A program made the position numbers and the translations under genes. From NCBI GenBank assembly GCA_024867545.1, contig JANFNE010000011.1:248001-312000 (forward strand): a stretch of DNA of 64,000 nucleotides, read 5' to 3'. This DNA comes from Phytopythium helicoides (lineage: Eukaryota > Oomycota > Peronosporomycetes > Pythiales > Pythiaceae). The number at the start of each line of letters is the position of its first letter. Position 1 is the stretch's first letter. The notes under the pieces were generated by a model. The model was given only the letters and a program-made list of their open reading frames with translations, was not told the DNA's origin and did not search any database. Positions 1-64,000 of this stretch are shown here, piece by piece.

Positions 1-2540
1 GATTTCGTGGCACTTCACGTTCTGTATCAAGCACGAAAAAGTATTAGCAATGTGCAGCACAGCGGAAGGATCAGTCAAGTCCCCTTTACCTGGCATTTTA
101 GTGACAATGCAGCCATTTCTTGGGTTAGAAAATTGCCAAACGAAATGTCGTTATCAGAATATGTCATGATGCCCAGGTGCTTCGACTCCACGCATTGATG
201 ATAGCGCTGACTGAGACCACCACCAGAAGCATCACGAACGCGAAGCGTGCACGTTGTACACCAGGTTGTGTTTTTGTTGCCCAGCAGCTCAACACTCTCA
301 CGAGATGTCAACATTCTCTGGTTCAAATTTAGGTCGGAGAGCACATGAGCTTCAAGAAGAAGACGATACGTCATGGACAGCACTCCACGCGTCAAACGCT
401 TCAGCAGTCGGAGCTTTTGCTTGGATAGCCCAGTGATCAGCACTGTGCATCCGTTTAAAGGGTCACATCCGTCGAGGTAAAGGAAAGTCTCCGTGCGTGT
501 CCGCGTAGACTCTTTGGGGGGTGCGGCCTTCACCATTCCAAAAAGCTTTCTTGGAGCACTTGGCCGAGCACTTTCTGGAAGCGGATCTTCATCTGGAACT
601 GTAGGTATGGTCTTTACCTGGAAGGTTCGACAAGTTCCAACGACCTCTGCTCTGTCCGCTTTGTCGACGTGATCAACAGATGTCAGCAATGCTGCGCCAG
701 TGTGGCGTGCGATTCGCTCGAGCAGTTCGTGCTTGACGTTCAGAACGATCGCGACATTACGCTCGCGTAGTGACTCTTGAGCGTAGCGTGACACGGTCTT
801 CTCAACGAATATCACGTCAGGCTCCAGAGCCGAAATCTTTTCCACCAAAATGCTCATATAGCTCTTCTCTTGTTCTAAGAGAGTGTCAAGAGAGCTCAGC
901 CGACCTGTCCCACTCGAGCGGTCGTAGCTAATACCGCAAGCAAAAAGCAAAATGCGCGGATTCGTGATTTGCCGTGCCATTTGCTTGTGACTGACATGCT
1001 TCCGGAATACCGTGCCGGCGAGCCACTTGAAGTGATAGTTTTTCTCCTTGACGTTCTTTTGCACAGTGTCAGCTGCAGCTATGCTCTTCACCTTGACTAG
1101 ACTCGAGTAGTTAAATCCGCTGGGAGATCGGAAATTCATACTGAACAGTAGATGTCCTGCCACCACGAAGGCAACGTCTTCGAGTGACTGAGAGAGACGA
1201 GACAGATCCATCGGATCTGACGCAAGGAGGCTTCCAGACATATCTTCAACAGCGTGTTTGATTCCGTCTCGAATGCGTTCGTGAGCTGCATGCTAAGAAA
1301 ACAATGAATGCATATCAATTTGTGAGTACAGTAGTGAATAACAATAATAAGAGACATAGAGTCACGTACCATATATCGGTCGAGAGAGATCTCACGCCGA
1401 GTATGAAGGGCATCTTTTGAGTTGGATGATGACGGCTCGCTACCGGACGACAGCTCGATTCCGTCAGGAGTTTTCTTCTCTTTTTTACGCATCATGATGG
1501 CTTGAATTTCGGCATCAAGGAGACCGCCACTTTCGATCGCACCGAGCAGCTCCACACTTGAGCGCCTCCAAGTTGGCCGATGGTGCAATCTCGCTCGCAT
1601 TTTATCGACTGTCCCATTTAGAGTGGCCACCGACGACTCCGACGAAGCTCTTCGATGCTGCGGAGGAGCGTCAAGCTGCGGAGCCGCAATATCACTGTCT
1701 TCACTGGAGTCTGTTGGCGACGGCGGTGCGTTTACTTCGCTGTCATCGCCTGGAGCCAGCAGCTCTGCTACACTCGGGTCCGGGCCAAATACTAGAGGCG
1801 AAGGGTGGATTCCAACAGCCTCTGGATTGATCAAGTTTGTGCGACGGTCCACACCCTCTCGTCCTGCGCTGTGAACGGTGGTGCCACCGCTATCTGTATT
1901 GCTTGCACTTGTTGCCGAGCCGTACGCACCGTTGCCAGGTGTCCTTTGGCTAGCATCGGTGCCTTTCTGCTTATTTGCTTCTTCCACATATCTCGCGCAA
2001 AATGTGCATACTCGGACCTGCCCACTGAATCCGTGCGGACTGCCATCGATGAAATGATTGCTGCAGTCGTAGCAGAAAATTTGGCCACATAGGCGGCAGT
2101 GATGGCGCCGCCGAAAGAAGGAGAAGGAGGATCCACACTCAAAGCACACCTACACAGTACATAGCAATGGTAAGCTCGCTCAACCCTCTGGCTGGTTTGT
2201 TCGACAGATCAGCACCTTGCACAAGTGGTCGGGCATCCAGTACTGGTTGCTGCCAGTGCTCATCGGCGGCGGACGCTCCTTGATAGGTGAACCTAGTCCA
2301 CGAATCCAGTCCTTGATCAATCCAGCTGTGTCCTTCAGCGTAGATCAGTCGGGTCCTCTTACCCGCAATCCTCGCGCCACCTTCGCTGATCGGACTCCTG
2401 GGCTACAGTCCCCATGAACATTAGCACTGGTAACAAGTCCAACGCAACGCAGCCCAACCACGTACGAAGAACGTCGTCGACATGTACCCTGGCATGGGAA
2501 ACGTGGTCAACCTGCTCGAAATGCTGTCAGCTCTGCCCAT
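1..2540 (-). CDS. FAB1: FYVE-type phosphatidylinositol-3-phosphate 5-kinase (PIKfyve/Fab1), N-terminal part
   Basis: PIKfyve/Fab1 phosphorylates PI3P to PI(3,5)P2 on endosomes. Reading from the right, the exons give an N-terminus starting MGRADS at 2540, a FYVE zinc finger at about 2025-2240 (WMPD signature, Cys pairs and the basic RRRHHC patch), a Ser-rich linker, and from 1292 down to 90 the chaperonin-like (GroEL/TCP1) and Cys-containing regions of Fab1. The PIP kinase domain should lie left of base 1. Introns I place: 2465-about 2410 (donor GTACGT, acceptor CTGTAG), a short one near 2360, about 2216-2151 inside the FYVE codons, 1369-1293 and 89-22. The FYVE and TCP1 assignments are clear; the first two introns are inferred because they keep one frame from an ATG. 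Partial gene. Confidence 0.88.
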
Positions 2541-2934
2541 CGCCACCTCGCGAACGCCTCCACGCACCGCGACGGGTCCCGGTCCAGCCGTTGGTGAGGC
2601 ATGGACTGCACCTGGCGGTCGCCCTCCACGGTCGCCTCGCTCGCCATGCCGAGCCGTCCGAGGCGAGAGCGAGAGTGACGTCGCCTCCTCCCGGCGCGTT
2701 CTTTCTCGTCGCCGGCCGGGTCTTCTGCCGCACCACTTCTCTCTTGTGTTCTCGGTAGATTTCACATTGAACACCAGCGCTGGGTTACTATGGTGTAACC
2801 ATGGGAGGTCGAGGCGCCAAATCAGGGTTACTGTCCCCACTTTCTATATGTTTGCATACAATGTGCCAACTCTTTAAAAAGGGGAAACCACGGGCGAGTA
2901 ACCCTGATGGCCTTTCTCGCAATCGCACACGCGG
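2541..2934. promoter_or_regulatory. Divergent promoter between PIKfyve and COG2 with paired GGTTAC/GTAACC motifs
   Basis: This 394-bp gap separates two divergent start codons. It holds GGTTAC at 2783-2788 and 2826-2831 and the reverse complement GTAACC at 2795-2800 and 2898-2903. The second pair extends to 12-bp perfect arms: 2821-2832 is the inverse of 2897-2908, and contains AGGGTT/AACCCT, the core of a telobox-like element. A factor-binding role is inferred. Long ORFs across the GC-rich left half look like frame shadows. Confidence 0.45.
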
Positions 2935-5842
2935 ATGCCCAGCCGAGAGGAGCGGCCAAGTGGCAACGGAGGCAAGATGACGCTCGGGGGCGGCAGCTAC
3001 TGCTTCGATGTCGAGGCGCTCGCGGGAGACGAGTTCGACCTGGGCGCCTTCCTGGAGGACTGTCGCGCGCGTAACCCCATGGAGACGATCCACCAAGACC
3101 TCAAGCAGTTCCAGACGGCACTCGAGAACCAGGTGGAGCGCGCGCAGTTTGGCTTCTTCTTGGAGATAGACATGCTGACAATCCCCCCGTGCGACGCAGC
3201 TCGTCGCCATCATCAACGAGGACTACGCAGAGTTCCTGCAGCTCTCGTCCAAGCTCAAGGGCGTGGATGAAGCCGTGTCGTCCGTGCGCTCGCCCATCCT
3301 GGCTATTCTCAAGCGCGTCGATCAGGTGCAGGCGGCGATGGTACGTACGACCTCCCATTGATGGTACATCCACACGGTGATACTCTGACCATTGCTACAT
3401 CACACCACTACCAGAGCGCACTAGACTCCAAAATCCGGCAGCAGATTCAAACCGCCAAGGAGTTGCAAAAGGAAGAGGCCGATCTGAAGCTCAGCATTGG
3501 GTACGTTCGTCTCTGCCGTAGAGTTGCTGTAAATGAGTGTGCTCACATAGCATGAACTGCCAGGATTTCAGAGAAACTGCTGTTATTGGAGGAGCTCCTG
3601 GACATTTCGTCACCTGTGGACAGCGATGACGAGGGTAGCACTGAACACGCCGTTCGAGGTGATGACGACGACGATGATGACGGCTTCGACAACTTCGATC
3701 TTATCAAGAAGCAAAACCAAGAAGCCAACGCTGTTGAGAACTGTGCCAAGCTCGAACGAGCAACTTTACTCTTTCTCGGCTTGGACCTCGCATTCCTTGA
3801 GGGCATCGACATCCCCGCGGTTCAGGTGCGATTACTGCGTCAACATTGATTTCACTGCGCACGAATGATATCCACCCTAACACTGTGGTCTATTGGCATG
3901 CAGCGAGAAGAAAAACGTCTCACGGTGATTGAAGATATGCTACTGAGACGATTGGAAACAGAGTTTGCCACGGAGATCTTTCCGGATACATTTTACAACC
4001 GAGACCATGCAATCAGCGCGAGCACACTGAGCTACCTGCTTCGATCGTACGTACTTCTCCAGAAAAGCCACATCCCCGAGGAGATGATTGCTCGTTTGCT
4101 TGTACAGCCATTTGCAGAAGAGAATTTGACACGTGGGAGGCTGGATGGTGGTTCTCGCGGTTCTTGCTCCGGTCTCCAACAGATCTACGACTCTATCCTG
4201 GAATTCATTGCTAGCAAGTTCAACGACATTCTTGCGCTTCCGATTTGTCAGGGTGAGAGCAAGTGCTCTATCGACATTTTAGGAAATGCGGTATGGAAAC
4301 CTCTTCAGGAGATTCTTGTCTCCAAACACAGCATTATTTTTCAGGCTGCAGATCCCGATCGGTTCCACCAGAACTACACAATTAGCATGAAATTCCTCAG
4401 CACCATTGAAGACCAGTTCTGCAATACCTCTCCGATGAAGACGCGTTTCCGTTGCCACGAGAGCGTTGTCGAGTTTAAGGAGAAGTGGAATCTAGATGTC
4501 TACTTCCAGCTGAGATACAACCAGCTGTCGTTGGATGCCGAGCAATCATTCAGCCGTAAGCGCGTTGAAGCTATCCCGGAGGTCGCAAGTGAAGAGTCAC
4601 GCAGTGTGATGCTTTTTGAGAGCACCAAGGCAATTTGGAGTGCGATGAACCAATGCTGGGATGAGCGAATTTATCTACTTCCAGTTATGCCCAACCTTAC
4701 GAAGTTGTGTCTACAACTCCTAGTCTATTACATCGAGATCTGGCGGACACCTCTCCTTGACGCAATCGAAGGAGTGAACAGCGGAAGTAAAGTGGACTTT
4801 GAGACGTTGCCCTTGTGTTTCGTGTCTACCGAGGAAGACATTCTTGGTGCTGGAAGTGACTTTGCCAATCTCAATGAAAAGGTAAGGTAGCAGTGTTATT
4901 CATCAATATTACCGGTATTCCGACAATTGGTGCTCAACAGGTCACAACCGAGCTATTTACGACGATCAAGAAGCACTTGCAAGGTTTCACAGACGATGCA
5001 GACAGTTTTGTTACCGAGCTTTTTGAAAACGTACGCTTGTTTTTCGTGTTTGTACGACTGCAAAAAGACTTTCAGATGACATTAGCGTGTGCCGTGATGT
5101 TCTCTAGGCGCTCAATGAATTGTCAAAGCTGGAGGAGAGCTGTTGGACGGTGGGCGTGACAATCGTAACGACTGAGTGCAAGAAGATACTCCCCGCACTT
5201 CGGTACGCAATACAGTTCCATGATGCAGTATATGCGCCACACTCACATGCAAGCAAACTCAGAACGGTGAAGGGCCAGTACCAGATGACCAACAAACCAG
5301 CACCGTCAACCGCTTCATCCTACGTTTCCAACATCGTGGGGTTCGTCATTTGGAAAATTTATTTTGATTGTTTCATGTCAGGTGGCTCATTTGTTCTGTT
5401 GATATCGTGTTCAGCCCTGTTGCAGCGTTCTTGGATAAGTGGGGTCTTCGGCTTGACAGCTGCAAAAAGCAAACTTTTCTGCAAGCTGTGATGAGCGAGG
5501 TTTGTACGGTATATTCCTCCCTATCTACCGATTTGCTTCGCTCTGCGCTCGAGCTCGAAGAATCTCTCAAGAGCCGCAAGCTTCAGCGGCACTCGACCTC
5601 CAGAACTGCTTTTGGTGGTGATGCTATGTCCGACACGGAGAAGATGCGGCTGCAGTTGCTGCTCGACTTGCAGGAAATGCAGCGGTACGTGGAATTCGTT
5701 CAAATCCATTCGGCATCTGTACTGACATGTCTATCTAAATTTTCTCTTGGCAAGGCAAATGGAAGCGCTTGGTCTTGACTCGGAACGCTGCGAGCCACTT
5801 CATAAAGCGTCTGAGAAGCTCTCGACACCGTTGTCGGACTGA
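2935..5842 (+). CDS. COG2: Conserved oligomeric Golgi complex subunit 2
   Basis: COG2 belongs to lobe A of the COG tethering complex, which captures intra-Golgi retrograde vesicles. Ten exons splice in frame to a predicted 775 residues, close to animal COG2 (about 740): 2935-3132, 3200-3340, 3415-3500, 3564-3825, 3904-4881, 4941-5030, 5108-5202, 5254-5340, 5382-5684 and 5755-5842. The N-terminus has the family signature: CFD, then FLEDCR, a helix, then NEDYAEFLQLSSKLKGVDEA. The rest is helical with an acidic run of about seven Asp near 3660-3685. Introns are 41-80 nt. The start could instead be the in-frame ATG at 2977, which begins closer to the conserved part. It diverges from PIKfyve. Confidence 0.9.
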
Positions 5843-5997
5843 AAGTCGTTTCATCCTGTCGACCCGTATCATGAACATGATTGGTGGAAATCAACTCGAA
5901 AACGTTCATTTGATTGGCTCATTATCATGTGCGATATGCCGCTGATGCGTTGGTCAATTGATTGGCATCAACTGGCGACTCGCAGGCTGCGAGAGGA

Positions 5998-7621
5998 ATG
6001 GTGACCGACACCTCGTCCTCGATCGTGCAATGGGGGCTGTGGCTCACGGTGGCGACGCTTTCGGCGTGGAAGATGCTGGATCTTGCGGTGCCCAGTGAAG
6101 TGATTAAGAAGCGCAAGCTGACAGTCCAGAGCGCGCCAGTCCCAGTGCAGGGCTTCCCAGGACTTGTGGGCAACACACCCATGGTAGAGCTCACCAGCCT
6201 CTCTAAGGCAACAGGATGCACGATCCTCGTGAGTAATATGGTGGAGCAGGTGTGCATCTTCGTCGATAGAATGCTAACGTGTTGGACCGCGAGCTTGTAG
6301 GCAAAGGCAGAGTTTCTGAATCCAGGTGGTAGCTCCAAGGACCGCGTAGCGAAAGGCATTGTTGAGGACGCTGAGCGCCGTGGGCTACTCCGCGAGGGAG
6401 GGACGATCGTGGAAGGTACATCAGGCAGTACTGGCATCAGCTTGTCGCTGATGGCTAGAGGTGGGTTGTGCATACACCAGGTGAAGGGAGTAACGCTGGG
6501 TGCTGATCAGAAATGCGATCTCAACTCAATAGCGCGCGGGTACAAGTGCCTTATTGTGATGCCAGACGACCAAGCTAAGGAGAAGAGCCAGCTCTTAGAA
6601 CAATACGGCGCCGAGGTTGTGCTCGTTAAACCAGCGTCGATTGTGAATGCCAAGCACTATGTCAACGAAGCCAAGCGCCGAGCTAACGCTATTGAAGGTT
6701 GGCGTGGGTTTGCTCTCTGGCTGCGTGTATCCTTGCATCTGACTTCTTCCAACATAAACGATTCCTACAAACTAGGTGGATTCTTCACCAATCAGTTCGA
6801 GAACACTGCGAACTTCGACATTCACCATCAGACGACCGGGCCTGAGATCTGGCAGCAAACCAACGGAACGCTGGACGCCTTTGTGATGTCGTCAGGTATC
6901 GTCCAAGCCTTTATCACTTGGTTGATTTGTGTCAAATCCTGATCAGTCTGTTTGGTTGCCGTATGCAGGAACTGGCGGTACTATTGCAGGAGTTTCGAGC
7001 TACCTCAAGGAGCAAAATCCGAATGTGCAAGTCTTCTTGGCTGACCCGCCAGGATCGAGTCTATACAACAAGGTACGACGAGATCAATTCTCAAAGAAAA
7101 CCTGTCCTGGTGCAATTGAGTTATGCTAACGCTCCTCAAATGGTCGATCAGGTCCGGAGTGGCGTGTGCTACGCCTCCCAGCAAGCTGAATCCAAGGTTC
7201 GGCGACACCGGTGTGTACAATTCGTTTGGCTACAGACACCAATAAGCATTTGCACTTACACAACGACAGATACGATACCATTGCAGAAGGTGTTGGGATC
7301 GACCGCATCACGGAGAACTATACGCGCGCGTGTATTGATGACGCCTTCCACGTGACTGACAAGGAGATTGTCGAAATGTCTCGATTCCTGCTTCGCGAGG
7401 AGGGCATCTTTGTCGGTAGCTCGAGTGCGCTCAATTGCGTGGCGGCTGTCCGTGCAGCGCGCAAGCTTGGCCCTGGCCACACTCTTGTGACCATCCTGTG
7501 CGACTCGGGCCAACGCCACCTGACGAAATTCTGGAACGATGAGCACGTCCGGGAGCAGTGGGGCATCGAGGCTACTGCAACGGGACTCGAGTTCCTTGAC
7601 GGGTCAGATGGCCAGCCATGA
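5998..7621 (+). CDS. Membrane-anchored cysteine synthase, PLP-dependent (Mcy1-like)
   Basis: This is a fold-type II PLP enzyme of the cysteine synthase/CBS family, expected to make cysteine from an activated serine and sulfide. The first ATG (5998) gives a short head and a hydrophobic segment (about residues 8-28, around WGLWLTVATLSAW) before the catalytic core, as in the fungal outer-mitochondrial-membrane cysteine synthases (Mcy1 type). Motifs seen: GLVGNTPMVEL, the PLP lysine in GGSSKDR, EGTSGSTGIS, SSGTGGTIAG and GSSSALNCVA. No C-terminal CBS repeats, so not a full cystathionine beta-synthase. Six introns: about 6230-6300, 6460-6528, 6696-6776, 6895-6968, 7072-7151 and 7211-7270. Two CCAAT boxes (5913 and 5961) lie just upstream. 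The outer-membrane location is inferred from the N-terminal helix. Confidence 0.85.
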
Positions 7622-8816
7622 GGATATTTGGTGGACACATCTTGCTGGCAATTTGGAGAAGGGTTTTGCGTTCAGCCGGTTTTCATGTTCAACCTCCATC
7701 GGATTGTCAACATGCACGCTCAAATCCGTATCATACACTGGCGTGTTGCGAGGCAGTGATCCAAAATCGTTTCATACTAGAGACTAAATACTGTTAAAGA
7801 CGTGCCATCACTGCCTTTCTTCACCTCGCACAGCTCCACATCGTTGATCTTGAATGCAGAAAGGAGAGCTGCTCGATTCTCAAACCTGCCAGGATCGAGT
7901 GCAAACCACTCTCTGTCCCTTGTCGACTGTAAGTCTTTCTGGTACAGTACGAGCATCTTCCTCATTCGGCTGCACACGGCCACTGCCGAGTAGAAACCCC
8001 CTCCTTTTGGCTATGACTACAAGTGCGGCAGCTGCAATCTGTCTTGCTCAATGATGGAACGAATCAAGCCTACCAACCAGGGCGAAGCTAACTCGCTGAC
8101 TCGAAGACGTCGGTCAGACCATGACGGACGGCATGCGTCTGCATGGCATGGGCAAGTTTTTACACATCGGCAATGAGTGTAATAAATGGCCTCAATACTA
8201 AGACGTCGAACCGATGGTGAGTGGTGGTTTATTGCTGGGTTCCTCGACGCCTGGCTCGGCAAGTCCTTGCGAACTCGAAACACGAGACTCCCATGTGAAC
8301 TTGAGAACGAGGATTTCCTTGCACCCGAGAAACAATTCTACACCAGGGACTTCCGAACCTAGGCCATCGCAACGGGGCCCAAGCTTCTCGGCGAACCACC
8401 TACGTGGCGGGCTCATGCCACGTCAGTCAGCAGGTACACATCTAGAGCAGCTACTTCAACCAGTCACAGTGCCACGATACCTCGTGTAACGGACGGGCAC
8501 GACCATCACTTGCAGACTGCTTGCGAGATCTTTCGGTCTTTTCAAGCCCGATGATTGGCTCACAAATGGTCTCGTAATCATTCTGATTGGCTAGAAATGA
8601 GCAATCACCCCGCGATCCTTCGATTTTTTTTTTTTTCTGGCTACTCGGCATGATGAAGTCCGCGGAAGGATCGCGGGGCGTGGCTGGTTGGCCGTCCATG
8701 GGCGTCGGCCGAAGGCGCGCGGAACTGCCGCCCGCTGGTGCTGGATCCACGTCGTCAGTCGGTCAGTTCCCAAGTTTCCCAGCCCCCGACAAGGTCCCCA
8801 GCCCCCAGCAGCAGCA
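7622..8816. other. Unresolved 1.2-kb stretch, possible minus-strand gene or relic
   Basis: Two minus-strand open segments look protein-like but I cannot join them. Segment 8198-8416 starts with ATG (MSPPRRWF) and segment 7777-7983 ends with a stop after FALDPGRFENRAALLSAF and CEVKKGSDGTSL. The second is preceded by a possible 3' splice site near 7992. Neither resembles a family I know, and stops lie between them in all minus frames. They may be terminal exons of one small gene or remnants. Near the right end two ATTGG (CCAAT) boxes at 8554-8558 and 8586-8590 and a run of 14 T at about 8626 probably belong to the promoter of the next gene. Confidence 0.25.
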
Positions 8817-9719
8817 ATGGCGACCGTCGTGCAAGTGCCCAGCGCCGCCGCGGCTTTCGCGGCCATGGAGAGTCCGCGCGGCGTGGAGCTCGAGGGCCGA
8901 CTCGACCTGTCGCTGGATGCGCTCATCAAGGAGCGACGCAAGGAGGAGAAGGCCAAGAAGCGCGACGCCAAGCAGCTCACCGCGGAGCAGAAGACCAAGG
9001 GCGAGAAGAAGAAGGCCAAGAAGAGCGACAAGAAGCCCAAGGGCGAGCAGAAGAAGCCAAACAGCGAGGTGAAAGCGCAGAAGAAGGCGGAGGTCAAGGC
9101 GCAACAGTCGGCCAAGCGCAGTGCTCTTGTCAACAAGAACCGAGGGCTCCAGGCTGCTCCTGCGACCGCCGGTAAGGCTGCGAAGAAGAACGTCAAAGGT
9201 GCCAAGGCCAAGACTGCTACCAAGAAGACGAGCATCGAGAAAGTCACGGCCATGATGCGGCAGAAGATGAAGGCTAAACGCGATGGAGGACAGCAGCGCG
9301 CTAGTGTCAAGAAAACGAGAGCGGCGCTGGCGGCTCAGCGAGTGGTACGCAACAGCAAGAACAAGGCGGGTTTTAAGGTTGCAGCCCAACAGCAAAAGAA
9401 GCAGCTACCAAAGGCCAAGAAGGCAGCTCAGACATCAAGTTCCAAGTCAGCCACATTGCAGCGGTCGGTGGTGCGCGCCGGTAGGAGCAATACCAAGCTT
9501 AAAATCACCATCGCTGGTGGCAAGGGCAAGAGGGCAAACGTTTTCAAGACCGAGAGGCGGCGACAGGCTACGAAGCCTATCCTACCTGGCAAGCTTGCAG
9601 CCAAGAAGGCGCAGCTGACGAAGATCACCAAGAAGACCAAGACCCGAAAGCACCAGGCGACGAAGGCGAATATTGTTGTGCGCCAGCCGTTTGCGTCGCG
9701 CAAGAAGAAGAACAACTAA
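8817..9719 (+). CDS. Lys/Ala-rich basic protein with a UAP56-binding-like motif
   Basis: Single exon, 300 residues from the ATG at 8817; an in-frame extension to 8688 has no better start. Residues 1-25 are hydrophobic and Ala-rich. About residues 30-40 read RLDLSLDALIKERRK, which resembles the UAP56-binding motif of mRNA export adaptors (ALY/REF, UIF). The rest is a long KKxK/AKK tail, like nucleic-acid-binding tails, with an RGG-poor C-terminus ending in SRKKKNN. An mRNA export adaptor of the TREX pathway is the best idea. A globular-domain-less linker histone or ribosome biogenesis factor are alternatives, because composition alone is not specific. Two CCAAT boxes lie 230-260 bp upstream. 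Confidence 0.6.
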   Translation: MATVVQVPSAAAAFAAMESPRGVELEGRLDLSLDALIKERRKEEKAKKRDAKQLTAEQKTKGEKKKAKKSDKKPKGEQKKPNSEVKAQKKAEVKAQQSAKRSALVNKNRGLQAAPATAGKAAKKNVKGAKAKTATKKTSIEKVTAMMRQKMKAKRDGGQQRASVKKTRAALAAQRVVRNSKNKAGFKVAAQQQKKQLPKAKKAAQTSSSKSATLQRSVVRAGRSNTKLKITIAGGKGKRANVFKTERRRQATKPILPGKLAAKKAQLTKITKKTKTRKHQATKANIVVRQPFASRKKKNN

Positions 9720-9916
9720 GGCACGTCTCTTGATCATTGAGCTCTGCAATTCAGCATGTAGCGTGTACTGTACGAAATAGCCAACGAATCACCCATCCAG
9801 CATCGGTGATCAACAAACTCATGCTTGCAGCTCGTTTTGTAATGATCTGAAGACCATTTTTGTGAATCCTCTATTGTGGTTGTGGAGCACATGCGTACTC
9901 TCCAAGTCGAAGACAT

Positions 9917-12181
9917 CTATGGACTCGACCCCTTGCTCAGGCGGCGGAGCACAGTCTCCTTGCCAAGCAGCTGGATTGTGTCGCCGAGACCAGCACCTAC
10001 TTCCATTCCGGTCAAGTAGTAGCGAATCGGCATCAGCACCCTGACCACACTCTGTTAGCAACGCCAATATTGTAGTTTGACTCGCCAAGACCAACGTACT
10101 TCTTCAAGCCGAGCTTCCGCTGCTTTGCCACCTCCTTGATACTCTTCGTGATAGTGTCCTGCATTGGTGGCAACCAGTAATATTAGCGGATACGGGTGTA
10201 CACTGGTCGGAATAAACCTCCTGCTTACCGGAGAAAACTCTTCACCAGAAAGCTCGCGCAGCTTTTCACTGACATCCTGGACGATCTCAGCTGAACAGAT
10301 ATGACATCCATCAGGATATCTCCACATTCACAATTCCACGTCGTTGCGTACCAGTTGAGGCGTCGATGTACTTTTCACGCATAGCCACAGCTTGTTCGCC
10401 ATCAAAGTTGGGCGTCGTGAAGAATGGTACACACAGCGGGCCGAATTCTGGAAGGGCACTCACGCGCTCCTGTACGTACGACCGTGTGGTGTTAGCAGCA
10501 GACACTCGACATCTCGGGATTCTTTCGTTCGTACCTTCATCAAGTCCATAGCGTTCCAAATGTAGTCGACACCGAACTGAGCGATCAGTTCGTCGGTACT
10601 TGATGGCAACTTTGCAGCAGTTAGTGCGTCGGAGATGAAGGGCAGTGTGTTTCGAACAAAGGAGTTCTTGTGGTCATCTGTTGCGCTTTCTGGGGCAAAC
10701 AGCGCGCGCACATGACGCGAGTTGATCCAGCGTAGGCGCTCTACGTTGACGACGGAACCTGCCTTGTTGACGTTCTCGATCGAGAACTGAACGTTTTCAT
10801 AAGTCGGAATGTCCTTACCCCCAGCGCAACCAACAAACTTACATTCTGCTCGAGCTCGTTGAGTTGGAAAATCTCCTGATTGTTGCCACCAGCCGGGTTC
10901 CATCCCAGCAAAGCAACAAAGTTGACGAGACCGCTTGGCAGAAAACCCTTATCCTGTTTGACCAGCAAATTATGGTTACCGGGTGCATTCTACCAATCGC
11001 TTCGAAGACCAACAATCACGAACCCGGAAGTCTTCGACGGCGACATCGCCTTGACGCTTTGAGAGCTTAGAGCGATCTTCGTTTAGCAGCAATCCGAGGT
11101 GCGCAAACTGGAACAAGGCGAAGATATTCGATCAGCATGAGTTGGATGCGGAGAGTGAATTGCAAAAGCACATACGGTTGGAGCCTCAAAGCCAAGGGCC
11201 TTATAAAGGATCACGTGTTTGGGAGTTGACGGTAGCCACTCTTCGCCACGGATCACATGCGTAATCTTCATTGCATGATCGTCCACCACGTTTGCTAGGT
11301 GGTAAGTCGGATACCCGTCACTCTTCATCAGCACTTGATCATCGATTCCCGCATGCTCAAACTGAACGTATCCACGCAGTAAATCCTTGACCACAGTCTT
11401 GCCTTCCGGAATCTTCAGACGGATAGTGTGCGGATCGCCACGTGCGACACGCTCAGCCACTTCCTTCTCGTCGAGTCCGAGGCAGGCTCGGTCGTACATC
11501 GTAGGCTCGCCGTGGCGAGTCTGGGATGCGCGCAGATTCTGCAGGCGCTCGGGCGTACAGAAGCACCGATACGCGTGACCACACTTTTTGCAAGCAAACA
11601 ATGAATCGTCTACGTCGGGTAGATTGCAATCAGCTTGGAACTCACCTCAACCAGTCGCTCAGCGTGCTCTCGGTAGATCGGAAGCCGCTGCGACTGAATG
11701 TAAGGTCCGTATGGTCCTCCGACATTCGGTCCTGCGCATATAAAATGTAACTAAACGCTCAGATGGCCACTCCTCACAGCAAGCTCGAACCTTCGTCCTC
11801 ATGGACTCCGCACCACGTGAGCGCATTCATGAGCGCCTCGAGCGATCCCTCGACCTGCCGTGTCTGTGCGAACATCAGCGCCACTGTCAGCTGTCTCCTC
11901 CTCCTCCTCCATCCCCTCCGTTCCTCTCTGACCTTGTCCGTGTCCTCAATACGCAGGATGAACTCCCCGCCGACGCTCTTGGCGAACAGATAGTTGAACA
12001 GCGCCGTCCGCAACCCGCCGAGGTGCAAGAAGCCCGTGGGACTCGGCGCGTAGCGCACGCGCACGCTCTTAGCCACGTCACCAGCCACTGAGGAGCTGCA
12101 CGAGCGCCATGACGTGAGCCGTGAGCCTCTGGCCTTGGCGAGCGCCGCGCTGGAGCGGCCGAGACGGAGCAGCGCCGCCAT
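9917..12181 (-). CDS. EARS2: Glutamyl-tRNA synthetase, bacterial/mitochondrial type
   Basis: A class I synthetase that charges tRNA-Glu, probably in mitochondria. The start at 12181 gives a basic, Ser/Arg-rich leader of about 35 residues fitting a mitochondrial presequence. It is followed by [18 protein letters not shown], which holds the HIGH-type motif as HLGG, and RIEDTDK. Later exons carry [14 protein letters not shown], the [14 protein letters not shown] zinc-like region, [14 protein letters not shown], and KLSKRQGD, which is the KMSKS equivalent (about 11050). The C-terminal exon ends at TAG 9917 after MPIRYYLTG. About nine introns of 50-90 nt. Organelle targeting is inferred from the leader and the bacterial sequence type; I see no cytosolic-type extensions. 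Two CCAAT boxes (12249 and 12279) lie upstream of the start. Confidence 0.9.
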
Positions 12182-12306
12182 CGTAGCTCCTCGCTTAGTG
12201 ATGGATGCGAGAGTGCTGTGGTTTGATCAACCACCTCAACAAAACGAGCCAATCGGCGCTTTCCAATGTGCATTCCAACCAATCAAAGAGACGTATATCT
12301 AGACTT

Positions 12307-15240
12307 TTAGCCAATCCGCCGCAGCGCCTTGCTGCGCACCACTGGCGCCGGCGTGATCTGCGGGTACATGGCCGAGATGGCGCTCTTGATGCGCGGGTCG
12401 GTCTCCGGCGAGTCCTCGAGGATCTGCAGCAGGTTGTGGAAGTAGCTGAGCAGTGCTTGGTTGCGCGCTTTGGTCTGGTCGCTGCCCATGGCCGCGGTCT
12501 CCACCGCCAGCAGCACGTCCGCCACGGACAGAGGGCTCGCGTTATCCTGCGCCACGATGCGGTGCAGCGCCGGGAAGAGCGCGGCCAGCACGGCGCCCTT
12601 GCGGATCTCCATGATGACAGCGTCGAAGTCTACCAGGCCCCTTCCCAGGCAGCTGAAGTCCATGTTGGGCTCAGTGCAGTCCTCGTAGCCCTCCTCCTCG
12701 ATGAACTGCGGATACGCGCTTGGCGGGGGGAACAGCGCGTTGTTCTCGCCATCCGACTGGATCACGCGGGCGAGGACATTGAGAGCTCGAAGCTGCGTCT
12801 CGCGGGGCAAGTATGGGGCCTTGTATGGCGCCTCACCGGCTTTGTGGTGAGCGTGGGTCACGTTGGCGCCGCCCAGCATCGGGCCGACAATCGCGACCGA
12901 CCGATTGACTGATCTAAGCAACATGCTCTCACGACGCCACAGGACGTATGCCGGAGCGTCGTCCGGGATCTTGTCGAGGACCCACGTCGAGTTGCGAGTT
13001 TGCTCGACGAATACCAGGTGGTCCTCGGCGTAGTCAATTGGGTCTGCTGACAGATCGTACCGCTGGCTGTATGGATTCAGCATCATGTCCACAGATTCGT
13101 CGGTAAGGAACAGTGGCGCCGCCTGAGCAAGCGCTGAAAGCCCTGCACTCTTTTCACCGGGAATCTCATCGGGAACCACGGAGTAGCCGTACGCAATAGC
13201 TGCATAGTCATAAGAACCGATTGCCGTCGTGAAAAATTCGTGCGTCGCGACATCTGTGGCTGACAGGTCCGAGTAAATGTTGGCAGGAGTGTAGTCCATA
13301 ACGGATGATGTCACACCGTTCTTCTTGACGAATGCTGCATCGTTGAGCTGTTCGCGTGTGTACGCTGTTGATGCCGCAAAGTTGTGACGAAGACCCAGCG
13401 TGTGGCCAACTTCGTGCATGACGACATCGGTGAAGTGGTCTGCAACAATCGACTCTGGGACGTAGCCAGCAGAGTTTCCAGAGAGGAGTAACATTCCGAT
13501 CTTGAATCGGTCAATTTCATGTGAGTCGTCGTGTGCATATCCACACTGGAAATGCTGTCCGGGAGAACTCCGCAATGGTTTCGGTGTCGATGCTCGCTGC
13601 GAAGTGACTCGGTCTTTAACGATGTCATCGCTGGCTGCAGCACCATCCCGAGCATAATGAGTTTTACGCTGAGGGCCCTGCTCGGGCGGCGGGTTGACTG
13701 GCGAAAACACATCAAAGTCCGACATCGCCGCGTTGAAAAACCCGTACTCAAATATGATGTCGCTGTGGAGAATCTCGCCGGAGCGAGGGTCGTGCACATG
13801 TGGACCCAGCGCGTAAGTGGATCCCGAAATCATAACCGAGATACTGTTGTATCTCAAGTCTCCAAGCCTGTAGTCCTCTGGCCAGTCGGCATCGCCAGGC
13901 AAAACAGCTTTGATGGCGTCGACGAAGCCAAGGTTCTCGAATGCTGGCTGCCAGGCATTCACACCAGCTGCAAATGCCGCTCTCCAACGCTCGGGGACTG
14001 ACGGATCGATATAGTACTTGATTGGCTCCTTGACCGTTCCAGTCGCAGAATCAACCTCAAGGCGACGTCTCTTCACAATCTTCACGCGAGGGTTGTAGTT
14101 GTGGAACCCTTCGTTGTTGCCGCTAGCTTTGTCCGTCTCCGCCATACCATAGCGTGTGTATTGAATACTAAAGAAGCCAACACGATCATCGGCCACACGC
14201 TGGGGCATAATTTGCTCAGGAAGAAGTCCAATCGCATAATTCACCAGAATCACGCCGAACATTGTGGTTTCGTACTCAACTTGGAACATGGAGTTGCGAG
14301 GGTAACTCGCCGAAGCGCTTGCGATCGGAGTGTAGTCCGACGCAAGGGCTAAGATTGATGAGACATAGAATCCATTGCTGAAGAATGGATCCGACGGGAT
14401 AAAGTAGGATTCATCAGTCTCCATGTAGATAGGAACTTTCGCCACGTGCCCTGGCCACTGGCTATCCTCAAACATGGTGCGCAACTCATCAGATGCTTCA
14501 CCGAGCTGTCCATAAAGATAGTCTTGGACAAGTACGAGGAAGTTACTGCCGTCACTCGGGAGTTCAAAGTGGAAGACGTTGTCGGATGTCTCCAGCAAAA
14601 TCGAACCTCTCTCAAGGCCAACCACTTGCGGTGCTGAGTGTCGAGCAACTGTAGGATAGACAACGAATGATGCGTTCCACACCGTCTTGCTCAGCTCGAA
14701 GACGGAAGAGCCACCATCAATGCGTTGCTGAAGCTTCAGAAAGTCGGGTCCACTACTTTCGGTATCAGACGAATCCAAGTCGAGCTCGCTGATATCAAGC
14801 GTTGTCGATGACGCAACTGCTCCATCTGATCCAGTTCCGCCGTACGCTCTACCTCCTTCAAAGCTGCTTGCTTCAACAGAAGTAGTCTTCCCGGGGCTTG
14901 AGTTGACATAATACATCCGGGTGCACGCAACGCTGACACCAACAAGAGCCAGGGCGGACATGAGAACAGTCAGGATCTTCGAGCGCTTGCCTCGAACACT
15001 CGGCCCATTTATCCGACGAACGTGGGGTGTGACAACGGCTGTGATGTGTGGTGAGTTGCCCATTAAAATGCTCAAAGGTGGTGGTGCACCTGAGCGCTCA
15101 GATGGGGGCGTTCGAATGGTAGAGTCGGTGGCCATATCGCCCATTTGAATGGCGTGATCACCTTCTCCTAGTCTCTCCACATTGTCGAGGTCTTCTTCCT
15201 CTTCCATCCGGACGTGTGGTACTCCATTGAAATCCGCCAT
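12307..15240 (-). CDS. Membrane-anchored Met-zincin metalloprotease
   Basis: Intronless, 977 residues from ATG 15240. An acidic cytosolic head is followed by one hydrophobic segment (about residues 89-107) and no clear cleavage site, so a type II membrane protein with its catalytic part outside or in the lumen is likely. The zinc site is HEVGHTLGLRH (first His about residue 609), the HExxHxxGxxH of metzincins, and the Met-turn is SSVMDYTP about 55 residues later. The long region before the site and the lack of propeptide cysteine-switch or hemopexin repeats suit the Met-zincin (DUF4953/DUF5117) family common in bacteria rather than matrixins. Lack of introns amid intron-rich neighbours and bacterial-type homology suggest ancient transfer; that is inference. 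Substrate unknown. Confidence 0.85.
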   Translation of the reverse strand: MADFNGVPHVRMEEEEDLDNVERLGEGDHAIQMGDMATDSTIRTPPSERSGAPPPLSILMGNSPHITAVVTPHVRRINGPSVRGKRSKILTVLMSALALVGVSVACTRMYYVNSSPGKTTSVEASSFEGGRAYGGTGSDGAVASSTTLDISELDLDSSDTESSGPDFLKLQQRIDGGSSVFELSKTVWNASFVVYPTVARHSAPQVVGLERGSILLETSDNVFHFELPSDGSNFLVLVQDYLYGQLGEASDELRTMFEDSQWPGHVAKVPIYMETDESYFIPSDPFFSNGFYVSSILALASDYTPIASASASYPRNSMFQVEYETTMFGVILVNYAIGLLPEQIMPQRVADDRVGFFSIQYTRYGMAETDKASGNNEGFHNYNPRVKIVKRRRLEVDSATGTVKEPIKYYIDPSVPERWRAAFAAGVNAWQPAFENLGFVDAIKAVLPGDADWPEDYRLGDLRYNSISVMISGSTYALGPHVHDPRSGEILHSDIIFEYGFFNAAMSDFDVFSPVNPPPEQGPQRKTHYARDGAAASDDIVKDRVTSQRASTPKPLRSSPGQHFQCGYAHDDSHEIDRFKIGMLLLSGNSAGYVPESIVADHFTDVVMHEVGHTLGLRHNFAASTAYTREQLNDAAFVKKNGVTSSVMDYTPANIYSDLSATDVATHEFFTTAIGSYDYAAIAYGYSVVPDEIPGEKSAGLSALAQAAPLFLTDESVDMMLNPYSQRYDLSADPIDYAEDHLVFVEQTRNSTWVLDKIPDDAPAYVLWRRESMLLRSVNRSVAIVGPMLGGANVTHAHHKAGEAPYKAPYLPRETQLRALNVLARVIQSDGENNALFPPPSAYPQFIEEEGYEDCTEPNMDFSCLGRGLVDFDAVIMEIRKGAVLAALFPALHRIVAQDNASPLSVADVLLAVETAAMGSDQTKARNQALLSYFHNLLQILEDSPETDPRIKSAISAMYPQITPAPVVRSKALRRIG

Positions 15241-15543
15241 GTTGATCAAGCAAGGAAGCGAAGATCAGAGAACTTGGCTGCCTCTTGCGAGATGAAGGCA
15301 CCAGTATCGCTGGAAGTGGGGAGTAGCTCGCAGATCGCGAGATGATGCTTATGATACCAGGCTCGCAGAAGCTGTCACATGCCTTCTCGAGCTCGTTTCG
15401 GAACCGATCCATTCCAAGACATGCAGGAAGATCGGAGGGGAAACCAGTTGCACCCAACGCGAACGAAACGGATGGGATGATGCACGCCACCTTCAGAACC
15501 ACGCAGCTCACCGATGGTTTCACCTTGCATCTCCATTGCTAAT
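15241..15543. other. Gap between PSTK stop and metalloprotease start
   Basis: These 303 bases probably hold the 3' end of PSTK and the promoter and leader of the metalloprotease, both on the minus strand. The short ORFs crossing it show no recognisable protein. I see no repeat or RNA gene. Confidence 0.4.
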
Positions 15544-16835
15544 TTAGATTTGGGGCATGTGGTTGACGTACTCAGAACGGAGGAGCGCAACGACCTGGCC
15601 AACTTGACTCTGAACCGACTCGTCGCCAGTGCTGCCGAGCAGTTGTGCTGAATGTGCAACGTGTTGAAGTAGCCGTTTCAGGTGGTCGTTAGTGGCGCCG
15701 CTTGCAGTGCCATTGGAGTCACATGTAGGACTCTTGTCACTGCCTTCAACGATGCGAGAAGACGCCTGAAACGTCTTGAGCTCGCTTAGAACTAGCTTGC
15801 GGTACGCATTCAGGCGCTTGGCAGCTTCTTGCTTCGAACGAGCGGTGCTCACGGCTTTCAACTCGTTCGAGATCCACTTTCGTAGCTCAAGGTCGACGAG
15901 ATGAATAACATCAGTGAATGCCCTTGCTTTATCGTGGCGCTGCAATGCACAATCACCACCAAAACCATCAGATAACAGACATTTGAAATACACGAGAAAA
16001 ATTGAATGGTTTACCTTTTGCTCGTTTAGTTGCTGGATTCGTGCACGCTCCTCACGCTGGGTCTTCAACAACAAAGGCGCTCTTTTCGTCAGATCTTCAA
16101 AAGCAACTTGGACAGCTTGATTGACCGTTTGATCATTCTGAGGTAGTCTACTCTCTGACAGAGTGTAAGTGTTTGTCTCCCATGACGCACGACTTGGATC
16201 GGGTGGTTCGAAATTTGTAACCATCCGCTCAAATACGTCTGCCGGTACATATTCTCCTCGAGTGCAATCCGTGATATCGCGGCGACTGGCGTTGCGCTCT
16301 CGACAAACGTCTACCGGTGTATTCAAATGCAGAATGCCAAATCCAGCGCCAGCTGCCGAAACATTCTTGTTAGCATGTTTGGCAGCTCGCCTCCGTTAGA
16401 GAAATATTCTGTCATCTTACCTTCAGTCGCGAGCTGAGCGTAGCGCTTCCGCTGACTTCGGTAAGGGAAGTTATCGTCAACAAGAAGAACCGACCGTTTG
16501 CCGTCACTGGCGTCTCCTTTCTGAGCTAGGTAGCAGCGAATGCGCTCAATCATCCCGGCTTGACACGCCTTCCACACCTCCGGATCGAACTCTGTGGCTT
16601 CGTCTCCCCCTCTCCACTCTCGAAAGAGGTCATCGAACACGACACTCTGGTACAAAAGATCTCCGCGCTCGTCGTTCGCTACGAGCCTCGCCACTAACGA
16701 CGACTTGCCGGCGCCAGGAAGTCCACACACGAGCACGAGTATAGGCTCCATCAGGAGCCCTCGCGAGCGTTTTCGACCAGTCAAATCGCACTCTGAGGCT
16801 CGCACAGCTACGGTGGAGAGCTTACGCTGCATCAC
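15544..16835 (-). CDS. PSTK: L-seryl-tRNA(Sec) kinase
   Basis: PSTK phosphorylates Ser-tRNA(Sec), the intermediate that SepSecS turns into selenocysteinyl-tRNA. The first exon has a P-loop (VCGLPGAGKSS), the family VVFDDLF and LLVDDNFPYRSQR segments; a 66-nt intron (about 16421-16356, branch ATGCTAAC) leads to GFGILHLNTPVDVCRERN and then a FEPPDPSRASWETNTYTL segment, all in PSTK order. A second intron lies near 16015-15935. The C-terminal half is helical. Start: ATG 16832-16835 overlaps the upstream gene by about 14 bp, while the in-frame ATG at 16751 (MEPILVLVCG) begins right at the kinase fold and avoids the overlap. Presence implies a selenocysteine pathway in the organism. Confidence 0.88.
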
Positions 16836-17286
16836 GCTCGCTTGCCGTCCGCGGTTTCTTGGGGGTCGAGTCGATCGCGAGGCGCCGGCGACGTCTTGGC
16901 TCTGCGTGGCTTGTGGGCTTTAGCTCCAAGGCTGATGGCGCTGTTGCAAACTCAGTCGGCTGCTGGTCGCGCTTGCGTTCATGTCTGTTGCGTTGCACCT
17001 GCTTGGGCTCCGAATCATCGACCTGGAGGCTTCTCGAGCGCCTTCTCCCGCCCTCCGCATGTTTCGGTCGCCGACTCGAGCGAAGGCGCAGCGTGAGAGT
17101 GTCGACTCGAGCCTGCAGCCTGTCCAACACTCTCTGTTGAGCGCGATGGCGCTGCCATCGACGCCACTCGCGCGGCACGTCGACCGTCACCAGGTCCACC
17201 ACAGATGGGAGTAGGTGGACGACGAGATCGTGCAGCAGACACACGATACCTAGCAGAGCCAGGAGCTCGATCACTAGAGCCGCCAT
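16822..17286 (-). CDS. Small protein with N-terminal membrane helix and basic tail
   Basis: A 154-residue single-exon ORF on the same strand as PSTK. Residues 2-32 are strongly hydrophobic (ALVIELLALLGIVCLLH), followed by a helix rich in Arg and Gln that could form a coiled coil (RVLDRLQARVDTLTLRLR), then an Arg/Lys-rich disordered tail ending KKPRTASERDAA. I recognise no family. A signal-anchored protein with a basic cytosolic tail is the plain reading. A CCAAT box at 17341-17345 sits 55 bp upstream. Its stop nearly abuts or overlaps PSTK; a splice into PSTK was considered but the phases do not match. Confidence 0.5.
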   Translation of the reverse strand: MAALVIELLALLGIVCLLHDLVVHLLPSVVDLVTVDVPREWRRWQRHRAQQRVLDRLQARVDTLTLRLRSSRRPKHAEGGRRRSRSLQVDDSEPKQVQRNRHERKRDQQPTEFATAPSALELKPTSHAEPRRRRRLAIDSTPKKPRTASERDAA

Positions 17287-17409
17287 CTCGCTTCAACCGA
17301 CCGTCGGTTGTTTTATTACGGGAGGCAAGCGTTCTAACAACCAATCAGAGCGGTTTGAGGGATTGAAGTGGAATTACTGGTAGGTAGTTGTACGACGGGC
17401 AGCTCTAGC

Positions 17410-20400
17410 TCACGGCGTTGCTGTCACGTCTTGGTGGTATCCGCCCTGGAAGGTAGGCGGTAGGTCGATGCTAGCTCCGAGCGCGAGCAGCAACGCTTCG
17501 AGACGAGGCACGATCTCCGTAAAGGCCGGTCGCTCCTCCGGTGTCGAGTTCCAGCAGTCCTTCATGAGCTGCACATACTCCACGTCGGCGGTTTCGGGGA
17601 TCGGTGGTCGGATGCCTCGATTAATGGTCTGATTGTAGAACTTGATAGGCGCCATGCCGATAAAAGGGTTCTGCAAACCATCGGCAATCATCTCCCACAT
17701 GACAATCGCGAAGCTCCAGTTGTCGGCCTTGAATGTGTAGCCTAGGTCCTCGTCGAGCAACACCTCGGGAGCAACCCTGAGGAAAGCACCGAAAGTCAGT
17801 GTCGAGTCTGAAACAAAAGTTGTTGCAACAAGCAAACGTCATGAGACATACCACCCCGTTGTCCCGCACTGCGTGAAAGCCGTGTCTGAGTCAAGCACCT
17901 TGCTGATGCCAAAATCTGCGACCTTTACTCGCCAGTCATCGTCAACGAGGAAATTGTGCGACTGTATAAACAAGCAAAGCATGGGGTGAGAAGGCGAATC
18001 GTCAACATTGGGGAACAATTTGTCTGGGGCTACCTTGATGTCGCGGTGAATAATGCGCTTCGAGTGGAGGTACTGGATTCCTCGTGCAGCATCCAGCATC
18101 ATCCGGATCTTGAACTGAACAGACAAAACCGAATTGTTAGATTTATTGGAGCCTGCAGAGTGCATGACATATTTGAAGTTCGTACCTTCCAAGGGATGGT
18201 TTCAAAGTTGTTGCTGTGGATAACTTCGTACAAACTGAGAAGTGGAGCACAAGGTCAGTCAGACCGATAATGAACGCGCTTCCGTCAAATATGCACACAC
18301 CTCTTGCGAGAGCAGTACTCGGTTAGGATCATTAGTTTCGGGTTGGTACAGGCGCCGATAAATAAAACAATATTCGGGTGCTTGAGTTTCCGCAGCAACG
18401 CGACCTCCCCAGTGTAGTCAGTCAGGATCTTGTCTGTCAGGCGAACGTAGCGGAATGACTTGACAGCAACCTCTGCGGCACCATTCCGGTGCATCCAGAG
18501 ACCGCGGTACACAGTCGCAGCCTTGCCGCATCCCAACTCGTTTTCTTTTCCGCCGAGAATATGAATACTTTCGTAGGGGATTTCCAAGTATTCGTTCTGC
18601 GACTCCAGTACTCGCGCCTGCTCCTCCAGTGTCGACACGTCTTCTTGAGCCAACTCGTCCGTGATTGTTAGGCTTATTGATCGCGCCGAGTCGGTTCGAT
18701 GCACGACTCGTGGTGTATTCGGAGCAGATGTGCTTGCCTCGCGCTGCTTCGCATGCTCCACCGCGGCCTCTGCAACTCCAGCGAGCCGAGGAGGAGCGGA
18801 AGTAAAGTCTCGAGATGCCTTTCGCTGAATCAGATAGTTCGTGACCGACAAGATTTTCGCCAATTCAGCTTCGCGTGCCTCCACACCACGCTGAACCTCG
18901 TGTCTTCGCTCGGCCGACAGACTGACAACTGCTGATCCGGAGTTGATCTGAATAACAGTACATTGTTGAAGCGAAAGTTAGATTCTGGATCCAACAAACC
19001 AATACATCCGAAAAATCAGCTTTACCTGCTCGTAAAGCTTTGCCAACACAGAATTTTCGCCATTGTCCGTATCATCAACATGAATCTTGTCACCGTGCGC
19101 AAGGCCGATATCTTTCCTGATACCAGCCGCGTCGTCCTCCAGCATGACTGCGGTCGCCAACTGCTGGGTATCTGTCGCATGCAGTGGTCAGCACCAGATT
19201 GAACAAAGCGAAGGATGAAAGAGAAAGAGACAACACACCCTTCTCAAACTGTTCCATCTGCCGAATCCACACGATTCGCTGGCGGGCTTCAGGAATACCA
19301 ATATGCGAGGTGATCTCCTTCCGCAGCACGGCAACCGTGGCATCGAAAGGGACCTCCAAACAAACTGCAGGCTGCGCATCGCCTGAAGCTTGAATGCAAA
19401 CCTATTAACAAAAAGTGAGTGTGAGCGTTCTGACCTCCACAAATTCTGATGTTTAGTGCAAACATACCACTCGGAGTAGCATGCAGTCATTATCGACAGC
19501 ACGCCGAACACGATCTCTGATGGATTCTTCAGAGATTTCCGACAGGCTGCTAGCAAAGAAGTGGACCTACACACCAATTAGTTTCAAAGTTAGTACACTT
19601 CGTTGCATAAGTTGTTCGTAAATGCCACGCACATGATGCGGGAAGACCCGGTAAATGTCGCTTCCATGCACGTGCGCAGTGATCGCTCGTTGAAGCTTTG
19701 AGCTTGATGAGCTCAGCACCTCTCGCGGCGTTGAATCACCGGATGAAGACCCAAACCACATATCCACCTCATCATCCGACGTGAAACCATTCGTCTCGGT
19801 CTCATCGCCTTGCCAGGTGACCAGCACGTACTTGGACACAATTCGGTCCGTCCCACGATGTAGCGGTACATCTACCCGCAAATAAATGTACATGGTGCAT
19901 CCATCTTTCAACGCCGAATTGATCCCTCCGATCCCCTTCAGAGCGTACAATCCATTCTGAATCATTTTCAAAGTCAGTCTTGCCACACCAGTTGGCACTA
20001 TCTCTGCATCAACACGCCTTACCATTCCCTTCTCAACGACCACCATGCGCTGCGTGGCGACGTCCGAGTTATCGTAACCGCACACAACCCAGTTGAATGG
20101 TGATGAGTCGGATCGCACGTCCCGCACGGTCTCAGTGACCTCCGGCGCAAACTCGATCTCGTTGGTAATGAGCCGCCGCGACGAGCTGCGCGGACGCCGA
20201 CGCGGAGTCTGCAGAAAAATCGTGCCGTCCCTGCAAGCATTCGACAATGGAAATGACCGTGAGCCCGACCTGACGACTCTTCAGCTTGCCGTGTCGATGC
20301 GTCCACCAAGTGCAACTTACACGAGCTCGTCCGGGCTAGTCAGCGTAACATGCGCGACTGCACCTAGATGTTTCTAGCGAGTGCATGAAAAGAATGTTAG

Positions 20401-21125
20401 CAAAGCGTTCTCGCAACAGGTGCTAACGAACGCTCTACGCACCCGAATGACATGATTGAACTCGGCGTACTTGGTGCGCAGATAGATGGGAATGTTGCGG
20501 CCCTTCCAGCAAAACGAGAGCACGTTGGACGGCGCTGATTCCTCATTGTAGGTGTCGACGCTCGTGAGTCCGTAGCAGAGCGCCGTGGGCGAAAAGAGCT
20601 CCGAGGGCCACTGCGAGCGATCCGAAATGGAGCCGTTACCCGACGCGATCACCTTGAGCGCGTTGCGCTTCTCTCTCGGATCCTGCAGCGTCCACCACCG
20701 CGGTTAGAACCACCTTGAGTAGGTCGCCGCTCCGCACAAAAGCTCGCACCGCAAACGCCAGTATGGCCCACGAGGGCGAGTTCTTGGTCTTGATGTCGTG
20801 CAGCACGCCGTCGACCTGGCTGAAGTACAGGTCCTGCGCCTTGACCGTGCGCACGAACGTGTGGTTCTTGGTGGGCGTGTCCATCATGGCGGCCGCGTTG
20901 AGCCCAAGCGCCAAAGACCGCGGCACTCTGCAAGATCCCGTCGCGACCGCACGACGGCCGCACGTCGAGGCGCCACGAGCGGTCAGAGCGCGGCTACAGC
21001 GAGCGTAACCGCAGCCAGACGGCGCGCGGGTACGTGGAGGACACGCGCACGCACCTGGGCGAAGCGCTGGGGCGTCGGAACTCGCCGGGCGGCACGTACA
21101 GCGGCGCCCTTAGGCCGCTAAGCAT
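17410..21125 (-). CDS. TKL protein kinase with two coactosin-like ADF-H domains and a Ubl fold
   Basis: Predicted 945 residues from 13 exons. ADF-H 1 (about residues 57-190) opens with DGVLHDIKTKNSPSWAILAF and has FCWKGRNIP. ADF-H 2 (about 205-425) opens with VRDVRSDSSPFNWVVCGYD and has VLVTWQGDETE and FFASSLSEISEESIRDRVR, the strand and C-terminal helix order of coactosin. About 424-525 looks ubiquitin-like (VPFDATVAVLRKEI, then ARQRIVWIRQMEQF, ending HGDKIHVDD). A coiled, Ser-rich linker precedes a kinase (about 655-925) with ELGCGKAATVYRG, AVKSF, HRDIKSHN, DFGISK and APEV, TKL type. Exons: 21125-21055, 20927-20714, 20682-20443, 20373-20321, 20230-19633, 19566-19468, 19401-19239, 19171-19026, 18947-18301, 18234-18186, 18114-18034, 17961-17852 and 17776-17410. 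One intron is only 31 nt. CCAAT boxes at 21223 and 21264. Actin-linked signalling is inferred. Confidence 0.85.
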
Positions 21126-21643
21126 GCGCACGGCCGAAGGCTTTCCCGATGATAGTGACCCGGCTGCAGCCCAAGGGGGTGCCCCGAGGGTACAGCGCGG
21201 TACGGGCAGGCCACGCGGGGCGATTGGCTGTAATCGCGCGCAATATGCGAAACGCAACAGGTGATTGGACGAAATGGGCGACAACCCGACAGCCGGCCGG
21301 ATATCGCATTTGTAGGTACGCGAGATGACAGCGGCGCGGGTTACTTCGTCATGCTTCCGGCGCCCTGATTCTCGACGCATATCACCTCAGTTCCGGCATC
21401 CTTCTCCACGAGTTGTTGCGCCGTGCATTCTCCATCGAGCGCCGGCTGATGGAGCGGCGTCTAGTGACCGACTCGGAGGCCCAGCAGCAGAAGAAACAGC
21501 AAGCTCAACCCGAAAATATCGACGCCAGCAACAACGACTGCGGTATGGTACACAACGCGCTATGTGGATTGCAATACGATGCGAGCCTGCTCGAGGCAGC
21601 AAACAAACGACGACCGACCGACCGACCGGAGCGCGAGAGACGT
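21126..21643. other. Upstream region of the TKL kinase and 3' side of UBL5
   Basis: The right part of a GC-rich block continues here. ATTGG boxes at 21223-21227 and 21264-21268 lie 100-140 bp upstream of the kinase start and are likely its promoter. On the plus strand, about 21338-21541 is open and reads protein-like (ALILDAYHLSSGILLHELL then RRAFSIERRLMERRLV and a Gln-rich run), beginning after a possible AG acceptor, but has no convincing start or partner exon. I leave it as an unproven segment. Confidence 0.3.
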
Positions 21644-21865
21644 CTAGGTATAGTAGAGCTCGAGCCCCATGCCGTCGTGGATCTCGTAGTCCTCGAGCGT
21701 GATGTGGTCCTTGTAGATGGTGTACCACTTCTGGATGCGGATCTTCTCGGGCCGAGTGCCCACCTGCGCCGCCACGAGCTTCTTCAGGTCGCCCACCGTG
21801 TCGTCCTCGTTGCACTTGACGCGGATCTTCTTGCCCAGGCGGTCGTTCAGCACCACTTCGATCAT
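21644..21865 (-). CDS. UBL5: Ubiquitin-like protein 5 (Hub1)
   Basis: Single exon of 73 residues, the exact length of Hub1/UBL5. It starts [18 protein letters not shown] and ends [10 protein letters not shown]. The tail has the family's double Tyr plus one residue instead of ubiquitin's Gly-Gly, so it is not conjugated. UBL5 binds Snu66 and tunes splice-site use in the spliceosome, relevant in a genome so rich in short introns. The longer ORF reaching 22051 has no conserved part before Met 21865. Head to head with Sgf11. Confidence 0.95.
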
Positions 21866-22007
21866 CCCGCCGCTCGTCCGCTCGCCTCCTCCGTTGCTTT
21901 TTCTGACCTGTCCTCGACGAAGTTCCCCTACTTGATAAGGGTGTGGGCCACACGAACATGCAGTTTGGTTGCCCTTGCATGACATTTTCGAGAAAGGACG
22001 GGCGGGC
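21866..22007. promoter_or_regulatory. 142-bp bidirectional promoter of UBL5 and SGF11
   Basis: Only 142 bp separate the divergent start codons of a spliceosomal and a chromatin gene, so both must share control DNA. No CCAAT box is obvious here. Existence as a promoter follows from the geometry; no motif was proven. Confidence 0.5.
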
Positions 22008-22560
22008 ATGAGTGTCGAGGAGCGCGTGCTGAGCTTCCTGCTGGACGACATCGCGCTCGACCTGTGCTTCGAGGTGCGCCACGACGCGGATGTGCACTCT
22101 TTCGGCTGTGAGATGAGCCAGCGCTCGCTCTCTAACTCGCTCTGGACGCCTCGCTATCGCCGAAAGATCCACCAGCAGATCTCGACGGTCGGCATGAGCC
22201 TCGAGGAGCTGCACGAGGTCGAGCCGATCCCCGCTCGCAGAGGTTTGACGCTCTGATGTTGTGTTTTTTGTTTTTTTTTGTTTTTGAATGTCGAGTTGAT
22301 GTGTGCACGCCTGATCACCAGCAGAGACGCCAACTGAGCGGCCGAATGTACCAGCGAGCGAGCACAGCCTCTCGGTCAGCTGCTGCCGCTGCGCGCGCCA
22401 GGTGCACGCCTCGCGATACACGGCGCATCTTGAGAAGTGCATGTCTGGGTCTCGACGCAAAGTTTCTGGTGCGGAACGCCACGCGCTTGCAGTGCAAAAC
22501 GAGCGGCGCCAGCTCGAAGCGCTCGGTCGCCCGCCGCTGCCTAGCTCCAGGTTATCCTAG
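22008..22560 (+). CDS. SGF11: SAGA-associated factor 11 (ATXN7L3-like)
   Basis: Sgf11 is part of the SAGA deubiquitinase module that removes ubiquitin from H2B; its finger helps dock the module on the nucleosome. Exon 1 (22008-22242) encodes an N-terminal helix with [15 protein letters not shown], like the segment of ATXN7L3/Sgf11 that packs on the module. Exon 2 (from 22322 or 22325 to 22560) has the Sgf11 zinc finger: [20 protein letters not shown] followed by a basic stretch. Predicted 156-157 residues. The 3' splice site is a NAGNAG pair (CCAGCAG at 22318-22324), allowing one-Ala variation. A T-rich tract, interrupted by G, lies near 22260 in the intron. Confidence 0.85.
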
Positions 22561-22618
22561 CATTCAGTCAGTCGACTCGCGAATTTATCCACAGTACGCA
22601 GTGTATTATCAGCACGCC

Positions 22619-25600
22619 TTAGAATGAAGGGAGATCGCTGTCGTCAAACTCGAACTCGGACGCCCGACTAGGCTCGAACTCGGACGCTCTTGCCGCAACT
22701 GGATCGTCTGCTGACTCAGCGGCCTCATGGCTTTCCGTAGCTTCGTACGCGACCTCTGCGTCTCCGAGTTCGGCTTCATAGGCCTGATCTACTGGCTCTC
22801 CTTCAGTTGATTCAAGGCCAGTACCATCTTCTTCAGTTGTGTACTCGCTTTCGGCCTCGAACGGTTCATCTACCTCGTACGGCCAGCCCTCGGGAGGCTC
22901 CCACGAGCTCTCTCCAGTGGCATGGTTGAACCAGAAGTAGTGATTAGTGTTCGGATCAAATCCCTTCTCCCAATCTCCGAATATCTCGGCTTCTTCATCG
23001 TCAGCATCTTCTCCAGATCCAAGCTCGTTGTTTTCGGTGGCTGCCGCGTCAAAGAAGTCTGTGACAGCTTCACTCACCTGTTCATATATTGATTCTCCTT
23101 CTTGATACTCACTAGGTGACTCCTCGTTCTGCACTTCGTCATACCTCTGGAATTCTGCCGTCTCTTCGATTGTTTGACTCTCTGTAAACTCTTCGTGTGC
23201 CTCATCCTCAATCGACACTTCATAACCATGGAAATCCTCAGTGACTTGGGCTTCAACAGACTCACCATATGCAACAGTCTCTTCGTAGGCTTGGGAAACA
23301 TAAGTAGGCTCTGTGCAAATATCGGTAGGATTGCTCTCAGCTTCAAAATCACTAGTCTCCGTTGTGTGTTCAACGAGAGATTCGAAGTCGACTTGATTTT
23401 CTACCGCCACTCCGTTGAGCTCTTCAGTAGGAGCGAGAACAATAGACTCCTCGTATTCATTAATTTCACTCTGCTCTGTAGCATTCTCCCTTGCATCCTG
23501 GCCAATCGCAGAGCTCTCAGCTACTAGCAACAGATTTGGCTCCACAGCTTCAAGATCAGCTGGCACTGCTTCACCGAGCCAGTCATCAGCAGATTCGTTC
23601 ATAAAAGAAGACTCATGGTCGATGAAAGAAGCATTGACATCGAGTATGGAGTCTGCCTCGGCGTTGATCTGGGTGAACTCACGGCCCGCGTGGGTGTTGT
23701 TGGCACCCATCTCTGAGTTGCTGGAGCTCGCTGTCACTGAATTGTCATCTGGACTCAGTTTTGTCTCCCCATCGAATTCATTATTGATCGACATAGCTGA
23801 AATATCAACAAGATCTGACGGCTGCAGTAAAGCTGCTTCAAAGGTAGAAGCAGCGTCCCCAAGAGACGTCGGTAACTCTAGCTCCATCTCTGTGCGAAGT
23901 GGATCTTGCACCGTGGGTATAGATTCACGATTACTGTCAATATCGGTGTTAAACACCGAATCACTCTGGTCAAGGAAGTCGAGATCAACGTCTGCATCCG
24001 CTTCTTCGTTGTTGTCTACGCCGTCAATACTAGTAGAATCCACAGTGAAGCGATCATGCCTATCTGACTCTGATTGCGTCGCTGTTGTCGCTTCTTTCGG
24101 TTGAGGGATAGGATTGCTTTCGAGGTCCACCTCTTTACTACTATGTGGTGGATCCACAGCACCAAATAGACGCGCATTCACGGTAACTGGACTCGAGTAA
24201 GTGTCGCGGGTATCGGTGGATTTGTTTGAGCTATCACCGTAAGAATTAACATTCTCCCCAGATTGTTCCTCGAGTTTCATAGGCGACTGTGTATTCTGGT
24301 GTTGCCGCTCAGACGTGTCCAAGGAAAACTCACTGCAGTCTGCTAAAACAGTTCGCAGCTCTGTTGATCGCATCGACCGGCAAAAAGCTCTAATGACAGC
24401 TGATCCCGGAACGTGGTCGTGCAGCTTCTCGAGCAACTGACGCATGCACCGCTTTATTAGCCCCAGTCGCTCAAATGCCTCAGTACACTCCGTTTCCTGA
24501 CTGTGACTCCCAAACGCTCTTGTTTTCTCGTACAGTATGTGGCTCTCCTGCTCATTGAGAATGTCAAGTGCATCAAGGCTTGCACGGTAGTCGTTTAGTT
24601 TGTTGGGATCACTTGTATCCTTGTCGCTCATCGACAGCAACACATTCAAGGCTGTAAGAGCCGTTGAGAGCTCCTCTGTTGCATGGTTCAAGAAGTCGCC
24701 AACAGCCAACGAGCGTAGAAAAGGATCTCCTTTCGCTGCAGCGGAAGACCGTTTAGGGCTTGCACTTGATTGCTTATCACGACAGCCAAGCATCTTGGGG
24801 GGAGACGTTGCTGTAGACTCAGTTCGAGAAGGCTCGACACGAAATTCAAGTACTTCCTGTCGCCGAATTGAACTTAGTGGCTCAATTCTGAAAGCCACAA
24901 CTTCTTTAGTCGGAGAAAAATTGCGGGGACTCTCTGGCTTGGTCTCTTGATTGGTGCTTGTCTCGACAGTTATCGCTGGGACTGCACTCTTAATTTGCGA
25001 AGTAGAGCGCTTCGATGCCGCTACGGAAGATCGACGCTCCGCTTGCTCCTTCGCGAGTTGGAGCTTTTCCGCTACGCTCATATTGAGATCAAATGTACCC
25101 CTCGACTTCCGTTTGCTTTCTAGCTTTAGGAGATTTGTATCTACTGGTGGATGCTTAGGTGCACTCAGCTCACTCGATCGACGCATTTGACGACGCACAG
25201 CGGCTGGATCACTCTGAACAGGCTTCTTCTTCCTTGGTGATGGAGGTGGTAAGGGAGGCCCAAAGCTGTAGATCGACGCTTTCGGCTTTGGAGGTGAAGG
25301 AGGCGCCTTCTGCCGAGACCTATACGCAATTGCTCGGCTTCGCAATTCATCTCTTTGGCGTTGCTGTGATCGATTAAGTGGCTTCTTGGTGCAAGTGGCA
25401 GCGTCGTGAGAATCGTCGTTGTCTTGGTGGTCATATTCGTCTCGATCACCCTCTAAGTGTGACTCCATTATTGCGTCTTGATAAAGATCCAACCACTCGC
25501 ATGCCATTTTTACCCAGGTTTTGCCCATTGTGGGAAAATACTGTTCTTCAAATAAGGAAGGGCCACGAATGGTGCTTTCAGGGGCTTTCTTTTTCTTCAC

Positions 25601-28483
25601 TTTGGATTGGAGGCTCGCAATCTTGATCGATCCCAGGGAAGTCAGCGACGGCACGATATTCAAAATGTACGTGATGTTTTTGCGCCGCTGGCGCTCATCC
25701 GCCTCAACAATTGGGTTCCCATTCAAATCAATTCGCTTGAGCGTTTTGTTGAGCGATAGGAGGCGCAATGATTGTGCTGTACTAATACAATTGTGTGAAA
25801 GAGATAACACTTCGAGCTGAAGCAGGTGTTCAACGTTGGTGACCGATCGGATGCTGTTGTGACTCACATTTAGTGCACGCACGTTGTAGCACTCTAGGAC
25901 ACCCGATATAGTTTTCAGTTTGTTATGTGCAATGTCAAGCACCTGAAGCTTTGGAAAAATGGTGAGGGTTTTGTCGGGGATCTTGGTCAACCTGTTTCGT
26001 GACAAATCTAGCACCAGCGTGCATGGAAAACGGCACTGTCAGGCAATACGAGAGTTAGCTCCGTAGTGGTTACGACAACACGGTACAAATTCAACAGATT
26101 ACCTCATCAAAAAACGAAAGATCCTGCAGTTTGTTTTCGGACAGCACCAACGCAATGAGATTGCGGAAGGGAGGTTCAGTTGGAAGTTCAGTCAGCTTCA
26201 GTCCTTTTTTCAGTTCCCAGTGTGTGATTTTCATAACCACTCGCGACTTGGTGTTCTTCATTACATCTGCCTCAACAATGTCTTCAAGCTCATCTTCCAC
26301 ATCATCGCTGTCGACTCCGTTACTGTCGGGAATCTCGGGGCCACATTCATAATCAGCACCTCGAATGATCGGGTTCTCTTCATTCCCGCCTTCGTTCTTC
26401 ATATCACCCCACTCCGTATTGAGCCCTGAGATTTGGTCTGCGCAAAAGTCATTGCTGGCCCCTTTTCTATGGGAGCTATCTAGCAGGGCATCATTTTTTA
26501 AATGATCACTGAGGCTATCACGAGGACTTGACGCAATACCTCGATCGTTAACTTCGAGACTACTACTGTCAATCTCGGATCGAGGAAAATCGAGAGCAAA
26601 CTCTTTGTCTTTTTGAAATGCGTCGTCTCTTTCGCTTACGGAACATTGATCTAGTACTGAGTGTAATAAGTCGTCCCCAGTACTGTAATTCCCCGTCTTT
26701 ACATCTTCGTACTTGTTCCCCAAAGCTAGTGAAATGTCTTCATCGTCAAATCGAGGAGAGTCTTGTAGTAAATATGACTCTTTATCTGGGGACGGTGGTG
26801 TAGAGTTGAGTTTATCGTTTCCAGTCCGCTGGAGTAAAGTAGCACCGGTTGTAGATCTTGGGCTGTCCAGTAGTTCTGATATTCTTGGAGAGTAGCCGGA
26901 TGAACTGCTTAGCGACAACCCAAAGCCACGTGCTTGGCTATTCGATAGCTGCTTTGTAAGAGAGCTTTTGCTGGGCGTGCTCGTCGTCTCCTCTTCATAT
27001 AATGCTGATGTTGAACGAGCGGAGTTGCTGCCTCCTCTTTGAATATCAGGGCTTGGCGGTGGAAATACAAGTGGTGGTATCACTGGTGGCGATGTTAGCC
27101 CCATTGAAGCTTTTGGGTTTGGTGTTGCTGCAGGAGTTGGATAAGGCGATGCCGCAGGCGATACAGACGTTGATGGATTATCTTCAAACTTGTTACTCGC
27201 AAACGAATCTCGTGGACTTCGAGCAGACGCTTCTGAACCAGCATATGACAGCGCTGCCTTCTCAAATCGATCAGCTGACCGAATTGATGGTACAGGGGAA
27301 GGAACTCGGCATTGTGAAGGGCTTGGAGGTGGTGATGAATCCGAGTACGCAGACGACACAGACCGGCCACTGCGTACATCAGGCGAACCTTTGGGTGGAC
27401 TTATAGGCTTAGAAACAAAAGTAGCAGGCTTAGTTGACTCTGTTGATCTTGAAGTCGGCGCTTGATAAGTTGTGCCAAGATTCGCATGGCGAACTTGGAC
27501 TAGAGCCTCCCACGGAGGACATGCGGCTTTATTTGACGTAGGCGATGAGCAACGTGCAAGAAGCATGTTCTCAAGACTTAGTGCACCTTGAGCACTATCA
27601 CTTGCATGAGTGTACTCCTGCATCATCCCCCGAAGCTCCTTTTTGCTCGGTTCCGTACCGGTTAAAAGTTTGAGTACACCTCGAAACTCATCTTCGTCCA
27701 GTCCACCCCTTGAGTCCCGATCCATTTGCGCTAGTGCCGCTCGTATTTCAAGTCGCTTGTCTTCTCGACGAAGGATTGAAGTATATTGCGCAAGCTCCTG
27801 CTGAACCTCGGTTGATACTTCGTTTCCACGTAAGTTAACTGAAGTTATGTACTTGGTAAATTCTGCCACATGCGGGTACAACGGTTTCTTTGTTTTCGGG
27901 TCGCACGGCACCGGTGTCTTTGCTGCAATAATCTGCAAACGCAGCACCTCCAATAAGGCCTTTGCTCCCTACAGTCAGGCATGTGAACAATCTATGGTAA
28001 GGAACTGTACGACAGTCAACTCAGATACGACAAGGATGCTTACGTCGTCTGTTATTCGATTGTCGCGTAGGTCGAGTGACGACATGATTGGAATCTCCGC
28101 AAGTGTTTCAGCGAGTGCAATTAGTTGCGGGTCAGTAACATCTTCTTGCCGAAAGTCCACTGTATGGATATCCCGCTGGCTTGAGATAGCTTTATAAACA
28201 CTCTGCGCACGCAACGGCGGGTCATTGATCCGCTAGAGTACAGAAACTCTGTTACAATAGTCAGCCGTGAATTTACCCTTTCAATGCATGCTGGGGGCTC
28301 AACACTTCGTCTCTCGGCATTCCTGGCATAAGTATCACGGAACCTGAAGTTGCGCGCCGTTAGAGCAAAGGTGACAAGTAAATAACAACTACACATCCAG
28401 AGATCGCACCGCTTAATGTCCTGAAGGGATGGCGTGCGCAAGTCCTGGGGCTTTCTACGCTTATGGAAGATGCTCCCAAGCAT
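22619..28483 (-). CDS. Large LRR / EF-hand / LRR / WW-domain protein
   Basis: Five exons (28483-28410, 28343-28277, 28232-28044, 27968-26103, 26035-22619) join in frame to about 1870 residues. Order: short basic head; ribonuclease-inhibitor-like LRRs (about 55-160: MSSLDLRDNRITDDGAKAL, SVNLRGNE); one EF-hand-like loop (DRDSRGGLDEDEF); about 480 residues of Ser/Pro-rich disorder; SDS22-type LRRs (LVLSENKLQDLSFF to VPSLTSLG); a KKKK-rich stretch; about 700 acidic low-complexity residues; and a C-terminal WW domain (WEKGFDPNTNHYFWFNH, then SSWEPP). I know no named protein of this architecture. It is head to head with CFAP57 across 160 bp, so a role in the flagellum or basal body is a reasonable guess. 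The EF-hand is single and may not bind calcium. Confidence 0.8.
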
Positions 28484-28583
28484 ACTTCCTGGCTGCTACA
28501 CGTCTTCAAAGTGCATTCAACCTTTTGAGTCGATCTGGAACCCCTCGGTACGTTTCGAAACGCCGCTCACTGCCAAACAATTC

Positions 28584-28612
28584 TTGAAATATAGCATACC
28601 GCTATATTTCAA
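28584..28612. repeat. Perfect 12-bp inverted repeat in the CFAP57 / LRR-WW divergent promoter
   Basis: TTGAAATATAGC (28584-28595), a 5-nt spacer and its exact inverse GCTATATTTCAA (28601-28612), followed by a run of A. It lies 32 bp before the CFAP57 ATG and about 100 bp before the divergent ATG. It could be an operator for a dimeric factor or a hairpin in the CFAP57 leader. The divergent gap is 28484-28643. Confidence 0.6.
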
Positions 28613-28643
28613 AAAAAAAGTCACAACGAGACTCTCTGGCATC

Positions 28644-31600
28644 ATGGAGAGTCCTCAACACGACCATGGAGATCATCACCAGCACGATCACGATCCGCAT
28701 CTCCATGCTCTTCTTTCCGATGATGACCGAGAAGCAAGTCTTCATCTTCGACAAACGTAAAGTCTGGGCGTTTATCGCCTTATCATTTGCTTATAGCTAG
28801 ATCGTATGCTTACCTGCTCATGGACCTAGGTATGCACTGGGTAATCGCATTTGCGGGCGCTCATTGGTGGACTTCGTTGCAGAAGGTTGTGTCGCTTATC
28901 CGGTTGCGCACCATATCGCTCTTTTTCATCTTGAGTCGAAGGTCATGGAGTTCATGCATCCAGTTCGCCATGTGAAATCGACCCAGTGCTTTAGTATTAG
29001 CTCTAATCGAGAGTTCCTAGCCGTTGCTGAGATCTGGCACTCCTCAACCGCGACCGGAACGACGGTCCATGTTTCTCCAAATCCTACCAAAACGGCAGCA
29101 CCTACGAATGTGGGAGCAACAAACCCAGTGGCAAGTATAAGCATAGCTGCTTCCTTGCATCGCGAACAAGAACAACGTGTAATTTCCATTTACAATGTCT
29201 CAACTCGTGCTCGTGTGCGAATCATTCCGTTGCCGGCGCAAATCAGTATTGCGTCGTGCGATTTTTCTTCAGACAACAAGTTTTTAGCTGTTCTGGAAGA
29301 CGCACCGGCTCACAATGTCACCTACTGGAAGATAAGCAATGCGAAACTTATTGCATCGTGCAAATGCCCGAGCCGAGGAACGCGCGTGCACATTAACCCG
29401 AACAATCCTAGTTTCATATCAGTGTCTGGTCCATCGATTCTAAAGTACTGGGTGTGGGCCAATCGTGAGTTTCGGATTGGAAACTTTCTGCCGACATTAC
29501 GGGACCAAGAGCACTTTGTTGACCATGTGTGGCTACGGCAGTACATGATCACGGTGTCTGAGCGCGGGCTTTTGCTAATCTTTCGCTCGGCAGCTGACTC
29601 TGTGGGAGTTGATCTCGCCCACACGTCCCGATGTCATCAGCCGTCATTTGTTCGTCTGGAGTGTCTTGCCGTTCATGCCAAGGGATTTGTTATTGGGGGA
29701 TCTGCTGGGTTTTTCAGCGTCTATGAGGCTTCGGTACGAAATGTGGTGATTTGAGCCCCATTTGGATGGCTGACTACATGTCTTTGAGCAGGAAGACCTG
29801 AAAGATCCGTTCCCGTTTGTTCGTTCAGTGTCGGTAGGAGAGGTTGCATTCGACTGCTTGGCTGTTTCTCCAAGCTCGGAACTGGTTGTCGCATGCGCCA
29901 AAAGTCGGGACCTCATTCATTTCCCGATGAGTGCTATTGACATGGAGCAAGAAGATCTCATTAGCTATGCTCCATTGCTTCCTAGTGTGCGAACTTTTGT
30001 GGCTGATTCTTTTCATGTAGCCTCTATTCACTTTCAGTGGTATGATATCTCTAGGGAACGCAAACGGGAGCTGTGTGGCACGTCGATTCGTGTATTCTAC
30101 GACCAATTATTGCAACGTGCGGAGCTGATCGAACAGTTCGTGTATGGAACACCGAGACCCATACGTACGAAATAGTTCATGCATGTGCGGAGGAACCTTC
30201 TTCGCTTGCTCTGCATCCATCAGGGTTTCAGGTTGTCGTAGCCTTTAAGGAGCGAACTCGTGTGTATCACGTATTGAACGCAAGTCTTCGACAAGCACGT
30301 GAGCTTGCACTCAAAGCCTGCCGATTCGTCCGTTATGCACATGGAGGGCACATATTTGCGTGTGCAGCAGGACTCACTGTTCGAATCTATCGGAGCTACA
30401 CGGTGCGAATATGCTGTTGGCAGACCTCTTGGACAGAGCTGACACTTTGTGATCGTTGGTTTAGACGGAGGCTTTGCACACGCTGTCGGGCCATATCGGA
30501 GCTGTGCGATATTTATCATTTAGTATGGATGATTCGTATATCTTCTCAGCGGGGCATGATGGAACACTTTATCAATGGAACACCAGCTCGGGTTTACGTA
30601 GCGATGACATGCAACATGTTGTGAAGCAGTGTCAATATGCAACGTTAGTTGTCGATAGCTTCGATACCAGTATTGTCGTCGTTGCCGGAAGCGATGGGAA
30701 ACTCCGTGAGATCATAGCGGGTGAAGAAGCTCATGTTGTTGATCTCCCAGTTGGAACTAATGTGACGGCACTGACATTATCCCGAGACAATCGCCGATTG
30801 TTCGCGGGCACCAGTGTTGGAAGTATTCAAATATATGCTTGGCCACTGCGAGGGAGGCATTTAGTCGAGTGTTTTGTCCAGACCGAGGCAATAACTCATT
30901 TGCGAATTACAGACTCAGGTGAATGCTCATTATTGGTTTCGAGCGCTGAGGATGGAAGCGTGTGCTTTTTCCGGCTTTTAGACTCAAGCGGATCTACTAA
31001 TACGTCGATGGGCAATGGGGAGGACACTGAATCGATTAATAGCGAAGGGCGGGTGCCAAACTCAAACGCACTAGCGGACAAGAAGCGGCTTTCAACTAGT
31101 GCTTCTACAAGTTCTTTTTCAGCAGTTGGACTTGTCTGCGATGCAGTGCTCGTGGCACGCGACGATTTGGAAGACAGAGATGCAAACATTTTGGAAATGC
31201 AGCAGCAATATGCACAGGTCAAAGCCGACGTCGAGTTTGCGTTACATCGCAAGGAGAATGAGTGGGTAGACCGCCTTCATGTAGTGAAAGATGACTCAGA
31301 GCGGCTTGTCGTGCAAGAACGAGCGCGGTTTGAGGACCTAGAGGCCCGACATCAACTCATGATGCGCCGCCACGCTGAAGAGCTTTCTCAACTCGAAGCA
31401 AACCACGTAAAAATGACGCAGGAGCTTGAAAATCAGTACGAACGCAAACTAGCGCAGGAAGTGGCGCGATACGACTCTCTGTCTGAAACGTTAGAGCTTA
31501 CTCGCCAGCGCTGTGAGGCTTTGGTTGAGTCTCAAGACCAACAACATCGAGGAGCCTTGCATGCTGAACGTAAGGCAGCATACTCGCGTTCGAAGGAGCA

Positions 31601-33517
31601 AAACGACGTCATAAAGCGTCTTCACGATGACTTAAACTATAATCACGCAAAATTTGAAGAGGTATTACGGCAAGAAGAAGTTGATTACGAGCTGGAGATC
31701 CAGCGGCTACGAGCGGATTACGAAAAACAGCTTGAGAATGAGCGCCAAACTACAGCTGTCAAGCAGGGTCAAGTGAGTGCAGCTAACACTAAAATCGAGG
31801 CAATGAAGAAGAAAATGCAAGAGCTCAAGGCTTCATCGCTTGCTCGTGACGTATTGCTTGCCACCGAGCGCGCCAAAGTTGCCAAGCTTGAGGATACTAT
31901 CGCCACCTTCGAGGAACATTTTCAAGAGAGTAAAGTTGTTATGGGAGACAAGGAGAAAGCTATAGCAGGACTTCAGTCCTCCAATCGCATCCTTGAGAGC
32001 TTTCGCTCCGTTTTGAGTCACCGCATTGACAATTTAGAGAAAGAAAAAGCGCCGATGGTCGATCACGTCCATGGCCTTGAGTCTCATATCAGTGACATGC
32101 AAAGCGAAATGGCCGAAGAATACAAGCTAAAGGGAGAGCAGCAACAAGATGCAGAGGCAAAGGATGCAAAGATCCGGCTGTTACTGAATGAAATCAAAAT
32201 GTTACGGCAGAGCACACTTAAGAAGGATTACTCAATGAGTGAAATGACACGCGAGTTCACGCGCCTGGTTCAAATATCAAATCTCAAAGATCTCGCCAGC
32301 GCTGTCAAAGACTCCTACCGAGCGTTTGTTATCGGGGAAGCGTTGCACAAGAAACCACCAAAGCCCATGCTCTCGTCGTCCCTCAACACTAGTGAGTTGG
32401 AAACTTTGGGTGAAAAAAGTGTTGACAAGAAAAATTCACAAGCGCTGAAAGTCAACAAAGTGAACTTCTCGCCGTCAAAGCATAAACCGGGAGAATGTGA
32501 CCGTGAAGCTACGGCACCATCGCCAAATGGAAGGAAGAGGCACAATAATAGCCTCCAGCCAAATTCTGAGCTGGGTGCGGCTGCCTCAGATGAGGCACTC
32601 GGGTACGATACCAAGCAGGCTGTTAACGAATCAGTCAAGCAAATGGAGTACATGAGTCGCACCATCATGACTCTAAGATCTGCACTCGACAACGCCAACG
32701 CCAAAGCTGATCGCATTCGTCGGGACTCAGTAGCTGAGGGCAGTCAGCTGATTCAAGAGTGTAACAAGCTGCGCAAAGAAAACAAAAGCCTCCTAATCAA
32801 GATTCGTGACTTGGAGCGGTCACTCAACGGGTTTGGAACGTCATCACCAGTATCATCTAGGCCAATGACCTCTAGTCACTCGAGCCCTCAGTTTGGGGCT
32901 CATGCCACGTTATCAGTAATCGATCAAGAGCCGTTAATTATCGACGTAGGAGCAACGTACAACTCTTCCGTGGCCCTCCAGCCACTCTCAATCACAACTC
33001 CATCGAAAAAGAGCGGCTTTGGTAGTAGTCGCCTCTCTTCTCCATCACCAACTCGGAAAGCAAGCAGCCATGCACTGCCGTTTGCGCGGATTGAGAAGGA
33101 GCGGGAGATGCGCTCGAGCCGTTTTGCCAAAGTGGAGGAGCTTTCTGCCGTGGTCGACCGACAAAAGCGCGAGATCCAGCGACTGCAGACTCAAGTGCAA
33201 CTCTTGCTTGCAGAGGACCCAGCAGGTACGCGAGCGATTTAAGGGCTCTCTCTTTCTCGATGTGGCTTCGATACCCAGCCTAGCATCGTTACGTGGGTCT
33301 GACGCATCTTTTTTGAAACGGCACAGATCCAGCAGCCCATCCATCGGCGCGCGCACTCGAGCCTCTCCCAGTCTCGGCTCGTGCCGGAGTCCTACGCCCG
33401 CTATCGTCGAGCAGCCAATCCCGGGCGCTCCACCCATCCTTCGTGCTTACGCCTGCAGTGGCACCGGATGGTGGTCTTGGTGACGCCATGTCAAACCAGG
33501 ACCTGCAGGAGCGGTGA
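28644..33517 (+). CDS. CFAP57: Cilia- and flagella-associated protein 57 (WD40 plus coiled coil)
   Basis: CFAP57 (WDR65) helps dock inner dynein arms on axonemal doublets; in oomycetes this would be in zoospore flagella. Six exons (28644-28756, 28830-29733, 29792-30016, 30055-30402, 30465-33225, 33327-33517) give 1513 residues in one frame. A His-rich head is followed by WD40 repeats (LIATCGADRTVRVWN-like IIATCGADRTVRVWN; SAGHDGTLYQWNT) to about residue 640, then a long coiled coil including the NRILESFRSVLSHRIDNLEKE region typical of the family, and a Ser-rich tail longer than in animals (about 1250 residues). Intron 3 is 38 nt and its donor is chosen for frame. The last exon is inferred: reading stops at 33242 if it is not spliced. 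Confidence 0.88.
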
Positions 33518-34798
33518 CTGACTGGCGAATTGTTTACTCTGACGCGACGCAACCATCATCCGTGAAAACCGGATTGCGCCATCCGAACTGTCGACTTGAC
33601 ACTTGTAACAGCATCACATCTTAGTTTATGTATGACTATACCAAGTTGACGTAAAAAAACCGTTTCTTTTTTTGCGATTCACGTAATCATAGACGTCTTC
33701 AACTCTGTATAGCTATACACACAGTATACGGTCTCTGCCTCTCAGCATGGCCAAAAAATTGGTGGAGTGCAGGTACCGTGTGCTTTTCTGCTCGTGCTTG
33801 CAGCATCCAGCGCCGTCTAGGGGATTTTGGCGGCGACAGGCAATCGATCGAAGGTGATCGCGAGTCGCGTCATCTCAGGGCAGTCACTGCGGGGTCATTG
33901 TGGCCGGCCTTGGTCAGTCCAGAATCGATGAACCGAAAAAAATCCTGCAGGCTGACATCTGGCGATGCGAGGGGCTCTGCGAATGACTTGTCCGGTCCAA
34001 GTGTGCGGAACAGGCTTCCCCGTCTGGCCTTTGGAATTCCAATGAGAATGGGAAGGGAAAAAAAAAAAAAATCACTCGCGGGTGCGCTGGAGCTGTTTCT
34101 GTTGCTGCCACGACCGCTCGCTGAGCTCTATGAGGACACGCAAAAAAAGCGATTGCTGTGTGGGAGGCGCCCACCCACCACAGGGCTCCGGAGATATCAC
34201 CTCAAAGAGACAGCAGGAGGCGAACCCACCTCCGGCCGCCTCGTCCTCTGGTGGGAAAAGCCCTCGTCTCCGCCTGCCCGCGTCCAAAGCTGCAGGGCTA
34301 GGCCGCGCAAGATCGCTCGCTCGCTTGGGAGTCTGTGCTCGCAGGGATCCCGCAGAAAATATCGCGCCGAGAAATAGCCCGTTCTGTATACCTCGCGTGT
34401 ATACTGATCCGTCAACGCACCGCCCGGAATAGCGTCATCTCATGGCCTCGGCTGGCTTCCCACGTGGAAGCCGCGCTCTCTCGATGGAACATGCGCGCGC
34501 CAAAAAAAGGCGGCGGCGACGCTGCGTAACTGAGCTGGAGGCTGCGACGCTCCTGGTGCCGCGCGCCTCGAGCCTTTCGCCAAATTTAAAACCTCCGCGC
34601 CGGACGCACGCGTGCGTGTCAAGCAGCAGCAGCAGCGGGTCAAGCGGCGTCTCCTGGCGCTCATCTCGAGCCGGAGGGAGGTTCGTTGGGGCCAGTCCGG
34701 GTTCGCTCGCTGCACGTTGAAGCACCAGCTCCTCGTGCGCAGCCTCGCCTCGCGTCGCCTCACTCGCCAATCCGCAGCCTACGACGCAGTCGCGCGAT
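33518..34798. other. 1.3-kb gap with no gene I can support
   Basis: Between CFAP57 and the RING gene. Contains a perfect 14-bp palindrome, TGTATAGCTATACA at 33706-33719, two GTATAC sites near 34387 and 34400, a run of about 14 A near 34060 and CAG/AGC-rich DNA near 34620. The ORFs here lack family features and overlap in several frames, as GC-rich DNA often does. The right 300 bp probably hold the RING gene promoter. Confidence 0.35.
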
Positions 34799-35704
34799 AT
34801 GCGGCAGGCCGCGGACGCCATGGACCTCGCCATCCGCGTCAACGTGCGCTACGCGGCGCCCGCCAACTCGCAGATCAAGGACGCGCTGCGCATGTTCAAG
34901 AGCGCGCGGTGGGTGCAGTCCATCATCCGCTACATCATCCCGCAGCTCAACAGCGTCTCGCCCGCCGCGGCGCGAGTCGTCCACGCGCTCAAGCAGCGCC
35001 CCGCGACGGCGACGGCTGGAGCCAGCTGCGTCGTATGCATGGACGCCATCGACGCACCGTGCGCCGAGCTGCCGTGCTGCCACCAGTTCCACCTGCCGTG
35101 CATCGAGCCGTGGCTCAAGATGCACAGCACGTGCCCCACGTGCCGCGCGCAGCTACCGACCGACGTCTTCTCCAACTACAGCGTCTACGCCATCAACACA
35201 ACCATCATCCTGCAGCAGGCACAGGCACAGCTGCCGCCAGCAGAGCTGCTAGAGCTCTCCGCCAGCAACCAGATCATCCGAGCTGTTGTCAATGCGCGCG
35301 TGCGTCGGAACACGCCGCCGTCGCGAGCGGCTGGCACCAACTCGCCGTCGCCAGCATTTGTGATGCCTGCGGCGTCGTCATCTTCGGCCTCCTCGGTGGC
35401 TTCGGTGCCGACAGACGTGCCGGTGCTCCAGATGAACGCGCCCGTCATGAACGCCAGCGTTCTCCAGCAAGGATCTGACATCACGGCCACACTCCCTCCG
35501 TGTATCTCCGAGCCGGTCGTTCCCATGCTACACCGCAACGCTTCGAGGCGGCGACTGCGGCATGAAGTTAGTGAAAATGGGGGAGACGACGTGCTTCAAC
35601 AGCTCGGGAAACGAAGAAGAATGGGGGAGGAGGGAACAGAAGCAGAGCGTGAGAGTACAGCAACTCGCCCCAGCACCGGAATGCGGCTGCGTCGGCGCCG
35701 ATAG
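34799..35704 (+). CDS. RING-H2 zinc finger protein, probable E3 ubiquitin ligase
   Basis: Single exon, 301 residues from ATG 34799. A helical head (LRMFKSARWVQSIIRYIIPQL) precedes a RING-H2 finger at about residues 78-119: CVVCMD, then CCHQFHLPCIEPWL and CPTCR, with all eight ligands. The rest is Ala/Pro/Ser-rich and ends in a basic RLRRRR tail. RING-H2 proteins bring E2 enzymes to substrates; the substrate is unknown. It is not membrane-bound by sequence. It resembles the RNF126/RNF115 class in the finger only. Convergent with neurochondrin, 122 bp apart. Confidence 0.85.
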   Translation: MRQAADAMDLAIRVNVRYAAPANSQIKDALRMFKSARWVQSIIRYIIPQLNSVSPAAARVVHALKQRPATATAGASCVVCMDAIDAPCAELPCCHQFHLPCIEPWLKMHSTCPTCRAQLPTDVFSNYSVYAINTTIILQQAQAQLPPAELLELSASNQIIRAVVNARVRRNTPPSRAAGTNSPSPAFVMPAASSSSASSVASVPTDVPVLQMNAPVMNASVLQQGSDITATLPPCISEPVVPMLHRNASRRRLRHEVSENGGDDVLQQLGKRRRMGEEGTEAERESTATRPSTGMRLRRRR

Positions 35705-35826
35705 ATAGGTCCTACAACTCATTTCCACATCTTTTTGAAAGAGCAAATAGTATCGACAGGCAACTATTTATCGGGGATGAAATTCAGCATCTGCCTTTGT
35801 TGAGATTGCAACGCATATTCCTGTGG

Positions 35827-38308
35827 CTACCTCGAGAGTAATTTCGGTGTGAGCAGCGACCGCATCGACAACACTCTGACGAGCTCAAACAAATCGAGCG
35901 CTGACTCTGACTTGACGTCCGGTGGGTGGGCAACAATCCACGACACGATCGCGTTGAACGGGGCGACGAGACGCGGGATTGACTCTGGGAGGCGAGCTGG
36001 GTGACTTTTCTTGTCTTGAAAGTTGCTTGCTATGAAAAGAACGACGCACACCACATGTAGAAGCATGACATAGCGGTCGTCTTCACCTCGAGCCTCCATC
36101 GTCAGCTCCGAGTCGTTGACAAGGCGCGAGCCACTTGCACACGCGACCGGCAGCAAGAAAGCCAGCGATCGAAACCACTCTGCCTCGTTCGGCAGATGAG
36201 AATCGGCTGACGAGTTTCTTCCTTCGTCGTTGCCTCCGCGGATCAGGATGAGATTAATGAGGATTCCAAGGCACAACGTCATGGTGGATATGCTCCCGTA
36301 TTCGGTAGTTCCATCGGCGATATTTGCACAAAGTGTACAGGTGAACCGCATGAGACGCCGAAGTACTTCTTCCTCTTCCGAAAGAGCTGCGGCACCTTCG
36401 GGAAGAGCACTGACCTGCAATAGCCCAGGTAGGAGAAAATGAAGCTGGTCAATGCCTGGATCTACAGAAGCTGTTGCAGTCACATTTTTGATAATGTTTG
36501 CAAGTTCGTTGACTTCGTCATCAGAGTCAATCTCGTCGTCTGAATCGACCTCGTGGGGTTGAGTTTGGCGCCACGATCCATGAACTGCGCTATCTGATTG
36601 CAGGGGAGTATAGCACACCATAAATGGCAGCAGTTGTACGACAACATCGACACTGGTATCCGAATCCTCGGCTAGCCACGCTCCAATGACACGAATGCTT
36701 GCACGCACTACCGCATCTAGCTTGTACACCGACTCGTCTTGCAACTCCTTCAGCTCGCGATACCGGTGCGACTGCATGTAGTCCCTGGCTAGTGTCATGA
36801 ACCCTAGTACAACCCCAAACATTTCGCCGAACGTGGTCTTCATGCTCAGGAGCACATCGTACGGAAGGATTAGGTTGTCCGAGTCGCTTGTGACGAGACT
36901 GGTAATGATATGTTCAACGATGCCGTAGCATACGGGCAATACTTGGAGCGTTCGGTTTATCTCACGACCACGCCGCTCGAAATCACGAGTTTCCTCGACT
37001 TTCGTTTCTTCGATCTTCACCAGTGCTAACTCGACTTCGTCGAGCATCAACTTAATCTACAGAGTAACGGAGGTCGTTTTGTTAGCAGTTGGGACCTCGC
37101 AAACAATTCTCCTAAAATAGCGAACGCACCTCGATCGATACGAGCTTCAACAAGAATAATACAAATTTTCCGCTTGAAACCTCGTCTGGAGGAGCTTGGC
37201 TACGCAGAGTCGTTCCTGGAACCATCCATGATGTGCCTGTGTGTTGCATGAGCTGAAGCACTAATCGAAGGCATTCGTCACGCTCTTGGTGAGGCCACTT
37301 GGAGCGCAAGAAGTGCAGCACACCAGAACGAATGTCCGAAAGGCACTGCGACGACAGCAGCTCTGCTGGCGCATCATTGCTCTCGACAAGCGTCATGTAG
37401 CTGTTTAAAATGCCAAGTATCCGGAGTGACACCTCGCCTCCGACATTGCCGAAGCGTGAGCACATGAAGTCGAAATCATAATTGTGGACTCGCGACCAAA
37501 AGTTGAGTTTCGTCGCAAGTTGAGCAAGCAGTGTCCAAACTTTTGCTTCTGATTCCGAAGTGTTCATGCCTCTTGGTTCGTCATCCTCGCTTTTCTCCTC
37601 TTTTTTCGCGGCAGTTTGTTCCCGCGAGAGCTTCTTTGCTGCACCAAACAGCCGTCCGATCACATTCTCGTGCATGAAAGTCTGCAAACAGCGTTCAGTT
37701 ACAGCTACACCTTCAAAGCGTGAAGAATGGCACGAAACCCACCTTCTCTCCTTTTTCTGAGGCAACAAGGCCGCAAAGAGCTCGAAAGCAGTCGTCAAGG
37801 CTCTGAGAAGGGCAGCCTGGCGAGCTGAGCTGCTCGACCAGAAACCGGACGAGATTGTCCTGCGCGAACTCATCGGCGACCACCTCGTCACTGCAAAAGC
37901 TGCAACATTCAACTCGTCAGGACTACCTCAGGCACGTGCTGGATCGGAAACCGTTGTGTACCAACCTGGCGATCAAGTTGAGCCCGAGCGTCTGGAACGA
38001 CGACAGCGAGTCCGGCTGCACGCTATCTGCTCCACCAACCCATCAAGGTCAGCAGAATCCCCGAGCTAATGCCAGCGAGAGTGCGCCCGACCTCGCGTGT
38101 GCAGCAGCCGCAGGAAGAAGGCTGGGCCAACCGTCTCGAGCACCTGGCGGCGCACCTGCTGGAGCCGCTCGAGCGACAGTCCGTCCAGCTTCGTGACCAT
38201 CAGCAGCCCCGCGAACTTGTGCTCGTCCGTCGCCCCCTGCAGCATGCGCAGACACTGAGCCACGCGCTCGTCGCCGTCGCTGTCGCCGTCGCTGCCGCTG
38301 CTCGCCAT
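35827..38308 (-). CDS. NCDN: Neurochondrin family protein
   Basis: Armadillo-like helical protein of the neurochondrin family; animal members bind signalling receptors and affect vesicle traffic, but the role in protists is unknown. The first exon (from ATG 38308, MASSGSDGD) has the family opening CLRMLQGATDEHKFAGLLMVTKL and ETVGPAFFLRLLHTR. Next exons: a short one around SFQTLGLNLIA (38000-37970), then FCSDEVVADEFAQ to EKGEK, a middle exon with KLNFWSRVHNYDFDFMCSRFG, and the last (to 35827) with IRVIGAWLAEDSD, a clear neurochondrin signature, and LLPGLLQV. Introns 60-75 nt with GTGCG or GTTGG donors; one has the branch CTGCTAAC. Ends LLTPKLLSR. Confidence 0.85.
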
Positions 38309-38499
38309 GCTCGATGCGTTTTTCGGTTGTTGCTTGCTGCCAGCGAGTGGTGATTTGAGTTCAATATGCGTCACTACAGGGTGATTTGCAACTTAGTGAC
38401 GTCAACTGGGTCAAGTGGCGGCGTTCGCGCCGGTGTTCTCGGATTCCAGGGGGAGATTATCGCTATGGCACGATTGTGCGGCTTGACGCGGGAGAACGG

Positions 38500-39768
38500 C
38501 TACATGAAGTCCTCCTCGTAGGCGTTGACGCTGCTTAGGTCGGCGCTGGCCTCATATTTCTCGGCCGACCCGATGTTGTCGCGGCTCATCAGCGAGCTGC
38601 GCGGCAAAACAACAACAACAAAATTAACCACTCAGAGTTTTGGCAATGCAACAAGAGCAGCCATCAACTTTAGCGTACGAGTAGCTGCGGAGCTCCTTCT
38701 GCTGCTTGCGCTCTTCTCGGGCCTTGCGCTCGGCAGCCTCGAACTGTTGACGCTGCTTTTTCCGCTCCGCCTTGTAGAGCAGCTCCCGCTTCCGTTGCTC
38801 CTCTGGACGCACGTGCAAGCCAAGGACACGCATTAGTCGGATTGTTGTATTTCACACTTCAGCTCAATTGCATAGTACCTTCCAAGTCGGGATATGACTC
38901 GGTCTTGGTGCGATTGAGCGCCTTCAAAATGTCCTTGTTCTTCTCCTTGACGACGTACGTCCGAACCTAACGATTCCCCAATATTTCAGTCGCCACGCCT
39001 GGATCAATCAACACCAGCTTCACTGCAGTTTGTCGTACTCGGTCGGGGTGGTTGAAGCCAACCTGGCCAACTTCCATGGACGCCGTCTTTTTCAGATTCC
39101 GCCACTTGGTATACACCTGCCGGAATACAGCGAACATTAGTCGGCAAGCAAATGCTTCGTTTCACTGAAACCAAGGCATGAACACGAACCACTGCGACAC
39201 TCTTCTTCTTGCAGCCTTCGATCGAGTTTTCCTAACGAATGCCGACGCCGTTGCACTCAGAGAGAGAAGTGTATCAGTTGCATCTGCATGCCGCACCTTG
39301 ACGAGTTGCGCGCACTCCTCCAGACACGTCTCGGAGATGTCCTCGATCTTCGACTTGCCCTATAGTAATAGCCGCAACGATAATGGTCATTTCATTCATT
39401 GATGAATGTTGTGAAGCCGCCACCACCACAGCCACTCACCATCGGTAGTCGCAAGTACACGTGTGCCGACGACAAGTCATCGACATGGAACCTGTCTCGC
39501 GAACAACTTGTCAGTGGTTCCCAAGCACTTCGCAGCACTGCGATTGTTGCAGTGGGAACTGCCGTTGACGCTTCACGCACCAAATGTCCTCGAGGAAGCC
39601 GTAGCGAATCAAGTCTTCATTCTCGAACTTGTCCTTGCCCATATAAATGGTGTGGCCCTCTGCTCGCATGAGCGCCACGAAACGGGTGAGCTACGCCGCG
39701 CTTGCGGTCGCGACGCAGTGAACTACGCCAGACGGAGACGCACCGGACGACGTGAAGTAGAAGACCAT
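38500..39768 (-). CDS. CCDC25: Coiled-coil domain-containing protein 25 (NFACT-R domain, Jlp2-like)
   Basis: Eight or nine small exons read as CCDC25 from end to end: MVFYFTSS at 39768, then [21 protein letters not shown], then [25 protein letters not shown] and [40 protein letters not shown], a [15 protein letters not shown] helix, a Lys/Arg-rich coiled coil, ELRSYS, and the closing YEEDFM. The N-terminal NFACT-R domain binds RNA in relatives; in mammals CCDC25 also acts as a surface DNA sensor, which need not apply here. Introns 60-90 nt, several using GTGCG donors. The final FM ending is conserved to animals. CCAAT boxes at 39843 and about 39879 lie upstream. Confidence 0.9.
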
Positions 39769-40245
39769 GGCGACCTCGGCAATTGAGCAGCTTGGTGGCG
39801 TTCTGGTTCTGTTGACCATTCCACTCTCACTTCGATTTTTGACCAATCAACGGCTGAATGCGTCCGCAAAGCTCTGCTTCATTGGTCGGCGCGGTGTCAT
39901 CATGGCATTGCCATGTCAAGCTGCCATGGTTGCATGCATTGCGGGGCGCTTGAGGCTGGAGCACTACTGTAGTCGGACTGTAATTGCTCACCACGCCATT
40001 GTAGGACAGTTGAGAGTGGTCTCTCCGTTGATGGAGCCTTAAGACGAATTGACCGCTTTTCTACCATAAAATAGAGCTTTGTTGACTTGCTTCGCGAGTT
40101 TGCTCGCCATTTCCTACCGCCGACGCCGTCGCCATCGACAGGGCTTACATACTGCTATCCGAGAGGAAATAACCTGATCGACAAGGCCTATTGAGCTGGC
40201 GAGCGCTGCTCAAGAATCCTCGAAATTGCCACGCGAACCACGCCA
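39769..40245. other. Gap upstream of CCDC25 and downstream of BET1
   Basis: About 480 bp. CCAAT at 39843-39847 and ATTGG near 39879 fit a promoter for CCDC25. A plus-strand ORF (39767-40042) is hydrophobic but overlaps the CCDC25 start antisense and has no family features. No repeat or RNA gene seen. Confidence 0.35.
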
Positions 40246-40868
40246 CTAGCTGGATCGGATCGTGAAGTAGAGCAGCACGAACACTACCACTACGAAGGCG
40301 ATCAGGTAGAGCATGTGCTTGCTTCCGCCTTGGGCCATCATGACGTTCAGGCGCTTCATGGTGCCTCCAAGGAGCCCATCGGTGTTGTCAAACTCCTTGC
40401 CCTGAACGAAGGAGATTCCACCATTGGTCACAATGAGTGATCTAAACCTCTCCACTCCATCAACAGCACCAGCAGCAACGCACCATTCCATCTAGGAAGC
40501 GGTTCTGGTCGACTACTTCGCGATGGATGCTCGTGGAGAGCTGCATCGACATCCACAAGTCTTGCGTTAGTCCCATGAAGATCCCGGCAAGAGGCTCACT
40601 CAAGTGTGGTGCCGCACCTGCTTGAGCTGGTTGATCTGCAGCGACAGGTGGCTGATCTGCTCATCGTTCTGCTCCTCTAGCAGCCGCTTGGCCTGCTCGC
40701 CGTTGTCCACGCTGCCCCCTGCCTGCCAGCACAAAATCCAATCAGCACCGTCTCGCAGCTTCTTGGCCGCCTACCGCGCAGCTTCTCGCGCACCTGCAGG
40801 CGAGACGACGCGCCGGCGAACAGCGCGTCTCGAGCGTTGGAGCGTTGGTTCGTCATCCGGTTGTACAT
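40246..40868 (-). CDS. BET1: Qc-SNARE Bet1
   Basis: Bet1 is the Qc SNARE of ER-to-Golgi fusion, working with the COG and p115 tethers. Four exons: MYNRMTNQRSNARDALF at 40868; GGSVDNGEQAKRLLEEQNDEQ; LSTSIHREVVDQNRFLDGM; and GKEFDNTDGLLGGTMKRLN, then a C-terminal anchor (LYLIAFVVVVFVLLYF) ending IRSS. The SNARE heptads and the central Gln layer (VVDQNRFL) are visible. The first intron has tandem AG acceptors (GGCAGGCAG); the second of these keeps frame. About 120 residues, the usual Bet1 size. CCAAT boxes at 40971 and 41036 are 100-170 bp upstream. Confidence 0.92.
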
Positions 40869-41065
40869 GAAGCGGGGCGTCGGGCGGGTGCTAGCGAGCG
40901 TCGAGCACTTGGCGTCCGAGTCCTCGCTTCGGCCTCGCTTCGCCTTCCTCGAGTGACGACGGCGGCTATAATTGGCTCCATCGGGGAAATTGGTATTTTC
41001 AACCAATCCGAGAGGTGTAAGGGAGGGAGAATCGACCAATCGTCGCGTGACATTTCAGCGGGGAG

Positions 41066-41416
41066 GTGCCTTTCAGAACGAATACAGTATCTTTTACGAT
41101 CCGTTTTCGGAGGATACGTTGCTGCTTGAAGCGCCACAAAGCTCGACCAGAGGTCGCGGCTCTCCGAGAGCAAAAAGCTTCGGTGTCCCCACGCGAGGAT
41201 ACTGCAGAGCTGAAGAGGTGGCTCGGTGAGCAAAGCGTCGTGGAGTCTGCGGCACTGGAACGCCGAAACCTTTTTCTTTCAGAAGTCGCCCGTCGTCCAA
41301 TCACAGTCTTGGATCTGTCAAAATCGTCGCCATGCCGAAGATACTCTTTGCCACTGCAATCGGTGATCACCAAGCGAGTCTTTAGCCCGCAGCGCATCGA
41401 GGACATCGTGGAGTAG
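41066..41416 (+). pseudogene. Fragment resembling an oomycete coiled-coil protein
   Basis: An open frame with no ATG in it. The middle reads EVAALREQKASVSPRED then LKRWLGEQSVVESAALERRN, a helix pattern like the zipper-adjacent region of large oomycete paralogous families, but the frame opens inside a promoter and stops soon after, with no splice partners I can see. It may be a truncated copy or chance. CCAAT boxes of the BET1 promoter overlap its left edge. Confidence 0.25.
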
Positions 41417-42344
41417 CCTTGCGGAACTCCAACGCAGTCGGATGGTTTTGACAGTGAAGCGCTCAAACCCGATCCGTTTTGCTGACTCGACAGAAAATCA
41501 TTTCACTCGCATCCACTATGGTTAGGGTACCTGATTTTTCGTATGGGTGTTTGTATGTCTCGCGATGGGTACAGTTCATTGCGTGCGCCGTTGGAATCGC
41601 AGACTGCTCACTGTCACAGCGCGTGGGCACTATCGGGATTATTTCCCAGTGCTCTTCTTGAGCTCCTCGGACTGCGTAGACTGCATGCCGCACGTCGGTC
41701 GGCTCCGCGCGTGGATCTCTCGCGGTGGTTTCCACTTCCAGGCGTCGTGCGCTCGCGCGAGGATGTGGCGAGCGGGGGAAAAAGATCCGCGCTCGGGCGG
41801 CGATTGGCTGCGGAAATTGTTCATTGTTTACGGTCTGAACCTGGACAAACCCAATTCAACCAAAGACAAAATACCTAAAACAAAATTGGAGTCACGTAAA
41901 TTGTAATATCGAAACATTATCTGGATATTAGTACCCAATATAAGTCCATCAACCACCCAAAGTAACAAATAGTCACGTAAATAGTGTATACGAGAATCCA
42001 ACCATCAGCAGACGGCGCGCAGAAGCGTCGGGCGTTTTTCCCACTGTTTGTACCGTACCCTTGACTTGCTGTACGGACCGCCCGCCCGCATACTGAAACC
42101 CAGTCGCCGCGCTGAACGTAGAGGCAGGTTGCCTTTTCGAGCCTGCCCTTTCTCTTCCTTATACTTTTTTCGCCCACGGTCGGGCGACAGCCCTCCATCC
42201 CACTCGACCTGCCGCTTGCCTCGCCGGCCGCTCACTCCCTCAAAGCCGAGATCGTCGCCAGGCCCCCGCCGCCGCCCCGACGTTCCTGCCTTTCCCTCTC
42301 TGCCTGTAGCTCGCCGCCCCCAGCAGATCCCCCGCGCCTTCAAC
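41417..42344. other. Upstream region of the EGF-like gene with a direct repeat
   Basis: Holds an exact 12-bp direct repeat AGTCACGTAAAT at 41890-41901 and 41971-41982 (81 bp apart), an ATTGG box at 41803-41807, and from about 42140 a pyrimidine-rich leader that stays open in the frame of the next CDS but has no better start. The overlapping ORFs around 41463-41906 look like shadows. Confidence 0.35.
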
Positions 42345-43649
42345 ATGCAGCTGCGCTCGATGCTCGTGCTCGCGGCCTCGGCGCTCGTGGCGGTGCACGC
42401 GGCGTCCTCGAGCGACTCTGGCTCGTCGGACGACTACGACTTCTACTGCACGTCGGACGCCTACTGCGAGAAGAAGTTCCCCGGCACGGTCTGCATCTCG
42501 GTCGACAACTACGGCGAGATCATCCGAAAGTGCACGCCCAACACGGACGAGCGCCCCGCCTGCCGCGGCGCGCAGCCGGGCCTCTGCCCCTCCTACCAGA
42601 GCGCCGAGATCGGCTTCCTCAACACGCAGTGCGTCTTTGTCGCCAAGGACACGGCCCAGGCCATCGCGTCGGCCGTCTCGAGCGGAGACTCGTCCAGCTC
42701 GGGATCCAGCGAGTCCTCGAGCGCGTCCTCTAGCGGCAGCGGCTCGTCGCGCCGACTCGCGACCTCGAGCTCCAGCGAGAGTGCGAGCGCCAGCGCCAGC
42801 GCCTCTACGTCCGGCAGCGGCACCACCGACTCGAGCGGTGAGACGGATACCACGGTCGGCTCGTCGAGCGGCAGCGCGACTGTCGGATCGTCGTCGGGCA
42901 CGGCCACGACCACGGGCACTGGTGCCAACTCGTACGCCAAGGTCAAGATCGGCAACGCCACGGTCACTGGACAGTTCGTGTGTGTCGATGTCGCCGACTG
43001 CCTGAACAAGGCCTACGACACGGACTCGTGCTTCCCGAGTGCTTGTGGCTCGCCGGGCTCGATCAACCAGTGCAACAACCAGGGAACGTGCACCTACGCT
43101 TCGATCCAGAAGATGAGCGCTCGTAGCTGTGCGTGCTACGCTGGCTTCGACGGCACCATGTGCTCGAAGACAGTCTCTGGCGCCTGTGATGTCGACTGCG
43201 GTCTTGGCGGAGACTGTGTCGATGGTGAGTGCTCGTGCAAGGCTGGATGGGATGGAGAGGAGTACGACGGTAAGCAGGGCAAGCCCGACCAGCGCTGCAC
43301 CAAGTGCACCAACGACCTGGCGTGCCAGAACGACAACTCGTGCAACACGGAGACGGGCAAGTGCATCTGCAGCCCTGGCTACTCTGGAACGACGTGCGGT
43401 GCTACCGAGGACTCGTGCGTGAAGACGACGTGCAGTGACGAAGGCGAGTGCCAGCTCTTCGACAACGGAACTGCCGCCTGCTACTGCCCGATCTGCGACC
43501 CTGAGTGCTCGCTCTGCAACACGACGAACAACTCGTCGGAGTGGGACTGCTCGCTGTGCGCTTCCCTCGGCTCGGTGGCGGGATTCCACAAGTTGGCCAT
43601 CTTCTTCTCGGCCTTCGCCGCCGTCATCGTCGCCAGCTTCGCCCTCTAA
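42345..43649 (+). CDS. Secreted EGF-like, Ser-rich, probably GPI-anchored surface protein
   Basis: Intronless, 434 residues from ATG 42345. A signal peptide (MQLRSMLVLAASALVAVHA) leads to a Cys-rich region (about 35-100), then a long Ser/Thr/Gly spacer (about 120-220) suited to O-glycosylation, then Cys-rich EGF-like modules (CYAGFDGTMCS, CSCKAGWDGEEY, CICSPGYSGTTCG) and a final CPICDPECSLC block. The C-terminus is hydrophobic (FFSAFAAVIVASFAL) with Ser/Asn upstream, as for a GPI signal. GC-rich with strong codon bias, so probably highly expressed. A cell-wall or zoospore/cyst surface protein is inferred; no enzyme domain seen. The minus-strand 449-residue ORF across it is a shadow. Confidence 0.82.
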   Translation: MQLRSMLVLAASALVAVHAASSSDSGSSDDYDFYCTSDAYCEKKFPGTVCISVDNYGEIIRKCTPNTDERPACRGAQPGLCPSYQSAEIGFLNTQCVFVAKDTAQAIASAVSSGDSSSSGSSESSSASSSGSGSSRRLATSSSSESASASASASTSGSGTTDSSGETDTTVGSSSGSATVGSSSGTATTTGTGANSYAKVKIGNATVTGQFVCVDVADCLNKAYDTDSCFPSACGSPGSINQCNNQGTCTYASIQKMSARSCACYAGFDGTMCSKTVSGACDVDCGLGGDCVDGECSCKAGWDGEEYDGKQGKPDQRCTKCTNDLACQNDNSCNTETGKCICSPGYSGTTCGATEDSCVKTTCSDEGECQLFDNGTAACYCPICDPECSLCNTTNNSSEWDCSLCASLGSVAGFHKLAIFFSAFAAVIVASFAL

Positions 43650-44033
43650 GGCGACTGTTCTCTAGTTCGTGCGAGTCTTCGATCACATCAAGGTCGGCAA
43701 GCGCAAGGTCCTCCGTCTACGATGCCGGGACCGAACTCCGCAGCAGGCTCCCCACCGTCAGTTGCATTATTATGTCTGCATTCCCCGTAGAATTGCCTCA
43801 GAGGAATACACCAGTGGCGATTACTTTCTTCGGTGCCGCCTTCGTTGTGATGGTTTGACTCGAATGTATCCTTCAACCGCCGAGGTGAATGAGGCATGTT
43901 GCAGGCTGCCAGCAAGTCTAGAGCATGCAGAGGCGAGAAAATAGTGTAGAGCTGCATTGATTGGAGCTAGTACATGGGCAAAACACCCTCAGATCGCTGC
44001 TGCTGCTGCTGCTGGTCCCCAACAGCAGCATAC
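43650..44033. other. Convergent 3' ends of the EGF-like and SmE genes
   Basis: About 380 bp between two stop codons. Contains a GCT/CTG repeat (about 43999-44015). No gene seen. Confidence 0.4.
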
Positions 44034-44365
44034 TTACTTGGACCCGTCAACACTCATCATGAGCGTGATGGTGTCGCCCTTGAGTAGGATCCGTCCGAGT
44101 GGCGTGCGCTTCAGGTTCTTGACGTCGAGCTCCTCGGCATCGTCCAGCACCAGGTTCATGTACTCGTCGAAGCCCATGATGCGGCCCTCGATTCTCGTGT
44201 TGACCTGCTCGTACAGCCACACCTGAATGCGCGATTTCTGCCCCGCGCAACTCTCTGTAAGCGACAGCAATGACAGCATCGACAGCCACAGCGACTTACG
44301 TTCTGGAGGAACCGGAACATGAGGTTGATGGGCTGGGTCATCGGCTTCTGCACCTTGGTACTCAT
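44034..44365 (-). CDS. SNRPE: Small nuclear ribonucleoprotein SmE
   Basis: SmE is one of seven proteins in the ring on U1, U2, U4 and U5 snRNAs. Exon 1 starts at 44365 with [22 protein letters not shown]; after a roughly 60-nt intron (about 44299-44239) exon 2 has [35 protein letters not shown] and [15 protein letters not shown], the Sm1 and Sm2 motifs. About 90 residues, full length. Near-identical to SmE across eukaryotes. Confidence 0.97.
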
Positions 44366-44821
44366 GGCTGCGGGAGGTTGTTGAGAACGAGGCGGTGGGA
44401 CTTCTGGGGACGCACAGGTAGCAACACGCGCATGAAAAAGGTGAGAAACGACCACAACAGACAGTACAGCATGTGCAACAACACTAGCAGCCGGTCCGCG
44501 GCGTCCGCCGCCTCTAGGGAGCGCCGTGGACGCCGCGAGCGCGGCCCATTTCCGCCACTTTACCTTGGAGCTCGAAGGGGTTGTTGCCAGCCGGCCGAGG
44601 TATAAATGGTGAGGATACGGCGAATTTTACCCAATGAAATCCATAAACAATCCATAAGGAGAGGTGATTCGCTGAATATTGGAGTTGCTCGGTGACTTGC
44701 TGACTTTGGAGCGTCGTTTCAAGCACTTTTTGGGCGATGATCGAATCAAGGAGACGGCGGCAGCGCACGAAGGGCAGTAGACGGCCATCCCATTGCATTG
44801 AATCGAGGAAAGCGAACGGAT
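44366..44821. promoter_or_regulatory. Divergent promoter of SmE and the coiled-coil protein
   Basis: 456 bp between divergent starts. A CCAAT box at about 44630-44634 lies near the middle. The sequence around 44590-44660 is AT-richer than its flanks. Role inferred from geometry. Confidence 0.35.
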
Positions 44822-45919
44822 ATGTTGGTTGGAGCGAGGACATCGACTCAGGTTTGTCGTGATCGCAGTGTAAAACCAGCTAGTTTTTTATACTCTGTTG
44901 ACACTCGTGTGGCGAACACTCCAGATGGCCAATTTCCCGCAGAGAGCGACAGCTTTCTTGACGGAGCTCTGCATAGTTTGGATGTTTTGATGAGAGAATG
45001 CAAGCGCCAGCTTGCGAGTCACTCCGCACCAAGTTCTGATGCTGTGGACTTCACACAGCAAGCGTACGAGCAGATTGTAGGCATCTGCGTCCACGCTGGG
45101 ATAACCAATGTCGGAGTCAGCGACAGCGATCCAGCAGATTTTCCAGCAAGGTGTAATGATGAGTGCAGAGGAAGTGGGAGCTCTTGCAGTTGCGAAGAGA
45201 ACATATCGCTAGACGTGGAGTACAGCGACGAAGATGTAGATTACGAGTCACTCAGAGACGAGTGCAAGGGTGATCACTCTTTCTCTACCTCAAGATCACA
45301 AGGATACGAAGGAAGCGTATCTGCACTATCCTCCGTATCAACGAGACGACTGCAAGATGAACTTGCTTCGACAGAGGTAAGTCATCCGAATGACGCGTTG
45401 GCAGCCATCCAGCTTCAGCTGTCCCAGACAAACGAGCGTATCAATAAACTGGAGACAGCGACGCACGACACTAGGCGATCAGTGGAAAGATCGATGCAAG
45501 ACCAAGCACAGTATTGGCGAACCATTTGTGATGAACTTGTGCGTGACAAGCGCGGCTTAGCAACACAACTCGCCGAAGAGCGTGGGAGGCTTGCTGCACT
45601 GAAGCTGCGCACAGACATCCGCGGCTCCAGCACCCCAGCGCAGAAAAGGAGTCCACCGACACTGGTCCTAAGTGACATTTCAAGTGAGTTCGAGCCAATT
45701 ACCCCCAGCGACTCTCACACGCAGTCTCCTTCACGCGACAACAACAATCTGTCCCCAAGTCCGAAAAGCTCACCAGACGACGGAGCAGCAGCAGCCACCA
45801 CCACCACCACGTCTCTCGGCACAGGCAAGACGCAGATACCCACCGAGGACCGCCTGCCCAGCTTCCGTCGCAACTACCTGTCCCTAGGCCAGTCCAGGTT
45901 GCACTCATCTAGTCGATAG
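44822..45919 (+). CDS. Unknown acidic, Ser-rich protein with a coiled coil
   Basis: Single exon, 365 residues from ATG 44822; the frame opens earlier but without an ATG. A helical N-terminus (FLDGALHSLDVLMRECKRQL) is followed by an acidic patch (DVEYSDEDVDYESLRDE), a coiled coil at about 205-265 (LQLSQTNERINKLE to LAEERGRLAALKL), and a Ser/Pro/Thr-rich tail with a short Ala-Thr run. An intron after the ninth codon is possible but not required. I recognise no family. A cytoskeletal or scaffold role would fit the coil only loosely. Confidence 0.55.
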   Translation: MLVGARTSTQVCRDRSVKPASFLYSVDTRVANTPDGQFPAESDSFLDGALHSLDVLMRECKRQLASHSAPSSDAVDFTQQAYEQIVGICVHAGITNVGVSDSDPADFPARCNDECRGSGSSCSCEENISLDVEYSDEDVDYESLRDECKGDHSFSTSRSQGYEGSVSALSSVSTRRLQDELASTEVSHPNDALAAIQLQLSQTNERINKLETATHDTRRSVERSMQDQAQYWRTICDELVRDKRGLATQLAEERGRLAALKLRTDIRGSSTPAQKRSPPTLVLSDISSEFEPITPSDSHTQSPSRDNNNLSPSPKSSPDDGAAAATTTTTSLGTGKTQIPTEDRLPSFRRNYLSLGQSRLHSSSR

Positions 45920-46118
45920 CTGGACCATTGATGATGAACAATCTCACTTCAACGTGGGGTTCGATGCGAGTGACGTGTCAGCACTTGAAGTTCGCGTTAC
46001 CTTCTCGCAACCTTCCGCTCGACGGTTGCATTTTTGAGGGGGAAAGGCACAAGATTATCGCGGTGCCAGCAGGGGGAAGCGCCGATCCGAGGCTCTCTTC
46101 CTGCGCGCGTGGTGGGCC

Positions 46119-49100
46119 ATGGACGGCGGGTCGGGCCATGGGAAGAAGCCCGCGGCCTTCTTCTCGCCCTCAGGCATGCTCAAGCGCGGCTGGAGCGGGC
46201 TCACGAGCCCCATCGTGGCCGTTAAGGACACGGTCTACGCCGCGGCGACGCCTCGCAGCTCCGTCCTGACGCCCACGGGCGCGAGCTCGGCGCACTCCGG
46301 GGCCTCGAGGCTCACGCTACCAGGCCCTTCAGAGTACACGAGTCTATTTGAAGTCAGCGCGCCATCCTCCACGCGGTCTGCGGACGGAGCGCCGGGATAC
46401 AGGCAGTATGGCATGGGTGCGATTAGCGAGACCGAGGCGTTGCGCGCACCGATGTCGGCGCGAGCGAGCAGCTCGAATGCTGACAGTCGCACAGGCTCAA
46501 GGCGCACGGCGAGCTCGTCTTCGTCGAGGACAGGATCGCGCGACAAGAGCTTTTTCCGAGACGATCAAGCTGGGGCAACAGGAGGTGGAAGCGTCTTCTT
46601 CCCAGGTAGAAATTCGGCAGATGCAATGGAGGAGGAGGAAGGCCGGGCGTACCTGGCAGTGAACCATCACAATCTGCACTCGGTGCTCACGAACCCCAAG
46701 GCGACGAACTGGGGCGGCGCGCTGCTGGATGCCTTCTATCCGACGCTCGAGGCTCCCGATATCCCCATGATTCCGTTCCCTGGACTGCAGGATGTGTCGG
46801 CGCGCGACTTTGAGCCGTATCTCAAAAAATTTGGCAAAACCGCAAAGTTGTACGAGGACAACCACGTGAAGCCCGTCAGTGAGCAGTTGTCGTCGAGCAA
46901 TGTACCTTCCGTCGCCGTTGCCGATGGTATGCAAGCTAGATTTATATTTGCTTGCTGCAGCCTAACGCTAATGTGCTTTGCCATGACTCGTAGAGGACGT
47001 TGCCAAGTGTTTGGAAGTTGTTCCAAACATGTTTTTCCGCCCTGACTACGATTTCACGGACCCTGCGATCTTCGAAGAAGTTATGACGATGAGTACAGGC
47101 TCACTCCAAGATGAGGTGCATGTGCAATTGGATTCTACCTGACGAATCGTGTGAACTCACTGACGCTTTTTTTTTTGTACTCAAAGCTTACGACGTATCT
47201 TGATCGAGTCGAGTTTACGTTGCTCCGGCAGGTTTCTTCTCGATCCGATCGCTTTTTCGAAGCATCGGCGAATCAAGAGGTTATGAAACAGTCGATCAAG
47301 GTTGCGTGTGACCAGGTGGCGACGCTCAGGTACGGTAATTTCGCTTCAAAAATGAGCTTTAGTCTTCCAGCAGCAGTAGCAAAATAAGTGAATGCTTTTT
47401 TTTTTTTTTTACTTACGATTTGCTGTTTTCCAGAAAAACAATGGATCGACTGCGCAACGGACTTGCTGACAAGACACTAGATATCGTCAGTCTACATCGA
47501 AGACAGAAGCGAATCGCTGAGCTACACGAGCTCGTGACGCTGATCGAGAGTGTGAAAAGCGCTGAATCCGCAGTGGAGGCACTCGTTCAAATTCAGGACT
47601 ACACGAACGCACTCGACCTCATTGATAGCTCCTTAGCAACACTTCACGACCACCTCCAGGGAATTCATGGCCTCAACTCTCTTGGCGAAAAGTTCCGCGG
47701 GTACAGAGGCTTCATCTCATCGCAGATATCGCAAAAGTTCATCAGTATGATTACGTCCTCCGAATGGATGTATCATGAAGAGGATACTCACTTTGACGCA
47801 TCGACTCAGTCTCGCGTTTCTTCCCGTCAACGAAGAAGTAGCTCTACTAGCAGTGTTGGCCAGGGCAATGAAGGTGTGCTGGTAGAAGATGTACAACAGC
47901 TCGTGGATGTGCTGTTCAGGCTGGACGCTCTAAACGACGCTGTTGCAACGTATCGCGATAGACTCAACGAAGAGATCAAAGTGGTTGTGAAGACTGTCGT
48001 CACCGAGACAATCGCTGTGTCTGACGCGGCAACGAAGACAAACGAAGGTGCCGATGGTGGCGGAGGAGAATCCAAGGTGTCTGTCCAATTGCGCGCACTG
48101 ACGTCGGACGAATTCCTTCAATGCGTCCAGATGATCTTTGAGCACTTGCTGATGATCCTCAAGCGCGCCGTTGTTGTCCAAGAAGTGCTTGTCAAGTCAA
48201 TGCAAGCGAAGATTCAAGAAGCTGCACCACATCACAGTAGCGCCGACAGCAGCAATGGCAGTACTGTCACAAGTCCGGTAGGAAGTGATGCGTCGTCCAC
48301 AAATTGGACCCCAACCTCGAACACATCCGACGAGAGTGAGGCGCTTGGTGATTGGAAGCAGAAGACTCGGTGTAACGGAGTCATCCGTGAGATTGATGAG
48401 GTGATTCGAAAGACGTGCGAGTTTTCGCAGCGAAGTGTGTCGAATCTGTTTGCTGTCCGCAAAGAAGTACAAGCTGTGTACACGATGCCGCAGCTTCGAC
48501 TGTTGTATGATACTACAATGGCTTTTGTCATCAGTATTGAGAAACTTACAGGAAAGACGGACTACACGCTGCGTGGTGCGTTGTTTTCGCAGCTCAAGCT
48601 CTTTCTTGAGAAGTATCACCAAGCGCAAGTCGCCAAGCTCGTCTCAACCCTCGACCACGAATTATGGAAAAACACTGAGGTCGCAGTCACTCGGCACAAA
48701 GCCCTTGAAGATTTGTCTAGTGGTCGAGGCGTGCCATTGACACTATCAAGTGACCGCGAAATCGCCGGAGAGACTGCAGCACCCTACAAAGCAGTCTCCA
48801 TTTGCGGCAAATCCTTCCGGGTCGTCTGGTCCGTACTGTTGATGCTTGAGATCGTCATGAACTATATGTCCTGCGCCGCCAATTTCCCTGTACTCGCCAC
48901 TGATGTGTTGCAGCGGTCTATTGAGATCTTTCGCGTAAGTCGGACTTGCGCTTTCATCAGTATACGAATGCTAACATTGACTCGATCGTGCAGCTATTTA
49001 ACTCGCGGACCACTCAACTCGTGCTCGGGGCTGGCGCAATGCAGGTCGCTCGATTGAAAAGCATTTCTGCTCGGCATCTCGGTACGCTTTGCCTGTATTA

Positions 49101-49757
49101 ATTTCCGGTCTGTTAGACTTATGAAAATCTAACTTTTATGGTTGCTACTAGCTCTCGCTTCCCAGTCACTTGACCTGTCAATGACTCTTATTCCACACAT
49201 CAAGGCAGCTTTAGCAGCCCACTTCACAGACCGGCAAAAGCTACTTCTTGACGAATTCGATCGAGTCTTGCGCGACTACGCTGAGCATAACGAGAAGATC
49301 TTCAGTAAGTTCACAAGTATCGTGGAAGACCAAATGATGCGTCGATTTCTTGAGAATGTCGCTGCTGAGGTCGACTACGATTCAAGCGCGTTGACAATCC
49401 CAAGTAAACCGATGCAAGGCATAGCCCAGAGCACGCTCAAGCTACACGCTGTGCTGCAACCGGTGCTCTCAGCTGTGCAGATGCGAGATGTCATGACTCG
49501 CGTCTTTGACATGTTCTCTCAGAAACTCCCTGAATGCTTCAAGGGTGTACGTCCCAAAACGCCAGCTGGCAAGAGCAGGTTGGTCGTGTCCATGTGATTT
49601 TCTTGAATGCGTGTAGACCTGATCTCACATCGATATGCTCAATAGGGTTGTGGACGACATGGCGGCGTTCGTCCAGAGCTTTGGGGACGTCAAGGAGGTC
49701 GAATTCAATGGAGATGCATTGCTTCGCCACTTTCGCGCCATCTACACTCCAACTTGA
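46119..49757 (+). CDS. VPS54: Vacuolar protein sorting-associated protein 54 (GARP subunit)
   Basis: Vps54 is the GARP-specific subunit that tethers endosome-derived vesicles at the trans-Golgi. The Ser-rich head (to about residue 170) is extended; then DFEPYLKKFGKTAKLYEDNH, the DYDFTDPAIF segment, and the Vps54/Vps51-type coil TYLDRVEFTLLRQVSSRSDRFF, KTLDIVSLHRRQKRI and NALDLIDSSLATLHDHL. The C-terminal domain (FTSIVEDQMMRRFLEN and MQGIAQSTLKLHAVL) fits the Vps54 endosome-binding region. About eight exons; introns near 46928-46993, 47117-47187, 47329-47453, 48935-48992, 49082-49151 and 49580-49646. Ends AIYTPT. The Ser-rich N-terminus is longer than in animals. Three poly-T tracts sit in its introns. 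Confidence 0.9.
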
Positions 49758-49901
49758 GTGCGCGAATGCGTGCGCTGCACACGAAATAGACACAGTGCCT
49801 GGGGGAATTTCTACAGTAGCAAGCTAGTGATAGTTGAACAAGCAATTGGACGCACAAAGTGCAATTCTTCACGTTGTGGTTCACACTCTACGATGAATGT
49901 C

Positions 49902-51761
49902 TTACGGCGTGGCCGAGTCCGCAAGGGCCTTAATGGTGTCAAACGACGACGCAACCGCAGCCTTGAACTTAGCCGCATCCGTGAGCCCGCTGTCCTTGAA
50001 GTTGGTCAGGCTTACGTTGATCGTCTTGCTGTGCAGCAGGTAGCCAACACCGTAGCCGTGCGGCACAACAGCGCCGAAGGAGAAGTACTCGAGGAATGGC
50101 GTTGTCACGTTACTCGAAGAGATCTGGAAGTTCGTCGATGCCGCGCGCTCCGGGCTCGTGAGGAAGTCGCTAGAAATGCCGTTGTCATTCGCAATTGACG
50201 AGAGCGCAAAAAGGTGGCGGTCAACACCCAGACCCTTCTGAGCCATCTTAGCCATTTCGACGTGGCGGTTCACAGCCTTGACAAGCAATTCACGCTGGGT
50301 TGCGACCGACTGGCCCGACTTGACCGACTCAACGAACGCTGCAGACGCTGGAGTAGCCGACCGGATCGTCTCCGTGCGACCATGGTGGAAGTTACGGGTG
50401 GAGCACGACTCGTACACAGCGGGGACCTTGCCGTGGAGCTGCGAGAAGGCGAGCTGGAAGGCCATCTGCGCAACACCATCGGGGCTGAGCTTCCACTCCT
50501 TGCAGTTGTTCTTGGCAAAGTTCGTGTACTTGAGGAAGTCCATCTTGAGGTTTCCTGAGAAAGCAGCGTAGTGCTCCTCAGCCTTCTTGATATCCTCCAC
50601 GAGATTGTTCGACAGCTTCCAGCTGAGCTTGACTGGTTTGGTAGCATTCGTGTACTCGGGGAGCTCCTTGAGCGGCGCAAAACCCGACGGCGTACCACGA
50701 GTGTCGTGCCAGACCTCATGCAGCCAGCGGTTCCATGCCGTGCCGTCCGAGAACGAGTGCTCAAAGTTGACCGTCAGGTGTCCATCGCCGTGCACCGCAA
50801 GCTGCACCTTGTCGAACCAGCGGTTCTTGCCGTTGCCATGGAGCGAGATCTCCATGCGCTCCTTTGTCTCGGTGGGAGAACGCTCGTCAAGCACGAGGAC
50901 AAACAGCGCCGAATCAATCACGCCAAGGGACTCGGCATTGACTGGGTGGTGAGCGATCAGGTCCTCGCGGATGCGAGCCCACGTGTCGCGATTCTCCGCC
51001 GTCAGCGTCGAAATGTCGAGGTCGTCGTGGTCGCCCTTGGCCGACGAGTTGAGGATCTCGTTGAGTTGTCCCTCTAGCGCCGCCTGCGAGAGCAGCTGCT
51101 TGCCGTCGGGGCTGAGCACATTGAGCTGGTAGAACTGGTTGCCGCGCATGACGACGATGTGCGACGAACGCGGGTGCGACTCGAGCACGTCCTGCTCGGG
51201 CTTGGGGATCTTGGCCGTCCCAAACTGGCGCGCGAAGCCGAACATGCACTGGTTCTTGTCCTGCTCGAGCTCGCTGTCCTTGACCTTCTGCCACCACTTG
51301 AGCATGGAGCGCACGAAAGCTGCGCTCCGCGGCACCTGGCCCTTGAGGTTTCCCTCCGTCTCGTCCAGCAGTCCGTAGCTGGGGTTGACGTTGATGGGCG
51401 ACTCGTAGCGGCCGCCCAGGTACATCTTGTCCCAGTCGGCCTCAATGTAGCTGAACGGGTAGGCCCTGCCCGTGGCCTGCACGAGCTCGCGCTTGAGCAG
51501 CAGCTCCTGCAGCTTGCGGCCCTCTGCGTCCTGGAAGCCGCGCGCCAGCTCGGCGTGCGCGGCCCACTCCTTCTCGCCCAGCAGCGGGCGCATCGACTCG
51601 AGGTAGCGCTCCACCGTGTCCTCGAGCTGCGGCACGGGCAGCCGCGGCAGGTTGAACTCGTTGGTCGCCAGCATACGCTGGAACCAGCCGGGCTGCGCCT
51701 GGGACGACGCCGCGCGCGCGCCGGAGCGCGCCAGCAGCGAGCGAGGGACCTGCACGCGCAT
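49902..51761 (-). CDS. CPT2: Mitochondrial carnitine O-acyltransferase (CPT2-like)
   Basis: Carnitine palmitoyltransferase 2 returns long-chain acyl groups from carnitine to CoA inside mitochondria for beta-oxidation. Intronless, 619 residues from ATG 51761, which starts a basic, Ser-rich presequence (MRVQVPRSLLARSGARA). The catalytic His is in VNFEHSFSDG (His about 335). The STS-like motif is YESCSTRNFHHGRTETIR (about 450-467), as in CPT2. No transmembrane pair, so it is not CPT1. Carnitine octanoyl- or acetyltransferase remain possible; the CPT2-like segments and mitochondrial leader favour CPT2. The ORF continues to 52034 upstream but without conserved sequence. Confidence 0.88.
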   Translation of the reverse strand: MRVQVPRSLLARSGARAASSQAQPGWFQRMLATNEFNLPRLPVPQLEDTVERYLESMRPLLGEKEWAAHAELARGFQDAEGRKLQELLLKRELVQATGRAYPFSYIEADWDKMYLGGRYESPINVNPSYGLLDETEGNLKGQVPRSAAFVRSMLKWWQKVKDSELEQDKNQCMFGFARQFGTAKIPKPEQDVLESHPRSSHIVVMRGNQFYQLNVLSPDGKQLLSQAALEGQLNEILNSSAKGDHDDLDISTLTAENRDTWARIREDLIAHHPVNAESLGVIDSALFVLVLDERSPTETKERMEISLHGNGKNRWFDKVQLAVHGDGHLTVNFEHSFSDGTAWNRWLHEVWHDTRGTPSGFAPLKELPEYTNATKPVKLSWKLSNNLVEDIKKAEEHYAAFSGNLKMDFLKYTNFAKNNCKEWKLSPDGVAQMAFQLAFSQLHGKVPAVYESCSTRNFHHGRTETIRSATPASAAFVESVKSGQSVATQRELLVKAVNRHVEMAKMAQKGLGVDRHLFALSSIANDNGISSDFLTSPERAASTNFQISSSNVTTPFLEYFSFGAVVPHGYGVGYLLHSKTINVSLTNFKDSGLTDAAKFKAAVASSFDTIKALADSATP

Positions 51762-52046
51762 GTGGACGGCTGGAGGAGCGAGCGAGGGCGGCGGCGGGAG
51801 CGGTCGCCGCAAGATTCGCGAGTGACGCCCATGTGGCGACGGAAGGTGTTGACGTGTAAGCGAGGTTTTTTTGAGAAAAACCTCTACTTCAACTTGGTTT
51901 GCGTGTCCGAGGATCGCAAGGGCGTTGATGAGACGCGGGTATAGTGGAGCCAAGTGAGTGGCTTGCGCTTCGCCTTGGTGGCATTGCGGAATTGGCGAAG
52001 CGTGTGATGCCGTGCCTGCCTGTGAGGGACGCAATCTGGAATGGCG

Positions 52047-53698
52047 TCAGGGACAGTAGAAGGAACCTTCGTGTGGCGAGCTGAGCTTGGCGTGGACGCC
52101 GATCAACACAGGGACGCGGGCGTCGGGTGGAGCAGCACGGGTGAGGGCCACGGCACGGTGGTTACCGTCGAGAATGGTGAAGGGTCCGCTGGTGGAGGCT
52201 CCGACGACGATGATCGGCTGGCCAAGCACTGCGGCTGCAAATTTCTCGATGCGGCGGATTCGAGCTGCGTGAGATGCTGGTGAGAGGAGAAGATCCGCTG
52301 AGGTGTTGGTTGCATCCAGCAGGCTGGCGACGATGGCGACACTTGAGCATTCTGGAAACTCGGCATGCCATGAGTTTTCGTTGATCACACGGAACGGACG
52401 CAAGAGATGCAGCTCCAAGGCACCTCGGAACCACTTTGTGTCGGCTGGAATGTGGACCAGCAGTGCTATGTGAAGGGCTCCCATGAAAGCGGCGCGGTGG
52501 ATGACGTCCATTGGTGTTTGAAGCGAGGAATCAAGTACTCGTACCGCCAACTCTTCCTGCCAAGCACCCAAGCAGCGAGAGGGAAGAAAGTCAGCAAAGC
52601 GATCGCCACCCACAAAGCACAAATGACACAACTCACATGCAGGGTTGGCACGTCGGCTTCAAAGTGGTGCCACTCGGTCTGGATGAGAGCGTTCAGCATC
52701 ATTGTGGCTCCCACAGCAACGAAAATACGATTCCACAGAGTGATGAAAACTCCACGAGTTAGCTCTTGTGTGGAGGGTGTCGATAGATCGCTCATGATTC
52801 CCATAAGGTGGCTGGCACTCATCGCGAACAGCCTCTCAAACTCATCTGATGCCGCCTGCTTGCTTTGTGGAATTCGAACACGGTCGGGTTGGATGCCTAC
52901 GCTTTCCAGCAAGCTGCTGAGAACTAACATGTTTCGACTTGCCATTTTCTGTTGACGGAGATCGTAGAGATACGTCGGGCAAGTGTCGGTGACGATGACA
53001 ACAACTCTTATCTGCTTGTGGTTGTCTGTCTCACTATCCACGAGCAGAATTCGCTCCACAGCTAAGTGATAGCCCGCATCCGGGTACGTCGTTGCTTCTG
53101 TCAAAGCTGAAAGTAGTTGAAAGAGCTTCTTTACCGATTCAAGGTCCACTGGCGACTCAATTGTGATGGCATGAGTCTCGGCGTCTCGGCAGTCGGAAAG
53201 CGCATCTGCACGATGGTTGCGATTTCGTGCATCTTCCCTGCCACGGTCAAAAGTCTCAAACACAAACAAGTCGACTCGCTCGCACGGCTGATCCAATGCC
53301 ACTGTGGTGATGACTGCAGTCACAAACAAGCCTCAGCGGTAATCAAGGGTGGAGATGCGTATCAAACTAAAAAAAACGTACGAATTCGGTGCACTCCCTC
53401 CGTGCCGATCTTGATCGTTGAGTGCCCTGCAGTCGCCGAAACACGATCAGCTCTGCAGCAAGTCCAACCGTCAAGATCTGCTGAGTATTTCGAACGAACA
53501 ATTAATAGGTCGGCCATTATGAAGCGCAACGACAAACAGCCGGTCCGCCTCCGGTTGCGAGTTCGTGATTCTCACGACAAGCGGCACCGCAACCGTCGTC
53601 CCATTTCGGATTCCCAGAGCGACTGGCTCCGGCAGCCTGCAGCTCAGCGCGCCGGCAACACCAACAACCACAGCGATCACCACCGCAGCGAGTCTCAT
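52047..53698 (-). CDS. Secreted or lumenal protein with vWA-like and ParB/sulfiredoxin-like regions
   Basis: I join four exons: a signal peptide (MRLAAVVIAVVVGVAGALS, ATG 53698) with a beta-rich stretch ending HNGRPIN; a short exon (STIKIGTEGVHRI); a long exon (about 53322 to 52636); and the last (about 52557-52047). Introns are about 72, 65 and 80 nt; only the last (GTGAGT to GGCAG) is clear. The long exon has a vWA-like run (DAGYHLAVERIL, then IRVVVIVTDTCPTYLYD), but I see no DxSxS metal site. The last exon ends FTILDGNHRAVALTRA and VPVLIGVH, the DGNHR loop of ParB/sulfiredoxin folds. If the last intron is kept, the frame stays open with a hydrophobic tail ending near 52466. No function is assigned. 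Confidence 0.55.
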
Positions 53699-54216
53699 AT
53701 GATCCAATCGACCAGTTGAAGATTCCTTCCAGATCGCGATCTTTTTTTTTTCTTTTCAAAATGACTGGTTCTGGAGGTCGTGGTGATGTTGCACTCTCTG
53801 ACGTCTCCAACCAAACACAGGATCCCGTGTCGATTCCACCTCGTTGACGCCTCGAGATGAGCCCCTGTGTCGTCACCCACCGCGTGCATTGAAACGCATG
53901 CACGCGCCTCGCGTCCATGCAGTGGCCAACGCTTTGGATCGAAGCGGTGACGCGTCGCCGCTTGGGCCGACGGTCGCAAGTAGTTCAGATCGTGACGACC
54001 ACAGCCCGCATCGTGACGCCAGCGCGCTGGCCGTTAAAACTGCGCCTTCGCAGCCCGAATCAACCAGTGCGTCTTACCAAATAAAACCTCTATATACATA
54101 CATTAAACCCGACCATAACCCGACCACCATTCCCTATTTTTCCGCCCCTGCTGTCGCCAGCTGGGAGCCGCAAATCTCATCTATTTTGGTCGCCATCGCC
54201 GCGTCGAGCGAAGAAC
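53699..54216. promoter_or_regulatory. Divergent promoter with an Inr-like element upstream of the PPCS fusion
   Basis: 518 bp between divergent starts. Near 54090-54145: a CTATATACATA AT-rich box, a repeated CCCGACCA (54109 and 54119), and CATTCCCTATTTTTCC from 54128, close to the oomycete Inr/FPR core promoter, 85 bp before the PPCS ATG. A poly-T tract is at about 53742. Motif match is by eye. Confidence 0.45.
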
Positions 54217-56967
54217 ATGCAGCACTTGCGCCGCCACTTTGAATCCGGCGACGAGCCAGCCACTGCTCCTGCTGCCTCCAGCAGCTCCAGTAGCAGCAGC
54301 TCGAGCGCCAGCATGGCGCTGTGGGGCACGCTCAAGCACCGCATGGGCGGCGGCGGCAGCGCGGCCGTCGACTCGGACGAGTTCATCGACGAGTTCTTTG
54401 GAAAGACGCCCGAGGACCCGCGCTGGGCGCTGGCCGCCGTGCAGCAGCGCGCCGAGGCGTTCGTGGCCACGCAGCTGGCCGACCCGGGGTGCAGGGGCGT
54501 CGCGCTCGTGACGTCGGGCGCCACTATCGTGCCGCTGGACCATGAGGCCGGCACGTTCATCGACATGGCCACCAAGTTCGAGGAGCAGCAGGGCCCCGCC
54601 AGCGCAGAGTACCTGCTGCAGCTCGGCTACGCCGTCATCTTCCTCCACAGAGAGGACTCGCTGCAGCCTTTCACGCGCCACTTCCAAAAGTATATCCAGA
54701 ACGGAGCCTTCATGGGCATGTTCGCACTGCGCGACGCAGGGCTCGTGCTCGACGGCGTCGACTTCTCGCAGCAGCTGCACTTCCAGAACACCGTCGCCAT
54801 GTACAACGAGTGCAAGGACCGACTGCTATCCGTCAGCTTCGCCTCCGTGCAGCAGTACCTCATGCTCGTGCGCCTCACGGCACAGGCCGTCAGCGCCGCC
54901 AAGAACAGAGGCATGGTGCTGCTTGCTGCCACGCTCATGGATTTTTACGTTCCTCTGCCGCCGCGCGAAGACGACAGCGAAAGCGTGGGGAAGGACGGAA
55001 AGAGTGATGGGCACCATCACCGACGGCACCACCACCACAAGAAGACCAAGGCCAAGAAGAAGCGCGATGACTACTCGCTCAACTTTGTGCGCGTGCCCAA
55101 CATGATCCGCAAGATCCGCAAGGACTGGTGCCCGAAAGCGTTCCTTGTCACGTGCAAGCATCAACTCACCGATGGCGAGACGATTGAGCGGGCCCGCGAC
55201 GACCTCGAGAAGTGGGGTGTTGATGTTGTTGCAGGCTCATACCACCCGCGCGAGCTCCTGCTTCTCTCGGAGCAAGAAGACAAGATTGTGACTTGTCCCG
55301 AGGAGGAGGATCTGAACGACTCTTTTGCGTCGGCTATTGCCGAGATGCACCGCAACTTCCGCAAGACGCGCGAGATTCTGGCCCGCGGAAAGCAATTGCT
55401 GCTGCTCTCGGCCAAGTTTGCGATGCAGAAGGAGACCGATTTGATCAACGAAGACGCTGACGGCAACAAGAATGTCAAGTTCGGCCTCGGCGTCAAGATC
55501 TGTGCTGATCGTCGTGAAGGGCAGCAGGCGCCTGTGTATGAGCTGAAGGCGATCTTCAAGAACAAGACACACTGTGCGCGGGCTCACGTGTGGGAAGGCA
55601 CGGTGCAGCAGGCTTCTGGCACCGATACCGAGGCGGCCACAACAGGATCAGATGTGGTTGTTGCATTCAGTCCCGCCGGAAACCCCGAGACGATCCGCGA
55701 TGTTTGGGGCGACTTTTGGTCCGGTTGGGCCGAGCAGGAGCTTGACGAGCTCAAGTCCGAGCTGAAGGGGATCTCGTTCTCATCGGCTTTGAACGTAGCT
55801 ATGTCTTCGATCTCTGGTAATTACACCCCGGCATCCCAGCTGATCCAGTTCATGTGGAGCAAGATTGGCCACGCTTGGTCGGACGGCGAGCAGACGCGCA
55901 TTCGTCAGAGTATCCAGAACATGATTGCGGTTGGTCTGGATCGCGGTCTGATTGAGCCGCCTGGAATCTCACTGCTCGAGAAGCTTATGCGTCGTGCACG
56001 CATCCAGCGCTTTGACTCGCTTGCACTCGACCATCCACTGGTGCCAGTGCATCCTCAGACTCATACGAGGCGGAGGGTGCGAGGTGATAGCGACTCAGAC
56101 TCGAGCTCGAGTGAGTCCAATCCGATCCGTCTCAGCAAGGCGCGGGTTGTTCGTGTTCACCGAGCAATCAACAGTTATTTGCAAGATATGATTGGCGATG
56201 GTCTGTTGGACACGATTTTGAAGTATGTGGAGCGCGGTGTTCCAGTTCACGTGACGGGTTACAGCATGGGTGGCATGCTTGGCCAGCTGCTGATGCTATA
56301 TATTGGCGATCACGCACGTATGAACGGCTGGGATGCGAGCAAGGTCAACTTTGTGGGCTTTGGATCCCCTCGTGTGGGTGACATTGGCTTTGCAGCGCGT
56401 CTGCGGCTGCTCTTCGAGCCCGAGCAGATGCTGATTGTCATGCACCCCTCGGATGCAGTCCATGCATTCCCACCAACAGCGGAAGGCTATGCTGACGCTT
56501 GCATCAAGATTTTCCTGAAAGAAAACGGTCTGGGTGTTGGACGTCGCATGCCTTCTCGGTTCTCGTTCCTTCCTGTCACCAAGTCGATTGATCGGGTCTT
56601 TGAACGTGCTCACAAGGACAAGATGGCAGCCGCATCGTCGCCATCGGCTTCGACTTCTGTCTGCGATTTCTGCAAAAGCACGTCACACACCAGTGAACAA
56701 CATCGCTGCCGGTATTGTATCGAGAGAGGATCCCATCGTGGTGCAGACTGTCCGAACCGCAACAAGCCGTGTGGATTGTGCGGTCACGCGAACCACTGCA
56801 CAGGCGAGCATCGGTGCCGAGTGTGCCAGCAGTACGGTCACCGCGGTCGCGAATGCCACGTGCAGCGCGATGTCGGTCTCGCGGAGCTTGTGACGCTGTT
56901 CCGGTACCACCACTTCCTCTACTACAACTCTAATCTCAAACAGTCGGTCGAGTTCACTGCAGTTTAG
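54217..56967 (+). CDS. PPCS: Fusion of phosphopantothenate-cysteine ligase, class-3 lipase-like domain and zinc knuckles
   Basis: One uninterrupted ORF, 916 residues. N-terminal part (about 50-370): PPCS, which joins cysteine to 4'-phosphopantothenate in CoA synthesis; seen are VALVTSGATIVPLD, ASAEYLLQLGYAVIFLHRE, AATLMDFYVPLP and the PKAFLVTCK core, with a His/Lys-rich insert (about 265-290). Middle (about 475-790): class-3 lipase-like, with VVVAF, HVTGYSMGGMLGQL (nucleophile Ser about 683), VGFGSPRVGD and the Asp in HPSDAVHAFPP. The usual GYxH His reads GYADAC, so the triad may be incomplete. C-terminus (816-880): four CCHC-like zinc knuckles; the last, CRVCQQYGHRGREC, is canonical. Intronless. 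Divergent from the preceding gene. The head is Ser-rich. I know of no described protein with this order. Confidence 0.85.
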   Translation: MQHLRRHFESGDEPATAPAASSSSSSSSSSASMALWGTLKHRMGGGGSAAVDSDEFIDEFFGKTPEDPRWALAAVQQRAEAFVATQLADPGCRGVALVTSGATIVPLDHEAGTFIDMATKFEEQQGPASAEYLLQLGYAVIFLHREDSLQPFTRHFQKYIQNGAFMGMFALRDAGLVLDGVDFSQQLHFQNTVAMYNECKDRLLSVSFASVQQYLMLVRLTAQAVSAAKNRGMVLLAATLMDFYVPLPPREDDSESVGKDGKSDGHHHRRHHHHKKTKAKKKRDDYSLNFVRVPNMIRKIRKDWCPKAFLVTCKHQLTDGETIERARDDLEKWGVDVVAGSYHPRELLLLSEQEDKIVTCPEEEDLNDSFASAIAEMHRNFRKTREILARGKQLLLLSAKFAMQKETDLINEDADGNKNVKFGLGVKICADRREGQQAPVYELKAIFKNKTHCARAHVWEGTVQQASGTDTEAATTGSDVVVAFSPAGNPETIRDVWGDFWSGWAEQELDELKSELKGISFSSALNVAMSSISGNYTPASQLIQFMWSKIGHAWSDGEQTRIRQSIQNMIAVGLDRGLIEPPGISLLEKLMRRARIQRFDSLALDHPLVPVHPQTHTRRRVRGDSDSDSSSSESNPIRLSKARVVRVHRAINSYLQDMIGDGLLDTILKYVERGVPVHVTGYSMGGMLGQLLMLYIGDHARMNGWDASKVNFVGFGSPRVGDIGFAARLRLLFEPEQMLIVMHPSDAVHAFPPTAEGYADACIKIFLKENGLGVGRRMPSRFSFLPVTKSIDRVFERAHKDKMAAASSPSASTSVCDFCKSTSHTSEQHRCRYCIERGSHRGADCPNRNKPCGLCGHANHCTGEHRCRVCQQYGHRGRECHVQRDVGLAELVTLFRYHHFLYYNSNLKQSVEFTAV

Positions 56968-59111
56968 GTTGATCTCGAATGTAAATATACAATCATCTAC
57001 TTTCACTTGAGTGGGAGGTGCCAAGTCAGCGTAGCCATCTACTCGGAGAATTCAGCACACACGGGTCGTAGCGCTGACAACTTTTACATTGGAGAGGAGC
57101 TGTGACACCTTCGTGATGCAGTTTACAATGAGGACTTTGCATCGATGCAATGTTGGAACTCCGATTGAAGTACTTATCACTGAGTTCCAGAGACGGATGT
57201 GTGCGAATGGTGAAAGAACTGGGCGCCCCATCTGAAACAAGTGTGGCGTTTACTATCGTCGTCCCAGAAGAGAAGGAAGGAGGTTTCCGTCGACAGTGTA
57301 TCCTACCAGCGAAAGCGCGAGCGGATAAAAGTCCGATCTCCTCAGTGATTAGCATGTAAAAGCAGTTTCGGTTGTACACAATGTTGCGATGTCACCAATC
57401 ACTACATATCTGCAGAGCAACTCGCTATGGTCTCCATCTCCATCACGCCTCAAACAGCTGATGTGTGTAAGGTTTGAGCGTCATGGCAAGATCGGCTCAC
57501 AAAGTCGTTCCAGTAGAGTAACCTGCACGTGCCATGCTCCCAGGTTGACGCTGTTTGGTTTTGCCAACGGTGCGCGAACACTCTATCATTTGGACTTCTG
57601 ATCGATTCAACAAACCCGAGAAGTTTTGGTCGCGATAAGGTAAAACGTTTAACACTCTATCCCGTACTGGGGCCACGCAGCAACTCCAAGCAGGCAGATT
57701 CTTCCGACGACGAAGATGGTGATGGAGACGAGAAGGAGCGGCACTGCCAAGTCTTTCATCGACCTTTTCAGCTCGCAGTCACGGCGAGGCCTTGCCTGTT
57801 AGCATCGCCGATACTTTTTCCTCGGCCTGCTGGTTCGGGTTTCCTTGCTCTGTTCCCACAGTAACCATGGCCGAATCCTCCCGAACTATCACAGCGTCGT
57901 TGATTCAGTTGGAGACGCACAGGGGTCGCGGACTCAAGACGGAGGACGGCATTACGCAAACAGGCGACGGGTGTTCAGACCTGGCGCCAGCAAGTGAAGC
58001 TGGAGACGAAGATGGAGACGATGGAGAAGGCGGTGACCAAGAAGCCGACGGTGATGCCAGACAATCCAAATCGTGGGACTTTCAAACATCCCGTGAGTGG
58101 AAAGATCCACTGGCGTTCGCAAGCGGGCGCTGGTGGAGTTTCATAACCATCTCACGTCCCGGGACGTGTGTCCATAACTACTGCTCCGAGATGCCGGGTC
58201 GTGAGCCGGGAAATGCGGCCGCTTGGACTCCATCTTGCAAATTCACGACTGAGATAGCGTCGAGTTCTGCGGCTTTCTCAGCCAGCGAATCGTTCTTCCC
58301 CAGGGAGCAATCCATAACGGTCGCAATGAGCCGCTAGGATCCGGTGGAGCGACGTTGTGGAATGTGCGTTGGAATCCACGACGCGGCCAATGAGCTCTCG
58401 GCAAGCCTTCTACGCGACCGAGAAATTCCAGTCGAGCAGTGTGATGTCCGTTGAGTCGGCTAGGCAGTCTTCATGACGCTTGGCTCCTTGCTGGGCTCCT
58501 TGCTGGGCTCCTGGTACTCCATACTAATGAGAAACAAGCAGTTCATGCGGTTTTGTCGTAAGATATGGGGCTAAATAATGGATCCAGACAGCTCTCGGCT
58601 ACCCGACCCGCTTTCAAAAGATCGATGCACGAACATTGAATTGGGCTCAGCATTGTGGAGGAACGGTTCTTCAAGAGCACAAGCGAGAAAGCTTCGCTGG
58701 CTATACCCGATAGTCTTGATGTCAGCTTCGTGCTCAACCTGATAGCGCACACTATCCAAGTCACCACAGGATCCAACAAGCTTCAATGGTGTCCGCCCTA
58801 TGGCACTACGAGAATTGACATTCGCGCCATGACCGATCAAATTGGTGTGAATGCTCATCGATGGGCTCAAGGAGGTGTTGGTGACAGGCGTTGTGCCTCG
58901 GCGCAAGCTACACAGGACGCGTCAACATCAAGAACAACTCCAATATCGTGGTGGCGAAGGAACACCACCACATGGTAGCCAGTCTACGCTGTGGACTCAG
59001 TGTAGAGTATGCTGGGAGTCCAGTATAGCTCTAATGGAGGGGCAGAGGGTAGGAACCTCGGACAAACAGGAGCTAAAGATCGCTCTTATACAGTCAAAAT
59101 ATTTACTGTAT
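56968..59111. other. Gene-poor 2.1-kb stretch
   Basis: Several weak candidates. Plus ORF from ATG 57867 to 58337 (MAESSRTITASLIQ, acidic Asp/Gly run) lacks family features. On the minus strand 58150-57976 reads with a hydrophobic end (FGLSGITVGFLVTAFSIVSI) but has no start. A GTG-led minus ORF (57026-57379) is unrecognised. The clearest part is the ankyrin relic listed separately. A 12-bp unit is repeated about 2.5 times at 58482-58513. The stretch looks like decayed coding DNA. Confidence 0.35.
58571..58906 (-). pseudogene. Ankyrin-repeat relic
   Basis: The minus frame reads LIGHGANVNSRSAIGRTPLK, then LVGSCGDLDSVRYQVEHEAD and IKTIG, which is one ankyrin repeat and the start of another with the usual GANVN and GRTPL positions. 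Upstream the frame is lost into stops, and other frames give no further repeats in order. There is no good start for a full gene. Most likely a remnant of one of the large ankyrin families. Confidence 0.5.
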
Positions 59112-60868
59112 TCAAGCGGATCCAGCAGTTAGTCGCTGCTGGACGTCCTCGAGGAATAGCGCCAATTCGGCTCTCTCTTCTTCGTCAAATTCCTCCTCGT
59201 CCGCGGCAAGCGCGGTACCGACAGTGGTCACTGCACCCTTCACGTCTGCTGCGTCAAAAACAGACTGACAAGCAGGAAGCTGGTATCGGAGCGCATCCAT
59301 CATCTCAATGGCTTGGCGGGCTGGGAGTTGAGAACCCTGTAAATGTGTGCAGATATTCATCAGTCTCCAAATCGAGCGAAACGAGTTGACAAACATAGTA
59401 AAATGTACATGAGCCACGAAGAATGACGAAAACCGATGGCACCACTCAGTGGAATAGAATAGATCACGAAGCTGCACAAGGTTGGCCTTCTGTTCCTCTG
59501 AAAGCTCGTGGTCGTAGCTCTCCACAACAAGGTCAAACGCCAGTAGCAAAGTCTGCGGCACTCGTACGTTAGTTCGAGGGCTCAACAACCTCAACATACA
59601 GGAGACGCACCTTTTGCTGCATATTGACAGGGTATATCTCGTTTGATAGCTCGGCGATCGCGTCTGGGCCACTATGGAGCAGGAAGAGGCGCTGACCACG
59701 CTCGTTGGAGCGTACAATAGCTGACAGAGCGTAGAGCGCCTTCTTCTTGGCCTCCACAATCGCAGCGGTGTCATCTTCAACCTTCAAGTTGAGAGTGGAG
59801 ATCAACTTGGGCACAGCGCCTGCATCGATAGCCCAGTTCTGAGCGTCGTAAAAATTCTTGGCCGCACTTCCAACAACCCAGGCTGCATGCGCGCGAACCG
59901 GAAGAATAGTCGAGTTCAAATACTCGGTCATCACCCCAAAGCCGCCGATAAAGTTGAACACGAGGGTCTTGTCCAGGTCCTGGACCTCATACTCGAGCAC
60001 TTCGAGGACGTTAAGCATCTCGGGGATGTCTTCATTCTTCTCAGCCTCGTAGAACTGGTCTAACAGCCTGGCAAAATACTTGGAGTCATCTTCAATGCTC
60101 TCCATCGCTTCCTTCAGCTCAATCTGTCGCTTCTTCCAGAGCGTGATCATCTGCTGGCGAAACTCGGCAGGAGACAGCTTGTCGTACGCATCGTGAATGT
60201 CCATGCCGTCAACTTGGGGCGGCTCGGGTAGTGCCTGGAGCACCTCGTAGATCTTTTCGTGGTTCCAATTGGTCTCGTCCTCCTCGTCGCCTTCGACTCC
60301 TTCGACCTCTTCGCCCACATTCAATTCACCATCAAGGTTTTCTTCCTCACTAACCTCAAGCTCAGCGGACTCCTCCGGTACCGCAATGAGCTCATCGTCT
60401 GCGTCGACTGGCACAATCTCACCAGAGATGTCGGTTGATACGGTCACCGTCGCCTCCTTGTTGTTGTTGGGGTCGACGACCACCGACCGCATCTCTTCCT
60501 CGGCTACCACATCGTCTGGGTCGACCAGCTTGGCCTCGCGCTTGCCCGTCTCCAGGTTCAGTCGAACATGCAGCCCCTGCATATCCGAATGTCAGCCCAA
60601 CTACTTCAACACAAGCGGTGCCACAGCATACGCACCCTGGGGATGCCCTGGCCCGGCAGCAGCTCCTGCCACTCGTGCGTGGCCACGAACTCTGGTACCT
60701 CGGCCTTCTCTTCACTGCTCGCCACTTGGCTCGTCATAGTCTCCGCAGCAGAATCCACCGCAGCCACAGCTTGGCCCTGGACGTCGCTCGCGACCACAGC
60801 AGCTTGCCACAAGTGTCACTACCAGCAGCAGCCGCCACCAGCGAGTCGCAGAGCTTGGCCTCTTCATG
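59112..60868 (-). CDS. SIL1: ER nucleotide exchange factor SIL1
   Basis: SIL1 releases ADP from the ER Hsp70 BiP. ATG 60868 begins MKRPSSATRWWRLLLVVTL, a signal peptide. A tiny intron (34 or 46 nt, ending CGACGTCCAG) must be removed to reach GQAVAAVDSAAETMTSQ. Then FVATHEWQELLPGQGIPR and GLHVRLNLETGKREAKL, SIL1 hallmarks, an acidic middle, and the armadillo core (DLDKTLVFNFIGGFGVMTEYL, VRAHAAWVVGSAAKN, ALYALSAIVRSNERG). The C-terminal exons end EDVQQRLTAGSA with no KDEL. Other introns near 60622-60577, 59607-59556 and 59430-59340. Diverges from the membrane protein gene, 273 bp apart. Confidence 0.85.
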
Positions 60869-61141
60869 GAGTTGAACGGTTCGACGTGCCACCAAGCGTG
60901 CAAAAGGCGAAATGATCCTGTGGTGTTCGACGTGGCACCTCGCCACGAGGCCGCTGTGACGCGCTTACTGGTGCAACTTTTGTGCAACATGTGGCAACTT
61001 GTGAGCAACATGTTGCGATGTGCATATGTGGGTTGAGATGGTGGAGTACGTGGCGCATCCGAAATAGCTGGTGGTGCACCGAAGTTTTTCGTCGCCAAGA
61101 TCATTACGAAGTGGTTCCAACACGGTTTTGGTCACTGCCAA
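60869..61141. promoter_or_regulatory. Divergent promoter of SIL1 and the multi-pass membrane protein
   Basis: 273 bp. Around 60968-61020 a short word related to CAAC(T/A)TGT recurs four times (GCAACTTTTGTGCAAC, GTGGCAACTTGTG, AGCAACATGTTGC). The last is a GCAACATGTTGC palindrome. Function unknown. Confidence 0.35.
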
Positions 61142-62998
61142 ATGGTCCTGTGGCGAGTCCGCCGACTCGTTGCTGTGGCAGAGTACTTCCAGGTCGAGCT
61201 CAATGGACGATACTCGATGGAGCGCATCGTACAGCTTGCCCAGTACCACCGGACCTCAACATTCAAGCGTGTTATTGTGGTCACAATCGGGACGGCACTG
61301 CCGTGTCTTGTGGTCCCAGTTCTTTTTGATATTCTGCCCCTAGCTGAGCCAACCGCTGGTATCAACTCCAATGGCCGCTTCTTCGTGCGTGAAGGGATTA
61401 TGTGGTGGGTGCTGGGCTTTCTTGCCGCTGGGCAATTCGGCCATTTTGTTTCTGCACTTGGGCTTTCGTTTATAGAGTTGGTGTTTACCGCACTTATCAC
61501 TTCGTTGGGCTCAACAGCATCGACATATGCACTTTCGACTGTTATTGGATTCCCATTGCCCTTCACCATGGTCATGGGGGCTCCTTGTCTAGTAACTCTC
61601 GTCACTGTTGGTGTTGGTATGATGGGAGGAAAGAGACTTCGTACTTCAATCGAGGTACGACCGCAGATCGTGAGCCTTTTGAAGGTTTGGACGTGCCAAT
61701 GCGTCCTTGTCGGAATCTACCCAGGGTACTTCTACATCTTCACTTCCCTTCCTTCCTCTTATCGTTTGCCTTTTGCGTGTATGCTCCCAGCAATCAAGGT
61801 TCTGGTACGCAACTGGCTCAGCCGAGCCCTTGTGCACCTGAAAGACGAAATGTCCGAGCACGTGCTGTTGAATGCTGATGTGTTCAGCGCTCTCTTTGTT
61901 GCCTATTGTATGCAGACGGTACCGTCAGTTTGGACAACTGCGGGATTAATGAGCATTGACGTCACCCAGATTATAATCGCAGTTCGAGATCTAAATCGCC
62001 TTTCAGCAGAGGTTGAAAGCCTGCGAAAGCAAATAGCGGTAACCAGAGCTCAGATTACCGAAGCTGATTCAAAAGGAATACCGAGCACTCCCGTAAATGC
62101 AATGAACAATTCCCAAACTCTTGTGCTCGACAGCAGCTCAGCTAAAAGCGTTCTTGACCTTGCAAACGCAATTTATACCCATTATTTACCACCAACATCA
62201 ATTACTGTCCAGAAGCATACATCTGAGAACAAGAATGAGCCCGGTTTGCCATCGAACAAAGTGCTTCGTTCATCGTTACGGAGAATCGTACCAGGAGCAA
62301 TAATGAACGAAGGAGGATATAGGTATATCCGCCGAGTGAAAAGATCTGAAATACCCAGTTCTAATCACACCAGAGGTTTGCTCGTTGGCTCAATAATATT
62401 ACCACTTTCACAGCTCGAACGACAGCTAATGGATACGGCTGGTCGGCAACTCTTCTTCGCCGAGTTTTTGCTGCTACTCAATTTTGTCGAGGTTATCATC
62501 CCTGTAGTTTACGGTAAAAACATACATATTCGCCACGTCCTGTTTGATGGGTCTAACTAGTTATTTGGTTTTGGCTAGCCATATCGCTACTGTCTATGTA
62601 CTTCTTGAAAAATCGAAGTTATTATGCAGCATTGAGGACTTTAGATGAAGACAAACTTCTTGATACAGCACTCAATGTAATGATCTACGGGTTGTTGGAG
62701 CTCCTATCGCTGGTTATTCTGTGCACCGTCCTATCCTACAAGTTAAAATTTTCGGCACCAGCACAGCTTGCCTTCGTCCTTGAGAGGCAATGGCGAGGGG
62801 TTCAAATCAAACTTGTGTTCTGGGTGTTGTACTCATCCCAGACTCTACTTGAGCACTTCGGTGAGTTCGGTAATTTTGTTTTGTGTATAGAGAATGCTGA
62901 GCCACTTACATGCTCTGTTTTGGCATGAGATAGGTTTTGATTATACATTCCAATTTTCCTGGCTGCACGATGACATGAAAACGACCGGCTCTAGTTGA
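61142..62998 (+). CDS. Multi-pass membrane protein, oomycete-type family
   Basis: ATG 61142. Exon 1 opens with NGRYSMERIVQLAQYHR then six to seven hydrophobic helices, a conserved GFPLPFTMVMGAP region, a helix rich in Glu/Arg (LNRLSAEVESLRKQI), and a second membrane set. An intron of about 69 nt leads to SLLSMYFLKNRSYYAALRTL and two more helices; a final intron of about 66 nt adds FDYTFQFSWLHDDM. The opening SMER motif and helix layout resemble a large multicopy family of uncharacterised oomycete membrane proteins. No transporter signature. Function unknown. Its sequence is AT-richer than its neighbours. Confidence 0.7.
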
Positions 62999-63534
62999 AG
63001 GACAAAGGTCTGTCAACATGGCCTAACGAAGGCAAGATCGTGAGCTGACCAGATAACAACGATCTAAACAGCCCACCTACATCGACCAATGCGGGAATGT
63101 ACCGACACTTTGGCCCTCTGCCCAACAATTTCTCTTTTTCTTTCGCCAGACCAGAGAACTAGTTGCTGCTGTTCTCATCCAAGATTGCGATGAAGAAGGA
63201 GATAAAACTGATTAACAAAGGCAACAATAACAAGACCCTATGTGCGAGTTCTAGTGCGGGAAGGCACTGTGTAGAAGGGTTCTGGAACTGATCTCGTAGG
63301 TCAGCGCTGGTGATAATGCCAATGTCAATTGACGAGATAAGGCGGGCAGCAGTGCGCTGTTTCGGCGCATTCTGCCGTGTAGTGTTTATAGAGATGCTCA
63401 ACGCTGTCTCCACAACTCTTCTCGTGGATATTGATTGATGTCAACCGTGGTCTGTGAGGTTCGTTCACCGAATGACTTGTGTTTACTATGCCTTCATCAT
63501 TGCAACACCTGCTTGTCATCCAGACGACTTCACC
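62999..63534. other. Gap before the WD40 gene
   Basis: No gene I can support. A minus-strand frame (63159-63413) reads with a hydrophobic C-terminus (RVLLLLPLLISFISFFIAIL), like a tail anchor, but has no ATG and could be a terminal exon of something unseen. The rest is probably promoter for the WD40 gene. Confidence 0.3.
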
Positions 63535-64000
63535 ATGGCTTCGACCCGGTCCAAGCAGCCCTCGCCCGAGCCGCTGGGCGTGCTACGCGGCCACAGCGCG
63601 GCGGTGAACAGCGCTCGCTTCGTGTCGCGCTCGCAGCTGATCTCTGGCGCCGCGGATGGCGGCGTGACGCTCTGGGACCTTCGCACGCGACGTCAGCGCG
63701 CTTCCCACGGCGCGGCGCACTCGCGGGCCGGTGTACTGCACGTGGGGCGACTGCCGGGCGGCGGCGCAGTGACGCAGGGCCGCGATGGGTTCGTGCGCGT
63801 GTGGGACGCCGAGACGTTGACAGATGGCTGTGCGCCGCTGGCCGAGTTCTACTGCGGCAGCTTCTCGTTCACCAAGGTGGCGACGCTGCGGTGGGGCGAG
63901 GAGGACGGAGGAGGAGAGAAGACCAGCCAGCTGATCGTCGCGCCAAATAGCGACTCCAATGGGGTGAGAAGAGAGTTGTGGTATCCATGGTGGGTCGCTA
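63535..64000 (+). CDS. WD40-repeat protein (ASTRA-associated 1/GNB1L-like), 5' part
   Basis: ATG 63535 starts MASTRSKQPSPEPLGVLRGH. It reads as WD40: LRGHSAAVNSARFV, SGAADGGVTLWDLRTRR, and TQGRDGFVRVWDAETL. The exon ends at about 63963 with a GTGAGA donor and continues off the window. The opening and the HGRDG-like TQGRDGFVRVWD repeat are like GNB1L/Asa1, a subunit tied to PIKK maturation, but many WD40 proteins share this, so the name is tentative. The longer frame from 63435 in another phase is a shadow. GC-rich. Confidence 0.6.
   Translation, partial: MASTRSKQPSPEPLGVLRGHSAAVNSARFVSRSQLISGAADGGVTLWDLRTRRQRASHGAAHSRAGVLHVGRLPGGGAVTQGRDGFVRVWDAETLTDGCAPLAEFYCGSFSFTKVATLRWGEEDGGGEKTSQLIVAPNSDSNGVRRELWYPWWVA

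Follow-up and report, generated by a model that had tools for sequence, protein, structure and literature searches.

Phosphopantothenate-cysteine ligase (PPCS) of the CoA pathway is represented here by mycobacterial CoaB, whose active site, according to the sections cited of PMC7794376, includes R207, N211 and K293/K294. The same sections give R207 as critical in the second half-reaction, place the K-X-K-K loop of the opposite protomer in contact with the CTP triphosphate, and report inhibition by acyl-CoA, stronger with longer chains. We infer that R207, N211, K293 and K294 correspond to the motifs of eukaryotic PPCS. Yeast Hal3, Vhs3 and Cab3 are paralogues within the CoA pathway that serve in regulation or assembly, as outlined in the cited part of PMC4626798; in this they resemble the role proposed for the protein described below, but their step is the decarboxylase one (PPCDC), not PPCS. 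The triad of the class 3 lipase of Thermomyces lanuginosus (TLL) is Ser146-His258-Asp201 (PMC8479976, cited section). Novel domain combinations are unusually numerous in oomycetes (PMC3681718, cited section), and a fusion as such is therefore unsurprising in them.

The window analyzed is a stretch of 64,000 nucleotides from Phytopythium helicoides (contig JANFNE010000011.1, positions 248,001 to 312,000, forward strand). It contains a gene joining PPCS-like, lipase-like and zinc-knuckle parts. With a probability of roughly 0.55, and from sequence comparison, its product is read as a soluble or cytosolic oomycete lipase-type hydrolase governed by an N-terminal pseudoenzyme domain derived from PPCS. 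No paper on the fusion protein was found among the literature matches listed, a coverage that leaves out most subscription journals, and none was found joining phosphopantothenate-cysteine ligase, oomycete and lipase.

The fusion gene and its features

The gene is an uninterrupted frame of 916 codons, and the fusion ORF is confirmed as genuine by comparison with its relatives. The first-pass annotation had described a single intron-free ORF of 916 residues uniting the three parts; the unbroken frame bears this out, and the combination is kept across oomycetes. The column of Met33 (54313) holds Met in 41 of 43 aligned rows and is the first residue in 25 of the 43. Met33, not Met1, is the commonest start among the aligned relatives and may be the true start. 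Within the gene (54388-56964, forward strand) GC3 is 0.83 over the PPCS half and drops to 0.63 over the lipase half. A search of the whole source assembly (49 Mb, 100 contigs) found no second copy of the fusion.

The first protein search returned 45 homologues at 42-91% identity. Iterating the search contributed a single further piece, P0046 (Peronospora belbahrii), and failed to recover four of the earlier matches; a search with the lipase region added two relatives, P0047 and P0048. All searches required shared 5-residue words and comparable length, and the first and iterated searches scored only candidates sharing most words. Unless stated otherwise, residue counts refer to an alignment (A2) of 43 rows, made up of the window protein plus 42 first-search homologues (all 45 but P0027, P0044 and P0045), in which some rows are gene models with altered ends. 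Alignment A1 held 25 of the 45 homologues and A3 eight chosen relatives; A4 additionally omitted P0024, P0026, P0028, P0031, P0034, P0043 and P0046. The deep alignment chosen had 9 rows and included the distant relatives P0045, P0047 and P0048. The features, all on the forward strand, are as follows.

54217..56967, +, whole ORF, 916 aa, intron-free frame; Met33 (54313) as a conserved alternative start
54376..55377, +, PPCS-like domain, residues ~54-387, predicted inactive
54553..54567, +, place of the PPCS active-site Arg (codon 113) and Asn (117), RFxDN; here Thr and Met; Arg in 0/42 and Asn in 0/42 rows with a letter
54955..55077, +, place of the PPCS HKIQS loop, residues 247-287; here His/Lys-rich low-complexity sequence (motif search of 43 rows)
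55372..56532, +, class 3 lipase fold, residues ~386-772, taking in much of the stretch first called linker
55666..55680, +, FSPAG (484-488) at the place of the oxyanion loop, invariant in 43/43 rows
56257..56274, +, GYSMGG nucleophile elbow, Ser683 equivalent to TLL Ser146 (alignment with TLL), 43/43 rows
56452..56454, +, Asp746, equivalent to the catalytic Asp201 of TLL (alignment with TLL), 43/43 rows
56494..56496, +, Asp760, where GYxH has its His; matched in the alignment to TLL His215, outside the triad
56662..56859, +, four zinc-knuckle-like motifs (816-881), CX2CX4HX4H, CX2CX5HX4C, CX2CX4HX4H and CX2CX4HX4C, with 16 conserved ligands
56875..56955, +, C-terminal tail, holding the near-invariant His898 (56908-56910) and also Tyr902-Tyr903; by conservation, a candidate for the third segment of the triad

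Three other loci of the window were recorded. A carnitine/choline acyltransferase (49902-52034, reverse strand; Pfam E 6.1e-169) is encoded some 2.2 kb upstream of the fusion, on the opposite strand; it is another acyl-CoA-related gene, and its proximity is possibly due to chance. A very lysine-rich ORF is located at 8688-9719 (forward strand), with a strong local A-over-T skew, 0.322 at 9001-10000. A Met-zincin (DUF4953/DUF5117) protein, of a family associated with bacteria, is encoded at 12307-15249 (reverse strand) and has an N-terminal hydrophobic segment by eye.

Lipase half and zinc motifs

Pfam Lipase_3 (PF01764) reaches 40.8 bits, with its cut-off at 22, in agreement with the class 3 lipase-like domain first proposed. 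Residues 370-475 had been taken for a linker; 386-475 turned out to fall within the opening portion of this fold, and the whole of 370-475 as a free linker was rejected. The usual lipase oxyanion motif, which is not strictly defining, is FRG[ST]; it is absent from the fusion family, which has FSPAG instead. Compared with class 3 lipases such as those of T. lanuginosus and Rhizomucor miehei and feruloyl esterase A, the fusion differs in FSPAG, in Asp760 at the GYxH place, in a 66-residue knuckle block ahead of the C-terminal His segment, and in its N-terminus, where no hydrophobic signal-like segment was found.

Ser683 and Asp746 are invariant in the deep alignment as well, the distant P0045, P0047 and P0048 included. 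The first-pass annotation had taken the lipase His as apparently lost at GYxH, so that the middle part might sense lipid rather than cut it. The His of GYxH corresponds to TLL His215, and the triad His of TLL is His258, near the C-terminus (258 of 269 residues) as in class 3 lipases. Its loss is thus uninformative on a TLL-type triad, and GYxH as a sign of a lost catalytic His was rejected; the retention of Ser683 and Asp746 in every row also speaks against sensing without cutting.

Past the knuckles, His898 (in FRYHHFLYYN) is present in 40 of 41 rows and in 9/9 rows of the deep alignment. Beyond Asp760 it is the only near-invariant His besides the zinc ligands and their neighbour His881. Upstream, His457, His648, His743 and His749 are also near-invariant in the 43-row alignment, and by conservation one of them could serve as the triad His instead. 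Two AlphaFold models have pLDDT below 50 around the Asp746 loop and the C-terminal tail, His898 included. When a model of residues 382-916 was compared with known structures, 10 of the 32 leading lipase/esterase matches ended in the tail, seven of these at His898; seven ended at the last knuckle (local 497-503), and the other 15 stopped ahead of the knuckles. Where the match is TLL, His898 falls opposite its residue 252, six positions before His258. His898 is the best candidate and likely the triad His, which would make the triad a split one, and the lipase half looks catalytically alive, as predicted from its conserved residues.

The 16 zinc ligands are all invariant in the deep alignment and are kept in 93-100% of lettered rows in the 43-row alignment; the four motifs are real and predicted to bind zinc. 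Four CCHC-like knuckles had been proposed: the number stands, while the uniform CCHC type does not, as CCHH and CCHC alternate. The fourth motif fits the CX2CX4HX4C spacing, the second has X5, and the first and third are CCHH. Pfam zf-CCHC (PF00098) matched the C-terminal piece at E 0.024 and 15.2 bits, below its cut-off of 20.8. The knuckle stretch, and no other part of the fusion, also matched a second protein of the genome, at G000:C67:218881-219585 (L004 1-2292), that has no Pfam lipase domain. It carries the same paired module, CxxC-H-H-RCRxC-H-C, with matched stretches 40-57% identical and at least four such modules counted by eye. Its own match to Pfam zf-CCHC_6 is weak (21.3 vs 22 bits).

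It is possible, if doubtful, that the fusion is wholly non-catalytic, with both folds reused for binding, much as EDS1 and PAD4 employ their lipase-like domain within a small-molecule receptor, and the knuckles binding RNA or protein. The plant immune proteins EDS1, PAD4 and SAG101, of a family with a lipase-like and an EP domain, were compared here in their lipase-like part, and their partner domains differ from those of the fusion; to our knowledge, EDS1 has neither a PPCS part nor knuckles. Against this reading stand the invariance of Ser683 and Asp746, which extends to the distant relatives, and the presence of a candidate triad His.

PPCS-derived half and the separate PPCS gene

The PPCS domain first noted in the fusion is real and of eukaryotic type: yeast CAB2 was matched at 1.3e-20 (phmmer against PDB), and the family profile reached 3.6e-46 over CAB2 49-363. 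The whole-domain fold (Pfam PF04127, DFP) is present. The window protein scores 16.6 bits with Pfam DFP, below the gathering cut-off of 22 bits; PF04127 is precomputed for 12 of the 45 homologues, and other family members thus pass.

Aligned with CAB2, human PPCS and a separate PPCS gene of the same genome, the Asn column of RFxDNFS holds Val, Ala, Leu, Met or others and in none of 42 rows Asn; the position four residues ahead is Arg in 0/42. The Gly column of SGGT holds Ala, Ser or Pro in 42/42 rows. No HKIQS-like motif was found in place in any of the 43 rows, except one KKIS in a lysine-rich tail. The old HKIQS region now measures 20-69 residues between flanking prolines (43 rows), and lysines persist in it in 41 of the 43. 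Asp242, within the SDF motif, persists in 34/42 rows, which makes some ligand binding plausible, and Lys314 in 41/43. In contrast to eukaryotic PPCS (yeast CAB2, human PPCS), the fusion family thus lacks the active-site Arg and Asn and the HKIQS motif, and its PPCS part is joined to a lipase. On this comparison the PPCS half looks catalytically dead, contrary to the initial view that it makes CoA intermediates. Residual PPCS chemistry is unlikely, and still conceivable in that Asp242, Lys314 and the lysines of the HKIQS region persist.

Searching the entire assembly with DFP gave one locus above the cut-off, G000:C25:551973-552263. This separate PPCS has intact DNFS and HKIQS motifs, and its frames include AAAVSDFYIP...THKIQSRAG; the gene apparently has introns (splice junction near L001 1031-1114) and was used here by its motifs alone. 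It is 33% identical to the N-terminal half of the fusion over residues 201-387. The suggestion that the organism has no PPCS besides the fusion, which would hence be essential, was rejected on account of this second gene; the argument for essentiality falls with it.

The existence of a true PPCS allows a different role, in which the pseudo-PPCS half pairs with it and poisons the dimer, as a brake on CoA synthesis with the lipase half as input. The active site of CoaB is closed by a lysine loop of the opposite protomer (PMC7794376, cited sections), and a half lacking HKIQS, Arg and Asn could impair a mixed dimer at both sites. Hal3, Vhs3 and Cab3 offer a precedent (PMC4626798, cited part). Given the identity of only 33% between the true PPCS and the fusion half, such a brake is considered unlikely. 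That the N-terminal half still functions as a PPCS through a shifted active site, as first assumed, is highly improbable: the fold, Asp242 and Lys314 are mostly kept and HKIQS-region lysines remain in 41/43 rows, but Asn and Arg are lost in all 42 rows, an intact gene exists elsewhere in the genome, and the window domain stays below the DFP cut-off.

Conservation, proposed mechanism and significance

All homologues from the first search that carry a species name are oomycetes, Saprolegniales included; the named taxa are Phytophthora, Nothophytophthora, downy mildews, Pythium, Globisporangium, Lagenidium, Saprolegnia, Achlya and Aphanomyces. No relative with a non-oomycete name appeared in the first, iterated or lipase-region searches; several matches are nameless, and P0045 and P0048 may be non-oomycete. 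The same architecture, which the first-pass annotation had proposed to look for in other oomycetes, was found in 37 of the 45 homologues at a coverage of at least 94%. Judged from these sequences, the fusion architecture is old. The idea that neighbouring genes were joined by an error of assembly or annotation, such as a frameshift, was rejected as highly unlikely: nothing besides the higher GC3 of the PPCS half (0.83 vs 0.63) speaks for it, and the domains and their order are identical in those 37 homologues.

Aphanomyces stellatus has two fusion paralogues, P0039 and P0041, with the architecture unchanged. In P0047 (945 aa) the PPCS part is still more eroded, with no Pfam DFP match at E up to 5. 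No PPCS part is seen in P0048 and P0045, and the hydrolase may therefore not need it; both may be incomplete gene models. At source, family members are named 'phosphopantothenate-cysteine ligase' (P0005), 'Lipase (class 3)' (P0008) and 'triacylglycerol lipase' (P0015), of which the name of P0005 is probably wrong.

The loss of PPCS residues in all rows together with the retention of the lipase Ser and Asp points to the preferred reading, in which the hydrolase is active and the domain derived from PPCS serves in regulation or docking. The lipase half would act through Ser683, Asp746 and probably His898, and the zinc knuckles would then separate the segment carrying Asp from that carrying His, and could hold the latter in place or gate it. 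The PPCS half would no longer make phosphopantothenoylcysteine and would be retained as a binding module. Its ligand would most likely come from the CoA pathway (a nucleotide, phosphopantothenate, CoA or acyl-CoA), or it would bind a true PPCS as dimer partner; lipid hydrolysis would thereby be tied to CoA supply. By analogy, the inhibition of CoaB by acyl-CoA makes sensing of CoA or acyl-CoA a concrete hypothesis. A more specific version is offered tentatively: the dead PPCS may be a built-in sensor or brake, responding to the level of CoA or acyl-CoA or capturing the true PPCS, that controls an intracellular lipase with a triad completed only by the post-knuckle tail, in which case hydrolysis would be governed jointly by the CoA state and the knuckle ligand.

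The naming of family members variously as ligase or lipase is a warning for annotation. If the preferred reading is true, the protein would combine a PPCS-derived pseudoenzyme with a direct physical link from CoA synthesis to lipid hydrolysis, in a fusion kept in every oomycete order among the search matches. Oomycetes include major plant and animal pathogens, for which a lineage-specific regulator of lipid and CoA metabolism would matter.
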